Below, piece after piece: positions 1-64,000 of a DNA stretch of 64,000 bases. Every line of letters starts with the position of its first letter. Position 1 is the first letter of the stretch. Origin of the DNA: Gordonia iterans (GTDB lineage Bacteria; Actinomycetota; Actinomycetes; Mycobacteriales; Mycobacteriaceae); contig NZ_CP027433.1 of NCBI RefSeq assembly GCF_002993285.1, forward strand, positions 3,348,001 to 3,412,000, written 5' to 3'. The position numbers were made by a program, and so were the translations under genes. The notes below the pieces were generated by a model. That model saw only the letters and a program-made list of their open reading frames with translations, had not been told where the DNA came from and did no database searches.

Positions 1-1975
1 CCTCCCCCGCGCGGTCGGCGATACGGGCGGCCCGCACCACCTTCAGGGTGCGTGCCAGGGGTTCGGCCTCGAACTCGGTGAGCCCGGCCAGGTAGGGCTC
101 GGCGCGCGCCGGATCGGCCAGCGCCGCGGCGAGCGCGCTGAGCGAGTCCGGCGGATCCGTCAGCGATCCGGCATCTCCGGACGAGACGCCGGTCTCCCCC
201 GACGACGAGCCGGCCTCCCCCGGCGACGAGACGATCTCCCCCGGCGACGAGCCTGCCTCCCCCGACGACGAGCCGGCCTCCCCCGGTGATCGAGCGGAGT
301 CGAGATCCCGCGGTCGAGTGCTGTCAATCGGTTCCTGGGGAACCACTTCACCGCACTCGAGCGCGTCGGCGGTCTCGCCCGCCTCCGGGCGGGTGCGTGC
401 CTCGGCTGTTCCCGGGGCCAGGCACGGGTTCCCCGCGGAGCTCGGAGGATCGGTGATCGCGTCCTCCTCGTGCAGTCGCCGGATGCCACGGCGCAGGCGA
501 CGGAGCTGGCCGGGGCCCGCCGCACCGATCGGCCCGGACAGCAGGGTCACCACGTCGTCCGGCTCGAGCGGCTCACGCGCGGCGGCCGCGCGCAACGCCA
601 GCGAGAACGCCTCTACCGCGCGCTGCCGGTACAGCGGCAGATCGCTGGTCGGGGTCACCACCGGCACGCCCGCCGACGAGAAGGCCCGGCGCAGGGCCGG
701 CAGCGCGCGCGGAACCGACCGCACGATCACGGCCATCTCGCTCCACGGCACCCCGTCGAACAGGTGGGCCCGGCGGAGCAGGTCCGCGACCGCGGTGGCC
801 TCCTTGGCTGCCGAGGAGAACACCCGGACCGCCGCGGTGCCGCCGTCGGGCGGGTCCGCGACATCGCCCGGAGCCGCGTCGGGGTACGGGTGCGGCCGCG
901 CGCCGGGCAGCCGCGCGGCCAGGATCCGGCCGACGGTGTTGACCTCCCCGCGACACCGATGGCCTTGAGTGAGCACCACGTCGCGGCCGCCGGGCAGCTC
1001 GGCGAAGAAGCGCGGGCTGGCCCCACGGAAGGAATAGATCGACTGATCCGGGTCGGCGGCGACCACCACCAGATCCGCGCCCGTGCCGATCAGCCGCACC
1101 AGCTGGGCCGCCTGCGGGTCGAGATGCTGGGCATCGTCGACCAGGAGGCAGCGGATCCGCGCCCGCTGCTCGGCGAGCAACCGGGGCTCGACGGCCAGCG
1201 CCGACAGCGCCGAGCCGACCAGTTCGGCGGCGTCCACCGCCTGCGGACCGGCCTCCGGAGCGTCGATGCCGACCGCGCCGCGCAACAGCATGGTCTGCTC
1301 GTACTGCGCGAAGGCCCGACCGGCCGCGACCCACTCGGGGCGCTTGTGCCGGCGGCCCAGGTCGGTCAGATCCTCCGGTCCCAGTCCTCGCTCGGCGGCC
1401 CGCATCAGCAGGTCCCGCAGCGCCTGCGCGAAGCCGTCGGTGGCCAGTGCGGGCCGCAGCGACTCCGGCCAGTAGGCGGCGCCGTCTTCGAGGTCGCCGG
1501 CGAGCAGTTCGCGCAGGATGACGTCCTGCTCGGAGCCGGTGATCAGCCGTGGCGGCGGATTGCCGTGCGCCGAGGCCTGCAGGCGGAGCACCGCGAACGC
1601 GTAGGAGTGGACGGTCCGCACCAGCGGCTCGCGCAACGCCGCACCGGTCCGGGCCGATCCGTCCGGCGAGGCGGCCGCGAGTACCCGCCGGGTGATCTCG
1701 TTCCGGACCACCGTCGCAGCGCGCCGGTTCGCGGTGAGCACGAGCACCGACTCGGGGTCTGCGCCGTCGTCGAGCAGCCGGGAGACGGCGACGTCGACCA
1801 GGAGCGAGGTCTTGCCGGTGCCGGGACCCCCACGGACCCGGTACGGCCGCCACGGCTGCTGCGCGTCGGCGCGGTGTCCCGGCTCGAGCAGCACGCGCAC
1901 CTCGGCCGGCCACTGGCGGACGGGCAGGTCGAACGACGCCGGGGCGGCGATCAGTCGAGTCTGCGCGGTGACCAT
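1..1975 (-). CDS. adnA: AdnA-like UvrD/Rep helicase-nuclease subunit (3' end beyond window)
   Basis: Superfamily 1A helicase subunit of the AdnAB end-resection motor that processes double-strand breaks in mycobacteria. 658 codons are visible from an ATG; the C-terminal part, including any nuclease domain, lies off the left edge. Visible motifs are Walker A GGPGTGKT (residues 49-56), motif Ia RTVHSYAF, a Walker B-like LLVDDAQ and motif III ADPDQSIYSFRGA. The gene reads leftwards and is divergent from the lipV-like gene, matching Rv3202c/Rv3203. Oddity: after the segment RLRRGIRRLHEEDAI the protein enters a Ser/Gly/Glu-rich linker built from 21-bp DNA repeats and a dispersed palindrome, then returns to normal helicase-like sequence. 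Identity rests on motifs plus synteny; a generic UvrD-family helicase is the alternative. Confidence 0.85.
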   Translation of the reverse strand, partial: MVTAQTRLIAAPASFDLPVRQWPAEVRVLLEPGHRADAQQPWRPYRVRGGPGTGKTSLLVDVAVSRLLDDGADPESVLVLTANRRAATVVRNEITRRVLAAASPDGSARTGAALREPLVRTVHSYAFAVLRLQASAHGNPPPRLITGSEQDVILRELLAGDLEDGAAYWPESLRPALATDGFAQALRDLLMRAAERGLGPEDLTDLGRRHKRPEWVAAGRAFAQYEQTMLLRGAVGIDAPEAGPQAVDAAELVGSALSALAVEPRLLAEQRARIRCLLVDDAQHLDPQAAQLVRLIGTGADLVVVAADPDQSIYSFRGASPRFFAELPGGRDVVLTQGHRCRGEVNTVGRILAARLPGARPHPYPDAAPGDVADPPDGGTAAVRVFSSAAKEATAVADLLRRAHLFDGVPWSEMAVIVRSVPRALPALRRAFSSAGVPVVTPTSDLPLYRQRAVEAFSLALRAAAAREPLEPDDVVTLLSGPIGAAGPGQLRRLRRGIRRLHEEDAITDPPSSAGNPCLAPGTAEARTRPEAGETADALECGEVVPQEPIDSTRPRDLDSARSPGEAGSSSGEAGSSPGEIVSSPGEAGSSSGETGVSSGDAGSLTDPPDSLSALAAALADPARAEPYLAGLTEFEAEPLARTLKVVRAARIADRAGE
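180..284. repeat. Five tandem 21-bp units inside adnA
   Basis: Five consecutive 21-bp units of the form GRCGACGAGNCNGNCTCCCCC, seen on the plus strand. Read in the adnA frame they give seven-residue repeats such as PGEAGSS. The period is a multiple of three, so the reading frame is kept. The units lie next to a copy of GATCGAGCGGAGTCGAGATC (287-306), a relative of the palindrome found upstream of tmk. Confidence 0.85.
314..359. repeat. 46-bp dispersed palindrome inside adnA
   Basis: Imperfect palindrome with arms beginning TCGAGTGCTGTCA and ending ACTTCACCGCACTCG. Its inner stem is GGTTCC/GGAACC. A second copy of equal length, with the same first 13 bases and similar right arm, is intergenic at 27547-27592. 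Here it is translated as part of the adnA linker. Confidence 0.8.
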
Positions 1976-2061
1976 GCGCCCATGGAATCACGCCCGTCCG
2001 ACAGGTACTCAGGGCAGGGCGGCGCCCGTCGATGTCCGAGCGTGATCGTAGGGTGGAGCGC

Positions 2062-2847
2062 ATGATCGCCGACCTGCACACCCACCTGTTCGGGCCCGAG
2101 GGTGCGCCGGCCGTCCTCGCCATCCACGGCCTCACCGGTCACGGCAAGCGGTGGGGCGTGCTGGCCGAGAACCACCTTCCCGAACTGCGCGTCGTCGCAC
2201 CGGACCTGCTCGGCCACGGTCACTCGCCCGCCGCACCGCCGTGGCGGATCGCCGATCATGCGACGGCGACGGCCGCCGCCGTCGAGGCGCACGTGCCGGC
2301 CGACCGGCGGCCGGTGGTCGTCGTGGCGCATTCCTTCGGCAGCACCGTCGCGCTGGAGCTGGCGCACACCCGGCCCGATCTCGTCCGCGCACTGGTCCTG
2401 CTCGATCCCGCCCAGGGGCTGCCGCCCGAACGCGCGCTCGAGTTGGCGCAGGGTGCCATGGCCCATCGCGGGTACCCGGATGCGCAGGCGGCCGGGGAGG
2501 CCAAGCGTGCCGAGGGCTGGGGTGAGGTTCCCGACGACGTGCTCGCCCGGGAGCTCGACGACCACCTGGTGCACAACGGCGACGGCGTGGACTGGCGGGT
2601 GTGTCTGCCCGCGGCGATCACCGCGTGGAGCGAGATGGCCCGACCTGCCGTGCTGCCGCCGGAGGGCGTGCCGACCCACATCGTGGTCGCCGAGCGTGTG
2701 CAACCGCCGTTCGTGACGCCGGACTTCCTGGCGCGGTGTGCCGACGAGCGGGGCGACTCGGTGACCGTCCACCACGTCGACACCGAGCACATGGTCCCGT
2801 TCCTCGCCCCGGAGAAGGTCGCCGAATTGGTCAGCGCGGTCGTCTGA
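2062..2847 (+). CDS. Alpha/beta hydrolase (LipV-like)
   Basis: Soluble alpha/beta-hydrolase fold esterase/lipase candidate of 261 residues. The oxyanion region is IHGLTGHGKRW; the nucleophile elbow is AHSFGS with Ser91; a C-terminal VDTEHMVPF supplies the probable catalytic His. The ATG is chosen because GGGTGGAG precedes it at suitable spacing; an in-frame ATG 30 bases upstream is possible but adds a poorly conserved charged tail. It is divergent from adnA and followed 35 bp later by the ATL gene, the Rv3203-Rv3204 order. M. tuberculosis LipV is a reported lipase; the substrate here is unknown. Confidence 0.8.
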   Translation: MIADLHTHLFGPEGAPAVLAIHGLTGHGKRWGVLAENHLPELRVVAPDLLGHGHSPAAPPWRIADHATATAAAVEAHVPADRRPVVVVAHSFGSTVALELAHTRPDLVRALVLLDPAQGLPPERALELAQGAMAHRGYPDAQAAGEAKRAEGWGEVPDDVLARELDDHLVHNGDGVDWRVCLPAAITAWSEMARPAVLPPEGVPTHIVVAERVQPPFVTPDFLARCADERGDSVTVHHVDTEHMVPFLAPEKVAELVSAVV

Positions 2848-2882
2848 CTGCCGGCCGCAGGCGGAGTACGGAGGAAAGCGCG

Positions 2883-3215
2883 ATGGCGAACAAGATCACC
2901 GAACAGCAGGTGGAACTGGTGCGCGCGCTGATCAGGGCGATTCCGCCCGGCCAGGTCGTCACCTACGGTGACCTCGCCGAGGCGGCCGGTCTCACCAATC
3001 CGCGACAGGTCGGCTGGATCCTCCGCACCGACGGCGCCGACCTCCCCTGGCAGCGCGTGGTCCCCGCCTCCGGGCGGCCGACCATCCCGAAAGCACAGCA
3101 CCAGCTGGAGTTGCTCCGCGCGGAAGGCGTTCCGATCGCCGACGGCCGGATCGAGCTGCGTCGCTGCCGCGCCGAGTTGCCCGGCGCCGATCTGCCCGGC
3201 GACCATCTGCCGTAG
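2883..3215 (+). CDS. Alkyltransferase-like (ATL) DNA-binding protein
   Basis: 110-residue member of the O6-alkylguanine-DNA alkyltransferase DNA-binding family. The acceptor Cys of the PCHR motif is replaced: residues 55-58 read PWQR, with Trp56 in the Cys position, the hallmark of ATL proteins. These bind and flag O6-alkylguanine for nucleotide excision repair instead of reversing the damage. The helix-turn-helix containing NPRQVG supplies the conserved Arg finger (Arg41), and Tyr28 is also kept. GGAGGAAAGCG precedes the ATG. It probably shares a transcript with the upstream hydrolase and corresponds to Rv3204. It cannot act as a suicide methyltransferase without the Cys. Confidence 0.9.
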   Translation: MANKITEQQVELVRALIRAIPPGQVVTYGDLAEAAGLTNPRQVGWILRTDGADLPWQRVVPASGRPTIPKAQHQLELLRAEGVPIADGRIELRRCRAELPGADLPGDHLP

Positions 3216-3271
3216 ACCGGACGGACCACGCCGGCTCCGGCCGCCTCACCACGCGTCGACCGGAGCGCAGG

Positions 3272-4129
3272 TCAGACCAGCAGACGCACCTGATCGACGA
3301 CGCGCATCAGGCCGGGCAGGGCGCCGGCCGTGGACCGCGGATGCAGGGCGTGCACGCCGAGGCGGAACATGGTGGCGCGCAACAGCATCTGCGGCCACTC
3401 CTCCAGATGCGACCAGCGCTCGATCAGATCTTCGTCGGCGCCGCCCCACGCGAGGGCATCGACGACGACGACGGCCGACGCCCACGCCGCGGGCCGGTAG
3501 TAGGGCACGATGTCGGTGATCGCCGGGGCGGCGGCGCCCGCGAAGAGCACGGTGCCGAAGAGGTCGCCGTGCACCACCTGCGGTGTGGTCTTGACCGGAC
3601 GGCGGAGCCCGGCCAGCGTCCGCAGCGCGGCCAGCGACTGCTGACCGTCCTCACTGGTCGGCTCGGCCATGCCCGCGGCGCGCGCGGACCGCAGCGGCAC
3701 GTCCTCCCACGCGGCCCGGTCCGCGGCGTTGAACACGTCCACGTCGCCCCACGGCGCGGCCGGCGGTTGCAGCAGAAACCGGGGCCGTTCCAGCTTGGCC
3801 AGTGCCTCGTGCAGGCGGTCCGCGACGGCGAGCACCTCGTCGTGCCGGGGTTCGGGGCTGCCCGCCACGTACGTGTCTGCCCGCCAGCCCGAGACCACGT
3901 ACCGGCCGTCGCTGGCCCGCAGCGGCCGGGCGATCCGCATGCCCTCCACGTACAGGTTCTCCCGCGCGGTGGCCGACCAGGCGGCTCGCGCGTGATCGGG
4001 CACCAGGGAAAGCACCACCTCGCCAACACGCCATCCGACCACGCCGCTGCCCTCCATGGCGATCGGCGGATGCGCGGTCAGCCCGAAAGTCGTCAGCACC
4101 TGCTGCGGCGGCTCGGCGAACGTGGTCAC
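3272..4129 (-). CDS. Actinobacterial TIGR02569-type protein, aminoglycoside-phosphotransferase-like
   Basis: Conserved actinobacterial protein (Rv3205c position) of about 285 residues with weak protein-kinase-like features. VVHGDLFGTVLF resembles an APH-type catalytic loop and ITDIVPYYRP follows where a DxD metal site is usual. The upstream half holds a GWRVG segment typical of this family. GTG is chosen so that the N-terminus begins at MTTFAEPPQQVL, matching the family; an in-frame GTG seven codons upstream is possible. It lies downstream of moeZ on the same strand. Substrate and activity are unknown. Confidence 0.7.
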   Translation of the reverse strand: MTTFAEPPQQVLTTFGLTAHPPIAMEGSGVVGWRVGEVVLSLVPDHARAAWSATARENLYVEGMRIARPLRASDGRYVVSGWRADTYVAGSPEPRHDEVLAVADRLHEALAKLERPRFLLQPPAAPWGDVDVFNAADRAAWEDVPLRSARAAGMAEPTSEDGQQSLAALRTLAGLRRPVKTTPQVVHGDLFGTVLFAGAAAPAITDIVPYYRPAAWASAVVVVDALAWGGADEDLIERWSHLEEWPQMLLRATMFRLGVHALHPRSTAGALPGLMRVVDQVRLLV

Positions 4130-4216
4130 ACCCGAGACATTACCTACCACCTGCCCGTTCGCCCGCGTGCCACACCGCGATGCGCGACGAAGACCTGTGT
4201 CCGCGCGATGCGAGGA

Positions 4217-7104
<2,888 letters not shown>

Positions 7105-7132
7105 CTCGCGGCACGGACTCGGCAACACTCGA

Positions 7133-7164
7133 AGGGCCGGCCCGGTGATCGCCGGGCCGGCCCT
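7133..7164. terminator. Hairpin between convergent TetR and DUF3107 genes
   Basis: Perfect 13-bp stem AGGGCCGGCCCGG paired with its complement around a six-base loop, followed on the plus strand by GGGTTT. It lies between convergent genes, so it may act for both. Confidence 0.75.
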
Positions 7165-7193
7165 GGGTTTCGGGTTCGGTTCTTCGCTGGTCG

Positions 7194-7427
7194 TCAGGCG
7201 GCGCCGAAGCCGACGCGGCGGCTCTCCGCCGTGCCCACCTCCACGTACGCGATCTTCGCCGCCGGCACCAGGATCCGGTGCCCCTTCTCGTCGGTGAGTT
7301 CGACGACGCCCGCCCCGTTGGCGAGGGCATCCGCGACCGCTTTGTGGATCGCGTCGGCGTCGTCCTTGGACGTCAGCGACAACTCGCGGGCGGTGTTTTC
7401 GATACCGATCTTGACCTCAACGCTCAT
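7194..7427 (-). CDS. DUF3107 small protein (TB9.4-like)
   Basis: 77-residue conserved actinobacterial protein, the Rv3208A/TB9.4 family. It starts MSVEVKIGIENTARELSL and ends GTAESRRVGFGAA. No catalytic motif or membrane segment is visible. It lies 31 bp downstream of the MiaE-like gene on the same strand and probably shares its transcript. Function unknown. Confidence 0.85.
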   Translation of the reverse strand: MSVEVKIGIENTARELSLTSKDDADAIHKAVADALANGAGVVELTDEKGHRILVPAAKIAYVEVGTAESRRVGFGAA

Positions 7428-7458
7428 GACTCCAGATCCTACTCAGTGCGGGCCGTGC

Positions 7459-8118
7459 TCAGGCCAGGGACATGTCGGCCATCCGCTGCGCGTGCCGCTC
7501 GGCCATGCTGTCGAAGAACGCCGCCGCGCCGGCCAGCGCGCCCGAGCGGTCGAACAGCAGGTCGGTCACGTCCTCGTCCTCGGCCAGGACCCACTGCATG
7601 TGGGTGATCGCTTCGCCGAGCAGCCGGCGTCCCCACAGCGCGAGCGGTGCGGCGATCGCCGGATCGGCGGCCACCGCGGCCCGCACCTCGTCGCGCGCCC
7701 AGTCCGACGGACTCGTCGTCGCCAGCACCTCGCGGAACACCTCGCGCACGCCGTCGGGCAGCACCTCCACCATCTCGGCGAAGAAGTCGGCCACCATCCC
7801 GTCACCGATGTACAGCTTCACCAGCACCTCGGCCCAGTCGGACGGCTCGGTGACCCGGTGGTACTTGTCGAACACCGACACGTGCTGGTCGATGGCCCGC
7901 TCGGCGCTGCCGCCGGCGCCCTCGACCTGCGCGGCGAGCACCTGGAAGTGCTCGATCTCAGCGGCCATCAGGCCCATCACGGCGACGCGGTCCCGGGTGG
8001 TCGGCGCCATCGCCGACTCGTCGATCAGGCGCCGGACGGCGGCATACTCACCGGCCAGGAATATCTCGTAGAGCTTGGTCACTGCGGGGTTTTCCGGGGC
8101 TGCGGAATCGTTCGCCAT
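7459..8118 (-). CDS. Ferritin-like MiaE_2-type protein
   Basis: 219-residue helical protein of the actinobacterial ferritin-like family related to the tRNA-hydroxylase MiaE (Rv3210c position). Glu/His-rich helices include AAEIEHFQVL and DQHVSVFDKYH, consistent with a di-iron four-helix bundle. ATG is chosen at MANDSAAPENP; longer in-frame reading enters the intergenic region. Whether it hydroxylates tRNA is unproven. It is divergent from the DEAD-box helicase. Confidence 0.8.
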   Translation of the reverse strand: MANDSAAPENPAVTKLYEIFLAGEYAAVRRLIDESAMAPTTRDRVAVMGLMAAEIEHFQVLAAQVEGAGGSAERAIDQHVSVFDKYHRVTEPSDWAEVLVKLYIGDGMVADFFAEMVEVLPDGVREVFREVLATTSPSDWARDEVRAAVAADPAIAAPLALWGRRLLGEAITHMQWVLAEDEDVTDLLFDRSGALAGAAAFFDSMAERHAQRMADMSLA

Positions 8119-8317
8119 GCGAGCCAGAGTAGGCAACGCGTTACACTGTGACCAGACGTAGGCGCTTTGCGGCGAGTTCCGCTGTGCCCGTCGCACTTGA
8201 GCGCGCACCGACTCCCCGCTCACGCCGGCGATCCCGCCGCGCAGATCCTGCGCCGGAGATTCCCGTCGAGCCGGACGTGTGCGTGCACGACGCACACGAG
8301 AGGCAATCGAGAACATC

Positions 8318-9982
8318 ATGACCACCGAGACCGCCGTCGCGAACGACGACGTCCTGACCACCATCGTCGAAGAGGACCATCAGGCCCCGACCTTCGCCGA
8401 GCTCGGCGTGGACGACGCCATCGTCGCCGCACTCACCGCCGACGGCAAGACGCACACCTTCGCCATCCAGGAACTGACCCTCCCGCTCGCCCTCGGCGGC
8501 AGCGACCTGATCGGCCAGGCCCGCACCGGCATGGGCAAGACCTACGGCTTCGGCATCCCGCTGCTGCACCGCCTGGTGCACGCGCAGGAGGTCGGGCTGC
8601 GGGGGCTCGACGGCACGCCGCGCGCGCTGGTGATCGTGCCGACCCGCGAGCTGTGCATCCAGGTCTTCGAGGACCTCCAGGTCGCCGCGAAGGGCGTCCG
8701 GATCACCCCGGCCGCGCCGGGAGCGGAGCGAGCGGGCGGAGACAGTGCCGCGCCGGGAGCGGAGCGCAACCTGAAGCTGACCGCCATCTACGGCGGCCGC
8801 CCCTACGATTCGCAGATCGCCGAGCTGCAGTCCGGTGTGGACGTCGTCGTCGGCACCCCGGGCCGCCTGCTCGATCTGGCTCAGCAGGGTCATCTGGTGT
8901 TGGGCAAGGTCCAGATCCTGGTGCTCGACGAGGCCGACGAGATGCTCGACCTGGGCTTCCTCCCGGACATCGAGCGGATCATGAACGCGCTGCCCACCCC
9001 GCGGCAGACCATGCTCTTCTCGGCGACCATGCCGGGCCCGATCGTCACCCTGGCGCGCACCTTCCTGACTCAGCCGACGCACATCCGCGCCGAGCAGGCC
9101 AACGACTCGGCCGTGCACGAGCGCACCACGCAGTACGTCTACCGCGCCCACGCCCTGGACAAGGCCGAACTGGTGGCCCGGATCCTGCAGGCGGAGGGCC
9201 GCGGCGCGACGATGATCTTCACTCGCACCAAGCGCACCGCCCAGAAGGTAGCCGACGATCTCGCCGAGCGCGGCTTCTCTGTCGGCGCGGTGCACGGCGA
9301 CCTCGGCCAGGTGGCCCGCGAGAAGGCGCTCGGCAAGTTCCGCGACGGCACCGTGGACGTGCTGGTGGCCACCGACGTCGCCGCCCGCGGCATCGACATC
9401 GACGACGTCACTCACGTCATCAACTACCAGTGCCCGGAGGACGACAAGACCTACGTGCACCGCATCGGCCGCACCGGCCGTGCGGGCCGCACCGGCATCG
9501 CCATCACGTTTGTGGACTGGGACGAGCTGCACCGCTGGGAGCTGATCGACAAGGCACTCGGACTGGGCAAGCCCGAGCCGGTCGAGACCTACTCCACCTC
9601 CGCGCATCTCGCTGAAGAGCTGGGTGTGCCGTCCGAGGCGACCGGCCGTGTCGGCAAGCCGACCGGCACCCGGTCGTCGAGTCGCGAGCCCGGCGACCGC
9701 GTGGAGCGACGCGAACGCCCGGCGCGCACCGAGCGTCCGAAGCGGCGTCGTACCCGCGGCGGCAAGACGACCGACGGTGCCGCGGCACCGGCTGCTGAGA
9801 CCGAGCCGGCGACGACCGGCCGGACCGCGGCCGGCGACGGGCCCGCGTCCGAGGGCGACGGCTCGACCCGCCCGCGGCGGCGCCGTCGTCGTCGTTCCGG
9901 CAGCAAGGCGACCGGCGCCGGGAGCAACGCGAGCGGGCCGACTGATACCGGCGCGGCTGCCGCGGCACCGGCCGCCGACTGA
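8318..9982 (+). CDS. DEAD-box RNA helicase
   Basis: ATP-dependent RNA helicase (Rv3211/RhlE-like), 554 residues. Core motifs are ARTGMGKT (Walker A, about 67-75), PTRELCIQV, GTPGRLL, VLDEADEML, FSATM, VATDVAARGIDI and HRIGRTGRAGR. A basic, low-complexity C-terminal tail of roughly 150 residues ([21 protein letters not shown]) likely binds RNA. Oddity: residues 132-149, between the PTREL motif and the IYGGRPY strand, are encoded by two copies of a 36-bp dispersed repeat that is absent from typical family members. The ATG gives MTTETAVAND; an upstream in-frame codon would add 13 unconserved residues. About 200 bp of 5' intergenic sequence precedes it. Confidence 0.92.
   Translation: MTTETAVANDDVLTTIVEEDHQAPTFAELGVDDAIVAALTADGKTHTFAIQELTLPLALGGSDLIGQARTGMGKTYGFGIPLLHRLVHAQEVGLRGLDGTPRALVIVPTRELCIQVFEDLQVAAKGVRITPAAPGAERAGGDSAAPGAERNLKLTAIYGGRPYDSQIAELQSGVDVVVGTPGRLLDLAQQGHLVLGKVQILVLDEADEMLDLGFLPDIERIMNALPTPRQTMLFSATMPGPIVTLARTFLTQPTHIRAEQANDSAVHERTTQYVYRAHALDKAELVARILQAEGRGATMIFTRTKRTAQKVADDLAERGFSVGAVHGDLGQVAREKALGKFRDGTVDVLVATDVAARGIDIDDVTHVINYQCPEDDKTYVHRIGRTGRAGRTGIAITFVDWDELHRWELIDKALGLGKPEPVETYSTSAHLAEELGVPSEATGRVGKPTGTRSSSREPGDRVERRERPARTERPKRRRTRGGKTTDGAAAPAAETEPATTGRTAAGDGPASEGDGSTRPRRRRRRRSGSKATGAGSNASGPTDTGAAAAAPAAD
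8711..8766. repeat. 36-bp repeat (1.5 copies) inside the DEAD-box gene
   Basis: GCCGCGCCGGGAGCGGAGCG recurs exactly 36 bp apart at 8711 and 8747. The remainder of the first unit is AGCGGGCGGAGACAGT. The minus strand of the five-copy repeat at 29437-29616 carries the same core, with the same 36-bp period. The reading frame is preserved. Confidence 0.85.
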
Positions 9983-10002
9983 CACCGACTCGCCGCCACC
10001 CC

Positions 10003-11265
10003 TTGGCCCGCATCGCGCCCGAGCGCCGTACCCGCCTCGACCTGGTGGTCACGGCGGTGATCGTCGTGGTCGTGGTCGTCGTCGCGCTGGTCGTCTGGCT
10101 CGGCAGTCCGGCCCGCAACACCGAGCTCTCCACGGCGTCGTCCGAGCCGGAGAGCCCGCTGCTCACCGAGAGTCTGCCTGAGCGCTTCGTCGAACTCTGG
10201 CGGGCACCGTCGCCGGTGACCCGCGTGCCCTCGATCGGCCGCGCGACCGTGGTCACCGGGGACGGCGGCACGGTGAGCGGCCGAGATCCCGAGACCGGCG
10301 AGGTGCTCTGGCACTACCGGCGGGGCTTGCCCCTGTGCGCGGCCGTCGCGGCGTGGCCGGGCGGCGAGAACGCCACGCTGGCGGTGTACCGGACCAGCCG
10401 TGGTTGCAGCGACGTCACGGCGCTGGACTCGAACACCGGCGCCCGCCGGGGCAATCGGACCAGTGATGCCGATGCCGAGGTCACCGTCAGTTACGACCGC
10501 ACCTTCGCGCTGACCGCCGGCGACACCCGGCTGGAGACCTGGGGCACCAATCTGGTGCGCGGCATCGAGTACGGCCGCGTCGATGCTCCGGTGAACCCCG
10601 AGGTGAGCCCGGATCGCCGCAGTTGCCGCCTGCACTCGGCGCTTTCCGGCGGCGACCGCGTCGCGGTGATCGAGCGGTGCGCGCGCGACAGCGGATACCG
10701 GCTCAGCATCCTCTCGTCCACGCTCGACAGCGACGAGAAGATCCGGGAGTGGGGTTCGGCGCTGATCACCGAGACCGCACACGGGGCTCCCCCGGTCGTC
10801 GTCTCGGTGACCAGCGACACCGTCACCGTGTACGACGGCGGGGCCGATTCCGGAGCCGATCGCCCCGAGCCCGTCATGCGCATGTTCGGCGCCGACGCCC
10901 TGCAGCGTGCGGCGCGGACGGTCAGCGGCGACGTGACTCCGCCCCCGGGCGGCGAACCGATCACCGGTAACGGGCTGGTGACCTATTGGACCGGGGCGTC
11001 GACGGTGGTGCTCGACGCGGGCACCGGCGAACCGACCGTGCAGATCGCCGGCACCATCGGCCCCGGCGAGGTCGCGACCGGGCTTCTGGTGCCGGTGGCC
11101 GGCGCGATCAGCGTGCGCGACCCGGCCGACGGTCACGAGCTGCGCCGCATCCCGGTCGATCGCGGCGGCTATACGGGTCCGGTCGCGCTGCGCGTGCTGG
11201 GACCGTACGTGATCGAGCAGCGGGGTGGGGAGATCGTCGTGCTCGGTCCGCCGCCGGTCAGCTGA
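10003..11265 (+). CDS. Membrane-anchored PQQ-like beta-propeller protein (Rv3212-like)
   Basis: 420-residue protein with one Val-rich N-terminal membrane helix (about residues 14-34) and a large extracytoplasmic domain. The outer domain has repeated blade-like motifs such as GRDPETGEVLWHY and VVLDAGTGEPTVQIAG, resembling PQQ-binding beta-propellers. Cysteines around 113, 132, 208 and 225 could form disulfides. The start is TTG 20 bp after the helicase stop with no strong ribosome site, suggesting coupling to the upstream gene. It converges with the ParA-like gene and overlaps its 3' end by 8 bp. Function unknown. Confidence 0.75.
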   Translation: MARIAPERRTRLDLVVTAVIVVVVVVVALVVWLGSPARNTELSTASSEPESPLLTESLPERFVELWRAPSPVTRVPSIGRATVVTGDGGTVSGRDPETGEVLWHYRRGLPLCAAVAAWPGGENATLAVYRTSRGCSDVTALDSNTGARRGNRTSDADAEVTVSYDRTFALTAGDTRLETWGTNLVRGIEYGRVDAPVNPEVSPDRRSCRLHSALSGGDRVAVIERCARDSGYRLSILSSTLDSDEKIREWGSALITETAHGAPPVVVSVTSDTVTVYDGGADSGADRPEPVMRMFGADALQRAARTVSGDVTPPPGGEPITGNGLVTYWTGASTVVLDAGTGEPTVQIAGTIGPGEVATGLLVPVAGAISVRDPADGHELRRIPVDRGGYTGPVALRVLGPYVIEQRGGEIVVLGPPPVS

Positions 11266-12052
11266 CGGCGAGCTCGAACGTCTTGAGCGGCTTGCCGTTC
11301 CAGTAGTCCCACAGGTTGGTCGCGAGCTCGCGGTAGGCGGTGGCGCCCTTGTTCTTGCGGCCCCGCATCACCGACGCGCCCGACGCCGAGGCCTCGGCGA
11401 AGCGGACCGTGCGCGGGATCGGCGGATCGAGCACCGGAAGCTGGTACCGGTCGGCGACGTCGGACAGCACGTCCCGGCTGTGGGTGGTGCGGGCGTCGAA
11501 GAGTGTCGCGACCGCACCGAGCGTCTTGAGCTCGGGATTGGTGATCTGCTGGACCTCGGTGACCGTCCGCAGCAACTGGCCCAGTCCGCGGTGCGCGAGC
11601 GTCTCGCACTGCAGCGGGACCACGACCTCGTCGGCGGCCGTCAGCCCGTTCAGGGTGAGCACGCCGAGCGAGGGCGGGCAGTCGACCAGGATCACGTCGA
11701 AGTCCTGCGCCACCTCGGCGAGCGCCCGCTTGAGTGCGTACTCGCGGCCGGGCCGCATCAGCAGCAGGGCCTCGGCCCCGGCCAGGTCGATGGTCGCCGG
11801 CAGCAGCGTCACGGCGTCGTCGGTGTCCAGCAGCACGTCGGCGATGTCCTCGGCGCCGAGCAGCACGTCGTGCACCGATTTGGTGAGGGCGTCGGGGTCG
11901 TGCCCGAGCGAGAAGGTGAGGCAGCCCTGCGGATCGAGGTCGACGACGAGGACCCGGACGTCCAGGTCGGCCAGAGCGGCGCCGATGGAGGCGGCCGAGG
12001 TGGTCTTGGCCACCCCGCCCTTCTGGTTGGCGATGGCGAGCGTGCGCGTCAT
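11258..12052 (-). CDS. ParA/Soj-like partition ATPase (Rv3213c-like)
   Basis: 264-residue orphan ParA-family ATPase. The deviant Walker A is NQKGGVAKTT near the N-terminus, followed by VDLDPQG and VDCPPSLG (Walker B). No parB partner is adjacent, so a cargo-positioning or nucleoid-associated role is inferred, not chromosomal ParA itself. ATG is chosen with GGGTGG upstream; a GTG three codons earlier is possible. The 3' end overlaps the convergent beta-propeller gene. Confidence 0.88.
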   Translation of the reverse strand: MTRTLAIANQKGGVAKTTSAASIGAALADLDVRVLVVDLDPQGCLTFSLGHDPDALTKSVHDVLLGAEDIADVLLDTDDAVTLLPATIDLAGAEALLLMRPGREYALKRALAEVAQDFDVILVDCPPSLGVLTLNGLTAADEVVVPLQCETLAHRGLGQLLRTVTEVQQITNPELKTLGAVATLFDARTTHSRDVLSDVADRYQLPVLDPPIPRTVRFAEASASGASVMRGRKNKGATAYRELATNLWDYWNGKPLKTFELAVS

Positions 12053-12124
12053 GCCGACCACCCTAATGTGTCGGCCACCACGGGGTTTGGCGGCATGCCG
12101 ACAGTTCCGTGTACGGAGCCGGGC

Positions 12125-12565
12125 TCAGGCGTCGGGCGGCAGGTCGTCGCCGGCCAGATATTGCATGGAGCGCGGCGCGAACGTGAGCCCCAGCGCGACC
12201 AGGGCGACGACCATGAGCGGTGCGCCGATCACCGGCTGATCGCTGTCGAACAGCATCGACCAGGCCACCGGCAGCAGCAGGATGTTGGCCAGCGCGACGA
12301 TTGCGCGGCCCCAGCGCCGCCCGTGGTAGAGGGCGATGCCGCCGGCCAGCACGCCGCCGCTGATCAGGGTGAACCACAGGGCGGTGCCGTACCCGCTGAT
12401 GTAGGCCTCTTCGAAGCCGCCGAGCGCGTGGACCACCAGGTAGACCGCGATGCCCAGGCCCACCAGTCCTTCCAGCGCCGCCAGGGCGCCGGCCCCGCGC
12501 AGTGTGGGCGGGACGGCGTGGGCGGCGGGTTCGGGTGCTGAGGGTGCGGGCGCGGAATCACTCAC
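12125..12565 (-). CDS. Four-helix integral membrane protein (Rv3217c-like)
   Basis: 146-residue membrane protein with an Ala/Pro-rich N-terminus and four predicted membrane helices (for example GLGIAVYLVVHAL, ALWFTLISGGVLAGGIAL). GTG start preceded by GGGGGTC. It matches the position of Rv3217c. gpm2 and entC, which separate the equivalent genes in M. tuberculosis, are absent here. No function can be assigned. Confidence 0.75.
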   Translation of the reverse strand: MSDSAPAPSAPEPAAHAVPPTLRGAGALAALEGLVGLGIAVYLVVHALGGFEEAYISGYGTALWFTLISGGVLAGGIALYHGRRWGRAIVALANILLLPVAWSMLFDSDQPVIGAPLMVVALVALGLTFAPRSMQYLAGDDLPPDA

Positions 12566-12631
12566 GACCCCCAGCCTATTGCGCCAGCCCGCCCGGGCCG
12601 AACCCGGTACTGCCCGGTAATGTGAACCCTC

Positions 12632-13594
12632 GTGCGCGTCATGCTGGTCACCAATCCGTTTGCCACCTTCACCACCCCGGCGGGTCGGGACACCCTGGCG
12701 AACACGCTGAGCGCACGGTACGACGTCGACGTCGAACACACCACGCATCGCGGCCACGCCGGCGAGCTCGGGGCCCGCGCCGCCGCGCAGGGCTACGACG
12801 CCGTGGTGGTGCACGGCGGCGACGGCACCGTCAACGAGGTGGTCAACGGCATTCTCGGCGCACCCGATCGGCCCGATCCGGCCGACCCGGCCGCGCTGCC
12901 GGCACTGGGCGTGATCCCGGGCGGCAGCGCGAACGTCTTCGCGCGGGCACTGGGCATCGACCGCGATCCGATCGTGGCGACCGCCCAGTTGATCGAGCTC
13001 CTCGACGCCGGCAGCCGCCGCCCGATCAGCCTCGGCCACACACTGAACCGGTGGTTCCTGTTCAACGCCGGGATGGGGATGGACGCGATCGTCGTGCGGC
13101 GCATGGAGGCCAAGCGCCGCAAGGGGAAGAGGGCTACCGCCCAGCGCTACTTCTTCACCACGATCAGCTCGTTCTTCTCTTCTGCGGTCACGCCGCCGGT
13201 GTTCTCCGTGCAGGTGCCCGACCACGAGCCGATCGACGGCGTCCGCTTCGGCTTCGTGAGCAACACCGGACCGTGGACGTATTTCGGCGCACGGCCGATC
13301 GAAACCAATCCCGGCACCGACTTCGATCACGGTCTGGGGGTGTTCGCCGCCACCAGCGTCGGCGTGCTCCGCAACATCGTCCTGGGTTCCAAACTGCTGA
13401 CCGGGTCTGACGATCCGCGGGCAGCGCATCTGTTCCGCGACGATGACGTCGAGTGGGTCCGCTTCTGCGGCACCGAACCCGCCGACGTGCAGATGGACGG
13501 CGATTACCTGGGTAAACACACCGATCTGGAGTTCGGTTGCCGTCGTCACGTGCTGCACGTGGCGGCCGCCGCAGCCGCCGCGCCGCCTGCCTGA
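12632..13594 (+). CDS. Diacylglycerol/lipid kinase family protein
   Basis: 320-residue DAGK-catalytic-domain protein (Rv3218-like). VMLVTNPF begins the nucleotide-binding fold, the GGDGT glycine loop lies at residues 62-66 and VIPGGSANVFARALGI follows; the C-terminal beta-domain includes FGFVSNTGPWTYFG. It probably phosphorylates a lipid such as diacylglycerol or a polyisoprenoid at the membrane; the substrate is inferred. GTG start, with ATG three codons later as an alternative. It is divergent from the four-helix membrane protein. Confidence 0.85.
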   Translation: MRVMLVTNPFATFTTPAGRDTLANTLSARYDVDVEHTTHRGHAGELGARAAAQGYDAVVVHGGDGTVNEVVNGILGAPDRPDPADPAALPALGVIPGGSANVFARALGIDRDPIVATAQLIELLDAGSRRPISLGHTLNRWFLFNAGMGMDAIVVRRMEAKRRKGKRATAQRYFFTTISSFFSSAVTPPVFSVQVPDHEPIDGVRFGFVSNTGPWTYFGARPIETNPGTDFDHGLGVFAATSVGVLRNIVLGSKLLTGSDDPRAAHLFRDDDVEWVRFCGTEPADVQMDGDYLGKHTDLEFGCRRHVLHVAAAAAAAPPA

Positions 13595-13869
13595 CCTGGG
13601 GCGTCATCCGGCTGTTACCAGCCGGTAGGCACGAATTTCCCTGCTTGCCAAGCGCTTGTGATCTATTCGGCAATCGGGAAATAACCCTAGCCAAATGGCC
13701 GGATACAGTAGTACAACGGTTACAGACAGCAAAACTCCCGCCCCCCGCGTAGCCGTCAAACGCGCGTGTGCTAGGTCGAGGCACCTGCTGTTAACAGCCC
13801 GTAATACCCACGAGCTCCCTCGTGTCACGCCCGGTGGCACGCTCGGAGTCATGCCCAAAGGAGAGTGAC
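13595..13869 (+). promoter_or_regulatory. AT-richer whiB1 upstream region with a 12-bp palindrome
   Basis: About 275 bp without a gene and clearly more AT-rich than its surroundings. It holds the perfect palindrome GCTGTTAACAGC at 13787-13798, followed by TAATAC as a possible -10 element. A half-site-like TTGTGATCTATTCGGCAA lies near 13655. AAAGGAGAGTGAC immediately precedes the whiB1 ATG and is a strong ribosome site. No ORF is convincing here. Confidence 0.5.
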
Positions 13870-14124
13870 ATGGACTGGCGCCATAAGGCCATCTGCCGCG
13901 ATGAGGATCCGGAGCTGTTCTTCCCGGTGGGGACCAGCGGTCCGGCCATCGCGCAGGTCGCCGACGCCAAGCTCGTCTGCCAGCGCTGCCCGGTGACCGC
14001 CGAGTGCCTGACCTGGGCGCTGGAGACCGGACAGGATGCCGGCGTCTGGGGAGGCATGAGCGAGGACGAGCGCCGCGCGCTCAAGCGCCGCAACGCCCGC
14101 ACCCGGGCCCGCAGTTCCGTCTAG
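13870..14124 (+). CDS. whiB1: WhiB1 iron-sulfur regulator
   Basis: 84-residue WhiB-family protein nearly collinear with M. tuberculosis WhiB1. Cys9, Cys37, Cys40 and Cys46 ligate the 4Fe-4S cluster, which is nitric-oxide sensitive in mycobacteria. GVWGGMSEDER is the family turn that contacts the primary sigma factor, and the C-terminus RRALKRRNARTRAR is the basic DNA-binding tail. The gene is monocistronic: an AT-rich leader upstream and a strong terminator downstream. Confidence 0.97.
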   Translation: MDWRHKAICRDEDPELFFPVGTSGPAIAQVADAKLVCQRCPVTAECLTWALETGQDAGVWGGMSEDERRALKRRNARTRARSSV

Positions 14125-14154
14125 CTGCCCCGGCGTCTAGCTCTTCTAGACCAC

Positions 14155-14193
14155 GAAGCCCGGCCGTTCTCTTCACGGCCGGGCTTCTTTCTT
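14155..14193 (+). terminator. Rho-independent terminator of whiB1
   Basis: Perfect 12-bp stem GAAGCCCGGCCG / CGGCCGGGCTTC with a nine-base loop, followed by TTTCTT. Confidence 0.92.
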
Positions 14194-14217
14194 GCGCTCA
14201 CGTGTCGGGGCAGGCTT

Positions 14218-15792
14218 TCAGTGCAGGGGGATCTGGAGTTCGACCACGGTACCGCCGTCCGGACCCGGCCCGATCTCGATCGTTCCGCCGAGGTCGTTGT
14301 TCACCAGCGTGCAGACGATCTGCAGGCCCAGCCGGTCCGACGAGGCCAGGTCGAAGTCGTCGGGGACGCCGACGCCGTTGTCGACCACGCGCACCGTCAG
14401 GCCGCGCAGATCGCGTTCGCCGTCCACCACGATCAGCGCGTCGTCGCGGCGCCGCATCCGGTCGCGGCCGTCGGCGGCGAAGCCGTGCTCGATCGCGTTC
14501 TGCACCACCTCGGTGAGCACCTGCACCAGCGGCATCGCCAGGTCTGCGGACAGCACCCCGAGGCGACTCCCGCGCCGGACCGTCACCGCCGCGGCGCCGT
14601 CGCCGGGCGCGCCGACATCCACCAGCGTCGGAATCAGCCGGTCCACGACGGCATCCAGGTCCACTTCCTCGTCGACGCTGCCGGAGAGCATCTCGTGCAC
14701 CAGGGCGATGGACGAGACCCGGCGCACCGCCTCGGTCAGCGCCACGATCGTCTCCGGGTTACCCGACCTCCGGGCCTGCAGCCGCAGCAGCGCCGAGACG
14801 CTCTGCAGATTGTTCTTCACCCGGTGGTGGATCTCCCGAATGGTCGCGTCCTTGCTGATCAGCGCCAGATCCCGGCGTTTCACCTCGGTGACGTCGCGGA
14901 TCAGGACCACTGCGCCGCGGGTCTGCCCGTGACTGCGCAGCGGCACCGCGCGGATCAGCACGCTCGCCCGTCGCGCATCCAGTTCCATGCGCAGCGGGAT
15001 CTCCGGACCCGGCAGGCCGTTGCGTCCCGCCGGCCCCTCGGCGCGGTCGCCGGTGCGCCGGTCCGCACCGCAGGCGGCCGCCAGCATCGAACCGACGTCG
15101 ACGGCGTCGAACGGATCGGTGAGCAGTTCGGCGAAGGCGTCGGCCAGACGCGTGTTCCCCAGCTCGGCGGTCCATCCCATCCGGTGCACGGCCGACACCG
15201 CGTTGGGACTGGCGTACACCACGCGGCCGTCGGCGCCGAGTCGGATGAACCCGTCGCCCGCTCGCGGTGTCGACAGTCCGAGCGTGTTGGCCTCGTCGAG
15301 CGGGAAGGTGCCCTCGAGGACCATCTGGCGCAGCGCGCTCGCGGCGTCCCGATATGCCGATTCCAGCGGTGAGGGCGGCAGCGTCCCGGTGGCATCGCCG
15401 GCCCGGCCGAGCACCGCGATCACCTCGCCGTCGAACGTGACCGGCACCGCGATCCGCTCGATCAACATGCCGCCGTGGCGGCGCGGGACGTCGTCGCGCT
15501 CGATGCGCCCGTGGGCGAAGGCCCGGCCGACGAGTGGATTGGCTCCGTGCGGACTGGCCGGGGAATCGACGGCGTGACCCACCTCGTCGTGCTGGAAGAG
15601 GGTCGACGCGGTGTTCGGGCGCACCTGTGCGACGTACACCAGGCGTCCGTCGGAACCGCGCACCGCCATCACGTAGTCGGCGAAAGAGAGGTCGGCGAGC
15701 AGCTGCCATTCGGCGACGAGCCGCTGCAGGTGCAGCGCCGCCGCATCGGACAGATCGGTGTGCTCGGCAAGCAGATCGTGGAGAGTCGCCAT
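14218..15792 (-). CDS. pdtaS: PdtaS-type sensor histidine kinase
   Basis: 524-residue soluble sensor kinase. A GAF-like domain covers about residues 10-160, a PAS-like domain about 175-300, the HisKA_2 dimerization helix has IHHRVKNNLQ (His322), and the HATPase domain carries NAIEHG and GLGLQI-like boxes (DRLGLQIV). M. tuberculosis PdtaS (Rv3220c) phosphorylates the ANTAR antiterminator PdtaR, encoded elsewhere; the same split is likely here since no response regulator is adjacent. ATG at MATLHDLLAEHTDLS matches the family start; an in-frame upstream codon is less likely. Divergent from the bL37 gene. Confidence 0.93.
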   Translation of the reverse strand: MATLHDLLAEHTDLSDAAALHLQRLVAEWQLLADLSFADYVMAVRGSDGRLVYVAQVRPNTASTLFQHDEVGHAVDSPASPHGANPLVGRAFAHGRIERDDVPRRHGGMLIERIAVPVTFDGEVIAVLGRAGDATGTLPPSPLESAYRDAASALRQMVLEGTFPLDEANTLGLSTPRAGDGFIRLGADGRVVYASPNAVSAVHRMGWTAELGNTRLADAFAELLTDPFDAVDVGSMLAAACGADRRTGDRAEGPAGRNGLPGPEIPLRMELDARRASVLIRAVPLRSHGQTRGAVVLIRDVTEVKRRDLALISKDATIREIHHRVKNNLQSVSALLRLQARRSGNPETIVALTEAVRRVSSIALVHEMLSGSVDEEVDLDAVVDRLIPTLVDVGAPGDGAAAVTVRRGSRLGVLSADLAMPLVQVLTEVVQNAIEHGFAADGRDRMRRRDDALIVVDGERDLRGLTVRVVDNGVGVPDDFDLASSDRLGLQIVCTLVNNDLGGTIEIGPGPDGGTVVELQIPLH

Positions 15793-15956
15793 GTCCTCAA
15801 TCCAGGTCGGTGTCCCGGTGAGCACGCCGCGGCGCGCCCTTCGGTCGTCGCCTCATCCTAGTGCCGGACTGCCGCGCAGCACGATTACCGCTGACCGGGG
15901 CCCGCGTGAGAGAATCATCGATGAACTTGTGCCTAGACAACGACAGGAGGTCCGTC

Positions 15957-16031
15957 ATGGGTAAGCGCGGACGTAAGAAGCGTGCACGGAAGAAGAACAA
16001 GGCCAACCACGGCAAGCGCCCCAACGCCTGA
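15957..16031 (+). CDS. Ribosomal protein bL37 (24 residues)
   Basis: Tiny basic ORF encoding MGKRGRKKRARKKNKANHGK followed by RPNA. It matches the actinobacterial large-subunit protein bL37 seen in mycobacterial ribosome structures. A strong AGGAGG ribosome site lies eight bases upstream, and a GC-rich terminator follows about 20 bp after the stop, so this is a discrete gene. It sits between pdtaS and rshA, and its size makes it easy to miss. Confidence 0.88.
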   Translation: MGKRGRKKRARKKNKANHGKRPNA

Positions 16032-16052
16032 GTTCTTCTCACCAGACGAGGC

Positions 16053-16090
16053 GACGGCCCGGCCCCCGATCTGATCGGGGCCGGGCCGTC
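16053..16090 (+). terminator. Hairpin terminator after the bL37 gene
   Basis: Long stem GACGGCCCGGCCCC / GGGGCCGGGCCGTC with one bulged C and a GATC-rich apex, followed by GTCGTTGGT. It separates bL37 from the convergent sigH-rshA operon. Confidence 0.75.
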
Positions 16091-16118
16091 GTCGTTGGTC
16101 TGGTGTCGTTGATCTCGT

Positions 16119-16418
16119 TCAGTCGCGATCGGCGCGGGTGATCGTCTGCCGCACCACGACGGTGCGGCGGATCTCCACGCGCAGCCGCTCCCGCAGTCCC
16201 TGCGGGGCCTCCTCGCAGCACTTGCGCGCCAACAGCGATTTGAGTTCGCGTTGCACGGCGTAGTGCTCCAGGCACGAGGGACAGTCCTCCAGGTGCCCCT
16301 GCAGCCGCTTGGCCGCGCCGGCATCGCACTCGTTGTCGAGCAGCAGGAAGATGTCGGCGAGCACCGCCGAGCAGTCCAGTTCTTCGAACGGCTTCGCGCC
16401 GTCGGCCGGCCCGCTCAT
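16119..16418 (-). CDS. rshA: RshA zinc anti-sigma factor
   Basis: 99-residue ZAS-family anti-sigma factor that holds SigH inactive under reducing conditions. Zinc/redox ligands are visible: Cys31, then HLEDCPSC giving His42, Cys46 and Cys49. Oxidation of the thiols releases SigH in the RshA/RsrA family. The ATG overlaps the sigH stop as ATGA, giving coupled translation and matched stoichiometry. The C-terminal [13 protein letters not shown] matches mycobacterial RshA. Confidence 0.93.
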
Positions 16419-17299
16419 CGGCTCCCCTCCCCTGCTTCTGTCGCCGACCCGACGCTCGTCCGCCCGATGCCGCGCTCGCGCGCCACGTCGACGAGCAGCT
16501 CACGCAGCTGCCTGCGCCCGCGGTGCAGTCGCGACATCACGGTGCCGATGGGGGTGTCCATGATCTCGGCGATCTCCTTGTACGGAAGACCTTCGACGTC
16601 GGCGTAGTAGACGGCCATCCGGCGATCCTCCGGAAGCTGGCTGAGCGCTTCCTTGATCTCGCTGTCCGGCAGCGCGTCCAGGGCTTCGATCTCCGCCGAC
16701 CGCAGGCCGGTGGAGGTGTGCTCCGCGCTGGCGGCGAGTTGCCAGTCGGTGATCTCGTCGGTCGGATACTGCGCGGGCTGACGCTGCTTCTTCCGGTACG
16801 AGTTGATGTAGGTGTTGGTCAGGATCCGGTACAGCCACGCCTTGAGGTTGGTACCCGCCTTGAACGACGAGAAGGCGGTGAACGCCTTGACGTAGGTCTC
16901 CTGGACCAGGTCCTCGGCGTCGGCCGGATTGCGGGTCATCCGCAGCGCGGCGCCGTAGAGCTGGTCGAGCAGCGGGAGCGCATCCCGTTCGAAGCGGGCC
17001 GTCAACTCCTCCGGCGTCTCGGGGGCCGTCGTCTCCTCCGGTGACTCGGACGGAGCCGTCTCGGTCGGCGAATCGGCTGGCGACACCGCGATCCCTTCGT
17101 GGCGACGTGGCGGGCGGTGTGTGCGGCCGGTCTCGTCCGGCCGGGTCACGACGCTCCCGGCGCCTGTCTCGTTCGGCCCGCTCGCGCCGTTCATGCCGAG
17201 CGGAGTCGAGGTGCTCCCGGCACCGTTGGAAATATGCTCCACCAAGCATAGCGATTCGCGCAGCGGCTGCTCAGCCGCGGTTGCCGGTACTGCGGTCAC
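16415..17299 (-). CDS. sigH: SigH ECF sigma factor, with long N-terminal extension
   Basis: Thiol-oxidative and heat stress sigma factor. Region 2 includes [20 protein letters not shown] and region 4 includes [18 protein letters not shown]. Two starts are credible. GTG at 17086 has AAGGGA six bases upstream and gives a 223-residue protein of the size seen in M. tuberculosis. GTG at 17299 lies about 35 nt below the probable start site of a SigH-type promoter and adds 71 residues (Ala/Thr/Pro-rich, one Cys) with no stop. This matches the SigR/SigR' arrangement of Streptomyces, where the long form is induced and unstable. The longer span is given to record both. Confidence 0.93.
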
Positions 17300-17340
17300 G
17301 TGGGTTCCGTCCTCGTGTCGGCGAATGTCTCGTCGGTCTC

Positions 17341-17366
17341 AACACCTGCGACGCGGCAGTTGTTCC
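17341..17366 (-). promoter_or_regulatory. SigH-dependent promoter of sigH
   Basis: On the minus strand GGGGAACA (-35, core GGAACA at 17366-17361) is followed after 17 bp by GTT (-10, 17343-17341). This matches the SigH/SigR consensus GGAAYA-N17/18-GTT and points at sigH, as expected for autoregulation. It sits about 27 bp upstream of the divergent SRAP start, so occupancy could also affect that gene. Confidence 0.75.
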
Positions 17367-17392
17367 CCGGTGCAGCGTGCGAGAATCGAGGT

Positions 17393-18193
17393 ATGTGCGG
17401 ACGATATGCGGTGACGACGGACCCGGCCAAGCTCGCCGCCGAGATCGACGCCCGCAACGAGGTCCCGTCCGGCGCCGATGCGGCTCCCGACACCGACCAG
17501 CGTGCGGGCCGCACGGTGACCACCCCGAACTACAACGTCGCCCCGAGCACGACCGTGATGACCGTCGTCGACCGGCACGACCCCTCGCCTCCGCCCAGGA
17601 CAGGCGGGGACCCCGACCTGCCGGTCGCCCGCCGGGTCCGCGCGATGCGGTGGGGACTGATCCCGCCGTGGACCAAGGAGTTCGGCAAGGGGCCGCTGCT
17701 GTTCAACGCCCGTGCCGAGACGGTGACGACCAAGCCCGCGTTCCGGTCGTCGGCCAAGAACAAACGCTGCCTGTTCCCGATGGACGGTTGGTACGAGTGG
17801 CGCAAGGGCCCGCTGGACAGCAGGGGCAAGCCGACCAAGATCCCGTACTACATGACGCCCGAGGACGGTTCACGCCTGTACATGGGCGGACTGTGGTCGG
17901 CCTGGCGATCGCCGGAAGATCGGGAAGCCGGGAACGACGACGCCTGGATCTCCTCGGCGACCATCCTGACCACCGAGGCGGTGGGCGCCCATCGGGAGAT
18001 CCACGACCGGATGCCGCTGATCATGCCCGTGGAGTACTGGGCGGCCTGGCTCGACCCGGACCGTCCCGTCGATCCCGATCTGCTGGCGCCGCCGGACCTC
18101 GCGCTGGCCGACGCGATCGAGATCCGGGAGGTCTCGCCGCTGGTGAACCGCGTGTCCAATCAGGGGCCGGAACTGCTGGAGCCGGTCTCATGA
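17393..18193 (+). CDS. SRAP/HMCES-family abasic-site protein
   Basis: 266-residue SOS-response-associated peptidase family protein (Rv3226c/YedK-like). Cys2, exposed after Met removal (MCGRYAV), forms the DNA-protein crosslink with abasic sites in single-stranded DNA. Other family signatures are NYNVAPS, NARAET, GWYEW (catalytic Glu) and HDRMPLI (active-site His). It is divergent from sigH, with its start close to the SigH promoter. The stop overlaps the next ATG as ATGA. Confidence 0.93.
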   Translation: MCGRYAVTTDPAKLAAEIDARNEVPSGADAAPDTDQRAGRTVTTPNYNVAPSTTVMTVVDRHDPSPPPRTGGDPDLPVARRVRAMRWGLIPPWTKEFGKGPLLFNARAETVTTKPAFRSSAKNKRCLFPMDGWYEWRKGPLDSRGKPTKIPYYMTPEDGSRLYMGGLWSAWRSPEDREAGNDDAWISSATILTTEAVGAHREIHDRMPLIMPVEYWAAWLDPDRPVDPDLLAPPDLALADAIEIREVSPLVNRVSNQGPELLEPVS

Positions 18194-18660
18194 CCGCGCC
18201 TGCGGCGGGCGCCCGTCCGGGACCGCTCCAGCGGATCGGCTATCTGCTGGGCCGGCCTCTCCCCGACTCGATGCGCGACTGGGTCGCCCGCGACATCACC
18301 GGCCCCGGCAACGCGCGGCGCTACATCGTGCGCGGCTTCGTTCCGTTCGTGCCGATCGTCGTGGGACTCTGCTTCATTCCCGCCCAGTGGTGGGTGCGCG
18401 GCGGCATGATCCTGCTGCTGGCGATCCCGCTTCTGTACTTCCAGATCGCGCTCAAGGACGTCTACCGCCGCCATCTGCTGCGCAACAACGGCCTCGACCC
18501 GAAGCTCGCGAGCAAGGTGAAGATCGTCCGGCTCTCGGCCGCCGACGAGGCGTATCGGCGCATGCACCGGCCCGTGGAGTCGTCGGCCCCGTACCAGGTG
18601 CCGGAGCAGCGGATCGTCGACGCACAGGTGGAAGATGAGGAGCGCCGCTCCGATCGGTAG
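18190..18660 (+). CDS. DUF5313-type membrane protein
   Basis: 156-residue actinobacterial protein with two adjacent membrane helices at about residues 55-85 (FVPFVPIVVGLCFIPA and GGMILLLAIPLLYF). The conserved pre-helix region GYLLGRPLPDSMRDWVARD precedes them, and a charged cytoplasmic tail follows. It starts inside the SRAP stop codon (ATGA), so the two are translationally coupled. No function is known to me. Confidence 0.75.
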   Translation: MTAPAAGARPGPLQRIGYLLGRPLPDSMRDWVARDITGPGNARRYIVRGFVPFVPIVVGLCFIPAQWWVRGGMILLLAIPLLYFQIALKDVYRRHLLRNNGLDPKLASKVKIVRLSAADEAYRRMHRPVESSAPYQVPEQRIVDAQVEDEERRSDR

Positions 18661-18686
18661 CGCCGATCATCGAGCAGGCTGTCGTC

Positions 18687-20177
18687 TCACGCGTAGGTGT
18701 AATCGTCGAGCGGGAAGCTGTCCATCTCGCGCAGGGTCGCCAGCGTCGACGACGGCCGCAGCAGTGTGGCTTCGCCGTGCTGGTTGAAGTAGTAGCTGCG
18801 CGAGCCCGCGCAGTCGCCCGCGTAGAACACCGACGAGTCGAGCGCCTCGGTGGAGCGGTCGAGATAGCGCGTGTTGGCTTCTTCGGTCACCTCGAAGGTG
18901 TCGGCGCCTCGTCGTCGTAGTTCGGTGAAGAGCCGGGCGATGTGCTTCATCTGGCCCTCGATGGTGGTGAAGTAGCTCAGTCCGCTGTAGGAGTACGGAC
19001 TGTTGAGACTCAGGAAGTTCGGCAGTTTCGGCACGGCGATCCCCTCGTACGCCTGGAAGCGGCCCTCCCGCCACCACTTGCCGAGGTCGCGGCCCTGGCG
19101 GCCGATGATCTGGAACGCCGGAAAGTTGGTGTCCCACAAGTTGAATCCGGTCGCCAGCACCAGAGTGTCGATCTCAGTCTTGGTGCCGTCGTCGCACACG
19201 ATCCCGTCCGGCTCCACTCGCGCGATCGACGACGTCTGCAGCGTCACATTCGGTTGATTGAACACCCGGAAGTAGGTGTTGGAGAAGGTCGGGCGCTTGC
19301 AGCCGAAGTCGTACGACGGCGTGAGCTTCTTCCGGGTCTGCGCGTCGCGGACCTGGGCGCGCAGGTGCGCCTTGCCGAGCAGTGCCGCGATCTTGTTGCC
19401 CGGCTTGGCCTGTTTGAAGTGCAGCACACCGAAGACCATCAACGCCTCCAACGCGGCGGTGTTGACCAGGCGCGCGGCCTTCTGCGTCAGCGGCGCCTTC
19501 TCGAACAGCGTCTGCACCGGACCGGGGATGGCGAAGTCGATCTTCGGGACCACCCAGATCGGCGTGCGCTGAAACACCGTGAGCGCCTCGGCCTTCCGCG
19601 CGATCTCCGGGATCAGCTGAACCGCGGTGGCCCCGGTCCCGATCACCGCGGCGCGCTTGCCGGTGAAGTCGTACCCGTCCTGCCACGCGGTGGTGTGGAT
19701 GACGTCGCCGGCGAACGTCTCCATGCCCTCGAAGTCCGGGGTGTGCGGCTGCGAGAGGAACCCGGTCGCCGTCACCAGGTAACGCGCGGTACGACTGCCG
19801 CCGTCGGCGGTGTAGACGGTCCAGTGACGGTCGTCGTCGTTCCACTCGGCCCGCTCCACGGCCGTGCCGAACTCGATGTGTCTGCGCAGGTCGTACTTGT
19901 CGGCGACGTGGTCGGCGTAGGCCTTGAGTTCGGCGCCGGGCGCGAACAGGCGCGACCAGTGCGGGTTGGGTTCGAACGAGTACGAGTAGGTGACCGAGGC
20001 GATGTCGACGGCCAGACCCGGATAGTGGTTGACGTGCCAGGTGCCGCCGAGATCGTCTTCGCGCTCCAGGATCGCCAGGTTCGCCAGCCCTTGCCGCTTG
20101 AGCTCGATGCCCGACCCCAGACCGCCGAATCCCGCCCCGACGATCACCACGTCGTGATCGAGTGCCGAGTTGTCCAT
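18687..20177 (-). CDS. Flavin-containing/Baeyer-Villiger-type monooxygenase
   Basis: 496-residue NAD(P)H- and FAD-dependent monooxygenase. The FAD-binding GAGFGG lies at about residue 14 and the NADPH-binding GTGATA about residue 180. The linker FAGDVIHTTAWQDG resembles the BVMO fingerprint FxGxxxHTxxWP, with Gln in the usual Pro position. Likely reactions are conversion of ketones to esters or heteroatom oxidation, as in the EthA-like family; the substrate is unknown. It is absent from the corresponding M. tuberculosis interval and opens an accessory metabolic block. Confidence 0.85.
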   Translation of the reverse strand: MDNSALDHDVVIVGAGFGGLGSGIELKRQGLANLAILEREDDLGGTWHVNHYPGLAVDIASVTYSYSFEPNPHWSRLFAPGAELKAYADHVADKYDLRRHIEFGTAVERAEWNDDDRHWTVYTADGGSRTARYLVTATGFLSQPHTPDFEGMETFAGDVIHTTAWQDGYDFTGKRAAVIGTGATAVQLIPEIARKAEALTVFQRTPIWVVPKIDFAIPGPVQTLFEKAPLTQKAARLVNTAALEALMVFGVLHFKQAKPGNKIAALLGKAHLRAQVRDAQTRKKLTPSYDFGCKRPTFSNTYFRVFNQPNVTLQTSSIARVEPDGIVCDDGTKTEIDTLVLATGFNLWDTNFPAFQIIGRQGRDLGKWWREGRFQAYEGIAVPKLPNFLSLNSPYSYSGLSYFTTIEGQMKHIARLFTELRRRGADTFEVTEEANTRYLDRSTEALDSSVFYAGDCAGSRSYYFNQHGEATLLRPSSTLATLREMDSFPLDDYTYA

Positions 20178-20229
20178 GCGTCTCGCCTCCCGCAGGTCCG
20201 TCAGTGATCTGACTCCAGAGTAATCTAGA

Positions 20230-21594
20230 TCACTCCCGAGAGGAGTTCACGCCGAACAGCACCCCCGGATTGAGCAGACCGTGCGGATCGAGCGCAGCCT
20301 TGATCGTACGCATGGCGGCCAGGTCGGCCGGGCTGCGCGAGAGTTCCAGCCAGGGGATCTTGGCACGTCCGACGCCGTGCTCGGCGCTGATGCTGCCGCC
20401 GAGGCCGGCGACGATGCGCAGCACCCGGTCGGTCACCTCCGCCGCCCGGCCCGGATCGACGTCGAGCAGATTCACGTGCAGGTTGCCGTCGGCGACGTGG
20501 CCGAACGGGATGTGCCTTGCGCCGTACTCCGCGGCGACCGGATCGACGGCGTCGATCAGATCCTCGAGCGCCGGCAGCGGCACCGAGACGTCGAGCTTCA
20601 CCACCGGCGACGACGAGTCCCGGGCGATGGTCTCCGTGTGCGCCTCACGCACCGCCCACAGGTCGGCGCCCGACCCCTCCTCGAGCACCGCCTCGACGAC
20701 GCCGGCCGCGTCCAGCGCGGCCGCGAGGTCGGTGCCGGCGGCCTCGCCCTCGATCAGCAGCGAGTACGGCGGCGGTTCGGCGAACGGACGACGATGCCCG
20801 TACGACGCGATCAGGTCCATCCCGCGCCGCGTCATCAACTCCGCGGCACGCACGACGATCCCGGACTCCTCCACCGCGGCGGCCAGCGCGAGCGCGCCCG
20901 CGGGATTCTCGACGGCCGCGATCGCGGTGGCCGTCCGGCGCGGCTTGTGCACCAGCTGCAGCAGCACCCCGGTGATCACCGCGAGGGTGCCCTCGCTCCC
21001 GGCGAGCAGACCCGGGAGGTCGTAGCCGACGTTGTCCTTGCGCAGCGGCTTCCACCGGCGCAGCACCTCGCCGGAGGCCAGCACCGCCTCGACGCCCAGG
21101 AGTTGGGCGCGCATCGCGCCGTAGCGCACGACGTTGATCCCGCCCGCGTTGGTGGCGACCATCCCGCCGACGGTCGCACTGTCCCGGGCGGCGAGATCCA
21201 CCCCGCACGCCAGCCCCGCGGCGTCGGCGGACCGCTGCAGCCGGGCCAGGGTCACCCCGGCTCCGGCGCCCACCGCCCGGCCGGGCACGTCGACGTCGTC
21301 GATCCAGTCCAGCCGGGAGGTGGAGACGACGATGGAGGGAACCCCGACCGGTGGCACCGACCCGCCGACCAGTCCGGTGTTGCCGCCCTGCGGGCACACT
21401 GCGATGCCGGCCCGGGCGCACGCGCGGACCACCGCGGAAGTCTCGGCGGTGTCGGCCGGCCGGACCACGGCCAGCGCGGTCCCGTGCCACCGCCCGGTCC
21501 AGTCGGTCAGGTACCCGGCGACGGTCTCCGGGTCGGTCAGTACGTGCGACGGCCCGACCGCCTCGACCAGGTCTGACAGAAACCCCTGTGTCAC
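20230..21594 (-). CDS. FAD-linked 2-hydroxyacid dehydrogenase (GlcD/D2HGDH-like)
   Basis: 454-residue flavoenzyme of the FAD-binding PCMH/VAO fold. FAD-binding signatures are VCPQGGNTGLVGG and SATVGGMVATNAGG; the C-terminal substrate domain has FGHVADGNLHVN and SAEHGVGRAK, the metal and hydroxyacid site of D-lactate or D-2-hydroxyglutarate dehydrogenases. The true substrate is uncertain. The GTG start lies within the last of three 17-bp-spaced CTGTGTCA direct repeats. Confidence 0.88.
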   Translation of the reverse strand: MTQGFLSDLVEAVGPSHVLTDPETVAGYLTDWTGRWHGTALAVVRPADTAETSAVVRACARAGIAVCPQGGNTGLVGGSVPPVGVPSIVVSTSRLDWIDDVDVPGRAVGAGAGVTLARLQRSADAAGLACGVDLAARDSATVGGMVATNAGGINVVRYGAMRAQLLGVEAVLASGEVLRRWKPLRKDNVGYDLPGLLAGSEGTLAVITGVLLQLVHKPRRTATAIAAVENPAGALALAAAVEESGIVVRAAELMTRRGMDLIASYGHRRPFAEPPPYSLLIEGEAAGTDLAAALDAAGVVEAVLEEGSGADLWAVREAHTETIARDSSSPVVKLDVSVPLPALEDLIDAVDPVAAEYGARHIPFGHVADGNLHVNLLDVDPGRAAEVTDRVLRIVAGLGGSISAEHGVGRAKIPWLELSRSPADLAAMRTIKAALDPHGLLNPGVLFGVNSSRE

Positions 21595-21627
21595 AGCAGT
21601 CTCTGTGTCACGGCAACCTCTGTGTCA
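21586..21627. promoter_or_regulatory. Three CTGTGTCA direct repeats over a start codon
   Basis: CTGTGTCA occurs at 21586, 21603 and 21620 with an exact 17-bp period; the flanking bases are also partly repeated. The last copy covers the GTG start of the FAD oxidase on the minus strand. It could be an operator array or a small duplication of the initiation region. Confidence 0.5.
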
Positions 21628-21645
21628 TCACGGTTCTCGATGTGG

Positions 21646-21912
21646 CTAAGCGTCCTGCTTCTTGCTGACCAGACCCGCCAGCCACAGCAGGATCACGGCA
21701 CCGAGGAGCGCGGTGAAGAAGCTGAAGATCCACCCGCCCTCGTCGACGTTGAAGCCGAGCAGATTGAGGACGAAGCCGCCGACCAGACCACCGATCACCC
21801 CGACCACGATGTTCAGGAACACCCCGAGCGAACTGCCCTTGATCATCTTGGAGCCCGCCCATCCGGCGAGGCCGCCGATCAGAATCCAGCCGAGAAAGCT
21901 CAGGTCCAGCAT
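21646..21912 (-). CDS. GlsB/YeaQ/YmgE-family small membrane protein
   Basis: 88-residue hydrophobic protein, often called transglycosylase-associated although the enzymatic link is unproven. Three helices are evident: FLGWILIGGLAGWAGSKM, a Gly-rich FLNIVVGVIGGLVGGFVL and FFTALLGAVILLWLAGLV, ending in the charged tail SKKQDA. Family members are commonly stress-induced. It lies 51 bp upstream of the FAD oxidase on the same strand. Confidence 0.88.
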   Translation of the reverse strand: MLDLSFLGWILIGGLAGWAGSKMIKGSSLGVFLNIVVGVIGGLVGGFVLNLLGFNVDEGGWIFSFFTALLGAVILLWLAGLVSKKQDA

Positions 21913-22030
21913 GTCGGGTCTCCTTGCGAGGTCGGGTACTCGTCCTCAACGGTAGTCCCCCGGCGCACGACGGACACGGACAACTCGGTCGCCCAGAAAT
22001 CGATCCCCGCGAAACTCGGCCCCGCGAAAC

Positions 22031-23296
22031 TCAGTCGCCGCGCACCGGATCGACCGCCCGGCCACGGCGGGCCGCCACCGCCGCCGTCAGCACGACGGCA
22101 CCCGAGACGGCAGTGGGTTCCAGGCCGGTGAGTTCGGCGACCTTCCGCAACCGGTAGACGACGGTGTTCGGGTGCACGTGCAACGCCGCCGCGGTCGCGC
22201 TACGGTCCCCGGCGGAGTCCAGGTAGCACTCCAGGGTCTCGCTCAGCCCCGCACGCCCGTCGAGCGGGTCGAGGAGTCGCGCAAGCGGATCCGTCGCCGC
22301 ACTGGGACGGGTGAGCTGGTACTCCAGCGCCAGATCGGCGAGCCGGACCACCCCGGTCGTGCGGCCGTGACACCGCGCCACCCTCAGCACCTCGCGCGCC
22401 AGCGTGTACGCCTCCGGAATGCCCGCGGGCTCGGCGGCGCAGACGGCCGACAGCACCCCCGCACCGATGCCGCGCTCGAGGTCCGCGAGATTCCGGCGCA
22501 ACGTCGCGTACTGCACGCTCTCCGGCCAGTCCGCCGGCCCGGGTTCGGCCTCGAACACCGGGATCAACGCCCCTCCGCCACCGCTGTCCACCAGGCTCAC
22601 CGCATCGTCCCGACCGACGCCGTCCAGCTCGCGCTGCAGGCGGCGGACCTTGCGTCGCTCGGCGACGATCACGTCGACGTCCGCCGACTGTTCGTCCGGA
22701 TGCGGCGCCACATGCAAGGCCACCACCCAGTACATACGAGCCAGACGCACGCCGGCGCGCTCGGCCGCTGCCGCCGCATCGGCGCCCGAGGTCAGCGCGA
22801 CGAACAGGGCCCGCCGTTCCGCGTCGTCCTGACCGGGTCCCGGGCGGACCGAACCGTACCCGGCCAGGACGGCCGACGTCGCCGCCCGCAGATGGATCTG
22901 CAGCCATGCGCCGACCCAGGCCAGTTCCTCCGTGTCACCGGTGTCGGCGAGTTCGGTGATCTCGGCCCACCACCGCTCGGTGCCCAGATGGTAGGCGAGC
23001 AGGACGTCGGCCAGCGGCACGAGTTCCTCGGCCCGTCGTCGCGCCGACTCGCGTATCGGGGCCATCTCGTCGTCGGTCGGCACCCGCCGGGCACGCACCG
23101 TGGCGATGAAGACCTCGAGATTCCGCCGAACGATGGCCGTCACGTCGGTCCTGATGGCCTCCTCCGGCAGCGAGCGGTAGAAGGGCACCCGCTGCCAGAC
23201 CGTCTGCACCGTCTCGGCGACGAGCGCGTGCGTGCGCTGCGCCAGATAGTCAGCCAGGACTCGTCCGCCGAGCACGACGGCTTTGTTCTCAGACAC
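22031..23296 (-). CDS. PucR-family transcriptional regulator
   Basis: 421-residue regulator. The N-terminal half is an RsbRD/GGDEF-like sensory region (ESARRRAEELVPLADVLLAYH), and a C-terminal PucR helix-turn-helix reads SATAAALHVHPNTVVYRLRK. It is divergent from the secreted esterase/MFS/hydrolase operon with about 144 bp between, which makes that operon its most likely target. The effector is unknown. Confidence 0.88.
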   Translation of the reverse strand: MSENKAVVLGGRVLADYLAQRTHALVAETVQTVWQRVPFYRSLPEEAIRTDVTAIVRRNLEVFIATVRARRVPTDDEMAPIRESARRRAEELVPLADVLLAYHLGTERWWAEITELADTGDTEELAWVGAWLQIHLRAATSAVLAGYGSVRPGPGQDDAERRALFVALTSGADAAAAAERAGVRLARMYWVVALHVAPHPDEQSADVDVIVAERRKVRRLQRELDGVGRDDAVSLVDSGGGGALIPVFEAEPGPADWPESVQYATLRRNLADLERGIGAGVLSAVCAAEPAGIPEAYTLAREVLRVARCHGRTTGVVRLADLALEYQLTRPSAATDPLARLLDPLDGRAGLSETLECYLDSAGDRSATAAALHVHPNTVVYRLRKVAELTGLEPTAVSGAVVLTAAVAARRGRAVDPVRGD

Positions 23297-23440
23297 AAAT
23301 CACTCCCGAATCTCGAAGCGGCGACACAATACTGAACTGCACTTTTCTTGCCAACATGTAATCCACACCACGCGAGATCCTACAAATCGCCGAGGCGAAG
23401 CCCGCTCTCGCGGCTCCGCCGAGAACCGAGGAACGATGCC

Positions 23441-24271
23441 ATGAAGACCGTCACCCGACTCGCCTGTGCCGCACTGGCCGCCGCCTGTCTGGGCGCCCCG
23501 ACTTCGGCGGACGCCGAAGGGGCGACGGTGAAGTACGTGGCGCTCGGCGATTCGGCGGCCGCCGGCCCGCTGCTGCCCGGCCCCGACCCGGCCAGTCCGG
23601 GCTGTCTGCGGTCGCTCCACAACTATCCGGCGGTGGTCGCGGCCCGGATCGGCGCGAGGCTGACCGACGTCACCTGCTCCTCGGCGCGCACCGAACACCT
23701 CACCGGGACCCCGCAGACCACGGCCCACGGTCCCGTGCCTCCGCAACTGGCCGCGCTCGAGGCCGACACCGATCTGGTGACGGTCACCGTCGGCGCCAAC
23801 GACGTCAACCTGTTCGCCACCGCCCTGAGTTGCCTGGGCCTCACGGCCGGCTGCGGCGACGGCGGCGCCGCCGCCCGGCAGCGTTCGCTGATCGCCTCCG
23901 CCGCGCCCGCCTGGGGCGCGATGCTCGACGCCGTCGCGGCGCGGGCGCCGGGCGCCCGAATCGTGGTCGTCGGCTACGGCACGTACACCCGCCCGGGAGG
24001 CTGCCCGGACCGTCAGCCGATGCAGCCCCGCGACGCCGACTACCTGCAAGGCCTCGTCGATGCGGTCAACGCGGCGATGGCCGCGCAGGCCCGTGCCCGA
24101 TCGATCGAGTTCGTCGACATCCGGGCGGTGACCGAGGGGCACGACATCTGCGCCTCGCCGGGACGCGCCCACTACGCCGGTGTGCTGCCGGGTGAGCCGG
24201 CCGCGCCGCTGCACCCGACCGCACTCGGGATGCGCGCCATCGGCGGACACGTCGCCGACCGGCTCACCTGA
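23441..24271 (+). CDS. Secreted SGNH/GDSL-type esterase
   Basis: 276-residue exported hydrolase. The signal peptide is MKTVTRLACAALAAACLGAP with probable cleavage after Ala25. Block I ALGDS gives Ser38, block III VGANDVN gives the oxyanion Asn, and HPTALG gives His258. Six or more Cys in the mature part suggest disulfides, as in Streptomyces scabies-type extracellular esterases. Start chosen at the signal peptide; longer in-frame reading has no secretion signal. First gene of a three-gene operon. Confidence 0.9.
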   Translation: MKTVTRLACAALAAACLGAPTSADAEGATVKYVALGDSAAAGPLLPGPDPASPGCLRSLHNYPAVVAARIGARLTDVTCSSARTEHLTGTPQTTAHGPVPPQLAALEADTDLVTVTVGANDVNLFATALSCLGLTAGCGDGGAAARQRSLIASAAPAWGAMLDAVAARAPGARIVVVGYGTYTRPGGCPDRQPMQPRDADYLQGLVDAVNAAMAAQARARSIEFVDIRAVTEGHDICASPGRAHYAGVLPGEPAAPLHPTALGMRAIGGHVADRLT

Positions 24272-24313
24272 TTCTCGCTCACCCACTGAATTCGGACCGA
24301 CCAGAGGAGTCCC

Positions 24314-25672
24314 ATGTCATCACCGTCAGCACCACCGGTGTCCACCGTCGCACCGGACAGGCCGACCGGGACCTCCGCCGTCCTGAGCGGCGGCCTGATC
24401 GCCTTGTTCCTGGCGAATCTGCTCAACTTCTTCGATCGCGCGATCCCCGCCGTGGTGGCCGAACCGATCAAGATCGAGTTCGGCCTCAGCGACCTGCAAC
24501 TCGGGCTGATCACCTCCGCCTTCACCATCGTCTACGCGATCGCGGGCCTGCCGCTGGGTCGGCTCGCCGACCGCGCCGACCGCCCGAAGATCATCGGGCT
24601 CGGGCTGCTCGTGTGGAGCGGTTTGACCGCCGCCACGGGAGCCGCGGGCAACTACCTGCTCTTCCTGCTCGCCCGGCTCGGCGTCGGTGTCGGAGAAGCG
24701 AGCTTCACTCCGGCGGCGAACTCGCTGATCGGCGACCTCTACCCCGCCCACCAGCGGTCCCGCGCCCTGGGCATATTCATGCTCGGCCTACCGGCCGGTC
24801 TGATGCTCGCGTACTTCACCGTCGGCCAGATCACCGAGACGTTCGGTTCCTGGCGCGCCCCGTTCTTCCTGGCCGCGGTGCCCGGAGTCCTGCTTGCGCT
24901 GGTGATGTTCCGGATGCGCGACCCACAACGCGGTGCCGCCGAGGAGGTCCCCGCCCGTGACACCGCGCCGGTCACGCGCCCGATCCGGCGGCTGTTGTCG
25001 ATCCCCACGCTGCGCTGGCTGATCCTCACCGGACTGACCTTCAACTTCGCCGCCTACGCCGTGAATTCGTTCACGGTCCCGCTGCTCATGCGGCAGTACG
25101 AACTGAAACTCACCACCGCCGCGGTGGTGGCCGGAGTGATCATCGGGCTGACCGGTCTGGCCGGATTGCTGCTCGGCGCCCGGTACGCCGACCGCGCCTC
25201 GGCGTCGTCGCCGAAGGCGCGGCTGCTCATCGGGGCCGGAGCCACCGCCCTCGCGGCCCCGCTCACCGCACTCGCCCTGAATCAGAACGGCGCCAGCGTC
25301 GCCGTCTTCACCGCGTTGTTCTCGCTCGGCTGGCTGCTCGCCTACGCCTTCTACGTCAGCGTCTACCCGGCGATCCTCGACGTCGTGGTGCCGCGTCTGC
25401 GGGCGACGGCGACGGCGCTCTTCTTCGCCGCGATGTACCTGCTCGGCGGCTTCGCCGGACCGGTGGCGGTCGGGGCGCTCTCGGACTGGTTCGCCGGGCG
25501 CGCAGCCGCCCGGACCGGAGCCGCAGACGCGGCCGCCTTCGCCGGAGACGGACTGAACTCAGCGATGTATCTGGTGCCGCTGCCCCTCCTGCTGACCGCG
25601 GTGTTCGTGTACTGCGCGGCCCGCCGGGTCGGCGACGACGCCGCCCGCATGCGATCCGAGCTCGTCGCATGA
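24314..25672 (+). CDS. MFS transporter (Spinster-like)
   Basis: 452-residue major facilitator with about 12 membrane helices. The loop-2/3 motif GRLADRADRPKIIGLGL is present, and GVGVGEASFTPAANSLIGDLYP resembles Spinster and phthalate-type carriers. GAGGAGTCCC precedes the ATG. Between two secreted hydrolases, it is likely to take up or expel a product or substrate of those enzymes; direction and substrate are unknown. The stop overlaps the next gene start as ATGA. Confidence 0.88.
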   Translation: MSSPSAPPVSTVAPDRPTGTSAVLSGGLIALFLANLLNFFDRAIPAVVAEPIKIEFGLSDLQLGLITSAFTIVYAIAGLPLGRLADRADRPKIIGLGLLVWSGLTAATGAAGNYLLFLLARLGVGVGEASFTPAANSLIGDLYPAHQRSRALGIFMLGLPAGLMLAYFTVGQITETFGSWRAPFFLAAVPGVLLALVMFRMRDPQRGAAEEVPARDTAPVTRPIRRLLSIPTLRWLILTGLTFNFAAYAVNSFTVPLLMRQYELKLTTAAVVAGVIIGLTGLAGLLLGARYADRASASSPKARLLIGAGATALAAPLTALALNQNGASVAVFTALFSLGWLLAYAFYVSVYPAILDVVVPRLRATATALFFAAMYLLGGFAGPVAVGALSDWFAGRAAARTGAADAAAFAGDGLNSAMYLVPLPLLLTAVFVYCAARRVGDDAARMRSELVA

Positions 25673-26586
25673 TCCGCCGCAGGCCCGGCCCCGACGGGCG
25701 GACGCCGGTGTGGTTCCGGCGGATCACCGTGCCGGCCGCCCTCCTGCCGGCTGTCCTCCTGCTGGCCGTCACGGTGCTCTCGCCGGTGGCATCGTTCTCG
25801 CCGGCGGCGCCCGCCGCCGCGGCGCCGCCCGTGCCCGCGCCCGACTGGGACCGCCCCGGCGGCTACACGCCCCAGGTCCAGATCGGCGCGGTGCACACCG
25901 TGTACTACCCGCGCGAACTCGGACGCGGCGGCGTCCGACACCCGATCGTGCTGTGGGGCAACGGCACCGGAGCGATCCCCGGCTTCTACACCCATCTCTT
26001 GCGCCACTACGCCAGCCACGGCTTCGTCACGGTGGCCGCCAACACCCCGACGAGCAACTTCGCGATCAGCATGCGCTGGGGAATCGACCTCATGGCGCGG
26101 CACGCGGCGGACCCGCGGAGCCTCTTCTACAAGAAGGTCGACCTGAGCCGGATCGCGGCGGCAGGCCACTCCCAGGGAGGTTCAGGGGCGATCAACGCCG
26201 CCGTCGACCCGCGCGTCACGACCGTGGTGGCGATGGCGCCGGGCCCTCTCAACGACGTCACGCTGGTGCGCGACGCCTCCGTCCTGTACCTCGCCGGCAG
26301 TGACGACGCTGTCGTCTGGCCGGCGCTGGTCAGGGCGATGTACCAGCGGTCCGGACATCTGCCTGCCGCCTACCTCGAACTGCGGCGGACCGCTCACCTG
26401 GAAGCCGTGACGTCCGGCGGGTCCATGCGCGCCCCCTCGACGGCGTGGTTGCACTACTGGCTGCTCGGCGACCGGCGGGCCCGCGGAGAATTCTTCGGAG
26501 CGGGCTGCGGGTACTGCGCCGGCGACCCGCGGGTCGCTGCGTTCGAGGTCAACCGCGCGGCACAACGCCACGGCACGGGCGGCTGA
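25669..26586 (+). CDS. Secreted alpha/beta hydrolase (cutinase/dienelactone-hydrolase-like)
   Basis: 305-residue exported hydrolase. After a basic n-region, a long hydrophobic segment spans about residues 20-52 (signal peptide ending AAPAAAAPP). The nucleophile elbow GHSQGGSG gives Ser168; Asp in LAGSDDAVVW and His in RRTAHLEAV complete the probable triad. GAGCGYCAGD near the C-terminus likely forms a disulfide, as in polyester hydrolases and cutinase-like enzymes. It overlaps the MFS gene by four bases (ATGA). Confidence 0.82.
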   Translation: MIRRRPGPDGRTPVWFRRITVPAALLPAVLLLAVTVLSPVASFSPAAPAAAAPPVPAPDWDRPGGYTPQVQIGAVHTVYYPRELGRGGVRHPIVLWGNGTGAIPGFYTHLLRHYASHGFVTVAANTPTSNFAISMRWGIDLMARHAADPRSLFYKKVDLSRIAAAGHSQGGSGAINAAVDPRVTTVVAMAPGPLNDVTLVRDASVLYLAGSDDAVVWPALVRAMYQRSGHLPAAYLELRRTAHLEAVTSGGSMRAPSTAWLHYWLLGDRRARGEFFGAGCGYCAGDPRVAAFEVNRAAQRHGTGG

Positions 26587-26611
26587 TCGTCGAGATGGCT
26601 AATCTCGGGGC

Positions 26612-27535
26612 ATGGCCCGCAAGATCGTCGCAACACAGTACGGAGAACCCGCCGATTCGTTGGAGGTGATCGACGTGCCGATCCCCGAACCCGACGCCGG
26701 CGAGGTGGTGGTTCGGGTGCGCGCGGCCGGTGTGAACCCGTTCGACGCCAAACAGGTGCGCGGCCTGGTCGGGTCCGATCCGGCAAAGCTCCCGCTGGCC
26801 CTCGGCGGCGAGGCTGCCGGGGTCGTGCACACGGCAGGCGCGGACTCCGGGGTCGCCGTGGGCGACCACGTGGTGGTGTACCCGGCGAGCGGGGCCTTCG
26901 CCGAGTACGTGGTGGCGCCGTCGTCGAACGTCCACACCACGCCGGCCGGACTCGACGACGATGCGGCTGCGGCGCTCCTGCTGGCCGGGGTCACGGCCGC
27001 CGACATCCTGGCCACATTGGGTGTCACGGCGGCGGACACACTGCTGGTCCACGGCGGGTCGGGTGCCGTCGGCTCGATCGTCACGGCCCGCGCCGTCGCC
27101 GCCGGCGCAACGGTGATCGCCACGGCGTCCGAGGCCAACCACGACCGTCTGCGGGAGCTCGGCGCGATCCCCGTCTCCTACCGCGGCGATCTGGAGGCCA
27201 CCGTGCGGAAGGCGGCACCGGCTCCGGTCACCGCCGTGGCCGACACGGTCGGCTCCGACCAGGCGATCGACGTGTCCCTGGCGCTGGTTCGCCCGGACCG
27301 GATCGTCAGCATCGCGGCGTGGGGGCGGATCGAGGACGGAATCACCGTGGTGAGCGGCGCCACCGAGGAGTCCAAGCGGCATCGCCGGGAGGCGATCCCC
27401 GGGCTGCTCGACGATGCGGCGCAGGGGCGGTTGACCGTCGAGATCGCGGGGGCGTTCGACCTGACCGAGGCGGCCCGGGCACTGGAGACCATCAGCGGAC
27501 CGCATCCGCGGGGCAAGTACGTCCTGCACCCGTAG
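26612..27535 (+). CDS. MDR-family NAD(P)H:quinone oxidoreductase / zinc-less alcohol dehydrogenase
   Basis: 307-residue medium-chain dehydrogenase/reductase without the zinc ligands. The catalytic domain has GVNPFDAKQVRG and the Rossmann fold GGSGAVGSIVTARAVAAG. Family members reduce quinones or enones with NADPH; the substrate is unknown. It lies 25 bp after the secreted hydrolase and may be the last gene of that operon, ending at a palindromic repeat. Confidence 0.85.
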   Translation: MARKIVATQYGEPADSLEVIDVPIPEPDAGEVVVRVRAAGVNPFDAKQVRGLVGSDPAKLPLALGGEAAGVVHTAGADSGVAVGDHVVVYPASGAFAEYVVAPSSNVHTTPAGLDDDAAAALLLAGVTAADILATLGVTAADTLLVHGGSGAVGSIVTARAVAAGATVIATASEANHDRLRELGAIPVSYRGDLEATVRKAAPAPVTAVADTVGSDQAIDVSLALVRPDRIVSIAAWGRIEDGITVVSGATEESKRHRREAIPGLLDDAAQGRLTVEIAGAFDLTEAARALETISGPHPRGKYVLHP

Positions 27536-27546
27536 CGCAATCCCCC

Positions 27547-27592
27547 TCGAGTGCTGTCAGGTGGTTGCTCAGCAGCCACTTCACAGCACTCG
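27547..27592. repeat. 46-bp palindrome between convergent genes
   Basis: Arms CGAGTGCTGT and ACAGCACTCG are perfectly complementary, with an inner stem around GGTTGCTCAGCAGCC. It is the same length and family as the copy inside adnA at 314-359. Between convergent genes it may also serve as a terminator. Confidence 0.8.
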
Positions 27593-27597
27593 TCGAG

Positions 27598-27783
27598 TCA
27601 ACTCTTCCCGCCGAACGCCTTGGCGACGGTGAACAGGCCGATGATCACCAGAACGACCACGGCGATCCACATGAACGCCTTGACGAGCGACCAGCCGATC
27701 GACACGATGATCAGCACGCCGATCACGATGGCGAGAATCTTCCAGAACGAGGTGCCGGTACTGCCGGATGTTGAAGTAGTCAT
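27598..27783 (-). CDS. Small hydrophobic membrane protein
   Basis: 61-residue protein: a Ser/Thr-rich N-terminus, then FWKILAIVIGVLIIVSIGWS and AFMWIAVVVLVIIGLFTVAK as two membrane helices, ending FGGKS. It reads leftwards and converges with the MDR oxidoreductase. A longer in-frame reading would cross the divergent promoter region. No family recognised. Confidence 0.6.
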   Translation of the reverse strand: MTTSTSGSTGTSFWKILAIVIGVLIIVSIGWSLVKAFMWIAVVVLVIIGLFTVAKAFGGKS

Positions 27784-27916
27784 GCTTCTACCGTGCCCTA
27801 CCAGCACGGCCACGTCACGGGCCGAGCGCTGATCTGGGGGAAAGATCCGGGTCCTCCCCCACCCCGCCACGGGCCAGGCGGGAATAGGGGAGATCGCCTC
27901 CGCGCTGAAACAGAGC

Positions 27917-28750
27917 ATGAGCACGGTTCCCCACATCACCCTGAACAACGGCGTCACCATCCCCCAGCTCGGCTTCGGCGTCTTCCAGATCACCCCCGGC
28001 GACACCGAGAAAACGGTCGCGCAGGCCCTCGAGATCGGCTACCGGCACATCGACACCGCGCAGATGTACGGCAACGAAGCACAGGTGGGCGCGGCCGTCG
28101 CCGCCTCCGGGATCCCCCGCGACGAGATCTTCGTCACCAGCAAACTGAACAACAACGCGCACGACCCCGCCGTCGCCCGCGAGGCGACGGCGCGGACCGT
28201 CGAAGCACTGGGCGGCCCCACCGACCTGTACCTGATCCACTGGCCGATGCCCGCGGTCGGCGACTTCGTCGACACCTGGCGCGCCATGGAGGAGTTCGCC
28301 GCCGAAGGTCTCACCCGCGCGATCGGCGTCTCCAACTTCCAGATCCCGCACCTGCAGCGCCTCATCGACGAGACCGACACGGTGCCCGCGGTCAACCAGA
28401 TCGAGCTGCACCCGTACCTCACCAACGACGCGGTACGCGCCTTCGGCCGCGAGCACGGGATCGCGACCGAGCCGTGGTCGCCCATCGGCCGGGGCGAAGT
28501 GCTCGACGACCCGGTCCTGCTGACGATCGCCGCCGAAACCGGCCGCACGGTGGCCCAGGTGGTGCTGCGCTGGCATCTCCAGCGCGGCGACATCGTCTTT
28601 CCGAAGTCGGTGCGCCCCGAGCGCATGCGCGAGAACTTCGCCCTGTTCGACTTCACTCTCTCCGACGATCAGGTCTCCCGGATCAGCGCGTTGAACCGCG
28701 ACCAGCGCGTCGGCCCCGACCCCGACGAGTTCAACTGGATCCCGGACTGA
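27917..28750 (+). CDS. Aldo/keto reductase
   Basis: 277-residue NADPH-dependent (alpha/beta)8 barrel reductase close to the 2,5-diketo-gluconate reductase group. Catalytic tetrad: Asp46, Tyr51, Lys76 and His108 (in DLYLIHWP). The cofactor-site motif FPKSVRPERMREN is near the C-terminus. The physiological substrate is unknown. Divergent from the small membrane protein and followed 56 bp later by the aminotransferase. Confidence 0.92.
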   Translation: MSTVPHITLNNGVTIPQLGFGVFQITPGDTEKTVAQALEIGYRHIDTAQMYGNEAQVGAAVAASGIPRDEIFVTSKLNNNAHDPAVAREATARTVEALGGPTDLYLIHWPMPAVGDFVDTWRAMEEFAAEGLTRAIGVSNFQIPHLQRLIDETDTVPAVNQIELHPYLTNDAVRAFGREHGIATEPWSPIGRGEVLDDPVLLTIAAETGRTVAQVVLRWHLQRGDIVFPKSVRPERMRENFALFDFTLSDDQVSRISALNRDQRVGPDPDEFNWIPD

Positions 28751-28806
28751 TCCCGACCCCGCACCGACCGGTCTTCGGGCCCGCGACAGACCCTAAGATC
28801 GCGGGC

Positions 28807-30180
28807 ATGGAGTTCTCCCGGCGCGCACAGGCCGTCACCCCGTTCTATGCCATGGAGTACGGACGACGGGCCGCCGAGCTGGAGGCGCGCGGGATCCACG
28901 TGGTCAAGCTCAATCTCGGCGAGCCCGATTTCGGCGCTCCCCAGGCGTTCCTGGAGGAGATCCGGCGGATCAGCGACGGGCGGCCGCTGCCCTACACGGG
29001 TGGGCTCGGCACCCCCGCCTTACGCGCCGCGATCGCCGGATTCAGCGCCGATCGACTCGGTGCCCCCGTCGATCCCGCGCGCGTCGTAGTGACCACGGGG
29101 GCCTCGGCAGCGCTGCTCCTGGCGTGTGCGGCCCTCATCGACCCGGGCGACGAGGTACTGGTCGCCGACCCCTCCTACCCGTGCAACCGCCGCTTCGCCG
29201 AGAGCTTCGGCGCGCGGGTGCGGCTCCTGCCGACCGGCCCGGAGACGCGTTTCCAGCTCGATGGGCCCGCCGTCGCCCGCGCCTGGACTGAACGCACACG
29301 CGGCGTCATGGTCGCCTCGCCGGCCAATCCGACGGGGACCAGCCTCGCCCATGACGACCTGCTGGCGCTCACCTCCACCGTGGCCGAGCGCGGCGGCTGG
29401 CGGATCGTGGACGAGATCTACCTGTCACTCGCCGATGACTTGCGGCCCGCTCACTCCGCTCCCGGCGCCGGTGACTCGCGGCCCGCTCACTCCGCTCCCG
29501 GCGCCGGTGACTCGCGGCCCGCTCACTCCGCTCCCGGCGCCGGTGACTCGCGGCCCGCTCACTCCGCTCCCGGCGCCGGTGACTCGCGGCCCGCTCACTC
29601 CGCTCCCGGCGCCGGTGACGCCCCGACCGGATCGCCGCGGAGCATCGCCGCCGACGACCCCGGCGCGATCGTGGTGAACAGCTTCTCCAAGTACTTCGGC
29701 ATGACCGGCTGGCGCCTGGGCTGGATGGTGGTGCCGCAGGAGATGATCCCGGTCGCCGAGCGGCTGGCGCAGAATTACTACATCTGCCCGCCCACCCCGA
29801 CCCAGATCGCGGCGCTCTCGTGCTTCACGCCGGAGACCATCGCCGAGGCCGAGGAGCGACGCGCGGTCCTTCGGCACCGACGGCGACTGGTCCTCGACGG
29901 ACTGCACCGCGTGGGGCTGTCGGTACCGGTGGAACCCGACGGCGCGTTCTACGTGTACATCGACGTCGCATCCACCGGCCTGACCGCCACCGAGTTCTGC
30001 GACCGCGCCCTGGAGGAGGCGTACGTCGCCCTCACCCCGGGTAAGGACTTCGGCGACGCCGGCGCGCAGCGCTACGTCCGGCTCTCCTACGCGACGGGCG
30101 AGGAGGAACTTCGGACCGGGATCGACCGTCTCGGCGAGTTCGTCGCGCAGGCCCGCACTCGCAGCGCGCCCGAGATGTGA
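28807..30180 (+). CDS. Class I/II PLP aminotransferase with a 60-residue repeat insert
   Basis: 457-residue aspartate/branched-chain-type aminotransferase, about 60 residues longer than relatives. Fold-type I signatures are LNLGEPDFGAP, SPANPTGT, RIVDEIYLSLAD and SFSKYFGMTGWRLGW, whose Lys295 is the PLP-binding lysine; the substrate-carboxylate Arg is in YVRLSYA. Residues 211-270, between DEIYLSLAD and the lysine strand, are five exact or near-exact 12-residue repeats D(S/L)RPAHSAPGAG from a 36-bp DNA repeat. Conserved motifs flank the insert and the frame is intact, so the enzyme may be active with a long surface loop. Confidence 0.9.
   Translation: MEFSRRAQAVTPFYAMEYGRRAAELEARGIHVVKLNLGEPDFGAPQAFLEEIRRISDGRPLPYTGGLGTPALRAAIAGFSADRLGAPVDPARVVVTTGASAALLLACAALIDPGDEVLVADPSYPCNRRFAESFGARVRLLPTGPETRFQLDGPAVARAWTERTRGVMVASPANPTGTSLAHDDLLALTSTVAERGGWRIVDEIYLSLADDLRPAHSAPGAGDSRPAHSAPGAGDSRPAHSAPGAGDSRPAHSAPGAGDSRPAHSAPGAGDAPTGSPRSIAADDPGAIVVNSFSKYFGMTGWRLGWMVVPQEMIPVAERLAQNYYICPPTPTQIAALSCFTPETIAEAEERRAVLRHRRRLVLDGLHRVGLSVPVEPDGAFYVYIDVASTGLTATEFCDRALEEAYVALTPGKDFGDAGAQRYVRLSYATGEEELRTGIDRLGEFVAQARTRSAPEM
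29437..29616. repeat. Five 36-bp tandem repeats inside the aminotransferase gene
   Basis: Five contiguous 36-bp units (GACTCGCGGCCCGCTCACTC... pattern); the first differs at two bases. No spacers separate them. On the minus strand the core GCGCCGGGAGCGGAGTGAGC matches the repeat in the DEAD-box gene (8711-8766). Confidence 0.95.
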
Positions 30181-30186
30181 CGGCGT

Positions 30187-30666
30187 TCAGGTAGCGGCCT
30201 GCGAGTCGTCGAGGTAGCGGACCAGTGCGTCGACCAGCGCGACCTGCGCCGGATTGAGCTTGGTGCGCGCCGTCGGCACGTCGAACCATTCGGCGCGGTC
30301 GACTTCCGGAAATGCCTGGCGGCGGCCGGAGCGCGGCGGCCAGACGATCTCGAAGGTGTTGCTGCGCAGGGACTCCGGATCGAAGTCCCCCGCCATCCCG
30401 AACCCGGTGACCTCCTTGCCGCTGCGCAGCCGCACCCGGCCCAGCTCGACGGCCCGCCCGTCCGGCGCCGACTGCCCGGTCTCCTCGGCGAACTCGCGGC
30501 GCGCCGCGGTCAGCAGGTCCTCGCCCGGCTCCACCAGACCCTTCGGGATCGACCACGCCCCCTCGTCCTTCTTCGCGAAGAAGGGGCCGCCCGGATGGAC
30601 CAGCAGCACGCGCAGCCCGGCGCCCAGCCCGCGATACAGCAGGATTCCCGCGCTGTGCTCGGCCAT
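30187..30666 (-). CDS. Nudix hydrolase
   Basis: 159-residue Nudix protein. The box reads GLVEPGEDLLTAARREFAEE followed by TGQ, matching Gx5Ex7REUxEExGU. AGILLYRG begins the fold and a C-terminal FPEVDRAEWFDVPTAR follows. Probable NTP or sugar-nucleotide pyrophosphohydrolase; the substrate is unknown. Converges with the aminotransferase with six bp between stops, and is divergent from aroA. Confidence 0.9.
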   Translation of the reverse strand: MAEHSAGILLYRGLGAGLRVLLVHPGGPFFAKKDEGAWSIPKGLVEPGEDLLTAARREFAEETGQSAPDGRAVELGRVRLRSGKEVTGFGMAGDFDPESLRSNTFEIVWPPRSGRRQAFPEVDRAEWFDVPTARTKLNPAQVALVDALVRYLDDSQAAT

Positions 30667-30693
30667 GACCCTCACCGTAGCCCTGACACCCCG

Positions 30694-30765
30694 TACGACA
30701 CCGGCCGATACGCGCCCACCGAGGGAATATTGCCGTTTCCTCCTCGCAGGCGGCCGGTGTCGTAC
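30694..30765. repeat. Long-loop inverted repeat between the Nudix gene and aroA
   Basis: TACGACACCGGCC at 30694-30706 is perfectly complementary to GGCCGGTGTCGTA at 30753-30765, with 46 bases between that include the AT-rich GGGAATATTGCCG. It lies in the divergent promoter region of the Nudix and aroA genes. Confidence 0.7.
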
Positions 30766-30859
30766 AGCGCGAGTCCCACGACGCGCCGCGCACCGCCGGC
30801 ACGGACCGGGCGGGACACGGCCTGGCGAACGCGTCCTGATTCCGTGAGAACATGGCTCC

Positions 30860-32158
30860 ATGACTGACTGGGCAGCCCCGACCGTTGACCGACCCGTCGA
30901 TGCCACCGTGGAACTGCCCGGCTCCAAGTCCATCACCAACCGCGCGCTGATCCTCGCCGCGCTCGCCGAGGGCCCGTCCCGGCTCACCGGCACCCTGCGC
31001 AGCCGAGACACCGACCTGATGCTCGACGGACTGGCCGAGCTCGGCGTGGGGGTCGCCGCCGACCCGGCGGACCCGACGACCGTCACCGTCACTCCCGGCG
31101 ACCTGCAGGGCGGCATCGTCGACTGCGGGCTGGCCGGCACCGTGATGCGCTTCCTCCCCGGAGTCGCCGTCCTCGCGACCGGCGACGTCGAGTTCGACGG
31201 CGACGAACAGGCCCGCACCCGCCCGCTCGGCACCGTACTCGACGCCCTGCGCGCCCTGGGCGCACAGATCGACGGCGACGGCCTCCCGTTCACCGTGCAC
31301 GGCACCGGCGCGATGATCGGCGGCCCGGTGACCATCGACGCCTCGGCATCGTCGCAGTTCGTCTCCGGCCTGCTGCTCTCGGCGGCGCGCTATTCCTCGG
31401 GGGCGCAGATCACCCACCAGGGACCTCCGGTCCCGTCACTTCCGCACATCGAGATGACCGTCGAGATGCTGGCCGCCACCGGCGTCGAGGTGATCACGGC
31501 CGTCGACGAGACAGGCGCGGTGACCCACTGGGAGGTGAGCCCGGGGCCGATCGCCGCGGTCGACTGGGAGATCGAGCCCGACCTCTCCAACGCCGCGGCG
31601 TTCCTGGCCGCAGCCGCGGTCACCGGCGGTTCGGTCAGCGTGCCGCGCTGGCCTGCCGAAACCACCCAGCCGGGCGCGGAGATCGTCCCGATCCTGCGCG
31701 AGATGGGTTGCACCTCAACCCGATCCGGTGACGGTCTGCTGACCGTCCGCGGCCCCGAGCGCCTCCGTGCCGTCGACCTCGACCTGCGTGACGTCGGCGA
31801 GCTGACGCCGACTATCGCCGCGCTGTGCGCCCTGGCTGAGGGCACCTCCACCCTGCGCGGGATCGCACATCTCCGCGGTCATGAGACCGACCGGCTGGCC
31901 GCATTGTCCACCGAGATCAACGGCCTCGGCGGCGAGGCGATGGAGACCCAGGACGGTCTGATCATCACCGGCCGGCCCGCCGGCGAATGGTCGCCCGGCC
32001 TCTGGCACACCTACGCCGACCACCGCATGGCCACGGCGGGCTGCGCCATCGGCCTGGTGGTGCCCGGCGTGGTGGTGGAGAACGTGGAGACCACGGCCAA
32101 GACCATGCCCGACTTCCCCGACCGCTGGACCGCGATGATCGGCGGTGCCGACCGGTGA
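30860..32158 (+). CDS. aroA: 3-phosphoshikimate 1-carboxyvinyltransferase
   Basis: EPSP synthase, 432 residues, sixth step of the shikimate pathway in the cytoplasm. [10 protein letters not shown] near the N-terminus binds shikimate-3-phosphate, [12 protein letters not shown] is the PEP-region motif, and [13 protein letters not shown] and YADHRMATA are C-terminal active-site motifs. The stop overlaps the rsgA start as GTGA, the conserved actinobacterial aroA-rsgA pair (Rv3227-Rv3228). Confidence 0.97.
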
Positions 32159-33282
32159 GCCGCGATGCCCGCTCCTACGACGAGTCCGACGTCCGGATCC
32201 GTCCCGGAAAGGGCACCCGGCCGCGCACCAAGAAGCGGCCGGCACACGACGACGCCGAGACCGCGATGGTGGTCTCCGTCGACCGCGGCCGCTGGGGATG
32301 CGTGCTCGACGGCGATCCGGACCGCCGCGTCGTCGCCATGCGGGCACGGGAGCTCGGTCGCACCCCGGTGGTCGTCGGCGACCGCGTCGGCGTCGTCGGC
32401 GATCTCTCCGGCAAGCCGGACACTCTCGCCCGCATCGTCCGTGTGGACGACCGTACGACGGTGCTACGGCGCACCGCCGACGACACCGACCCGTACGAGC
32501 GGATCGTCGTCGCGAACGCCGATCAGTTGCTGATCGTCACCGCACTGGCCGATCCCCCGCCGCGCACCGGGTTCGTCGAACGCGCTCTCGCCGCCGCCTA
32601 TGCGGGCGGACTCGAACCCGTTCTGTGTCTGACGAAGTCGGATCTGGCGTCGCCGGAGGAGTTCGCAGCGCACTTCGCCGACCTGGACCTCCCGGTGGTC
32701 CTCGGGGGGCGCGACGACGACCTCACCGCCCTCGAGAAGATCCTGGCCGGCAAGCTCACCGCGCTGATCGGGCATTCGGGCGTCGGCAAGTCCACACTGG
32801 TGAACCGCCTGGTCCCGGATGCCTTCCGGGCGGTCGGCCGGGTCTCGGGCATCGGCAAGGGCCGCCACACGTCGACGCAGTCGGTGGCGCTCCCGGTTCC
32901 TTTCGACGGAGCTCAAGGGGCGGCGACTTCCGACAGGGCTCAAGGGGCGGCGACTTCCGACAGGGCTCAAGGAGCGACGACAGCACCCAGCTCCTTGAGC
33001 CCCGTCGAAAGGACCTGGGTGGTCGACACGCCGGGCATCCGGTCCTTCGGGCTCGCGCACGTGACGCCCGACGAGATCGTCGACGCCTTCGCCGACCTGC
33101 GCGAGGCCATCGACGAATGCCCGCGCGGCTGTACGCATCTCGGTCCGCCCGCCGATCCGGAGTGCGCGCTGGACGAGCTCACCGACGGCTCCCGACGTCG
33201 TGCGATGGCCGTGCGCGAACTGCTGGTCGCCGTGCGCGACGACGGCCCGGAAGACGAGGTCCCCGCCGAAGCCGCACGGTAG
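32155..33282 (+). CDS. rsgA: RsgA ribosome small-subunit-dependent GTPase with repeat insert
   Basis: Circularly permuted GTPase that matures or checks the 30S subunit. 375 residues, about 45 longer than the M. tuberculosis homologue. G4 TKSD precedes G1 GHSGVGKST (about 206-214) and G3 DTPG, the permuted order. The C-terminal zinc site has [16 protein letters not shown]. Residues of about 250-285, between the switch segment HTSTQSVAL and the G3 strand, come from 27-bp repeats within a palindrome and contain AQGAATSDR twice. All GTPase motifs are intact. GTG start coupled to aroA. Confidence 0.93.
32899..33011. repeat. Palindrome with 27-bp tandem units inside rsgA
   Basis: Outer arms CCTTTCGACGGAGCTCAAGG (32899-32918) and CCTTGAGCCCCGTCGAAAGG (32992-33011) are inverted repeats with one mismatch. 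Between them are two full 27-bp units beginning GCTCAAGGGGCGGCGACTTC at 32911 and 32938 and a diverged third. Frame is kept. Confidence 0.9.
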
Positions 33283-33312
33283 CCGGGCCAGGGCAGCCGC
33301 CCGCCGAATCCG

Positions 33313-33353
33313 GTGTCGCGGATCTGCGCGCCTACCGGCAAGATCCGCGACAC
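33313..33353. terminator. Hairpin between convergent rsgA and desaturase genes
   Basis: Perfect 13-bp stem GTGTCGCGGATCT / AGATCCGCGACAC around a 15-base loop; a third related half, ATCCGCGACGGATC, follows at about 33371. Position suggests transcription termination, but no T-run is present, so it may instead be a dispersed palindrome. Confidence 0.55.
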
Positions 33354-33383
33354 ACGATCACGCGGACGAGAATCCGCGACGGA

Positions 33384-34604
33384 TCAACGACGACGACGCC
33401 GGCCCCGCGCGATCATCCGGCGCTCCTTCAACCGGGAGAGGGCGCTGCGCAGACCGGGCGCGCGCGGCGACAGCGCGTCGAATCGTCGTTCCGAAGCGGT
33501 CTCGGGGGCATCGTCGGACGTGGCCTTGAGGAAGCGGTCCGGCAGGGCCAGCTTGTTGATGGTGCGCAGCGTCCGCAGGTACTGCACGGTGATGGTGTCG
33601 GTGTTGTAGGGCAGGTCGTACTTCTCGCACAGCTCCTGGACGCTCACCGACACCTCGGCAAGCCGGTTGCTCGGCAGGTCCGGGTACAGGTGGTGCTCGA
33701 TCTGGTAGCAGAGGTTGCCGCTCATGAACGCCATCGCCGGACCGGCCTCGAAGTTGGCGGTGCCGAGCATCTGGCGCAGGTACCACTGACCCGGCGTCTC
33801 GTCCTCGAGGGTGTCGACGGTGAACTTCTCGGCGCCGTCCGGGAAGTGGCCGCAGAAGATCACCACGTAGGCCCACAGGTTCCGCACCAGGTTCGCGGTG
33901 AGGTTCGCGGTGAGCGTGTGCTTGAAATTCGGACCGGTCAGCGCCGGGAAGAGGACGTAGTCTTTGCCGAGCTGCCGCACCGTCTTGGCCGCGAAGACCT
34001 TCGCCTTGGGCAGCGCCTCCTCCATCGGCTGGGTGCCCCGGAGCGCGCCTCCGAGGTCCAGGTCGTGGAGCGCGATACCCCACTCGAAAGTCGCGGCCAG
34101 AAACAGGTTGGAGATCGGCTGAAACAGCCGCTTCGGCTCCCACGGCTCGTCCCGGGTCACCCGCAGCACCTTGTAGCCGACGTCGTGATCCATCCCGATC
34201 ACGTTGGTGTACTTGTGGTGGATGTAGTTGTGCGAGTGCTTCCAGTGCGGGGACGCGCACACCATGTCCCACTCCCACGACGTGGAGTGGATCTCCGGGT
34301 CGTTCATCCAGTCCCACTGCCCGTGCATCACGTTGTGCCCGAGCTCCATGTTCTCGATGATCTTGGCCAGCGAGAGCGCCGCGGTGCCGGCCAGCCACAG
34401 CGATCGGCGATGGCTTCCGAAGAGGGCCAGCCGCCCGGCGACCTCCAGGGCTCGCTGCGCCAGGATGGTGCGGCGCAGGTAGCGCACGTCGCGCTCGCCC
34501 AGATCCGCCTCGACCCGACGGCGCAGCGCATCCAGCTCGGCGCCGAGGGCCTCGACGTCCGCATCACTGAGATGCGCGTATTCGTTGATATCTGAGATCG
34601 CCAT
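33384..34604 (-). CDS. Membrane fatty acyl-CoA desaturase (DesA3-like), copy 1
   Basis: 406-residue di-iron membrane desaturase that introduces a double bond in acyl-CoA. Histidine boxes: GHNVMH, HWKHSHNYIHHKYTN and YQIEHHLYP. It resembles M. tuberculosis DesA3 (Rv3229c), the stearoyl-CoA delta-9 desaturase. Separated by 70 bp from a second, paralogous desaturase upstream, and probably fed electrons by the reductase at 36069-37187. The C-terminus is very Arg-rich. Confidence 0.92.
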   Translation of the reverse strand: MAISDINEYAHLSDADVEALGAELDALRRRVEADLGERDVRYLRRTILAQRALEVAGRLALFGSHRRSLWLAGTAALSLAKIIENMELGHNVMHGQWDWMNDPEIHSTSWEWDMVCASPHWKHSHNYIHHKYTNVIGMDHDVGYKVLRVTRDEPWEPKRLFQPISNLFLAATFEWGIALHDLDLGGALRGTQPMEEALPKAKVFAAKTVRQLGKDYVLFPALTGPNFKHTLTANLTANLVRNLWAYVVIFCGHFPDGAEKFTVDTLEDETPGQWYLRQMLGTANFEAGPAMAFMSGNLCYQIEHHLYPDLPSNRLAEVSVSVQELCEKYDLPYNTDTITVQYLRTLRTINKLALPDRFLKATSDDAPETASERRFDALSPRAPGLRSALSRLKERRMIARGRRRRR

Positions 34605-34674
34605 TGTCGCTCATTATGCCCGTCTGGACCCCGGGGTGCGAGACGTCCGTCGACCGTCCGTCTCAACCCGCTGG

Positions 34675-35967
34675 TCAGGCCGCCGGGCGCTCCCCTTGGG
34701 ACATCGGCAAGTGGGCGATGCCGCGACGACGCTCCCGCCGCCGGACCAGCGCCGACTTGAGGCCGCGGCGGCGGCCGGTGCGCGGGTCGACGGTGGGCGT
34801 CAGGTGCTCGTTCGGGTCACGCTTGAAGCGCATCTCCGAGGCGGTCTCCGGGGCGTCGTCGGCGGTGGCCCGCAGGTACTTGTCCGGCAGCGACAGCTTG
34901 GCGATGGTGCGCCAGGACTTCGCGTACTGCACCGGGAACGAGCCGGTGGTGTACGGGAGGTCGTACTCGTCGCAGATCGCCTGCACGCGCACCGCGATCT
35001 CGGCCAGCCGGTTGCTCGGCAGGTCCGGGAAGAGGTGATGCTCGATCTGATAGCTGAGGTTGCCGCTCATGAAGGCCAGCGCCGGACCGGACCGGAAGTT
35101 CGCGCTGCCGAGCATCTGCCGCAGGTACCACTGGCCGCGGGTCTCATCCTCCATGTCGCGCTTGGTGAACTTCTCCGCGCCGTCGGGGAAGTGGCCGCAG
35201 AAGATCACCGCGTTGGTCCAGATGTTGCGGATCACGTTCGCCATCACGTTGGCGGTGAACGCCTTCCGGAACCCCTTCCGCGAACGGGTCGCCCCGCCGA
35301 CCAGCGTCGGGTAGACGACGTAGTCCTTGACGGCCTGCCGACCGATCTTGGCACCGGTGTCGCGCAGATCCTTCTTGAACTGGAGCTTGTCTCCTTCGGT
35401 CTTGCGCTTCTTGCCCAACTCCAGGTGCTGAGCGGCGACGCCGTACTCGAAGCCGAGCATCAGGAGGGTGTTGAACACCAGGTTGCCCAGGTAGAAGGGA
35501 CGCCAACGCTGGTCGCGGGTCACGCGGATCAGGCCGTACCCCACGTCGTCGTCCATGCCGAGGACGTTGGTGTACTTGTGATGGATGAAGTTGTGCTGGT
35601 GCTTCCAGTGCGCGCTCGGCCCGGCGTTGTCCCACTCCCACGACGTCGAGTGGACCTCGGGATCGTTCATCCAGTCCCACTGCCCGTGCATCACGTTGTG
35701 TCCGAGTTCCATGTTCTCGACGATCTTGGCGACGCCGAGCGCGCCGGCGCCCGCCCACCAGAGGGACCGCCGCTGCGAGCCGAAGATCAGTGCGCGCCCG
35801 GTCAGCTCCATGCCGCGCTGGAAGCGGACGGTGTTGCGCAGGTAGCGGGCGTCCCGCTCGCCGCGATCAGCCTCGATGTCGGCGCGGATCTGATCGAGCT
35901 TGGCCGCGATCTCCTCGACGTCCTGGTCGGTCAGATGCGCGTACTCGGGGATGTCCTTGATCGCCAC
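34675..35967 (-). CDS. Membrane fatty acyl-CoA desaturase (DesA3-like), copy 2
   Basis: 430-residue paralogue of the downstream desaturase with the same boxes (GHNVMHGQWDWMNDPE, HWKHQHNFIHHKYTN, YQIEHHLFP). Tandem duplication is likely, while M. tuberculosis has a single gene here. The ATG lies 12 bp downstream of a triple palindromic operator, so this copy, and perhaps both, is directly regulated. Different chain-length preference is possible but not visible from sequence. Confidence 0.92.
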   Translation of the reverse strand: MAIKDIPEYAHLTDQDVEEIAAKLDQIRADIEADRGERDARYLRNTVRFQRGMELTGRALIFGSQRRSLWWAGAGALGVAKIVENMELGHNVMHGQWDWMNDPEVHSTSWEWDNAGPSAHWKHQHNFIHHKYTNVLGMDDDVGYGLIRVTRDQRWRPFYLGNLVFNTLLMLGFEYGVAAQHLELGKKRKTEGDKLQFKKDLRDTGAKIGRQAVKDYVVYPTLVGGATRSRKGFRKAFTANVMANVIRNIWTNAVIFCGHFPDGAEKFTKRDMEDETRGQWYLRQMLGSANFRSGPALAFMSGNLSYQIEHHLFPDLPSNRLAEIAVRVQAICDEYDLPYTTGSFPVQYAKSWRTIAKLSLPDKYLRATADDAPETASEMRFKRDPNEHLTPTVDPRTGRRRGLKSALVRRRERRRGIAHLPMSQGERPAA

Positions 35968-35979
35968 GAATGCTCCTCA

Positions 35980-36025
35980 CTTACGATTCCGTAACTTACG
36001 CTAGCGTAGGTTACGAGTCCGTAGG
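35980..36025 (-). promoter_or_regulatory. Triple overlapping palindromic operator upstream of the desaturases
   Basis: Three palindromes CTTACG-N4-CGTAAC, CTTACG-N4-CGTAGG and GTTACG-N4-CGTAGG start every 15 bp (35980, 35995, 36010), each sharing its end base with the next. The same half-sites recur upstream of the reductase. TetR-type repressors commonly bind such sites. Confidence 0.75.
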
Positions 36026-36068
36026 TTGTCCACCCCCGGAGCCGCTGAACCGGACGCGGGCACTCGCC

Positions 36069-37187
36069 TCAGACGTCGAGGGTGCAGTCCCCGGCGGCGG
36101 CGCAGACACAGGTCTGAATCCGCTCCCCCTCGACGTGCTCGACACCGGTCCGCAGATCGCGCACGCAGCCCTTGTCGAGCATCACCACGCAGGTCTGGCA
36201 GATGCCCATCCGGCAGCCGTAGGCCATCTGTACACCGGCCTGTTCGCCGGCCTCCAGCAACGTGGTGGCGCCGTCGACCGTGATCTTCTTGTCGCGCGTA
36301 CCGAAGGTCACGGTGCCACCCTGCGCACCGTGCGCGCCGCGCTCGAGGGCGAAGCGCTCGATGTGCAGGGAGTCGCCGGCCCCGGCGCCCTCGTAGGCCA
36401 CGGTGAGCATGTCCAGGAAGCCGCCCGGCCCGCACGCCCACGCCTGTCGCTCCGCCCAGTCCGGGCACAGCTCGGTCAGCGCCTCCGGGGTGAGCCGGCC
36501 GCTGTCGCGGGTCAGCCACAGTTTCAGCGTCACCACGCCGTCGTCGTCGAGCGCCTGCAGCTCGTCGCGGAAGAGCACGGCGTCTTCGGCGGGCGCCGAG
36601 TGCACCAGCACTACATCCGAGCGCCGGCCGCGCCGCTTCATCGTCCGCAGCATCGACATGATCGGGGTGATCCCACTGCCCGCCGTCACCAGCAGCAACT
36701 TCTCCGGCAGGGGTTCGGGCAGCACGAACTCACCGGCCGGGGCGGCCAGCCGCACCACGGTCCCCCGCGCCAGCCCCTTCACCAGGTGCGACGAGAGGAA
36801 GCCTTCGGGAAGGGCCTTGACCGTGACGGCGACGGTCTTGTCTCCGCGCGAGGTGTCCGGATCGCTGGTCAGCGAGTAACTGCGCCACGTCCAGCGACCG
36901 CCCACCGGGATGCCGATGCCGACGTACTGCCCGGAGCGATAGTCGAAGGAGAAGCCCCAGCCCGGCTTGATGACGATGGTCGCCGAGTCCTCGGTCTCGG
37001 GCTTCACGGCCACCACTTTGCCGCGCAGCTCCCGCGCCGACCACAGCGGATTCACCAGGTGCAGGTAGTCGTCGGGCAGCAACGGGGTGGTGACCCGGGT
37101 CGCCGCGGCGCGCAGCCACGCCGCCCTCGTGCTGTTCGCCGCCGCTGCGCGCGCCGGCGCCTCGAAACGTTCCCGCCACGAACCCAT
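36069..37187 (-). CDS. Ferredoxin reductase-type electron-transfer partner of the desaturases
   Basis: 372-residue FAD/NAD(P)H reductase fused to a C-terminal plant-type 2Fe-2S ferredoxin (Rv3230c-like, the DesA3 partner in M. tuberculosis). FAD-binding RSYSLTS, NAD(P)-binding [14 protein letters not shown], and cluster ligands in [11 protein letters not shown] plus a later TCVC. The ATG at MGSWRERFE is preferred for its AGGAGA site; an upstream ATG adds seven residues. It carries the same palindromic operators as the desaturases, so the electron-transfer chain looks co-regulated. Confidence 0.92.
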
Positions 37188-37229
37188 CGCGGGTCTCCTC
37201 TCACGCATCGACCGCCTCGGTCCACACTA

Positions 37230-37260
37230 CCTACGGAACCGTAACCTACGGCATCGTAGG
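37230..37260 (-). promoter_or_regulatory. Double palindromic operator upstream of the reductase
   Basis: CCTACG-GAAC-CGTAAC (37230-37245) and CCTACG-GCAT-CGTAGG (37245-37260) share one base, the same 15-bp phasing as the array at 35980-36025. It is 43 bp upstream of the reductase ATG. Confidence 0.75.
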
Positions 37261-37297
37261 GGAACAAAACGCGCGACGCCGCCGCGGGCGCCGTCGC

Positions 37298-37828
37298 TCA
37301 GAGCAGTTCCAGCAGGAAGGGCAGTTCCTGCGTCGCGTACCACCCTAAATCGTGATCCTCGGCGTCGCCCAGCGCGAGCTCGGCATCCTCGTCGCCGAGG
37401 TCGGCCGCATCGACGCAGGCGGCGGCCGTTCGCACTGCGGGTTCGGCCTCGGCACCGTCGACGTGCACGGCGACCACCTGATCCATCGCGACCGGTCCGG
37501 AAACCTTCACCACCGCGTCGTCCAGGTCCGGTCGCGGTGTCGCTTCGGGCACCTCGGCGACCACCACCACCCGACGCACCGGCAGGGCCTGCCCGCCGTC
37601 GACGACGGCGCTGGGCGTGCTCTCCAGGCCGTCCGCGGCCAGCAGCCGCAGCGACGCCCGCGCCGCCTCGCGCAACGCCACCTCCGAGAGCTCTTCGTCG
37701 TCGCCGGCCGTGTAGGCCTCCCGCAAGCCCGGAGTCAGCGCGAAACCGGTACCGCCCAGCGGCATCCACCTGCCGTCGTCGACCAGTCGCTGGACCCCGG
37801 CGAGGGTCGCGGGCAGATACACCCTCAT
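37298..37828 (-). CDS. Conserved actinobacterial protein (Rv3231c/DUF6912-like)
   Basis: 176-residue soluble protein beginning MRVYLPATLAGVQRL and with an acidic C-terminal half ending DHDLGWYATQELPFLLELL. The start overlaps the upstream wax-ester-synthase-like stop (ATGA), so the two are coupled. Position matches Rv3231c. No catalytic motif recognised. Confidence 0.75.
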   Translation of the reverse strand: MRVYLPATLAGVQRLVDDGRWMPLGGTGFALTPGLREAYTAGDDEELSEVALREAARASLRLLAADGLESTPSAVVDGGQALPVRRVVVVAEVPEATPRPDLDDAVVKVSGPVAMDQVVAVHVDGAEAEPAVRTAAACVDAADLGDEDAELALGDAEDHDLGWYATQELPFLLELL

Positions 37829-39294
37829 GAATCGGCACCTCCGTCGTCGTGCGGCCGGCCCGTCGCCGGCCGCTGCGGGAAGCCGCCGGTGCGCAGCTCC
37901 TCGATCGAATCGCGCACATACCCGGCCATCGCCGGGAGATCACCGACCACGTTCCGGTCGGCCAGGAAGGCGAACTCGACGTCGTCGCGGTATTCGTTGA
38001 CGCTGATCGCCAGCGCGCGCTGCCCGCTGAGCGACGGCACCGTGTACAGGGACACCACCGGGACACCGACCACGTAGCGCTCGGCGATGCGCCGCCCACC
38101 CATGCTGATCGGTACGTTGTACGAACGCTGGAAGAGGCTGTTGAACACGCGGGTCGAGAGATCGGCCAGCGGGACCACGCCCAGTTCCGGGAGCATCGGG
38201 CGCAATCCCGGGGTCAACCGGCGCGGCGACTGGGAATAGCGGTCGGCCAGTCCGGCCACCTGCATCAGGCGCACCGCCGGCGCGTCCTCGCCGACCGGCA
38301 GATCGGTGACGAACTCGGCGCGCCCCACGCAGATCCAGCCACCCTCGCCGCCGCTGTCGGCCACCGGTTCGCGGGCGCCGAGCGGCAGCACCGCGCGCAC
38401 CGTCTCGCCGTGCCCGATCGAATCCTTCACCGAGAGGGTCCAGCGGCGCATGACCCCGGTGATGATGCCCAGCACGACGTCGTTGAAGCTGCACTCGAAG
38501 CGCTCGGCGATCGTCAGGCACTCCGCACGCGAGACCGACGCGAAGGTGAACAGCCGCGCCGAGGTGGCGCCGGAGTTCAGCGGGCTGTCTGGCGCGGTGT
38601 TCACCAGCTGTTGCACGGTGCTGCCCACGAAGCGCGCCGACCGGTCCGCCAGGGTCAGCAGATCCGCGATCGGACCGCTCCCCCGGAAGATCGAATCGAC
38701 CAGTTCGCCGGGCCGCGCCATCGCCTCGGTGAGCGCCCCGATGGTCACGCTCCGGCGACCCGGGCGGGCTCCCGGCATCCAGAGCGCGTCCGGCAGTCGC
38801 GGTGACTCCGGGGTCTCGTCGGTGATCACCTCGCTGATCTCGCACCGATCCCCGCCGAGCAGACACCGGTGCGTCTTGGTGAGGATCGCCAGCCGACCGC
38901 CCGACAGGCCCTCGATCAGATACATCTCCCACAGCGGCCGGTCGCGGTCCAGGGGCCGCGAGATCACCCGGGCGACCAGTTCCTGCAGCTGATCGTCACC
39001 GCCCGGTTGCGGCAGCGCCGAGAGCCGGATGTGAAAAGTGATGTCGAAATCGGGGTCGTCCACCCACAGCGGACGGGCCAGCCCGAGCGTGACCTCGGTG
39101 ACCACCTGGCGATAGCGGGGCAACCGCTGCAGCCGATTCTCCACCGTCGCCGTCAGCCGCGAATAGTCCAGACGCGGCTGGCCCGTCGGGGCCTGGGCCG
39201 GATCCAGAATCAGCAGGGTGCCCAGATGAGTCGTCCTGCCCGACCCGTCCAGGAAGTAGTACATCGCGTCGTCCGGCGACAATCGATTCACCAT
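37825..39294 (-). CDS. Wax ester synthase/DGAT-family protein with degenerate active site
   Basis: 489-residue protein of the WS/DGAT family, whose members make triacylglycerol or wax esters at the membrane. N-terminal MVNRLSPDDAMYYFLDG, FHIRLSALPQPGGDDQL, PLWEMYLIEGL and the C-terminal NVPISMGG block place it in the family. The catalytic HHxxxDG is altered: HRCLLGG at residues 142-148, so the second His (the general base) is Arg143 and the Asp is Gly. M. tuberculosis carries Tgs3/Rv3233c here. Acyltransfer by the usual mechanism is doubtful. Coupled to the downstream gene. Confidence 0.85.
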   Translation of the reverse strand: MVNRLSPDDAMYYFLDGSGRTTHLGTLLILDPAQAPTGQPRLDYSRLTATVENRLQRLPRYRQVVTEVTLGLARPLWVDDPDFDITFHIRLSALPQPGGDDQLQELVARVISRPLDRDRPLWEMYLIEGLSGGRLAILTKTHRCLLGGDRCEISEVITDETPESPRLPDALWMPGARPGRRSVTIGALTEAMARPGELVDSIFRGSGPIADLLTLADRSARFVGSTVQQLVNTAPDSPLNSGATSARLFTFASVSRAECLTIAERFECSFNDVVLGIITGVMRRWTLSVKDSIGHGETVRAVLPLGAREPVADSGGEGGWICVGRAEFVTDLPVGEDAPAVRLMQVAGLADRYSQSPRRLTPGLRPMLPELGVVPLADLSTRVFNSLFQRSYNVPISMGGRRIAERYVVGVPVVSLYTVPSLSGQRALAISVNEYRDDVEFAFLADRNVVGDLPAMAGYVRDSIEELRTGGFPQRPATGRPHDDGGADS

Positions 39295-39409
39295 GGTGAG
39301 TCGATGATAGTTCCGGCGGCGCGCGGACGCGCAGATCGGGCCGGACTCCGCACCACCGGGCACCGCGGCGGCCACGGATGGTGCCCCAGGCGCGCGGCCG
39401 GCGCCCGGA

Positions 39410-39847
39410 TCACAGGATCGCGAACTCGGCGATCACCCAGCGCTCGGCGCCTCGCCGGGTCCGGCGTTCCAGCCTCCCCGCGCACGCCCGCACCCGCGGC
39501 CCGCGCTCGAAGGAGCCGAAGAACTCGGCCGACGACGCCGACCGGAGTTGCACGTGCACTCGCAGCAGTCGCGCGCATTCGGCGGCCTCGGCGGCGACGC
39601 CGCGCTGCAGCATCGCACCGATCTGCGTCAGCACCGTCTCGTCGACGTCTCCGGCCAGCAGGCCGCGCGGCCGCCGTCCGTCGAGCACCTCGAGCGTGCG
39701 GGCCAGCGCGACGACCGCGCACGCCCGGGCGGCCGTGGCGGTCTGCACACCGGGCGGCGACGCGATGTCCGGCGGCGCCCCGACCGTGGGCAACGCCCCG
39801 GTGTCCGGCGGCGCCTCGGGCTGGAGTTCGAGCAGTGTCCCCCTCAT
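39410..39847 (-). CDS. Rv3235/DUF6459-like protein
   Basis: 145-residue actinobacterial protein with a Pro/Ala-rich N-terminus and a conserved core RTLEVLDGRRPRGLL. ATG at MRGTLLELQPE is preferred; an earlier in-frame codon adds Cys-containing residues without obvious conservation. It lies downstream of secA1 on the same strand. In this family such proteins are often encoded beside secA. Function unknown. Confidence 0.75.
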   Translation of the reverse strand: MRGTLLELQPEAPPDTGALPTVGAPPDIASPPGVQTATAARACAVVALARTLEVLDGRRPRGLLAGDVDETVLTQIGAMLQRGVAAEAAECARLLRVHVQLRSASSAEFFGSFERGPRVRACAGRLERRTRRGAERWVIAEFAIL

Positions 39848-39965
39848 GCACAGTCCGACGCAGCGGAACCCGTTTCGGTTCCACGACACGCCGGATCCGC
39901 GCGGAATCCGTCACACGTGGAGCGCGCCGGGCCGTCCCCGGCTCGGTTCAGCGCCGTCGTGCCTG

Positions 39966-42734
<2,769 letters not shown>

Positions 42735-42761
42735 GGTCCTACAGTCCCCATCGGTCGTGAG

Positions 42762-42801
42762 CAGAAAGAATCCGGCCTGCACTGTGGGTGCAGACCGGAT
42801 T
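42762..42801 (-). terminator. Rho-independent terminator of hpf
   Basis: 13-bp stem (AATCCGGTCTGCA / TGCAGGCCGGATT, one G-U pair) followed on the minus strand by CTTTCTGC, between the hpf stop and the secA1 start. Confidence 0.8.
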
Positions 42802-42831
42802 CCATCGTACTCGTAGGCTCAGACTCCGCCG

Positions 42832-43569
42832 TCAGGCCAGGCGGATGAGGCCGTAGTCGAAGGCGTGCCGCCGGTAGACGACGGACGGCTTGTCGGTCTC
42901 CTTGTCCTGGAACAAGAAGAAGTCGTGGCCGACGAGCTCCATCTCGTAGAGCGCATCGTCGACGGTCATCGGCACCGCATCGTGGTCCTTGATGCGAACC
43001 ACCTGCCCGGGCTCGTACGGCTCCACGCCGTCGTCCCATCTGGCCTCGGCCTCGTCGAGGGTCTCCGGCGACGGATCGTCGACGAGCGCGCCGGGCGCGG
43101 TGGCCTCGGCGAGCGACACCGGACGGCCCGGCCCGTTCTTGCGGATCCGCTTGCGCGCATTGGCCCGGCGCAGCTGCTTCTGCAGCTTGTCGGCGACCAG
43201 TTCCGTGGCGGCGTAGAAGTTCTCACCGCTGGCCTGGGCGCGGACGACTGGTCCGTCGCACCGCGCGGTCACCTCCACCACCTGCGCCTGCTTCTGCAGC
43301 CGGCGGTTCGGTTCGTGGTAGAGGACCACCTCGAAACGGGTGATGGACGGATCGAAACGCTCCAGCCGGGCGAGCTTGTCGCCGACATAGAGGCGGAAGT
43401 GATCGGGGATCACCACGTTGCGCCCGTTGTAGACGACCTCCGCGTTCGGCTGCGCGGGTTCGGAGACCTCTTGGACATGTGCGGGCCGCTCGAAGGCCCC
43501 GCTGATCTCGGCTGCGGTGGGGGCGGGACCCTTCGGCTCCCGCTGTCCTTTGCGATGGATGACCGTCAT
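42832..43569 (-). CDS. hpf: Long-type ribosome hibernation-promoting factor
   Basis: 245-residue long HPF (Rv3241c-like) that stabilises inactive 70S ribosomes in stationary phase. The S30AE RNA-binding domain covers about residues 45-140 (VIPDHFRLYVGDKLARLERF, ATELVADKLQKQLRRANARK) and the C-terminal dimerization domain about 185-243 (HDFFLFQDKETDKPSVVYRR). A GGAGGAGGTAGTCG site precedes the ATG. About 280 bp of leader contains a possible seven-residue upstream peptide. Confidence 0.95.
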   Translation of the reverse strand: MTVIHRKGQREPKGPAPTAAEISGAFERPAHVQEVSEPAQPNAEVVYNGRNVVIPDHFRLYVGDKLARLERFDPSITRFEVVLYHEPNRRLQKQAQVVEVTARCDGPVVRAQASGENFYAATELVADKLQKQLRRANARKRIRKNGPGRPVSLAEATAPGALVDDPSPETLDEAEARWDDGVEPYEPGQVVRIKDHDAVPMTVDDALYEMELVGHDFFLFQDKETDKPSVVYRRHAFDYGLIRLA

Positions 43570-43731
43570 CGACTACCTCCTCCGATCGCTCCGGCTGGGA
43601 CGAGCACCCACGCCGAAGGTTATTCGCTTGCCGCACAAGGGATTTGCGCGGCTCATTCGCCAGCGAATCCCGCAGCACAGACGGGTGATCCTCACCGGGC
43701 TCGACGAACCTCAGCGCCGGGCGAAGGACCC

Positions 43732-43755
43732 TCACCTCCTGCACCTGATGTTCAT
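43732..43755 (-). CDS. Possible leader peptide MNIRCRR in the hpf 5' region
   Basis: Seven-codon ORF ending TGA with a well-placed GGAAGGGAC site. A plausible -10 TAACGT lies shortly upstream. Two rare-type Arg AGG codons precede the stop. It is about 160 nt upstream of hpf. It may be a regulatory peptide or chance; nothing confirms translation. Confidence 0.3.
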   Translation of the reverse strand: MNIRCRR

Positions 43756-43849
43756 CACTGTCCCTTCCGACGTTATCCTCTTCGCCGCGGCTTGACCACA
43801 TTTCGGCAGGACAGGCGGGACCTTGGTCCGTCCCGGCCGGGACCACCGA

Positions 43850-44542
43850 CTACGCGGTCGCAAGCACCGCGACGCCGGCCACGCCGACGCCCCGGGACCG
43901 CAGGGCCCGCACCGCCGTCGCCGCCGTCGCACCGGTGGTCAGGACGTCGTCGATCAACAGCGTCGTCACAGCGCCCGCCGGTGCGCGCAACACCCAGGGA
44001 GGCACGTCGCCCGGCACGCTCACCGCACCGCTCAGATTCGCCAGCCGCGCCCCGGCCGTCAGCCCCGCGGAGTCCCGCGTCCACCCCGCGGTCCGCAGCG
44101 CCGGGACCACCGTGACCCGCGGCCCCAGGGCGGCTGCGGCCGCCCGGGCGATCGCGGTGACCGGATCTCCGCCCCGCCGACGGGCCGCCCACGCCCGGGT
44201 CGGTGCGGGCACCAGCACCAGCCGCCGCGCCGGCGGATACGCCTCCCACCGGGCCAGCGTCACCAGACCGCGCGCCAGCACGCCGCCCAGCACCGGGACC
44301 AGATCTGTGCGCCGATGCTCCTTCACGCCCACCACGGCGCCGCGCAGCGGGCCGCGATAGCGGCCCATCCCCCACGCCGGCACCGGCAGGGCGACCCGCG
44401 GCGAGAGGACGACGGGGTCGTCGTGCACCGCCGCCGCACACCTCGCGCACCAACCGTCGCCCGGCCTACCGCAGCCGCCGCACTCGAGCGGCAGCGCCAG
44501 CTCCAGAGCCGCCGCCAGCACCTCCCGCAGTCCCCCGACCAT
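43850..44542 (-). CDS. ComF/GntX-family phosphoribosyltransferase-like protein
   Basis: 230-residue ComF-like protein. An N-terminal zinc-finger-like CGGCGRPGDGWCARC is followed by a PRTase domain with the PRPP loop LLIDDVLTTGATA. Family members are linked to DNA uptake, but in actinobacteria the function is unclear. It sits in the conserved hpf-comF-lpqB order (Rv3241c-Rv3244c), 48 bp after lpqB. ATG at MVGGLREVL; a GTG five codons upstream is possible. Confidence 0.88.
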   Translation of the reverse strand: MVGGLREVLAAALELALPLECGGCGRPGDGWCARCAAAVHDDPVVLSPRVALPVPAWGMGRYRGPLRGAVVGVKEHRRTDLVPVLGGVLARGLVTLARWEAYPPARRLVLVPAPTRAWAARRRGGDPVTAIARAAAAALGPRVTVVPALRTAGWTRDSAGLTAGARLANLSGAVSVPGDVPPWVLRAPAGAVTTLLIDDVLTTGATAATAVRALRSRGVGVAGVAVLATA

Positions 44543-44590
44543 GCGTTCATGGTGCACCCGCCCAGGCGCCGTGTCGAGGACGGTCCGCCG

Positions 44591-46372
44591 TCAGCCCGCC
44601 TGGGTCACCGGCACCGCGCCGTCGCCCACGTCCCCGGCCTCGGTCCAGTACTGATCGGGCGAACCCGGGGCGGTGCCGAGCTCCATCACGGTCCGGCTGT
44701 CGGCCGCGTACACCTTGGACCGGGTCGCGGCGACCGAGCGCACCGGCGGCTTCAGGTTGCCCGACACCAGTTCCACCGCCGGCTGTCCGGACACCGGTAT
44801 GCGCATCACCGGAGCATCGATGCCGGCGCGCGCCAGATAGATCGTCGTCACGCCGCCCCACGCGATCGACACCACCGGAGCGTCGATCCCGTACGCCGCG
44901 ACGTACGCACCGGTCAGTGCCGGAACGCCGCGGTCGTTGGTGGCCAGTGCCGCCAGCAGCACGCGGCCGCCGACCACCAGGGCGGCCCGCACCCCGTCCG
45001 GAGACACCTTGAACGACGTGATCGGGCCGTCGTCCACCTCGGCGACCTGGCTGACGTCGAGGGGCACCACCCGGGCGCCCGGTCCCTCCGCCGCAGCCGT
45101 CCACTGGATCGGGCGGCCGTCGACCAGTGCGAAGCCGGTGTCGGTCGTCGCACCGAAGCTCGGCGAAGTGATCTCCTCGCCGGAGGTCACCTCGCTCACG
45201 CCGCCGCCGTAGAGCCCCTGCAGCAGCACCTGGCGGCCGGCGCGCGCGGCCACCGCCGCGACTCGCGCCTGGTTCGCCGAGATCGCCGCCGCCACCAGGT
45301 CGTTTGCGGTGCCCAACGGCCCGCCCACCGGGGCGGTCCCGGTCGCCGTGACCCGGAGCAGCGCGTCGCGCACCACGTGCAGCGGAACATCGCCCGTGTC
45401 CGGCTCCGGGTCGAAGGCCATGACGTCGGCGGTGCGCCAGCCGTCGGCGCGCTCGGGGATCAGCGCCCCGCCGTCGGCGTTGAGGAGGTAGGTGCCGCGC
45501 ACCCCGGCTCGGTCGAGCGTCCAGATCACCTGGGCGGCCAGCACCGTCCGGCTGCGGGTGTCGGCGTCGCCGAGGCCGTTGAGATTCACCGTGATCGTGT
45601 CGCCGTCGTGCACCACCGGACCCCGCAGTTCCACGTCGCGTCCCGCCGCGGTCTCCACCGCGCCGTTGAGGTCGGGCGACGGCCCGGCCAGCAGCCGCCG
45701 CACCAGTTCGGTGGGGTCGATCGCGGCACCGAACAGCCACCGCGGATCGCCGGCCAGCCGTGTCGCCGTCCGGTCCGGGTAGTAGAGCTCGGCGAGCCGG
45801 AACGTCGAGTCGAATTGGGCGGTGTCGGTGATGGTGCCCGCAGGCACGTCGCCCTCGATCCGCCACGTACCGCCCGACCGGGTCAACAGCAACGGGATCA
45901 CCATCTCGCCCTCGCTCGGGGTCAGCTGGCCGATCGGGCTGAGGACGCCGATCTTCTCACCCACCATTCGCAGCCGCACCGCGCTCTCGTTGCGCTCATC
46001 GATCACCACATTCAGGTCGTTCAGCACCGTCTTGGGACCCTGGTCGTCCCAGCGCTCCGAACCGCCCGGAGTCAGGAAGCGCCGGGCGGCGCGATGCGCG
46101 TCAGCGGGATCTGCCATCGCCTTCACGAAGTTGCGGACCAGCGTCTCCGGATCGTCACCGCGCCCCGGCGACGGCACCAGGTTGGTCGGCACCGTCCGGC
46201 TGAACTCCTCGACCGGTTGCGGCGACGACGAGTCGGGGATCGCCACACAACCGGTCAGCGCCACCAGCGCGGCGATCAGCACGCCGAGCACCGCACCGCG
46301 CCTGCGCGGCCGTCCACGGGGCGCGGCGGTCGCGAACGGTCCGGGCTGCGTCGTCGGTCGGCGGATGCTCAT
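44591..46372 (-). CDS. lpqB: LpqB lipoprotein of the MtrAB system
   Basis: 593-residue lipoprotein. A long basic n-region is followed by the hydrophobic [17 protein letters not shown], the lipobox LTGC with Cys42. A GerMN-like domain lies at about residues 195-310 ([15 protein letters not shown]) and a beta-propeller-like C-terminal half follows. LpqB tunes MtrB activity at the membrane in mycobacteria. The ATG overlaps the mtrB stop (ATGA), fixing the start; longer in-frame reading would run into mtrB. Confidence 0.95.
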
Positions 46373-47979
46373 CGGGACGATCCCCCGTTCGGGTTCAGCG
46401 GCAGCGGACTGCCGAGCAGCTTGTGGCCGCGCACCAGCGGCAGGGTGAGGCGGAAGCACGAGCCGACGCCCGGCTCGCCCGCGGCCTCCAGCCTGCCCTG
46501 GTGCAGACGCGCGTCCTCGATGCTGATCGCCAGACCCAGACCGGTGCCGCCGGATCGTCGTACCCGAGACGGATCCGAGCGCCAGAAGCGGTTGAAAACC
46601 AGCTTCTCCTCACCCGGCTTGAGACCGATGCCCCGGTCGCGCACGGTCACCGCCACAGCGTCGCCGTCCGAGCGCATCGTCAGGGTCACCGGCTCGCCTT
46701 CCCCGTGATCGATCGCGTTGGCCAGCAGATTCCGCAGAATGCGCTCGACCCGGCGCGGATCGATCTCGGCGAGCACCGGTTCCACCGGCAGGTCGACGAT
46801 CAGCTCGATCCCGGCCTCGGCCGCCAGCGGCTCCACCGTGGCCAGCGCGGCCTCGATCGGGATCGCCATGTCCATGCGTTCGGCGGCGAGCTCGGCCTGC
46901 CCGGCATCGTGCCGGGAGATCTCCAGCAGTTCGGTGAGCAGTGTCTCGAAGCGATCGAGCTCCTTGTCCAGGAGCTCGACGCTGCGGCGCTGGAGCGGGT
47001 CGAACTCGTCTCGGCCCTCGTAGAGCATGTCCGCGGCCATCCGCACGGTCGTGAGCGGCGTGCGCAGTTCGTGCGAGACATCGGAGGTGAACTGCCGCTG
47101 CAGGCCGCCGAACTCTTCCAGGTGCGTGATCTGCTTGGAGAGACTCTCGGCCATGTCGTTGAAGGAGACCGCGAGCATGGCGAACTCGTCCTCGCCGCGC
47201 ACCGGCATCCGCTCGCTGAGGCGGCCGTCGGCGAAGCGCACCGCGATCCGCGAGGCCGAGCGCAGCGGACCGACCACCTGCCGGGCGACCAGCCAGGCGA
47301 TCGCCGCGAGCAGACCGAGCAGCACCAGGCCGCCCACCATCAGCGTCGACCGCACCAGCGACACGGTGTTCTGCTCGCTCCCCATCGGGAAGATCATGTA
47401 CAGCTCCAGGTCGGGGATCCCCGCCTCGACCGGGGTCCCGACCACCAGCGCAGGCACGCGCTCGCCCCCGCGCTGGACCGTCGAATACTGGTAGGCCACC
47501 TGACCGCGGCCGACCATCTCGCGCAACTGCTCGGACACCTCGGCGACCGGGCCCGCCGAAGCGAGCGGCTCGCCGGTGCGGGTTGCGGGTACCAGCAGCA
47601 CGGTGTCGTAGGCGCCGGCACTCGACGTCGTCTGTGCGGCGTCGGTGTCCTGATCGATGAGCAGCGCCCGGGCCCGGGTGAGTCGGGTGGCCGTCGACGT
47701 GTTGGAGTTCGACGACGTCAGGACCCGTTCGACCAGCGCGCGCGAGCGCTCCAGCTGTCCCAGTGCCAGCGCCTGCTTGTCCTCCAGCAGCCGTCCGGTG
47801 ATCTGGCTGATCAACAGGAACCCGACGATCAGCAGCACGACGAACGAGAGCAGCAGCGTCGAGACGACGACGCGCAGTTGCAGGGAACGGCTCCAGACTG
47901 CGGCGAACGCGTGGCCGACGCCGGCGGCGGCGCGCTGAACGGACGCGAGGGAGCGGTTGACTCTCCGTCGATTGATCAC
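46369..47979 (-). CDS. mtrB: MtrB sensor histidine kinase
   Basis: 536-residue membrane kinase controlling cell-wall and division genes through MtrA. Membrane helices lie at about 38-59 and 213-233, with an extracytoplasmic sensor between. HAMP follows ([17 protein letters not shown]), then the HisKA helix [14 protein letters not shown] (His303), and ATPase boxes [14 protein letters not shown] and GGTGLGL. GTG start. The stop overlaps lpqB. 43 bp downstream of mtrA in the conserved mtrA-mtrB-lpqB order. Confidence 0.96.
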
Positions 47980-48022
47980 GGTGTATCGATACTACGTGTG
48001 CGCGCGAGGTCGCCGGTCGGGA

Positions 48023-48709
48023 TTACGGGGGCCCGGCCTTGTAGCCGACGCCGCGCACGGTGAGCACGATCTCCGGGTTCTCCGGATCGGTCTCCACCTT
48101 GGCGCGCAGACGCTGCACGTGGACGTTCACCAGGCGGGTGTCCGCCGGGTGCCGGTAGCCCCACACCTGCTCCAGCAGCACGTCGCGGGTGAACACCTGG
48201 CGCGGCTTGCGCGCGAGCGCCACCAGCAGGTCGAACTCCAGCGGCGTGAGCGAGATCGGAATGCCGTCTCGGGTCACCTTGTGGGCGGGCACGTCGATCT
48301 CCACCGGTCCGATCGACAGCAGTTCCGCGGGCTCGTCGCCCTGTCGGCGCAGTCGCGCGCGGATCCGCGCGACGAGCTCCTTGTGCTTGAAGGGCTTCAC
48401 CATGTAGTCGTCGGCGCCCGACTCCAAGCCGAGGACCACGTCGACGGTGTCGGACTTGGCGGTGAGCATCACGATCGGCACGCCGGATTCGCCGCGGATG
48501 GCGCGGCACACGTCGATGCCGTTCATGCCGGGCAGCATCAGGTCGAGCAGGACCAGGTCGGGCCGCACTTCGCGCACGGCGGGGAGCGCCTGGGTGCCGT
48601 CGCCCACCACGAAGGGCTCGAAGCCCTCGTTGCGCAACGCGATGGTGAGCATCTCGGCGAGCGAGGCATCATCGTCGACGACCAGGATCCGGGGCTTCAT
48701 AGCGACCAT
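48023..48709 (-). CDS. mtrA: MtrA response regulator
   Basis: 228-residue OmpR/PhoB-type regulator, the same length as M. tuberculosis MtrA. Receiver domain: VDDD acidic pocket at 11-14, phospho-acceptor Asp56 in LLDLMLPG, and conserved TAKSD. The winged-helix C-terminal domain has LTPLEFDLLVALARKP and RHPADTRLVNVHVQRLR. ATG at MVAMKPRILV has AAGGTG upstream; an ATG three codons later is the alternative. Divergent here from tmk, with tandem palindromes between, whereas the two genes are co-directional in M. tuberculosis. Confidence 0.96.
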   Translation of the reverse strand: MVAMKPRILVVDDDASLAEMLTIALRNEGFEPFVVGDGTQALPAVREVRPDLVLLDLMLPGMNGIDVCRAIRGESGVPIVMLTAKSDTVDVVLGLESGADDYMVKPFKHKELVARIRARLRRQGDEPAELLSIGPVEIDVPAHKVTRDGIPISLTPLEFDLLVALARKPRQVFTRDVLLEQVWGYRHPADTRLVNVHVQRLRAKVETDPENPEIVLTVRGVGYKAGPP

Positions 48710-48792
48710 CGTGGCACCTTCTGGGCCTGATCTCCCGGACGACGCGCCGGGGCCACCGGGTGATCCGTCCTCTTGCCCCCGCACGACGGCGC

Positions 48793-48910
48793 CTGGTCGA
48801 GCGAAGTCGAGACCCCGCCCCGGCCGAGCACAACCCCACGCTGGTCGAGCGAAGTCGAGACCCCGCCCCGGCCGAGCACAACCCCACGCTGGTCGAGCGA
48901 AGTCGAGACC
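48793..48910. repeat. 48-bp tandem repeat with GGTCGAGCGAAGTCGAGACC palindrome
   Basis: Units start at 48793, 48841 and 48889 (2.5 copies, identical). Each begins CT followed by the imperfect palindrome GGTCGAGCGAAGTCGAGACC. The array ends 16 bp before the tmk ATG and lies 84 bp upstream of mtrA, so it occupies the shared promoter region. Confidence 0.95.
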
Positions 48911-48926
48911 ACCTACGATCACCGCC

Positions 48927-49577
48927 ATGGGAATCCTCGTGGCGATCGAAGGCCTGGACGGCGCCGGAAAGAACACGATCGTCCAGCGCATCGCGGCCGA
49001 GGCCGCGGCCCGCGGAGTCTCGCTCACCACGATGGCGTTCCCCGCATACGGCCGGTCGATTCACGCCGATCTCGCCGCGGAGGCGCTCCACGGAGAGCAC
49101 GGCGACGTCGCCCGAAGCGCCTATGCGATGGCGCTCCTGTTCGCCCTGGACCGGCGCGATGTCCGAGACGCCCTGGTGCGCGCCCTCGCCGAGCACGACG
49201 TCGTCCTGTGCGACCGCTACGTGGCGTCCAACGCCGCCTACAGTGCCGCGCGCCTGGGTCAGCGGCACGACGGCGAGGTGGTCACCTGGGTCCGCGATCT
49301 GGAGTTCGGCCGCTTCGCCCTCCCCCGGCCGAATCATCAACTGCTGCTGGGAGTTCCGCCCGAGGTGGCGATGGGACGTGCAGAAGGTCGCGCGGCCGCC
49401 GATGCGTCGCGGGCCAAGGACGCCTACGAGCGCGACGCGGACCTGCAGACGAGGGTGTACCGCTCGTACTCGGATCTCGCGGCGAATTCGTGGATCTCGG
49501 ACTGGACCGTCGCCGACGGCGACGAGGCCGTCGCGAAGGTCCTGTCCCTGATCGCGTTTCGACACGGACTCGGCTAG
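48927..49577 (+). CDS. tmk: Thymidylate kinase
   Basis: 216-residue dTMP kinase (dTMP to dTDP). The P-loop is EGLDGAGKNT (about 7-16), the DR(Y/H) motif is LCDRYVASNAAYSAAR and the LID-like region holds EGRAAADASRAKDAYERD. Start ATG just after the tandem palindrome; no strong ribosome site is seen. The last seven codons (FRHGLG and stop) lie inside the first copy of a 55-bp repeat. Orientation is opposite to mtrA and sahH, unlike M. tuberculosis. Confidence 0.95.
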   Translation: MGILVAIEGLDGAGKNTIVQRIAAEAAARGVSLTTMAFPAYGRSIHADLAAEALHGEHGDVARSAYAMALLFALDRRDVRDALVRALAEHDVVLCDRYVASNAAYSAARLGQRHDGEVVTWVRDLEFGRFALPRPNHQLLLGVPPEVAMGRAEGRAAADASRAKDAYERDADLQTRVYRSYSDLAANSWISDWTVADGDEAVAKVLSLIAFRHGLG

Positions 49578-49659
49578 CGCCTCGCCCGGCTCAACGACCG
49601 AAGACAAGGCGTTTCGACACGGACTCAGCTAGCGCCTCGCCCGGCTTAACGAGCGAAGC
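49554..49659. repeat. Two 55-bp direct repeats overlapping the tmk 3' end
   Basis: GCGTTTCGACACGGACTC(G/A)G followed by CTAGCGCCTCGCCCGGCT begins at 49554 and again at 49609. The TAG of the first copy is the tmk stop codon. Confidence 0.88.
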
Positions 49660-49721
49660 AGCGCCACCCCACGGGCATCCCGGTCAAGCGCGCTGAGCAC
49701 ACCGCCACTCAGACTGGGAGT

Positions 49722-49824
49722 CCCATGCCGGGCACTTGTTTGCGAAGCCTCCGCAGAATCTGGAGGCTGTGCGCCATCTCGAGACAGGCCGAGGACTACT
49801 GAGCGAACGAGCGCCCGGCATGGG
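49722..49824. repeat. 103-bp element with 12-bp terminal inverted repeats
   Basis: CCCATGCCGGGC (49722-49733) and GCCCGGCATGGG (49813-49824) are perfect inverted repeats. An internal stem GCCTCC/GGAGGC lies near 49746-49766. It ends 14 bp from the sahH stop. It may be a miniature mobile element or a large terminator; no target-site duplication is evident. Confidence 0.6.
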
Positions 49825-49837
49825 GCGGCCGAACAGA

Positions 49838-51334
<1,497 letters not shown>

Positions 51335-51448
51335 CTATCCCTCTCGAAAGGTTCACGTCAGATCCGCGCGCCGTGCGACGCCCGGACGGTTGCTCAGACC
51401 AAGGCTAGCCTGTGCCGCGAACGCCGGGCGCACCGAGCGTCGGGCGCC

Positions 51449-53062
51449 TCACCTCGACGACGGCGGCGGATCGTCGTCGCCCGCTTCCGCTCGGACCTGC
51501 GGCACCCGCGGACCGGCTAGATCGAGGGCGTCGAGCAGGGGCGGCGTCTCGCCGCGCTCCCGCATGCCGAGCACCGAGTGGCGCATGCCGTACACAAGGT
51601 AGACCACCACGCCGAGAGCCATCCAGATGAGGAAGCGGATCCAGGTGAGCGCACTGAGGTTGATCATCAGCCAGAGGCAGGCGGCGACGGCGAGCACCGG
51701 GACCAGCGGGACCAGCGGGACGCGGAATCCGCGTGTGAGATCGGGCCGGGTCTTGCGCAACACGATCACACCGATGCACACCAGCACGAAGGCGAACAGA
51801 GTGCCGATGTTGACCATCTCCTCCAGCTCGCCCATGGGGAGGAAGCCGGCGAGAAACGCCGAGACGAAACCGACGAGCACGGTGATCCGCACCGGGGTGC
51901 CGCGACTCCCGGTCTTGGCCAGGCCGCGTGGGAACAGCCCGTCACGCGACATCGCGAAGCCGACGCGAGTCTGACCGAGCAGCATCACCATCACCACCGT
52001 GGTGAGACCGGACAGCGCACCGATCACGATCAGCCATTGCGCCCAAGCGATTCCGTGCAGGCCGAAGGCCGTCGCGAGCGTCGCGTTGTCGCCCCGGAGC
52101 TCGGTGTAGCTGACCATCCCGGTGAGGACCAGGGTGACCGCCACATACAGCACGGTGACGATGGCGAGCGAACCCAGGATGCCGCGCGGCAGGTCTTTCT
52201 GTGGGTCGCGGGCCTCCTCTGCGGTCGTCGCGACGATGTCGAACCCGATGAACGCGAAGAACACCAGCGACGCCGCGGCCAGCAGTCCGTACCAGCCGTA
52301 GGTCGACCCGCCGGCCCCGGTCATCAGCGAGAACAACGTCTGGTGCAGGCCCGAGGCGCCGTCGGACGCGGCGTCCTCGGCGGGCGGGATGTACGGCGAA
52401 TAGTTCTTGGGCGAGATGTAGAACGCGCCGACCACGATCACCAGCAGCACCACCGCCACCTTGACCGCGGTGATCACCAGCGACACCATCGACGACAGTT
52501 TGGTGCCGAGCGCGAGCAGCAGGGTGAGCACCGAGATGAGGAGCACCGCGCCCCAGTCGAAGCCGCCGAAGGCGCCGCCGGGATCGCCCCAGGCGATTAC
52601 CGTGTACGACGTCTCCGAGGGATCGGCGCCGGTGATCAGGCAGAGGAACTCGTTGAGGTAGTGCGACCAGCCCTTGGAGACCACGGAGGCGGCCAGCGCG
52701 AATTCGAGGATCAGGTCCCACCCGATGATCCAGGCGACGAACTCGCCGAAGGTCGCGTACGAGAACGTGTACGCGCTGCCGGCGACCGGCACCGTCGAGG
52801 CGAACTCGGCGTAGCAGAGGGCCGCGAGTCCGCAGGCGATCGCGGCGAGGACGAAGGCCAGCGAGACCGAGGGGCCGGCGACGTTGCCCGCCGTGCGGGC
52901 GGTGAGGGTGAAGATCCCGGCGCCGACCACCACGGCGACGCCGAACACCGTCAGGTCCCACCAGGTGAGGTCCTTCCGGAGCCGGGTCCCGGGTTCGTCC
53001 GTGTCGGCGACCGACTGTTCGACCGACTTGACTCGCAAGAACGGGTTGCCCACGCGCGGCAC
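51449..53062 (-). CDS. APC-superfamily amino-acid permease (Rv3253c-like)
   Basis: 537-residue cationic amino-acid transporter-type permease with about 12-14 membrane helices. VVVGAGIFTLTA in helix 1, CYAEFASTVPVAGSAYT in helix 3 and FFAFIGFDIVATTAEEARDP in helix 6 are typical CAT/APC signatures. GTG start; a second GTG three codons later has the better-spaced AAAGGTG. The rubredoxin and alkB genes that separate it from sahH in M. tuberculosis are absent. Confidence 0.9.
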   Translation of the reverse strand: MPRVGNPFLRVKSVEQSVADTDEPGTRLRKDLTWWDLTVFGVAVVVGAGIFTLTARTAGNVAGPSVSLAFVLAAIACGLAALCYAEFASTVPVAGSAYTFSYATFGEFVAWIIGWDLILEFALAASVVSKGWSHYLNEFLCLITGADPSETSYTVIAWGDPGGAFGGFDWGAVLLISVLTLLLALGTKLSSMVSLVITAVKVAVVLLVIVVGAFYISPKNYSPYIPPAEDAASDGASGLHQTLFSLMTGAGGSTYGWYGLLAAASLVFFAFIGFDIVATTAEEARDPQKDLPRGILGSLAIVTVLYVAVTLVLTGMVSYTELRGDNATLATAFGLHGIAWAQWLIVIGALSGLTTVVMVMLLGQTRVGFAMSRDGLFPRGLAKTGSRGTPVRITVLVGFVSAFLAGFLPMGELEEMVNIGTLFAFVLVCIGVIVLRKTRPDLTRGFRVPLVPLVPVLAVAACLWLMINLSALTWIRFLIWMALGVVVYLVYGMRHSVLGMRERGETPPLLDALDLAGPRVPQVRAEAGDDDPPPSSR

Positions 53063-53254
53063 CTTTCGTTCGGATCAGACTGGTTCGGATCGGGCGTCTG
53101 CCGACTTCACGACTCGCCAAAAATAGCCGACGCCGCAGCGCGTACGACGGCGGTTCGGACGATCCGGTCCGGTGTGCGCGGTCCGGTCGCGGGTCCGTCT
53201 CCGGGGCAGTCCGGCAACGAGTACGCGTGCCTTCGTGTCGCCGGGCCGCGGGAG

Positions 53255-53431
53255 TCAGGTGTCGCGCGTCGGGTGCGGCTGCTGTTCGCGGGCCTCGTCC
53301 TGGGCCAGGAGGTCACTGGGTTCCACCAGCCCGGTCTCCGGCCGGGCCCGCAAGAACATGATCACGGCCCCCAGACCGCCCCACAGCAGCACCATAGCGA
53401 TGATCATCACGACGACGGCAGCAGCGCTCAT
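53255..53431 (-). CDS. MetS-type small subunit of a methionine/alanine importer
   Basis: 58-residue single-helix protein. MSAAAVVVMIIAMVLLWGGL and GAVIMFLRARP form the helix, followed by an acidic cytoplasmic tail ending HPTRDT. Its ATG overlaps the stop of the NSS transporter (ATGA). The arrangement equals metP-metS of Corynebacterium glutamicum, where the small subunit is needed for uptake. Assignment rests on size, topology and coupling. Confidence 0.82.
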   Translation of the reverse strand: MSAAAVVVMIIAMVLLWGGLGAVIMFLRARPETGLVEPSDLLAQDEAREQQPHPTRDT

Positions 53432-54969
53432 CGCTCGTCTCCTTTCAGCGGCGGCCAGGGTTGGAAGGACTCGTCGCGGCCGTTCCAGCTGAGGACGGTC
53501 ATCACGATCGCGAACACCACGGCGAGGACGATGGTGCCCCAGCCGAAGGTGTTGACGTACCAGTCCGGGTAGCCCTCGTAGCCGTCTTTCACCAGACCCA
53601 TCACCTTGTCGATCAACATCACCAGGAGCGCGAGCGGCGCGAACACCCCGATCAGGACCAGCCAGGTGTTGCCGAGCTTGAACGTCGACACCGCGTTCAG
53701 GTGATCGCGGAGCAGCGGCCCCCGCCGCGCGATCCACACCACCGTCACGCACATGATGATCGCCGAACCGACCACACCGATGTTGTTGGCGAACTGGTCG
53801 ACGGTGTCCAGCGCGATCAGGCCGGTGGTGGTGGCGAACAGTCCGAAGGAGACCAGGGCGCTCACGATGCCGACGCCGACCGCGGCGGTGCGCTGGGAGA
53901 GCCCGAACTTCTCCTGCATGCCCACCGACACACCGACCACCAGCGACACCAGCGACGTGAAGCCCGCGATCACCAGCGAACCGAAGAACACCGCTCCGAA
54001 GAACCAGCTGCCCGGCATCTCTGAGACGATCTTCGGGAAGGTGATGAACGAGAGCGTGGGCCCGGTGATCCCCTCCAGCTCGGCGAACCGGATGTTGCTC
54101 TGGTGCGCGAGGAACCCGAGCGCGGAGAAGACCCCGATGCCGGCCAGCAACTCGAACGACGAGTTCGCGAACCCGACGACCAGGCCCGAGCTGGTCATGT
54201 TGGCTTTGCGCCGCTGGAACGAGGCGTACGCGATCATGATGCCGAAGGCGATCGACATCGAGAAGAAGATCTGGCTGTACGCCGCGATCCAGACCGAGAG
54301 GTTGGTCAGCTCACTCCACTGGGGTGTGAACAGCTCGTTGAGCCCGTCGGTCGCACCGGGCAGCGTGACGGCACGGATCACCAGCGCGCCGAAGCCGAGG
54401 ACCAGCAGCGGTATGCCGATCACGTTGACCTTCTCGATGCCCTTGGCGATGCCGAGCGCCAGCACGACGATGATCAGCACCCAGACGATCACCAGCGGCA
54501 GGGCGACGCCCGACACCAGCTGCGCCGACACCCCCGGCTCACCGACCTGCAGATAGTCGCTGAGGAAGAAGGTCTGTGTGTCGTCACCCCACTTGGTGCC
54601 GAACGAGAAGTAGAAGTAGCTCATCGCCCAGGCGATCACCACGGCGTAGTAGACGGAGATGATGAACAGCAGTGCGGTCTGGAACCATCCGATCACCTCG
54701 GCCTTGCGCCACAGCCGGCGCAGCGCGAGTGCTGCGGCCGCACGATAACGGTGTCCGATCGCGTAGTCGAGGAACAGGATGGGGAAGCCCGCGGTGAACA
54801 GTGCGATCAGATACGGAATCAGGAAGGCCCCGCCGCCGCTCTCGTAGGCGACGCCGGGGAATCGCCAGATGTTGCCGAGCCCGACCGCCGACCCGATCGC
54901 GGCGAGGATGAAGCCGCGATTGGACGTCCAGGTCTGTCGCTCCGGGTTCGCCGCCGCCGTATCCGTCAT
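53428..54969 (-). CDS. Sodium-dependent transporter, NSS family (MetP-type)
   Basis: 513-residue neurotransmitter:sodium symporter with about 12 helices. Helix 1 AAIGSAVGLGNIWRFPGVAY holds the sodium- and substrate-binding unwound segment. C. glutamicum MetP imports methionine and alanine with sodium; the small downstream partner supports the same role here. ATG is preferred with GAGAGGGACGG upstream. Confidence 0.9.
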   Translation of the reverse strand: MTDTAAANPERQTWTSNRGFILAAIGSAVGLGNIWRFPGVAYESGGGAFLIPYLIALFTAGFPILFLDYAIGHRYRAAAALALRRLWRKAEVIGWFQTALLFIISVYYAVVIAWAMSYFYFSFGTKWGDDTQTFFLSDYLQVGEPGVSAQLVSGVALPLVIVWVLIIVVLALGIAKGIEKVNVIGIPLLVLGFGALVIRAVTLPGATDGLNELFTPQWSELTNLSVWIAAYSQIFFSMSIAFGIMIAYASFQRRKANMTSSGLVVGFANSSFELLAGIGVFSALGFLAHQSNIRFAELEGITGPTLSFITFPKIVSEMPGSWFFGAVFFGSLVIAGFTSLVSLVVGVSVGMQEKFGLSQRTAAVGVGIVSALVSFGLFATTTGLIALDTVDQFANNIGVVGSAIIMCVTVVWIARRGPLLRDHLNAVSTFKLGNTWLVLIGVFAPLALLVMLIDKVMGLVKDGYEGYPDWYVNTFGWGTIVLAVVFAIVMTVLSWNGRDESFQPWPPLKGDER

Positions 54970-55056
54970 CAACCGTCCCTCTCGTCAAGGTTCACCGACC
55001 GTAGCGCATCGAAGCCGTGCCGCGGTGACGAAACCCGGTGAAGAAGGACGCGGCGG

Positions 55057-56025
55057 TCAGGACGCCGGCTCGGGGTCGGAGTGGTCGGCGCCCGCGGGTT
55101 TGTGCGGCCTGACCTGGTGCACGATCGCCACCACCACCGAACCCACCAGGAAACCGAGCACCGCCGAGAAGAAGGTGTTGACCAGCCAGCCGACGAAGCC
55201 GCCGGCGACCGGCGACGCATCGGCGGCGGCGACCTCGAGGTGGTGGACGAGGTCGTAGAGCCAGTGCCAGCCGAGGTCGTGGACGCCGCCGAGAAGGATG
55301 TGCCCGCCCACCCAGAGCATGGCCACGACGCCGACGTACGAGAGCGCCGTCATGAGCATCGGCATCGCGCTCACCAGCGAGCGGCCGACGCGCCGGCTCA
55401 CCGCGCTGTTCCGCCGGGCCATCGCCAGCCCGACGTCGTCCATCTTCACGATCACCGCGACGACGCCGTAGACCAGCGCCGTGATGACCACGGCGACGAC
55501 GATCAGCGCGCCCAGGCGCATCCAGAGCCCTTCGGAGGCGACCTCGCTCAGGGCGATCACCATGATCTCCGCGGACAGGATGAAGTCTGTGCGGACGGCG
55601 CCGCCGACCAGCTTCTTCTCCTGGTCGCCGCCCACCTGCGCGGCAGGCGCCTCCGCGTGCGCGCCGTGGCCGGTCAGCTTCTCCCAGATCTTCTCCGCGC
55701 CCTCGAAAGCCAGGTAGGTGCCGCCCAGCATGAGCAACGGAGTCAGTGCCCACGACGCGAACTCGCTGAGCAGCATGATCGCCGGAAGGATGAAGACCAG
55801 CTTGTTGCGGATCGACCCGCGCGCGATCTTGGCGATGATCGGCAGTTCCCGCGCGGGCTCGATGCCCTGCACGTACCGCGGGGTCACCGCCGCGTCGTCG
55901 ACGACGACGCCCACCGCCTTGGTACTGGCCCTTCCCGCCGCCGCGCCGATGTCGTCGATCGATGCCGCCGTAAGTCTCGCCAGCGCCGCGACGTCGTCGA
56001 GCAGCGCCGCCAACCCTCCTGCCAT
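55057..56025 (-). CDS. DUF808-family membrane protein
   Basis: 322-residue YedI-like integral membrane protein. MAGGLAALLDDVAALARLTA is the conserved N-terminus, with about seven helices following, including LVFILPAIMLLSEFASWAL and FVGWLVNTFFSAVLGFLVGS, and a Pro/Asp-rich tail. Function is not established. Separated by about 87 bp from the NSS transporter on the same strand. Confidence 0.88.
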   Translation of the reverse strand: MAGGLAALLDDVAALARLTAASIDDIGAAAGRASTKAVGVVVDDAAVTPRYVQGIEPARELPIIAKIARGSIRNKLVFILPAIMLLSEFASWALTPLLMLGGTYLAFEGAEKIWEKLTGHGAHAEAPAAQVGGDQEKKLVGGAVRTDFILSAEIMVIALSEVASEGLWMRLGALIVVAVVITALVYGVVAVIVKMDDVGLAMARRNSAVSRRVGRSLVSAMPMLMTALSYVGVVAMLWVGGHILLGGVHDLGWHWLYDLVHHLEVAAADASPVAGGFVGWLVNTFFSAVLGFLVGSVVVAIVHQVRPHKPAGADHSDPEPAS

Positions 56026-56196
56026 GGGTCAAGCCTTTCCTCGTGCAGCGGTCGTGTGCTGGCCAGAATAGTGGCGCGAGAGCACGAACGTCCGGGCGGA
56101 CCGGCGGCGTCGCCACCGCAGGTCCGCCCGGCACGCACAAGAACGCGGACGACCGGAACGCCCGACACGGCCCGGACAGGCGGTCGCCGGACGCGC

Positions 56197-56493
56197 TCAG
56201 GTGGCGAACGACTTGCCCACGCGCACGTCGGTCTCGTGCATGCGCGAGCTCGCCTTGGCCACCCCGGCGCCCAAGCCGTTCAGCCGCAGGCGGGCGTCGG
56301 TGAAGATCCGGTCCCAGTCGGCTTGCGCCAGCTGGTAATCCGCGGCGCCGCCGGATTCCCAGTTGGCCGCGAGCATGTTCACCTGCCGCTTGAGCTGGCC
56401 GGACAGTTCTTCCAGTCGCCCGAACTGATTCTTCAGGTCACCGGCCAGCGTGCCCAGATTCGCGAAGTTGTAGCGGATGGTTCCACCACTCAT
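56197..56493 (-). CDS. EsxA-like WXG100 protein
   Basis: 98-residue helical hairpin protein of the ESAT-6 group. LAANWESGGAADYQLAQADW aligns with the EsxA turn; the motif is WES-G (Trp45, Gly48) rather than a strict WXG. C-terminal SRMHETDVRVGKSFAT resembles the EsxA tail. It is downstream of the EsxB-like gene, as in ESX loci, and likely forms a heterodimer secreted by a type VII system encoded elsewhere. GGGGGA ribosome site; an unusual CA-repeat leader lies upstream. Confidence 0.85.
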   Translation of the reverse strand: MSGGTIRYNFANLGTLAGDLKNQFGRLEELSGQLKRQVNMLAANWESGGAADYQLAQADWDRIFTDARLRLNGLGAGVAKASSRMHETDVRVGKSFAT

Positions 56494-56502
56494 GATTCCC
56501 CC

Positions 56503-56569
56503 GTTGTGGTTGTGGTTGTGGTTCTTGTCGTCGTTGTGGCTGTGGTCGTCGCTGCGGTTGTGGTCAGAC
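56503..56569 (-). promoter_or_regulatory. CA/CAA-rich leader upstream of the EsxA-like gene
   Basis: Low-complexity stretch reading (CCACAA)n with interruptions on the coding strand. It is predicted to be unstructured in RNA and lies directly upstream of the GGGGGA site. It could act as a translation standby or enhancer segment. Confidence 0.45.
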
Positions 56570-56601
56570 GCCGAGCGACGTCTCGCCGCGCGGCGTGCGG
56601 C

Positions 56602-56919
56602 CTACAGGTCGAGGCCGCCCGCCGAGTTGACGATCACGGTCGCGGCCGTGCCGTCGGCGTCGTCGTATCCGCGGAAACCGGACGTGAGCTTTCCCTCGAT
56701 CACGTTGAGGGCCTGCTCCAGCCGCACCGCCGTCGCGTGCCAGTCGGTGTGCGTCCCGTCGAACGACTTGGCCGCGTTGCCCTGCCAGTCGGTCAGGCCG
56801 CTGGCCGCCGACGCCTTGATCTTCCCGATCACCGCGCGCATGTCGCCCACGATCCCCTTGATGCTCGACGTGGCCGCCTGGCCGGCCGCCACGTCGAGGT
56901 TCAGTCCCCCTCCGGACAT
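56602..56919 (-). CDS. EsxB-like WXG100 protein
   Basis: 105-residue WXG100 protein. The turn is DWQGNAAKSF (Trp45-Gln46-Gly47), and Tyr85-Asp86-Asp87-Ala88-Asp89 gives a C-terminal YxxxD secretion signal typical of the CFP-10-like partner. It precedes the EsxA-like gene with 108 bp between. Together they form an esxBA-type pair. Confidence 0.88.
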   Translation of the reverse strand: MSGGGLNLDVAAGQAATSSIKGIVGDMRAVIGKIKASAASGLTDWQGNAAKSFDGTHTDWHATAVRLEQALNVIEGKLTSGFRGYDDADGTAATVIVNSAGGLDL

Positions 56920-57009
56920 GTCACTCTCCTTACTTCCTCTTCTGCCTTCTTCTCTTCTGCGCCGGACCGCCTCGGGATCCGGTCGTCAGTGTGTGGTGAC
57001 TTCGCGCTC

Positions 57010-58389
57010 TCAGGCCGGGGAGTCCGGCTGCACGAGCAGGAAGTCGACGTCGACGGTCACCGGCGGTGCCGCCGCCTCGCCGAGCACCGGAGTCACTGTC
57101 GCGGCGGCCCCGCCCACCTCGAACGTCGTACGGACCGCCTCGCCGGTCCGCGGCCCCGCTGGTGCGGCCACCACCGGAGCCAGTGGTGCCAGCGGGCCGG
57201 CGACCGGGGCGGCGCCGGACCTGGCCCAGCCCGGCGCGGTCGATGCCGGGGAGGGGGCGACGCCCGCTGACGGTTCGGCGCTGACCGGCCGCTGCCCGAG
57301 AACCGGCTCGGCCGCCGGTGCCGACGGCATCGCGCCCAGTCCGGCCGGTCGGACGGTCGGTGCGCCGCCGTTGCCTCCCGGAACCGTCCCGGCCTGATTC
57401 GCCCCGAGGGACCCGGTACCGGTGCCCGGGGCCGCCGGCGACGGGGTCGGTGTCACCGTGGCGGGAACGGTGCCCGCGGGCAGTGGAGCACCCGGCGACG
57501 TGGGAGCAGCCGGTGAGGTCGGCGACGAAGCCAGCAGGGTTCCGGCCAGTTGCATGCCGGACGACACCAGCGGCAGCGCGGCGTGCAGGAGGCCCGACAG
57601 CTGTGCGGGCGTGACTGGCGGCGGGGTCACCGGAACCGGGGCGCCGTCGACGGCCATCTTGGCCGTGGGCGCGGCCAATTGAGCTCGCGTCGCCGCGACC
57701 ACCGCCATCGCCTCGGTCAATCCTTCGGCGGCGAAGCCGAGCGCCGCGAGCTGTCCGGGTGGGGTCATGATGGCCGGCAGAGCGGCGGAAATCAGGCCTG
57801 CCGTCTTCACGATGATGCCCTGCAGGGCCGCGAGGCCGGCGCCGACGATCACCAGCCCGCCCTGGATGTCGGCGGCCATCGCCGCACCCTGTGTGGCCAG
57901 GGCTCCCGCGTTCACCGCCGACTGTGCCGACTTCCCGGTGGCGGCGGCGCCCGACTGTCCCGACCACAGTCCGCTCAGTGCCTGTGCCGCCGAGGCCGCC
58001 GCCCCGGCTCCCGTCTCGAGCACCTGGGAGAGTCCGGTCAGCATCGCGGCGGGGTCGCCGGGCCCGCCGGGCAGGACGCCCGAGCCGAAGGTGCTCAGGA
58101 GTTCGGCGACGGGCGCGAGCAGGGCGAGCGGATCCAGCGCCGGCAGCGCGGGCAAGTCCGGCAGCCCGGGCGGGACGAGCAGCGGCGACGGGTCGGCGGA
58201 TGCGCTGTCCCCCGCGTTCGGCCCCAGCGCCGCGCGGTCGACGCCGCCCGGGCCCGGTTGGCCGAGCAACCGGCGGTCCACGCCCAGTCCGGCGAGCAGC
58301 TGCGTCGGTGTCTGCTCCAGCAGCGCGGGCAGCCCGGTGGGAGCCAGCAGTTCGCCGAGCGTGAGCTCGGCGGTCGCCGCGCCGCTCAT
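57010..58389 (-). CDS. EspA/PPE-like Ala/Pro-rich ESX substrate candidate
   Basis: 459-residue low-complexity protein without a signal peptide. An N-terminal helical half contains QALSGLWSGQSGAAATGKSA, a WSG turn like that of WXG/EspA-type substrates; a Pro/Ala/Gly-rich middle (about 290-400) and a compact C-terminal beta-like segment ending VDVDFLLVQPDSPA follow. It starts in the stop of the EspC-like gene (ATGA), the EspC-EspA coupling pattern. Role in secretion is inferred from context. Confidence 0.65.
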   Translation of the reverse strand: MSGAATAELTLGELLAPTGLPALLEQTPTQLLAGLGVDRRLLGQPGPGGVDRAALGPNAGDSASADPSPLLVPPGLPDLPALPALDPLALLAPVAELLSTFGSGVLPGGPGDPAAMLTGLSQVLETGAGAAASAAQALSGLWSGQSGAAATGKSAQSAVNAGALATQGAAMAADIQGGLVIVGAGLAALQGIIVKTAGLISAALPAIMTPPGQLAALGFAAEGLTEAMAVVAATRAQLAAPTAKMAVDGAPVPVTPPPVTPAQLSGLLHAALPLVSSGMQLAGTLLASSPTSPAAPTSPGAPLPAGTVPATVTPTPSPAAPGTGTGSLGANQAGTVPGGNGGAPTVRPAGLGAMPSAPAAEPVLGQRPVSAEPSAGVAPSPASTAPGWARSGAAPVAGPLAPLAPVVAAPAGPRTGEAVRTTFEVGGAAATVTPVLGEAAAPPVTVDVDFLLVQPDSPA

Positions 58390-58691
58390 GACGTCGCGAC
58401 CGCGGTGGCTGCGTCGAGGTCGGCACCGGTGAACGCTGCGAGCCCGGCGGAAGCCGCGGACGCGGTCGCGGCGTGCACGGCCGCCAAGGCGCCCACCGAC
58501 GAGAGATGGTTGGCCTGCGCGACGGCGAACGCGGCCAGGAACTCCTGGCCGATCAGTCCGAACGCCCCGGTCATCACCGCGGTCTGCGCGGTCGCGTCGG
58601 CGGCGCCGGCGGCCGCGGTCGCCGCACTCAACGCCGCCGATGCGGCGGCGAAGGTCTGCACGGCCTCGGCCGCGACGGTCAGTTCACTCAT
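58386..58691 (-). CDS. EspC-like small type VII substrate
   Basis: 101-residue Ala-rich helical protein. SELTVAAEAVQTFAAASAAL and FGLIGQEFLAAFAVAQANHL suggest the EspC (PF10824) helix-turn-helix fold that resembles PE proteins. Its stop overlaps the EspA-like start. It sits between EspL-like and EspA-like genes. Family assignment is by pattern and neighbourhood. Confidence 0.7.
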   Translation of the reverse strand: MSELTVAAEAVQTFAAASAALSAATAAAGAADATAQTAVMTGAFGLIGQEFLAAFAVAQANHLSSVGALAAVHAATASAASAGLAAFTGADLDAATAVATS

Positions 58692-59031
58692 CGTTCCCCC
58701 TGTCGGTGTGTTCGACTGCCTCGCCGTCCGGCGGGTCGCCGAACTCGTCGAGAAATTCGCGGGTCAGGTCCGCGCGCCGCTGCGCGACGTCTCGCGCTGC
58801 CGTCGCAGCCGTCTCGGTGATCACCGCGGCCAGCCGCGTCGCATCTCCCCGGGCCGCGCCCGGCCGCAGCGTCAGGTCGGCCAGGCCGCCGCTCGCGTCC
58901 ACCCGCACCACGACGCGACCGTCGTCGGCGGACGCCGTCGCCGACACCCCGGCCAGTTCCCGGTGCGCGTGCTGAAGGGCGGCGAGCCGCGCTTGCGCCC
59001 GGGCGGTGATCTGGTCCATCGCCGACGTCAT
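58684..59031 (-). CDS. EspL-like YbaB/EbfC-family protein
   Basis: 115-residue YbaB/EbfC-type protein. MTSAMDQITARAQARLAALQ, the strand-rich VSATASADDGRVVVRVDASG and GLADLTLRPGAAR match the family. In ESX-1 loci EspL is YbaB-like and supports substrate stability. It overlaps the EspC-like start by eight bases and starts inside the upstream stop (ATGA). DNA binding is possible but unproven. Confidence 0.75.
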   Translation of the reverse strand: MTSAMDQITARAQARLAALQHAHRELAGVSATASADDGRVVVRVDASGGLADLTLRPGAARGDATRLAAVITETAATAARDVAQRRADLTREFLDEFGDPPDGEAVEHTDRGNDE

Positions 59032-59375
59032 GCGCGCACCCCTTCGCGGCACCAGCGGTCGACCGCTTCCTCCAGCCGTACCACCGCAGCCCGGTCTGGG
59101 AGACCCAGTGCATCGAGCACGTCCCGCGGCGTCCCCCGCCCTTCGAGTTCCAGGCGGCGCTGATGGGCCGTCCCGCCGCGCGCCAGCGCGCACAGCGCCA
59201 AGATCCGGGCGGCCACCACGTCCAGACTCACCGACAGCTGCGACTGCGCGATCCGCATTCCGACGGGCAGACCGTCCGCCGTCGTGGTGACCGCCAGGCC
59301 CCCGCAGGGCGAGGCGGCATGACCGAATTCCAGATCTGACGGCGCGACCGGCGCCCGTGCTGCTGTGTGCTTCAT
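59028..59375 (-). CDS. First gene of the ESX-substrate operon, EspD/EspH-like (DUF2694) candidate
   Basis: 115-residue protein with core DLEFGHAASPCGGLAVTTTA, DGLPVGMRIAQSQLSVSLDV and VAARILALCALA, similar in layout to the DUF2694 proteins EspD/EspH that stabilise ESX-1 substrates. Position at the head of an overlapping operon supports an accessory role. The match is tentative; it may be a lineage-specific accessory. Confidence 0.55.
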   Translation of the reverse strand: MKHTAARAPVAPSDLEFGHAASPCGGLAVTTTADGLPVGMRIAQSQLSVSLDVVAARILALCALARGGTAHQRRLELEGRGTPRDVLDALGLPDRAAVVRLEEAVDRWCREGVRA

Positions 59376-59596
59376 GCAGAGTTAGACGCAGCACCGGACC
59401 GTCCGGTTCCCTCGCAGTCGCTTCCCGGCGTGTCGCCCGTCCGCCGGACGACGTGCCCGACGGCGGGCCCTTCGTACTTGGACGCGCCGCCGCGCGGTCC
59501 GGTTCCATTTCGCGCACCCCGGGCGCGCCGTGCGCGGTGCCGCGTAGCGTTCGTCTCCCCGGCGCAAGGCCGGACCGACCTCAGGGGGAGAACGAC

Positions 59597-60787
59597 ATGA
59601 CCGACACGCCCGTGACACTGCCGCCCTGGCTCAGCGACTCCGACGCCCGCGTCGACCTCTCGCGCGTCGGGGTGCCCGAAGCACCGCCGACCGTCCAGCC
59701 GACGGCCCGCCCGGAGCCGCACCCACCGGTCAGCGCCCCGGGTCCGCTGGTGCAGCCCCCACCGATCCAGCCCCCTTCGCCGCACCCGTCCGCGCCCTTG
59801 TACCCGGCCCCGCCGGCGAGCGCCGGCAGCCCGCCGGGACCCCCGCTGGATCAGGTGGCGCTGTTGCGCAAGGCCCGGCGCGCCCCGTCGCGCGGCTGGC
59901 GGCGCGCCGTGCACCAGCTCTCCGCCGGAGCCGTCAATCCCGGACAGTCCGCAGCCGAACTGGAGTATCTGGACCTGCTCGAACGCGTCCGGCGGCCGGT
60001 TCGCGGCGACTACCGGATCGCCGTGCTCTCGCTGAAAGGCGGTGTCGGCAAGACGACCACCGCGGTGGGCCTGGGATCGACCTTCGCCTCGTTGCGCGGC
60101 GACCGGGTGATCGCCGTCGACGCGAATCCCGACCTGGGCACGCTCGCGCAGCGGATTCCGCGGCAGACCGACTCCACGGTGCGCGACCTGCTCGCCGATC
60201 CGGCGATCCACCGCTACTCGGACGTGCGTGCACACACGTCGCAGGCCCCGAGCCGGCTGGAGATCCTCGCCTCCGAGCGCGATCCGGCCGCCGCCGAGGC
60301 GTTCAGCGAAGACGAGTACCGGGGTGTGATGCGAATCCTCCAGCGGTACTACAACATCATCGTGACGGACTGCGGAACCGGACTCAGCCACGGGGCGATG
60401 CGGGGCGTGCTCGACCTGGCCGATGCACTGATCCTGGTGAGTTCACCGGCGCTCGACGGGGCGCGCAGCGCCGGCGCCACCCTCGACTGGCTCGCAGGTC
60501 ACGGCTTCGGCCACCTGATCGCCCGGTGCGTGGTCGTGCTCAGCTCCGCGCGTCCCGGGTCGTCGTCCATCGACACCGGCCAGCTGGCGCAGCACTTCCT
60601 CACCCGCTGCCGGGCCGTGCAGGAGATCTGCTTCGACGACCATCTTGCCGAGGGCGCCGACGTCGACCTGGATCTCCTTCATCGCCGCACGCGCCGGGCG
60701 TTCGTGGAACTGGCCGCCACCGTCGCCGAAGACTTCGGGGGCACTGGACTGCGTCGGCATCCGCCGTTCCTCGCCGACGAAATGTGA
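59597..60787 (+). CDS. EspI-like MinD/ParA ATPase with Pro-rich N-terminus
   Basis: 396-residue protein. A Pro-rich disordered N-terminal region (about 30-85) precedes a MinD/ParA-type ATPase with SLKGGVGKTTTAVGLG (about 144-158), VDANPDLGTLAQR and VTDCGTGLSHGAM. The same architecture is found in ESX-linked EspI (Rv3876). Divergent from the esx/esp operon, with an AGGGGGAG ribosome site. It may regulate or couple ATP to the system. Confidence 0.82.
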   Translation: MTDTPVTLPPWLSDSDARVDLSRVGVPEAPPTVQPTARPEPHPPVSAPGPLVQPPPIQPPSPHPSAPLYPAPPASAGSPPGPPLDQVALLRKARRAPSRGWRRAVHQLSAGAVNPGQSAAELEYLDLLERVRRPVRGDYRIAVLSLKGGVGKTTTAVGLGSTFASLRGDRVIAVDANPDLGTLAQRIPRQTDSTVRDLLADPAIHRYSDVRAHTSQAPSRLEILASERDPAAAEAFSEDEYRGVMRILQRYYNIIVTDCGTGLSHGAMRGVLDLADALILVSSPALDGARSAGATLDWLAGHGFGHLIARCVVVLSSARPGSSSIDTGQLAQHFLTRCRAVQEICFDDHLAEGADVDLDLLHRRTRRAFVELAATVAEDFGGTGLRRHPPFLADEM

Positions 60788-60929
60788 CATAGCTCTCGTT
60801 GAGGCGCGGATGTGTGCCAGTCGGCTGAAATAGTGACACTCTCCGTTGGCACAATCAGGGAGCCGGGTGGAGAATGACGGATGAACATCCGGCGGCCACG
60901 CCGGAGCATCTGCAGCCAGGAGGTCACCC

Positions 60930-61985
60930 ATGACCGCGTCCGACACCGCCGACACGACCGGATCCGGCCACGATCTGCCACCGGTCCGGGTCGAGTACCG
61001 GACGATCCACGGCTACCGGCGAGCGTTCCGGATCGCCGGCGAGGGACCGGCGATCCTGCTGATCCACGGCATCGGCGACAACTCGTCGACGTACGACGAG
61101 GTGATCGGTGAGCTGGCCCGCGACCACACGGTGATCGCGCCCGATCTCCTCGGGCACGGCCTGTCGGAGAAGCCGAGCGCCGACTACTCGGTGGCGGCGT
61201 TCGCGAACGGCATGCGCGACCTGCTCGTCGTGCTGGGCATCAACCAGGTGACCGTCGTCGGCCACTCACTCGGCGGCGGAGTCGCCATGCAGTTCTGTTA
61301 CCAGTTCCCGCGTTTCGTCCAGCGGCTGGTCCTGGTCGCCGCCGGGGGCGTCACACATGACGTCAACCCGGCCCTTCGCCTGGCCTCGGTCCCGGGCGTC
61401 GCCCTGCTGACCCGCGCGTTCGGTCTGCCCGGCATGTTGCCGCTGCTGAGCGGCGCGGCCAGAGCCCTCGAACGCGCCGACTCGGTGCCGGGCCTGCCGC
61501 CCAAGCTCACCCCGCGCAATCTGATCACCGACCACCAGGATCTGCTTCGCATCGTCAGTGATCTGGCCGACCCGCACGCGCACGCGGCGTTCATCCGGAC
61601 CCTGCGCGCCGTGGTCGACTGGCGCGGCCAGACCATCACGATGCTCGATCGCGCCTACCTCACCGAGCGCCTGCCGTTGCTGGTGGTCTGGGGCACCAAG
61701 GACTCGGTGATTCCGGTGCACCACGCCGACCTGATCAGCGCCACCATCCCCCACGCCGACGTCGAGATCTTCGAGGGCGCGGGCCATTTCCCGTTCCGCG
61801 ACGACCCACAGCGCTTCGTTCGCCTGGTCCTGGACTTCATCGCTGAGAACGAGCCGCTCGAGTTCGATCCGGCGAACTGGCGCGAACTGATGCGCACCGG
61901 CCAGCGACTGGATCAGTTCGTCGGTTCCGACGCGCTGATCGAGGAGATCTTCGAAGCCCTCGAGGACGAGCGCAGCGCCAGCTGA
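60930..61985 (+). CDS. Alpha/beta hydrolase (Rv2715-like)
   Basis: 351-residue hydrolase. IHGIGDNSSTYDEVI and the nucleophile VVGHSLGGGV define the fold; late VVWGTKDSVIPVHH supplies Asp and EGAGHFPFRDDP the catalytic His. An acidic C-terminal extension ends ALEDERSAS. CCAGGAGGTCACCC precedes the ATG. Likely cytoplasmic epoxide-hydrolase or esterase-type enzyme; substrate unknown. Confidence 0.85.
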   Translation: MTASDTADTTGSGHDLPPVRVEYRTIHGYRRAFRIAGEGPAILLIHGIGDNSSTYDEVIGELARDHTVIAPDLLGHGLSEKPSADYSVAAFANGMRDLLVVLGINQVTVVGHSLGGGVAMQFCYQFPRFVQRLVLVAAGGVTHDVNPALRLASVPGVALLTRAFGLPGMLPLLSGAARALERADSVPGLPPKLTPRNLITDHQDLLRIVSDLADPHAHAAFIRTLRAVVDWRGQTITMLDRAYLTERLPLLVVWGTKDSVIPVHHADLISATIPHADVEIFEGAGHFPFRDDPQRFVRLVLDFIAENEPLEFDPANWRELMRTGQRLDQFVGSDALIEEIFEALEDERSAS

Positions 61986-62040
61986 ACGAGCACGTCGACG
62001 GCTGATCGAAGGCCGCGCGAACGCACCGCGCTCCCCGAAG

Positions 62041-63339
62041 TCAGCGGGACGAGCCCACGAGTTCCCGGTCGTCTGCCGCGCTCCCGACGGCCGTCACGTC
62101 GCCGGTCCGACCCTTCGTCACCGGCTCCGCCTCGGCGAAGCCCGGTCGGGCGCTGCCCACGAAGGCGCGGAACCACGACCACACCGCGCCGAACCGGTTC
62201 CGGAAGCCGACCAGGTAGAACAGGTGCACGCCGAGCCAGGTGAGCCAGCCGAGGAAACCGGTGAGCTTGACCCCGAACGGGGCATCGACGACGGCGTTGT
62301 TGCGGTTCACCACGGCCATGCTGCCCTTGTCCAGGTAGCGGAACGGAGTGCCGGTCACCGTCTTGCCACGGATCATGTCGGCCGCGTGACGGCCCTCTTG
62401 CATGGCGACGGGGCTCTGCCCGGGGTAGCCGTTCAGGCTAGTCATGTCGCCGATCGCGAACACGTCGGCGCGCGCCCCGACGGTGAGATCGGGATTGATC
62501 AGCAACCGGCCGGCCCGGTCGGTGTCGCACTTGGTCGCCTCGGCGACCACCTCGGCCAGCGGAGTGGCCTGCACCCCGGCCGACCAGACGACGGTCTTGG
62601 TCGCGATGGTCCGCTCGTCGCCGTCGGCGCCACGCAGGGTCACCGCGCCGTCGTCGATACCGGTGACGAAGCTGTCGGTGAGCACCTGCACTCCGGCGTC
62701 CTCGAGTGTCGTGCGGGCGAAGTCCGAGAGCCGCCCGCCGTACACGGGCAGCAGGTCTCCGGCCCCTTCCACCAGGTACACCGCCGTCGGCGCATCGGTG
62801 AAGTAGCGGGTACGCAGTTCGCGGATCTGACCGGCGATCTCGACGCCGGTGGCGCCGCCGCCCACCACCACGAAGGTGTGCGCGGCGGAGTCGTCGACCG
62901 GGGCCGCGAAGCAGTCGAGCAGGTGAGCGCGCAGTCGCGTCGCATCGTCGAGCGTCTTGAGCGCGAAGGTGCGCTCGGCCCACTCGTCGTGCCCGAAGTA
63001 GCCCTGCGAGGCGCCGGCGGCGACGATCAGGTACTCGTACCGGATCTGCTCCTCGCCGTCGTCCGTGCGGTAGGTCAGCACCTTGGCGTCGGCGTCCAGG
63101 CCCGTCACCCGGCCGCGGACGACGTCGACGGTCTCCTTGGACGCCAGCACACCGGCGATCGGCGGCGCGATCTCCTCGGCCGGCAGCACCCCGGTGGCGA
63201 CCTGGTACAGCAGTGGTTGGAAGAGGTGCTCGTCGGTCGCGGAGATCAGGACCGTGGGAACCTTCGACTTGGCCAGCTGTTTGGCGGCGGCGAGGCCACC
63301 GAAGCCCGATCCGATCACGACGGTGTGCGTGGTGCGCAT
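62041..63339 (-). CDS. ndh: Type II NADH dehydrogenase (NDH-2)
   Basis: 432-residue non-proton-pumping NADH:menaquinone oxidoreductase. FAD-binding VIGSGFGGLAAAK (about 8-20), second Rossmann VVGGGATGVEIAG for NADH, and quinone-site-like NLNGYPGQSPVAMQEGR-type segment (SLNGYPGQSPVAMQ). The C-terminal hydrophobic LGWLTWLGVHLFYLVGF anchors it to the membrane. ATG is chosen with AGGAACC upstream; a GTG 13 codons earlier is possible. Divergent from a LysR gene. Confidence 0.9.
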   Translation of the reverse strand: MRTTHTVVIGSGFGGLAAAKQLAKSKVPTVLISATDEHLFQPLLYQVATGVLPAEEIAPPIAGVLASKETVDVVRGRVTGLDADAKVLTYRTDDGEEQIRYEYLIVAAGASQGYFGHDEWAERTFALKTLDDATRLRAHLLDCFAAPVDDSAAHTFVVVGGGATGVEIAGQIRELRTRYFTDAPTAVYLVEGAGDLLPVYGGRLSDFARTTLEDAGVQVLTDSFVTGIDDGAVTLRGADGDERTIATKTVVWSAGVQATPLAEVVAEATKCDTDRAGRLLINPDLTVGARADVFAIGDMTSLNGYPGQSPVAMQEGRHAADMIRGKTVTGTPFRYLDKGSMAVVNRNNAVVDAPFGVKLTGFLGWLTWLGVHLFYLVGFRNRFGAVWSWFRAFVGSARPGFAEAEPVTKGRTGDVTAVGSAADDRELVGSSR

Positions 63340-63464
63340 CTGCGGTTCCTGCTCTCTGCTCGACGATGTTATGTCCACTCTCGTAGATCAGTCAGGTCGC
63401 CGTCGACCCCGATGACCAGATGATTTCGAATGACATCCATCTGTTCTGTTCATACACTGAGGTC

Positions 63465-64000
63465 ATGGAGTTCCGGCAGCTCGAGTACCTGGTGGCCGTC
63501 GCCGAGTGCGGCGGCTTCTCCCGCGCGGCTAAGGCCAGCTTCGTGTCGCAGTCGGCGGTGAGCCATCAGATCGCCGCCCTCGAGCGCGAGCTGGGCGTGG
63601 AGCTGTTCGACCGTGCGGCCCGCTCGGTGACGCTCACCGACGCCGGAGAACTGCTGGTCCCGCGCGCTCGGGAACTGCTGCGGCTGCGCGACGAGGCTGT
63701 CGCCGCGGTGGTTCCCCGACCTGATCGGGTGCGCATCACCGCCAACATGTCGTTTGCCCGAGCCGCGCTCAGCGCGGTGGCGACCGTCCGCGAACGCCAC
63801 CCGGAGGCCGAGATCGACTTTCTCATCAAGCCGTTCGGGCAGCGGATCGACGCCGTCGCATCCGGGGAGGCCGACCTGGCGCTGGTCCGCGGCGGCGTCG
63901 ACCGCGACGACCTCTACCTCGATCCCCTCTGGGTGGACCAGCCGGTGCTGACCTTCCCGTCACGGCATCCGCTGGCCGGCCTGGGGCGCGCGCCGGCCCC
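63465..64000 (+). CDS. LysR-family regulator (3' end beyond window)
   Basis: 178 codons visible. MEFRQLEYLVAVAECGGFSR and SQSAVSHQIAALERELGVEL form the N-terminal winged helix; the effector domain begins near RVRITANMSFARAAL and is cut by the window edge. It is divergent from ndh across about 125 bp containing GACATCCATCTGTTCTGTTC, where LysR-type binding is likely. The inducer is unknown. Confidence 0.92.
   Translation, partial: MEFRQLEYLVAVAECGGFSRAAKASFVSQSAVSHQIAALERELGVELFDRAARSVTLTDAGELLVPRARELLRLRDEAVAAVVPRPDRVRITANMSFARAALSAVATVRERHPEAEIDFLIKPFGQRIDAVASGEADLALVRGGVDRDDLYLDPLWVDQPVLTFPSRHPLAGLGRAPA

Follow-up and report, generated by a model that had tools for sequence, protein, structure and literature searches.

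Short palindromic repeats in the genes of Gordonia and a five-unit array in an aminotransferase gene

Rickettsia palindromic elements are hairpin-forming sequences of about 100-150 bp in obligate intracellular bacteria. In the available sections of the sources, they are found in frame in many unrelated conserved enzymes, and the gene product tolerates them (PMC2229807, PMC10969869). REPs are imperfect hairpins of 20-40 bp, often in 20-100 copies, which occur singly and in clusters and are in some cases intragenic. According to the sections available, most REPs are intergenic, their tags are constant, GTAG REPs often lie beside RAYT genes, and CGTC-type REPs have no associated transposase genes (PMC3733652). 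No word starting with "actinobacter" occurs in the main text of PMC3733652, and Gordonia goes unmentioned in the accessible part of a survey of satellites in prokaryotes (PMC6749651). Among the matches listed, whose titles and abstract openings were covered, no description of the repeat reported here was found in the open-access literature. Six pieces of its core or of the second repeat described below, searched as text, did not occur in the open-access papers covered.

Gordonia are free-living, high-GC actinobacteria. In-frame invasion of proteins by short repeats is described in reviews, as far as their accessible text goes, mainly for Rickettsia, and here it is genus-wide in actinobacteria. 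The window analysed in this study is a stretch of 64,000 nucleotides of Gordonia iterans (contig NZ_CP027433.1, positions 3,348,001 to 3,412,000).

The aminotransferase gene and its 60-residue insert

The features at this locus are as follows.
28807..30180, plus strand: class I/II aminotransferase (PF00155) of 457 amino acids including a 60-residue insert, assigned by PF00155 (1.7e-55), alignment to solved structures and AlphaFold2
29437..29616, plus strand: five tandem 36-bp units, GACTCGCGGCCCGCTCACTCCGCTCCCGGCGCCGGT in gene sense, with the family core on the minus strand
29447..29465, minus strand: first of five 19-bp hairpin cores, CCGGGAGCGGAGTGAGCGG; the others lie at +36, +72, +108 and +144

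The units start at 29437, 29473, 29509, 29545 and 29581 and encode DLRPAHSAPGAG followed by four copies of DSRPAHSAPGAG. TRF places the repeat at 29430-29619, with a period of 36, 5.3 copies and a match of 98%. The DEIY motif precedes the insert and the intact NSFSKY strand that carries the PLP lysine follows it, and the ORF runs across the array without a stop. On either side of the insert, the enzyme aligns to solved aminotransferases as two separate parts, one ending at about residue 210 and the other starting at about residue 284; the PF00155 match and the PLP-lysine strand identify the protein as an aminotransferase. A preliminary description of this DNA had proposed five 36-bp units between these motifs, both intact, and a high identity among the copies. 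TRF, the alignments and the open ORF bear out the former, and the latter is also correct, the sole difference being one base, TTG (Leu) in unit 1 and TCG (Ser) elsewhere.

In the AlphaFold2 model (28 sequences), pLDDT is at least 90 in 334 of 457 residues and below 50 at residues 214-249 and 251-274. Because the very low confidence there resembles that of disordered loops and the remainder is modelled confidently, we read the insert as a predicted disordered loop and the enzyme as normal in other respects. The enzyme presumably tolerates this loop, which may have no required function. No Rfam match up to an E-value of 5 was obtained over 28700-30300. No plasmid record among the 219 that matched the aminotransferase region covers 80% of this query; the best 20 of the 219 cover 18% of it, in the stretch of a NUDIX gene.

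Orthologue-like matches to the aminotransferase are present in 56 of 59 Gordonia genomes, our own included. Where the corresponding stretch was read (28 of 29 Gordonia loci and eight of nine named loci, the other two being missed by the reading pattern), it comprises 53 to 62 residues in relatives versus 117 here, and the repeat is absent from every one of these sites. One relative (G014) has the exact empty site, GCCGATGACGCCCC, where the present gene has GCCGAT, the five units and GACGCCCC. Judged from these sequences, the array is a gain of this lineage. The preliminary description had named an ancient domain in distant homologues as the finding that would speak against its reading; such a domain was looked for and not found.

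Empty sites were also sought elsewhere. Of the arrays of our own genome, 27 of 39 entered the query, and 28 arrays had a relative for comparison. At seven loci, once exactly n x 36 bp is deleted, a 500-bp stretch aligns over an equal length of the relative. Together with the empty orthologous sites, this upholds the earlier proposal of a dispersed repeat that inserts into coding sequence and expands there. A core-like string was found in one of 73 site-by-relative comparisons and in one of 73 controls. Since such strings are no commoner at the compared sites than in controls, turnover of the insertions looks fast relative to the divergence of the species compared. Where our own genome has an insertion in a prolyl-oligopeptidase gene, G048 (L281, 3979900-3981400) has another extra stretch with GCGAGCGGGCCCGAT. 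It may represent an independent insertion at this spot that has since decayed and that the core-like-string test missed.

The repeat family and its predicted hairpin

The family is defined by its DNA and not by its peptide: a 19-bp core, CCGGGAGCGNAGCGAGCGG, lies between 4-bp arms that vary between loci yet remain complementary. Our own genome, a single contig of 4.0 Mb that is 100% complete, has 58 exact matches to the pattern CCGGGARCGNNGYGAGCGG and none to the reversed pattern, as the earlier proposal of a dispersed repeat of this genome had suggested. These cores are distributed over 17 tandem arrays (44 cores) and 14 single sites. The pattern is present in 57 of 59 Gordonia genomes, at 0 to 103 copies each, and the reversed control gave three matches in all 59. 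Tandem arrays of the family are found in 48 of the 59.

In a draw from the wider family, 73 of 301 genomes had a match, 30 of the genomes drawn being Gordonia. Outside Gordonia, the genus g30 has several copies in most of its genomes, and three others (g10, g12 and g18) have a few; the remaining genera carry none or one, like the control. Tandem pairs with periods of 35-39 occur in 12 of 19 wider-family genomes, which had been picked for having copies. A 72-bp unit matched one plasmid record, through a 32-bp piece in a helicase gene of Tsukamurella tyrosinosolvens. Phage records had no match to the repeat, and 76 stretches of viral contigs had one match each, which was taken as background.

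The comparison set comprised 122 arrays with 298 cores, namely 39 arrays of our own genome (31 with an exact core and eight with one mismatch) and 83 from 80 fetched stretches of other species, all from genomes G001 to G018 and every one chosen as a tandem array. One-mismatch sites at 1475575, 2063525 and 3608966 and the array at 473338, whose core is shorter by 3, were left out of the 39. The four arm positions form Watson-Crick pairs in 98, 98, 97 and 92% of the 122 arrays and the next position in 7%, with several types of pair at each position. The arms are CGGC/GCCG in 65 arrays, GGGC/GCCC in 16, CCGC/GCGG in 6, CGCC/GGCG in 5, CGTC/GACG in 3, GAAC/GTTC in 1 and others in the rest. With the kinship of arrays ignored, 96.1% of arm positions are paired overall, versus 78% (maximum 81.1%) when shuffled 2000 times; if the CGGC arms are set aside, kinship likewise ignored, the remaining 51 arrays give 93.6% versus 61% (maximum 72.1%). 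Core positions 7 and 13 are G-C in 105 of the 122 arrays, A-T in 11, G-T in 3 and other in 3, and the triloop is GNA in 113. Between loci, conservation extends to about 28 of the 36 bases, with four more conserved weakly.

On one strand, the predicted fold consists of the 4-bp covarying arms, CCG/CGG, a GGA/GAG internal loop, GC/GC and the GNA triloop. GGA/GAG may form sheared G-A pairs. The canonical piece is predicted to form the same hairpin as DNA and as RNA, with an energy that is unremarkable against shuffles (z 0.18 as DNA, -1.0 as RNA), and two of five DNA test pieces, one variant arm and the bare core, folded differently. Action at the level of RNA was considered in view of the predicted RNA fold, but antisense copies occur. 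The centre of the core, GC-GNA-GC, is that of the exceptionally stable DNA mini-hairpin d(GCGNAGC), which is described as heat-stable and nuclease-resistant in vitro in the accessible part of PMC4686876. There, however, it is part of a synthetic aptamer, and that part of the text makes no link to a mobile repeat.

Reading frame, host genes and insertion sites

We chose a filter that uses ORF length and the GC pattern of codons; by it, 77 of the 122 arrays lie in confident coding frames, as do 35 of the 39 in our own genome. The 45 arrays of uncertain coding status were excluded from the counts of frame and orientation, and frames were set by hand for the arrays at 2006270, 3081262, 2265818 and 3377447. 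In confident coding tandem arrays, the first period is a multiple of 3 in 58 of 59 (36 in 54, 39 in three, 33 in one and 37 in one). Other tandem arrays have 36 in 30 cases and 35, 37, 38, 39 or 40 in 10 together. A first period indivisible by 3 occurs in nine arrays, of which eight lie outside the confident coding set; the lone one inside it, with period 37, speaks against the frame rule or against its coding call. The 18 tandem arrays of our own genome have period 36, except one of 39. The frame is kept in genes because each unit adds about 36 bp, and we read the natural unit length as about 36, filtered by the reading frame. The expansion in multiples of 36 that had been proposed earlier is thus the prevailing pattern but not the only one, as periods from 33 to 40 also occur.

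The family is in gene sense in 61 of the 77 confident coding arrays and antisense in 16, where 48% sense was expected from CGGCG in the same genes (p 3e-8, kinship ignored). Among the 61 sense arrays, 52 are read in the AGSGASGPN frame (58% expected, p 6e-6, kinship again ignored), nine in the PGAERAG frame and none in the arginine-glutamate frame RRERSERAE.

A protein-family scan covered the aminotransferase and 31 of the 39 own-array ORFs. The hosts named include acetate kinase, 3-oxoacyl-ACP reductase, two acyl-CoA dehydrogenases, glutamate synthase, enoyl-CoA hydratase and acetoacetate-CoA ligase. They also include MoeA, valyl- and alanyl-tRNA synthetases, ribulose-phosphate epimerase (at its N-terminus), malate synthase, an Era-type GTPase (GTPase and KH domains), isocitrate/isopropylmalate dehydrogenase, a LigD primase domain, NrdI, ResB, a prolyl oligopeptidase and, twice, the DEAD-box gene of the window. 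The Gordonia repeat enters enzymes essential in most bacteria. Insertions near gene N-termini, apparently in frame, were seen at genome positions 2265818, 473338, 1262791 and 1976164, and include those in ribulose-phosphate epimerase and a fatty-acid desaturase. Their hosts also include genes that we take to be UDP-galactopyranose-mutase-like and Dxr-like.

The DEAD-box gene has the following features.
8318..9982, plus strand: DEAD-box helicase gene with two family insertions, assigned by PF00270, PF00271 and its translation
8717..8766, plus strand: insertion 1, a full core, spacer and partial second core, reading PGAERAGGDSAAPGAER
9918..9953, plus strand: insertion 2, in the C-terminal tail, with a core one base off the search pattern, reading AGSNASGPTDTG

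The element is translated in a different frame at each of the two insertions. When up to three mismatches are allowed, an 18-bp stretch of the unit has seven matches versus 0.36 expected by chance: the five units, position 8716 in the DEAD-box gene on the opposite strand (one mismatch) and a weak one at 17144 (three mismatches). The same family had earlier been placed in this gene in the opposite orientation, and the match at 8716 agrees with that; the gene, however, has two separate insertions (8717 and 9918), not one.

Of 70 comparisons around the junction, 41 were gap-free, and these come from 16 arrays. For seven of the 16, the empty site reads CGGCG in one or more relatives, versus 0.42 expected at the same codon phase, and for 11 it is within one mismatch of CGGCG, versus 2.85 expected. 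A 7-bp target repeat is clear by eye at two loci only, 227653 (AACGGCG/AACGGTG, one mismatch) and 1262791 (GATGTTG). Among the seven positions from -12 to -6, six have more lag repeats than shuffles in the 99 tandem arrays, and one does in the 23 single copies. Repetition of target bases over tandem arrays is significant but partial, and a uniform 7-bp target duplication was dropped, the lag repeats being only partial. A guide-target rule, in which the host target would supply or select the arm, was also dropped, because element arm and empty-site target agree at 851389 but disagree at 400834, 3040752 and 3081262.

The spacer is locus-specific, with 81 different spacers in 84 arrays, so the arrays grew by copying of the inserted unit and not by repeated arrival. 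The spacer begins with a weak AATG consensus of its own, so any ends given for the moving unit are provisional. Within each array listed the spacers are the same or similar, which does not fit a CRISPR.

Origin of the insertions and other repeats of the window

Like the Rickettsia palindromic elements, the Gordonia repeat inserts in frame, has empty sites in relatives and is a stem-loop palindrome by its arms and predicted fold, the latter not being more stable than shuffles. Unlike them, it has a unit of 36 bp instead of the 100-150 bp given in the accessible text on those elements; it is also mostly tandem and occurs in both orientations with one preferred, a difference that is set against descriptions of the Rickettsia elements. 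It resembles the REPs as a short, dispersed, imperfect hairpin in many copies. However, the position table of 84 arrays shows neither a GTAG nor a CGTC tag kept constant next to the stem, and the outermost arms vary and covary whereas the tags of REPs, as far as described in the sections available, are constant. The REPs are mostly extragenic, whereas 35 of the 39 arrays in our own genome are coding by the filter. The Y1 transposase domain PF01797, expected with RAYT, was found in none of the 59 Gordonia genomes, its control being positive in five of 14 named genomes; the Y2 domain PF04986 was also found in none, and its control had no match either. The ends of IS200/IS605 elements are hairpins of single-stranded DNA that adjoin a short target sequence. 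The Gordonia repeat differs from them in the missing Y1 transposase and in the disagreement of arm and empty-site target at the three arrays named above. Because it departs from the Rickettsia elements in length and from RAYT-associated REPs in tag, location and transposase, it is placed in neither group, and we file it as a palindromic repeat of its own.

We are fairly confident that the loop consists of five tandem copies of a mobile repeat of Gordonia that is short, palindromic and non-autonomous. Most likely, this is a selfish hairpin mobilised in trans, the mobiliser being a putative enzyme. The element was gained preferentially at CGGCG-like sites; it would be moved as a folded single strand by that enzyme, with a few target bases repeated. 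Insertions that shift the frame or yield a bad peptide would be purged, leaving multiples of 3 and the flexible gene-sense reading AGSGASGPN. After insertion, the short direct repeats would permit tandem amplification by slippage or unequal exchange. As a tentative extension, these may be gene-invading elements far smaller than the in-frame ones described in the accessible literature, and they may move without Y1. An undescribed enzyme might act on the GNA mini-hairpin and its GGA/GAG pairs, or the hairpin, being nuclease-proof, might persist as a free single-stranded oligonucleotide that repair captures at CGGCG; the genus would thereby be continuously adding 12-residue loops.

Movement in trans by a Y1 (HUH) tyrosine transposase, as in the REP/RAYT system, would account for a short imperfect hairpin with conserved unpaired bases that is dispersed and lies inside genes, and REPs too are reported in coding regions in the accessible part of PMC3733652. 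The missing Y1 domain is compatible with a REP-like origin, since CGTC-tagged REPs are likewise described there without a linked transposase. Nevertheless, with PF01797 in 0 of 59 genomes and no constant GTAG or CGTC tag, we consider this system unlikely. It is likewise doubtful that selection at the protein level spreads or expands a useful flexible linker, AGSGASGPN, for the sake of the peptide. The strong preference for one frame and for gene-sense orientation fits such selection, but the DNA arms covary between loci, the 16 antisense copies among the 77 confident coding ones yield a different peptide, the host enzymes are unrelated, and arrays outside the confident coding set also have periods of 35, 37, 38 and 40.

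Two further readings are highly improbable. Growth of the arrays in tandem and the frequency of CGGCG among empty sites are both to be expected if nothing had been inserted, a native CGGCG-rich stretch had expanded by slippage, and the family likeness were convergence of GC-rich sequence. We call this reading refuted: the 19-bp core is common to dozens of unrelated loci while the reversed pattern is absent from our own genome, and 23 of the 122 arrays are single-copy insertions. Perfect tandem repeats are in general hard to assemble, which would favour an artefact of assembly or of homologous recombination, the other finding that the preliminary description had named against itself. It was not found; because tandem arrays of the family occur in 48 of 59 genomes, some with differences from unit to unit, and our own genome is one complete contig, an artefact is unlikely and the array is real.

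A mobile repeat of Gordonia offers natural experiments: some genes carry no loop and others 1 or 5, relatives have empty sites, and the preference for frame and orientation can be measured. Gain of protein loops thereby becomes a directly testable question, and the finding points to a mobilising activity on a known ultra-stable DNA hairpin.

The window contains other repeats. A second hairpin repeat, GGTCGAGCGNAGTCGAGACC, is present in three copies at 48 bp in window positions 48795-48910, between two ORFs that are presumably response-regulator-like and thymidylate-kinase-like. It occurs at 107 places in our own genome (up to two mismatches), and the reversed pattern at none. Its stem variants GATC..GATC and GGTT..AACC covary, and its centre is GAGCGNAG, similar to the centre of the in-gene repeats. 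Since stems covary in both and the centres are alike, the two may form one superfamily. A 55-bp repeat (1.9 copies, 94%) lies at 49554-49658, across the end of the thymidylate-kinase-like ORF and just beyond it. Tandem repeats at 164-295 (21/42 bp) and 32900-32981 (27 bp) have periods that are multiples of 3 and different consensus units.
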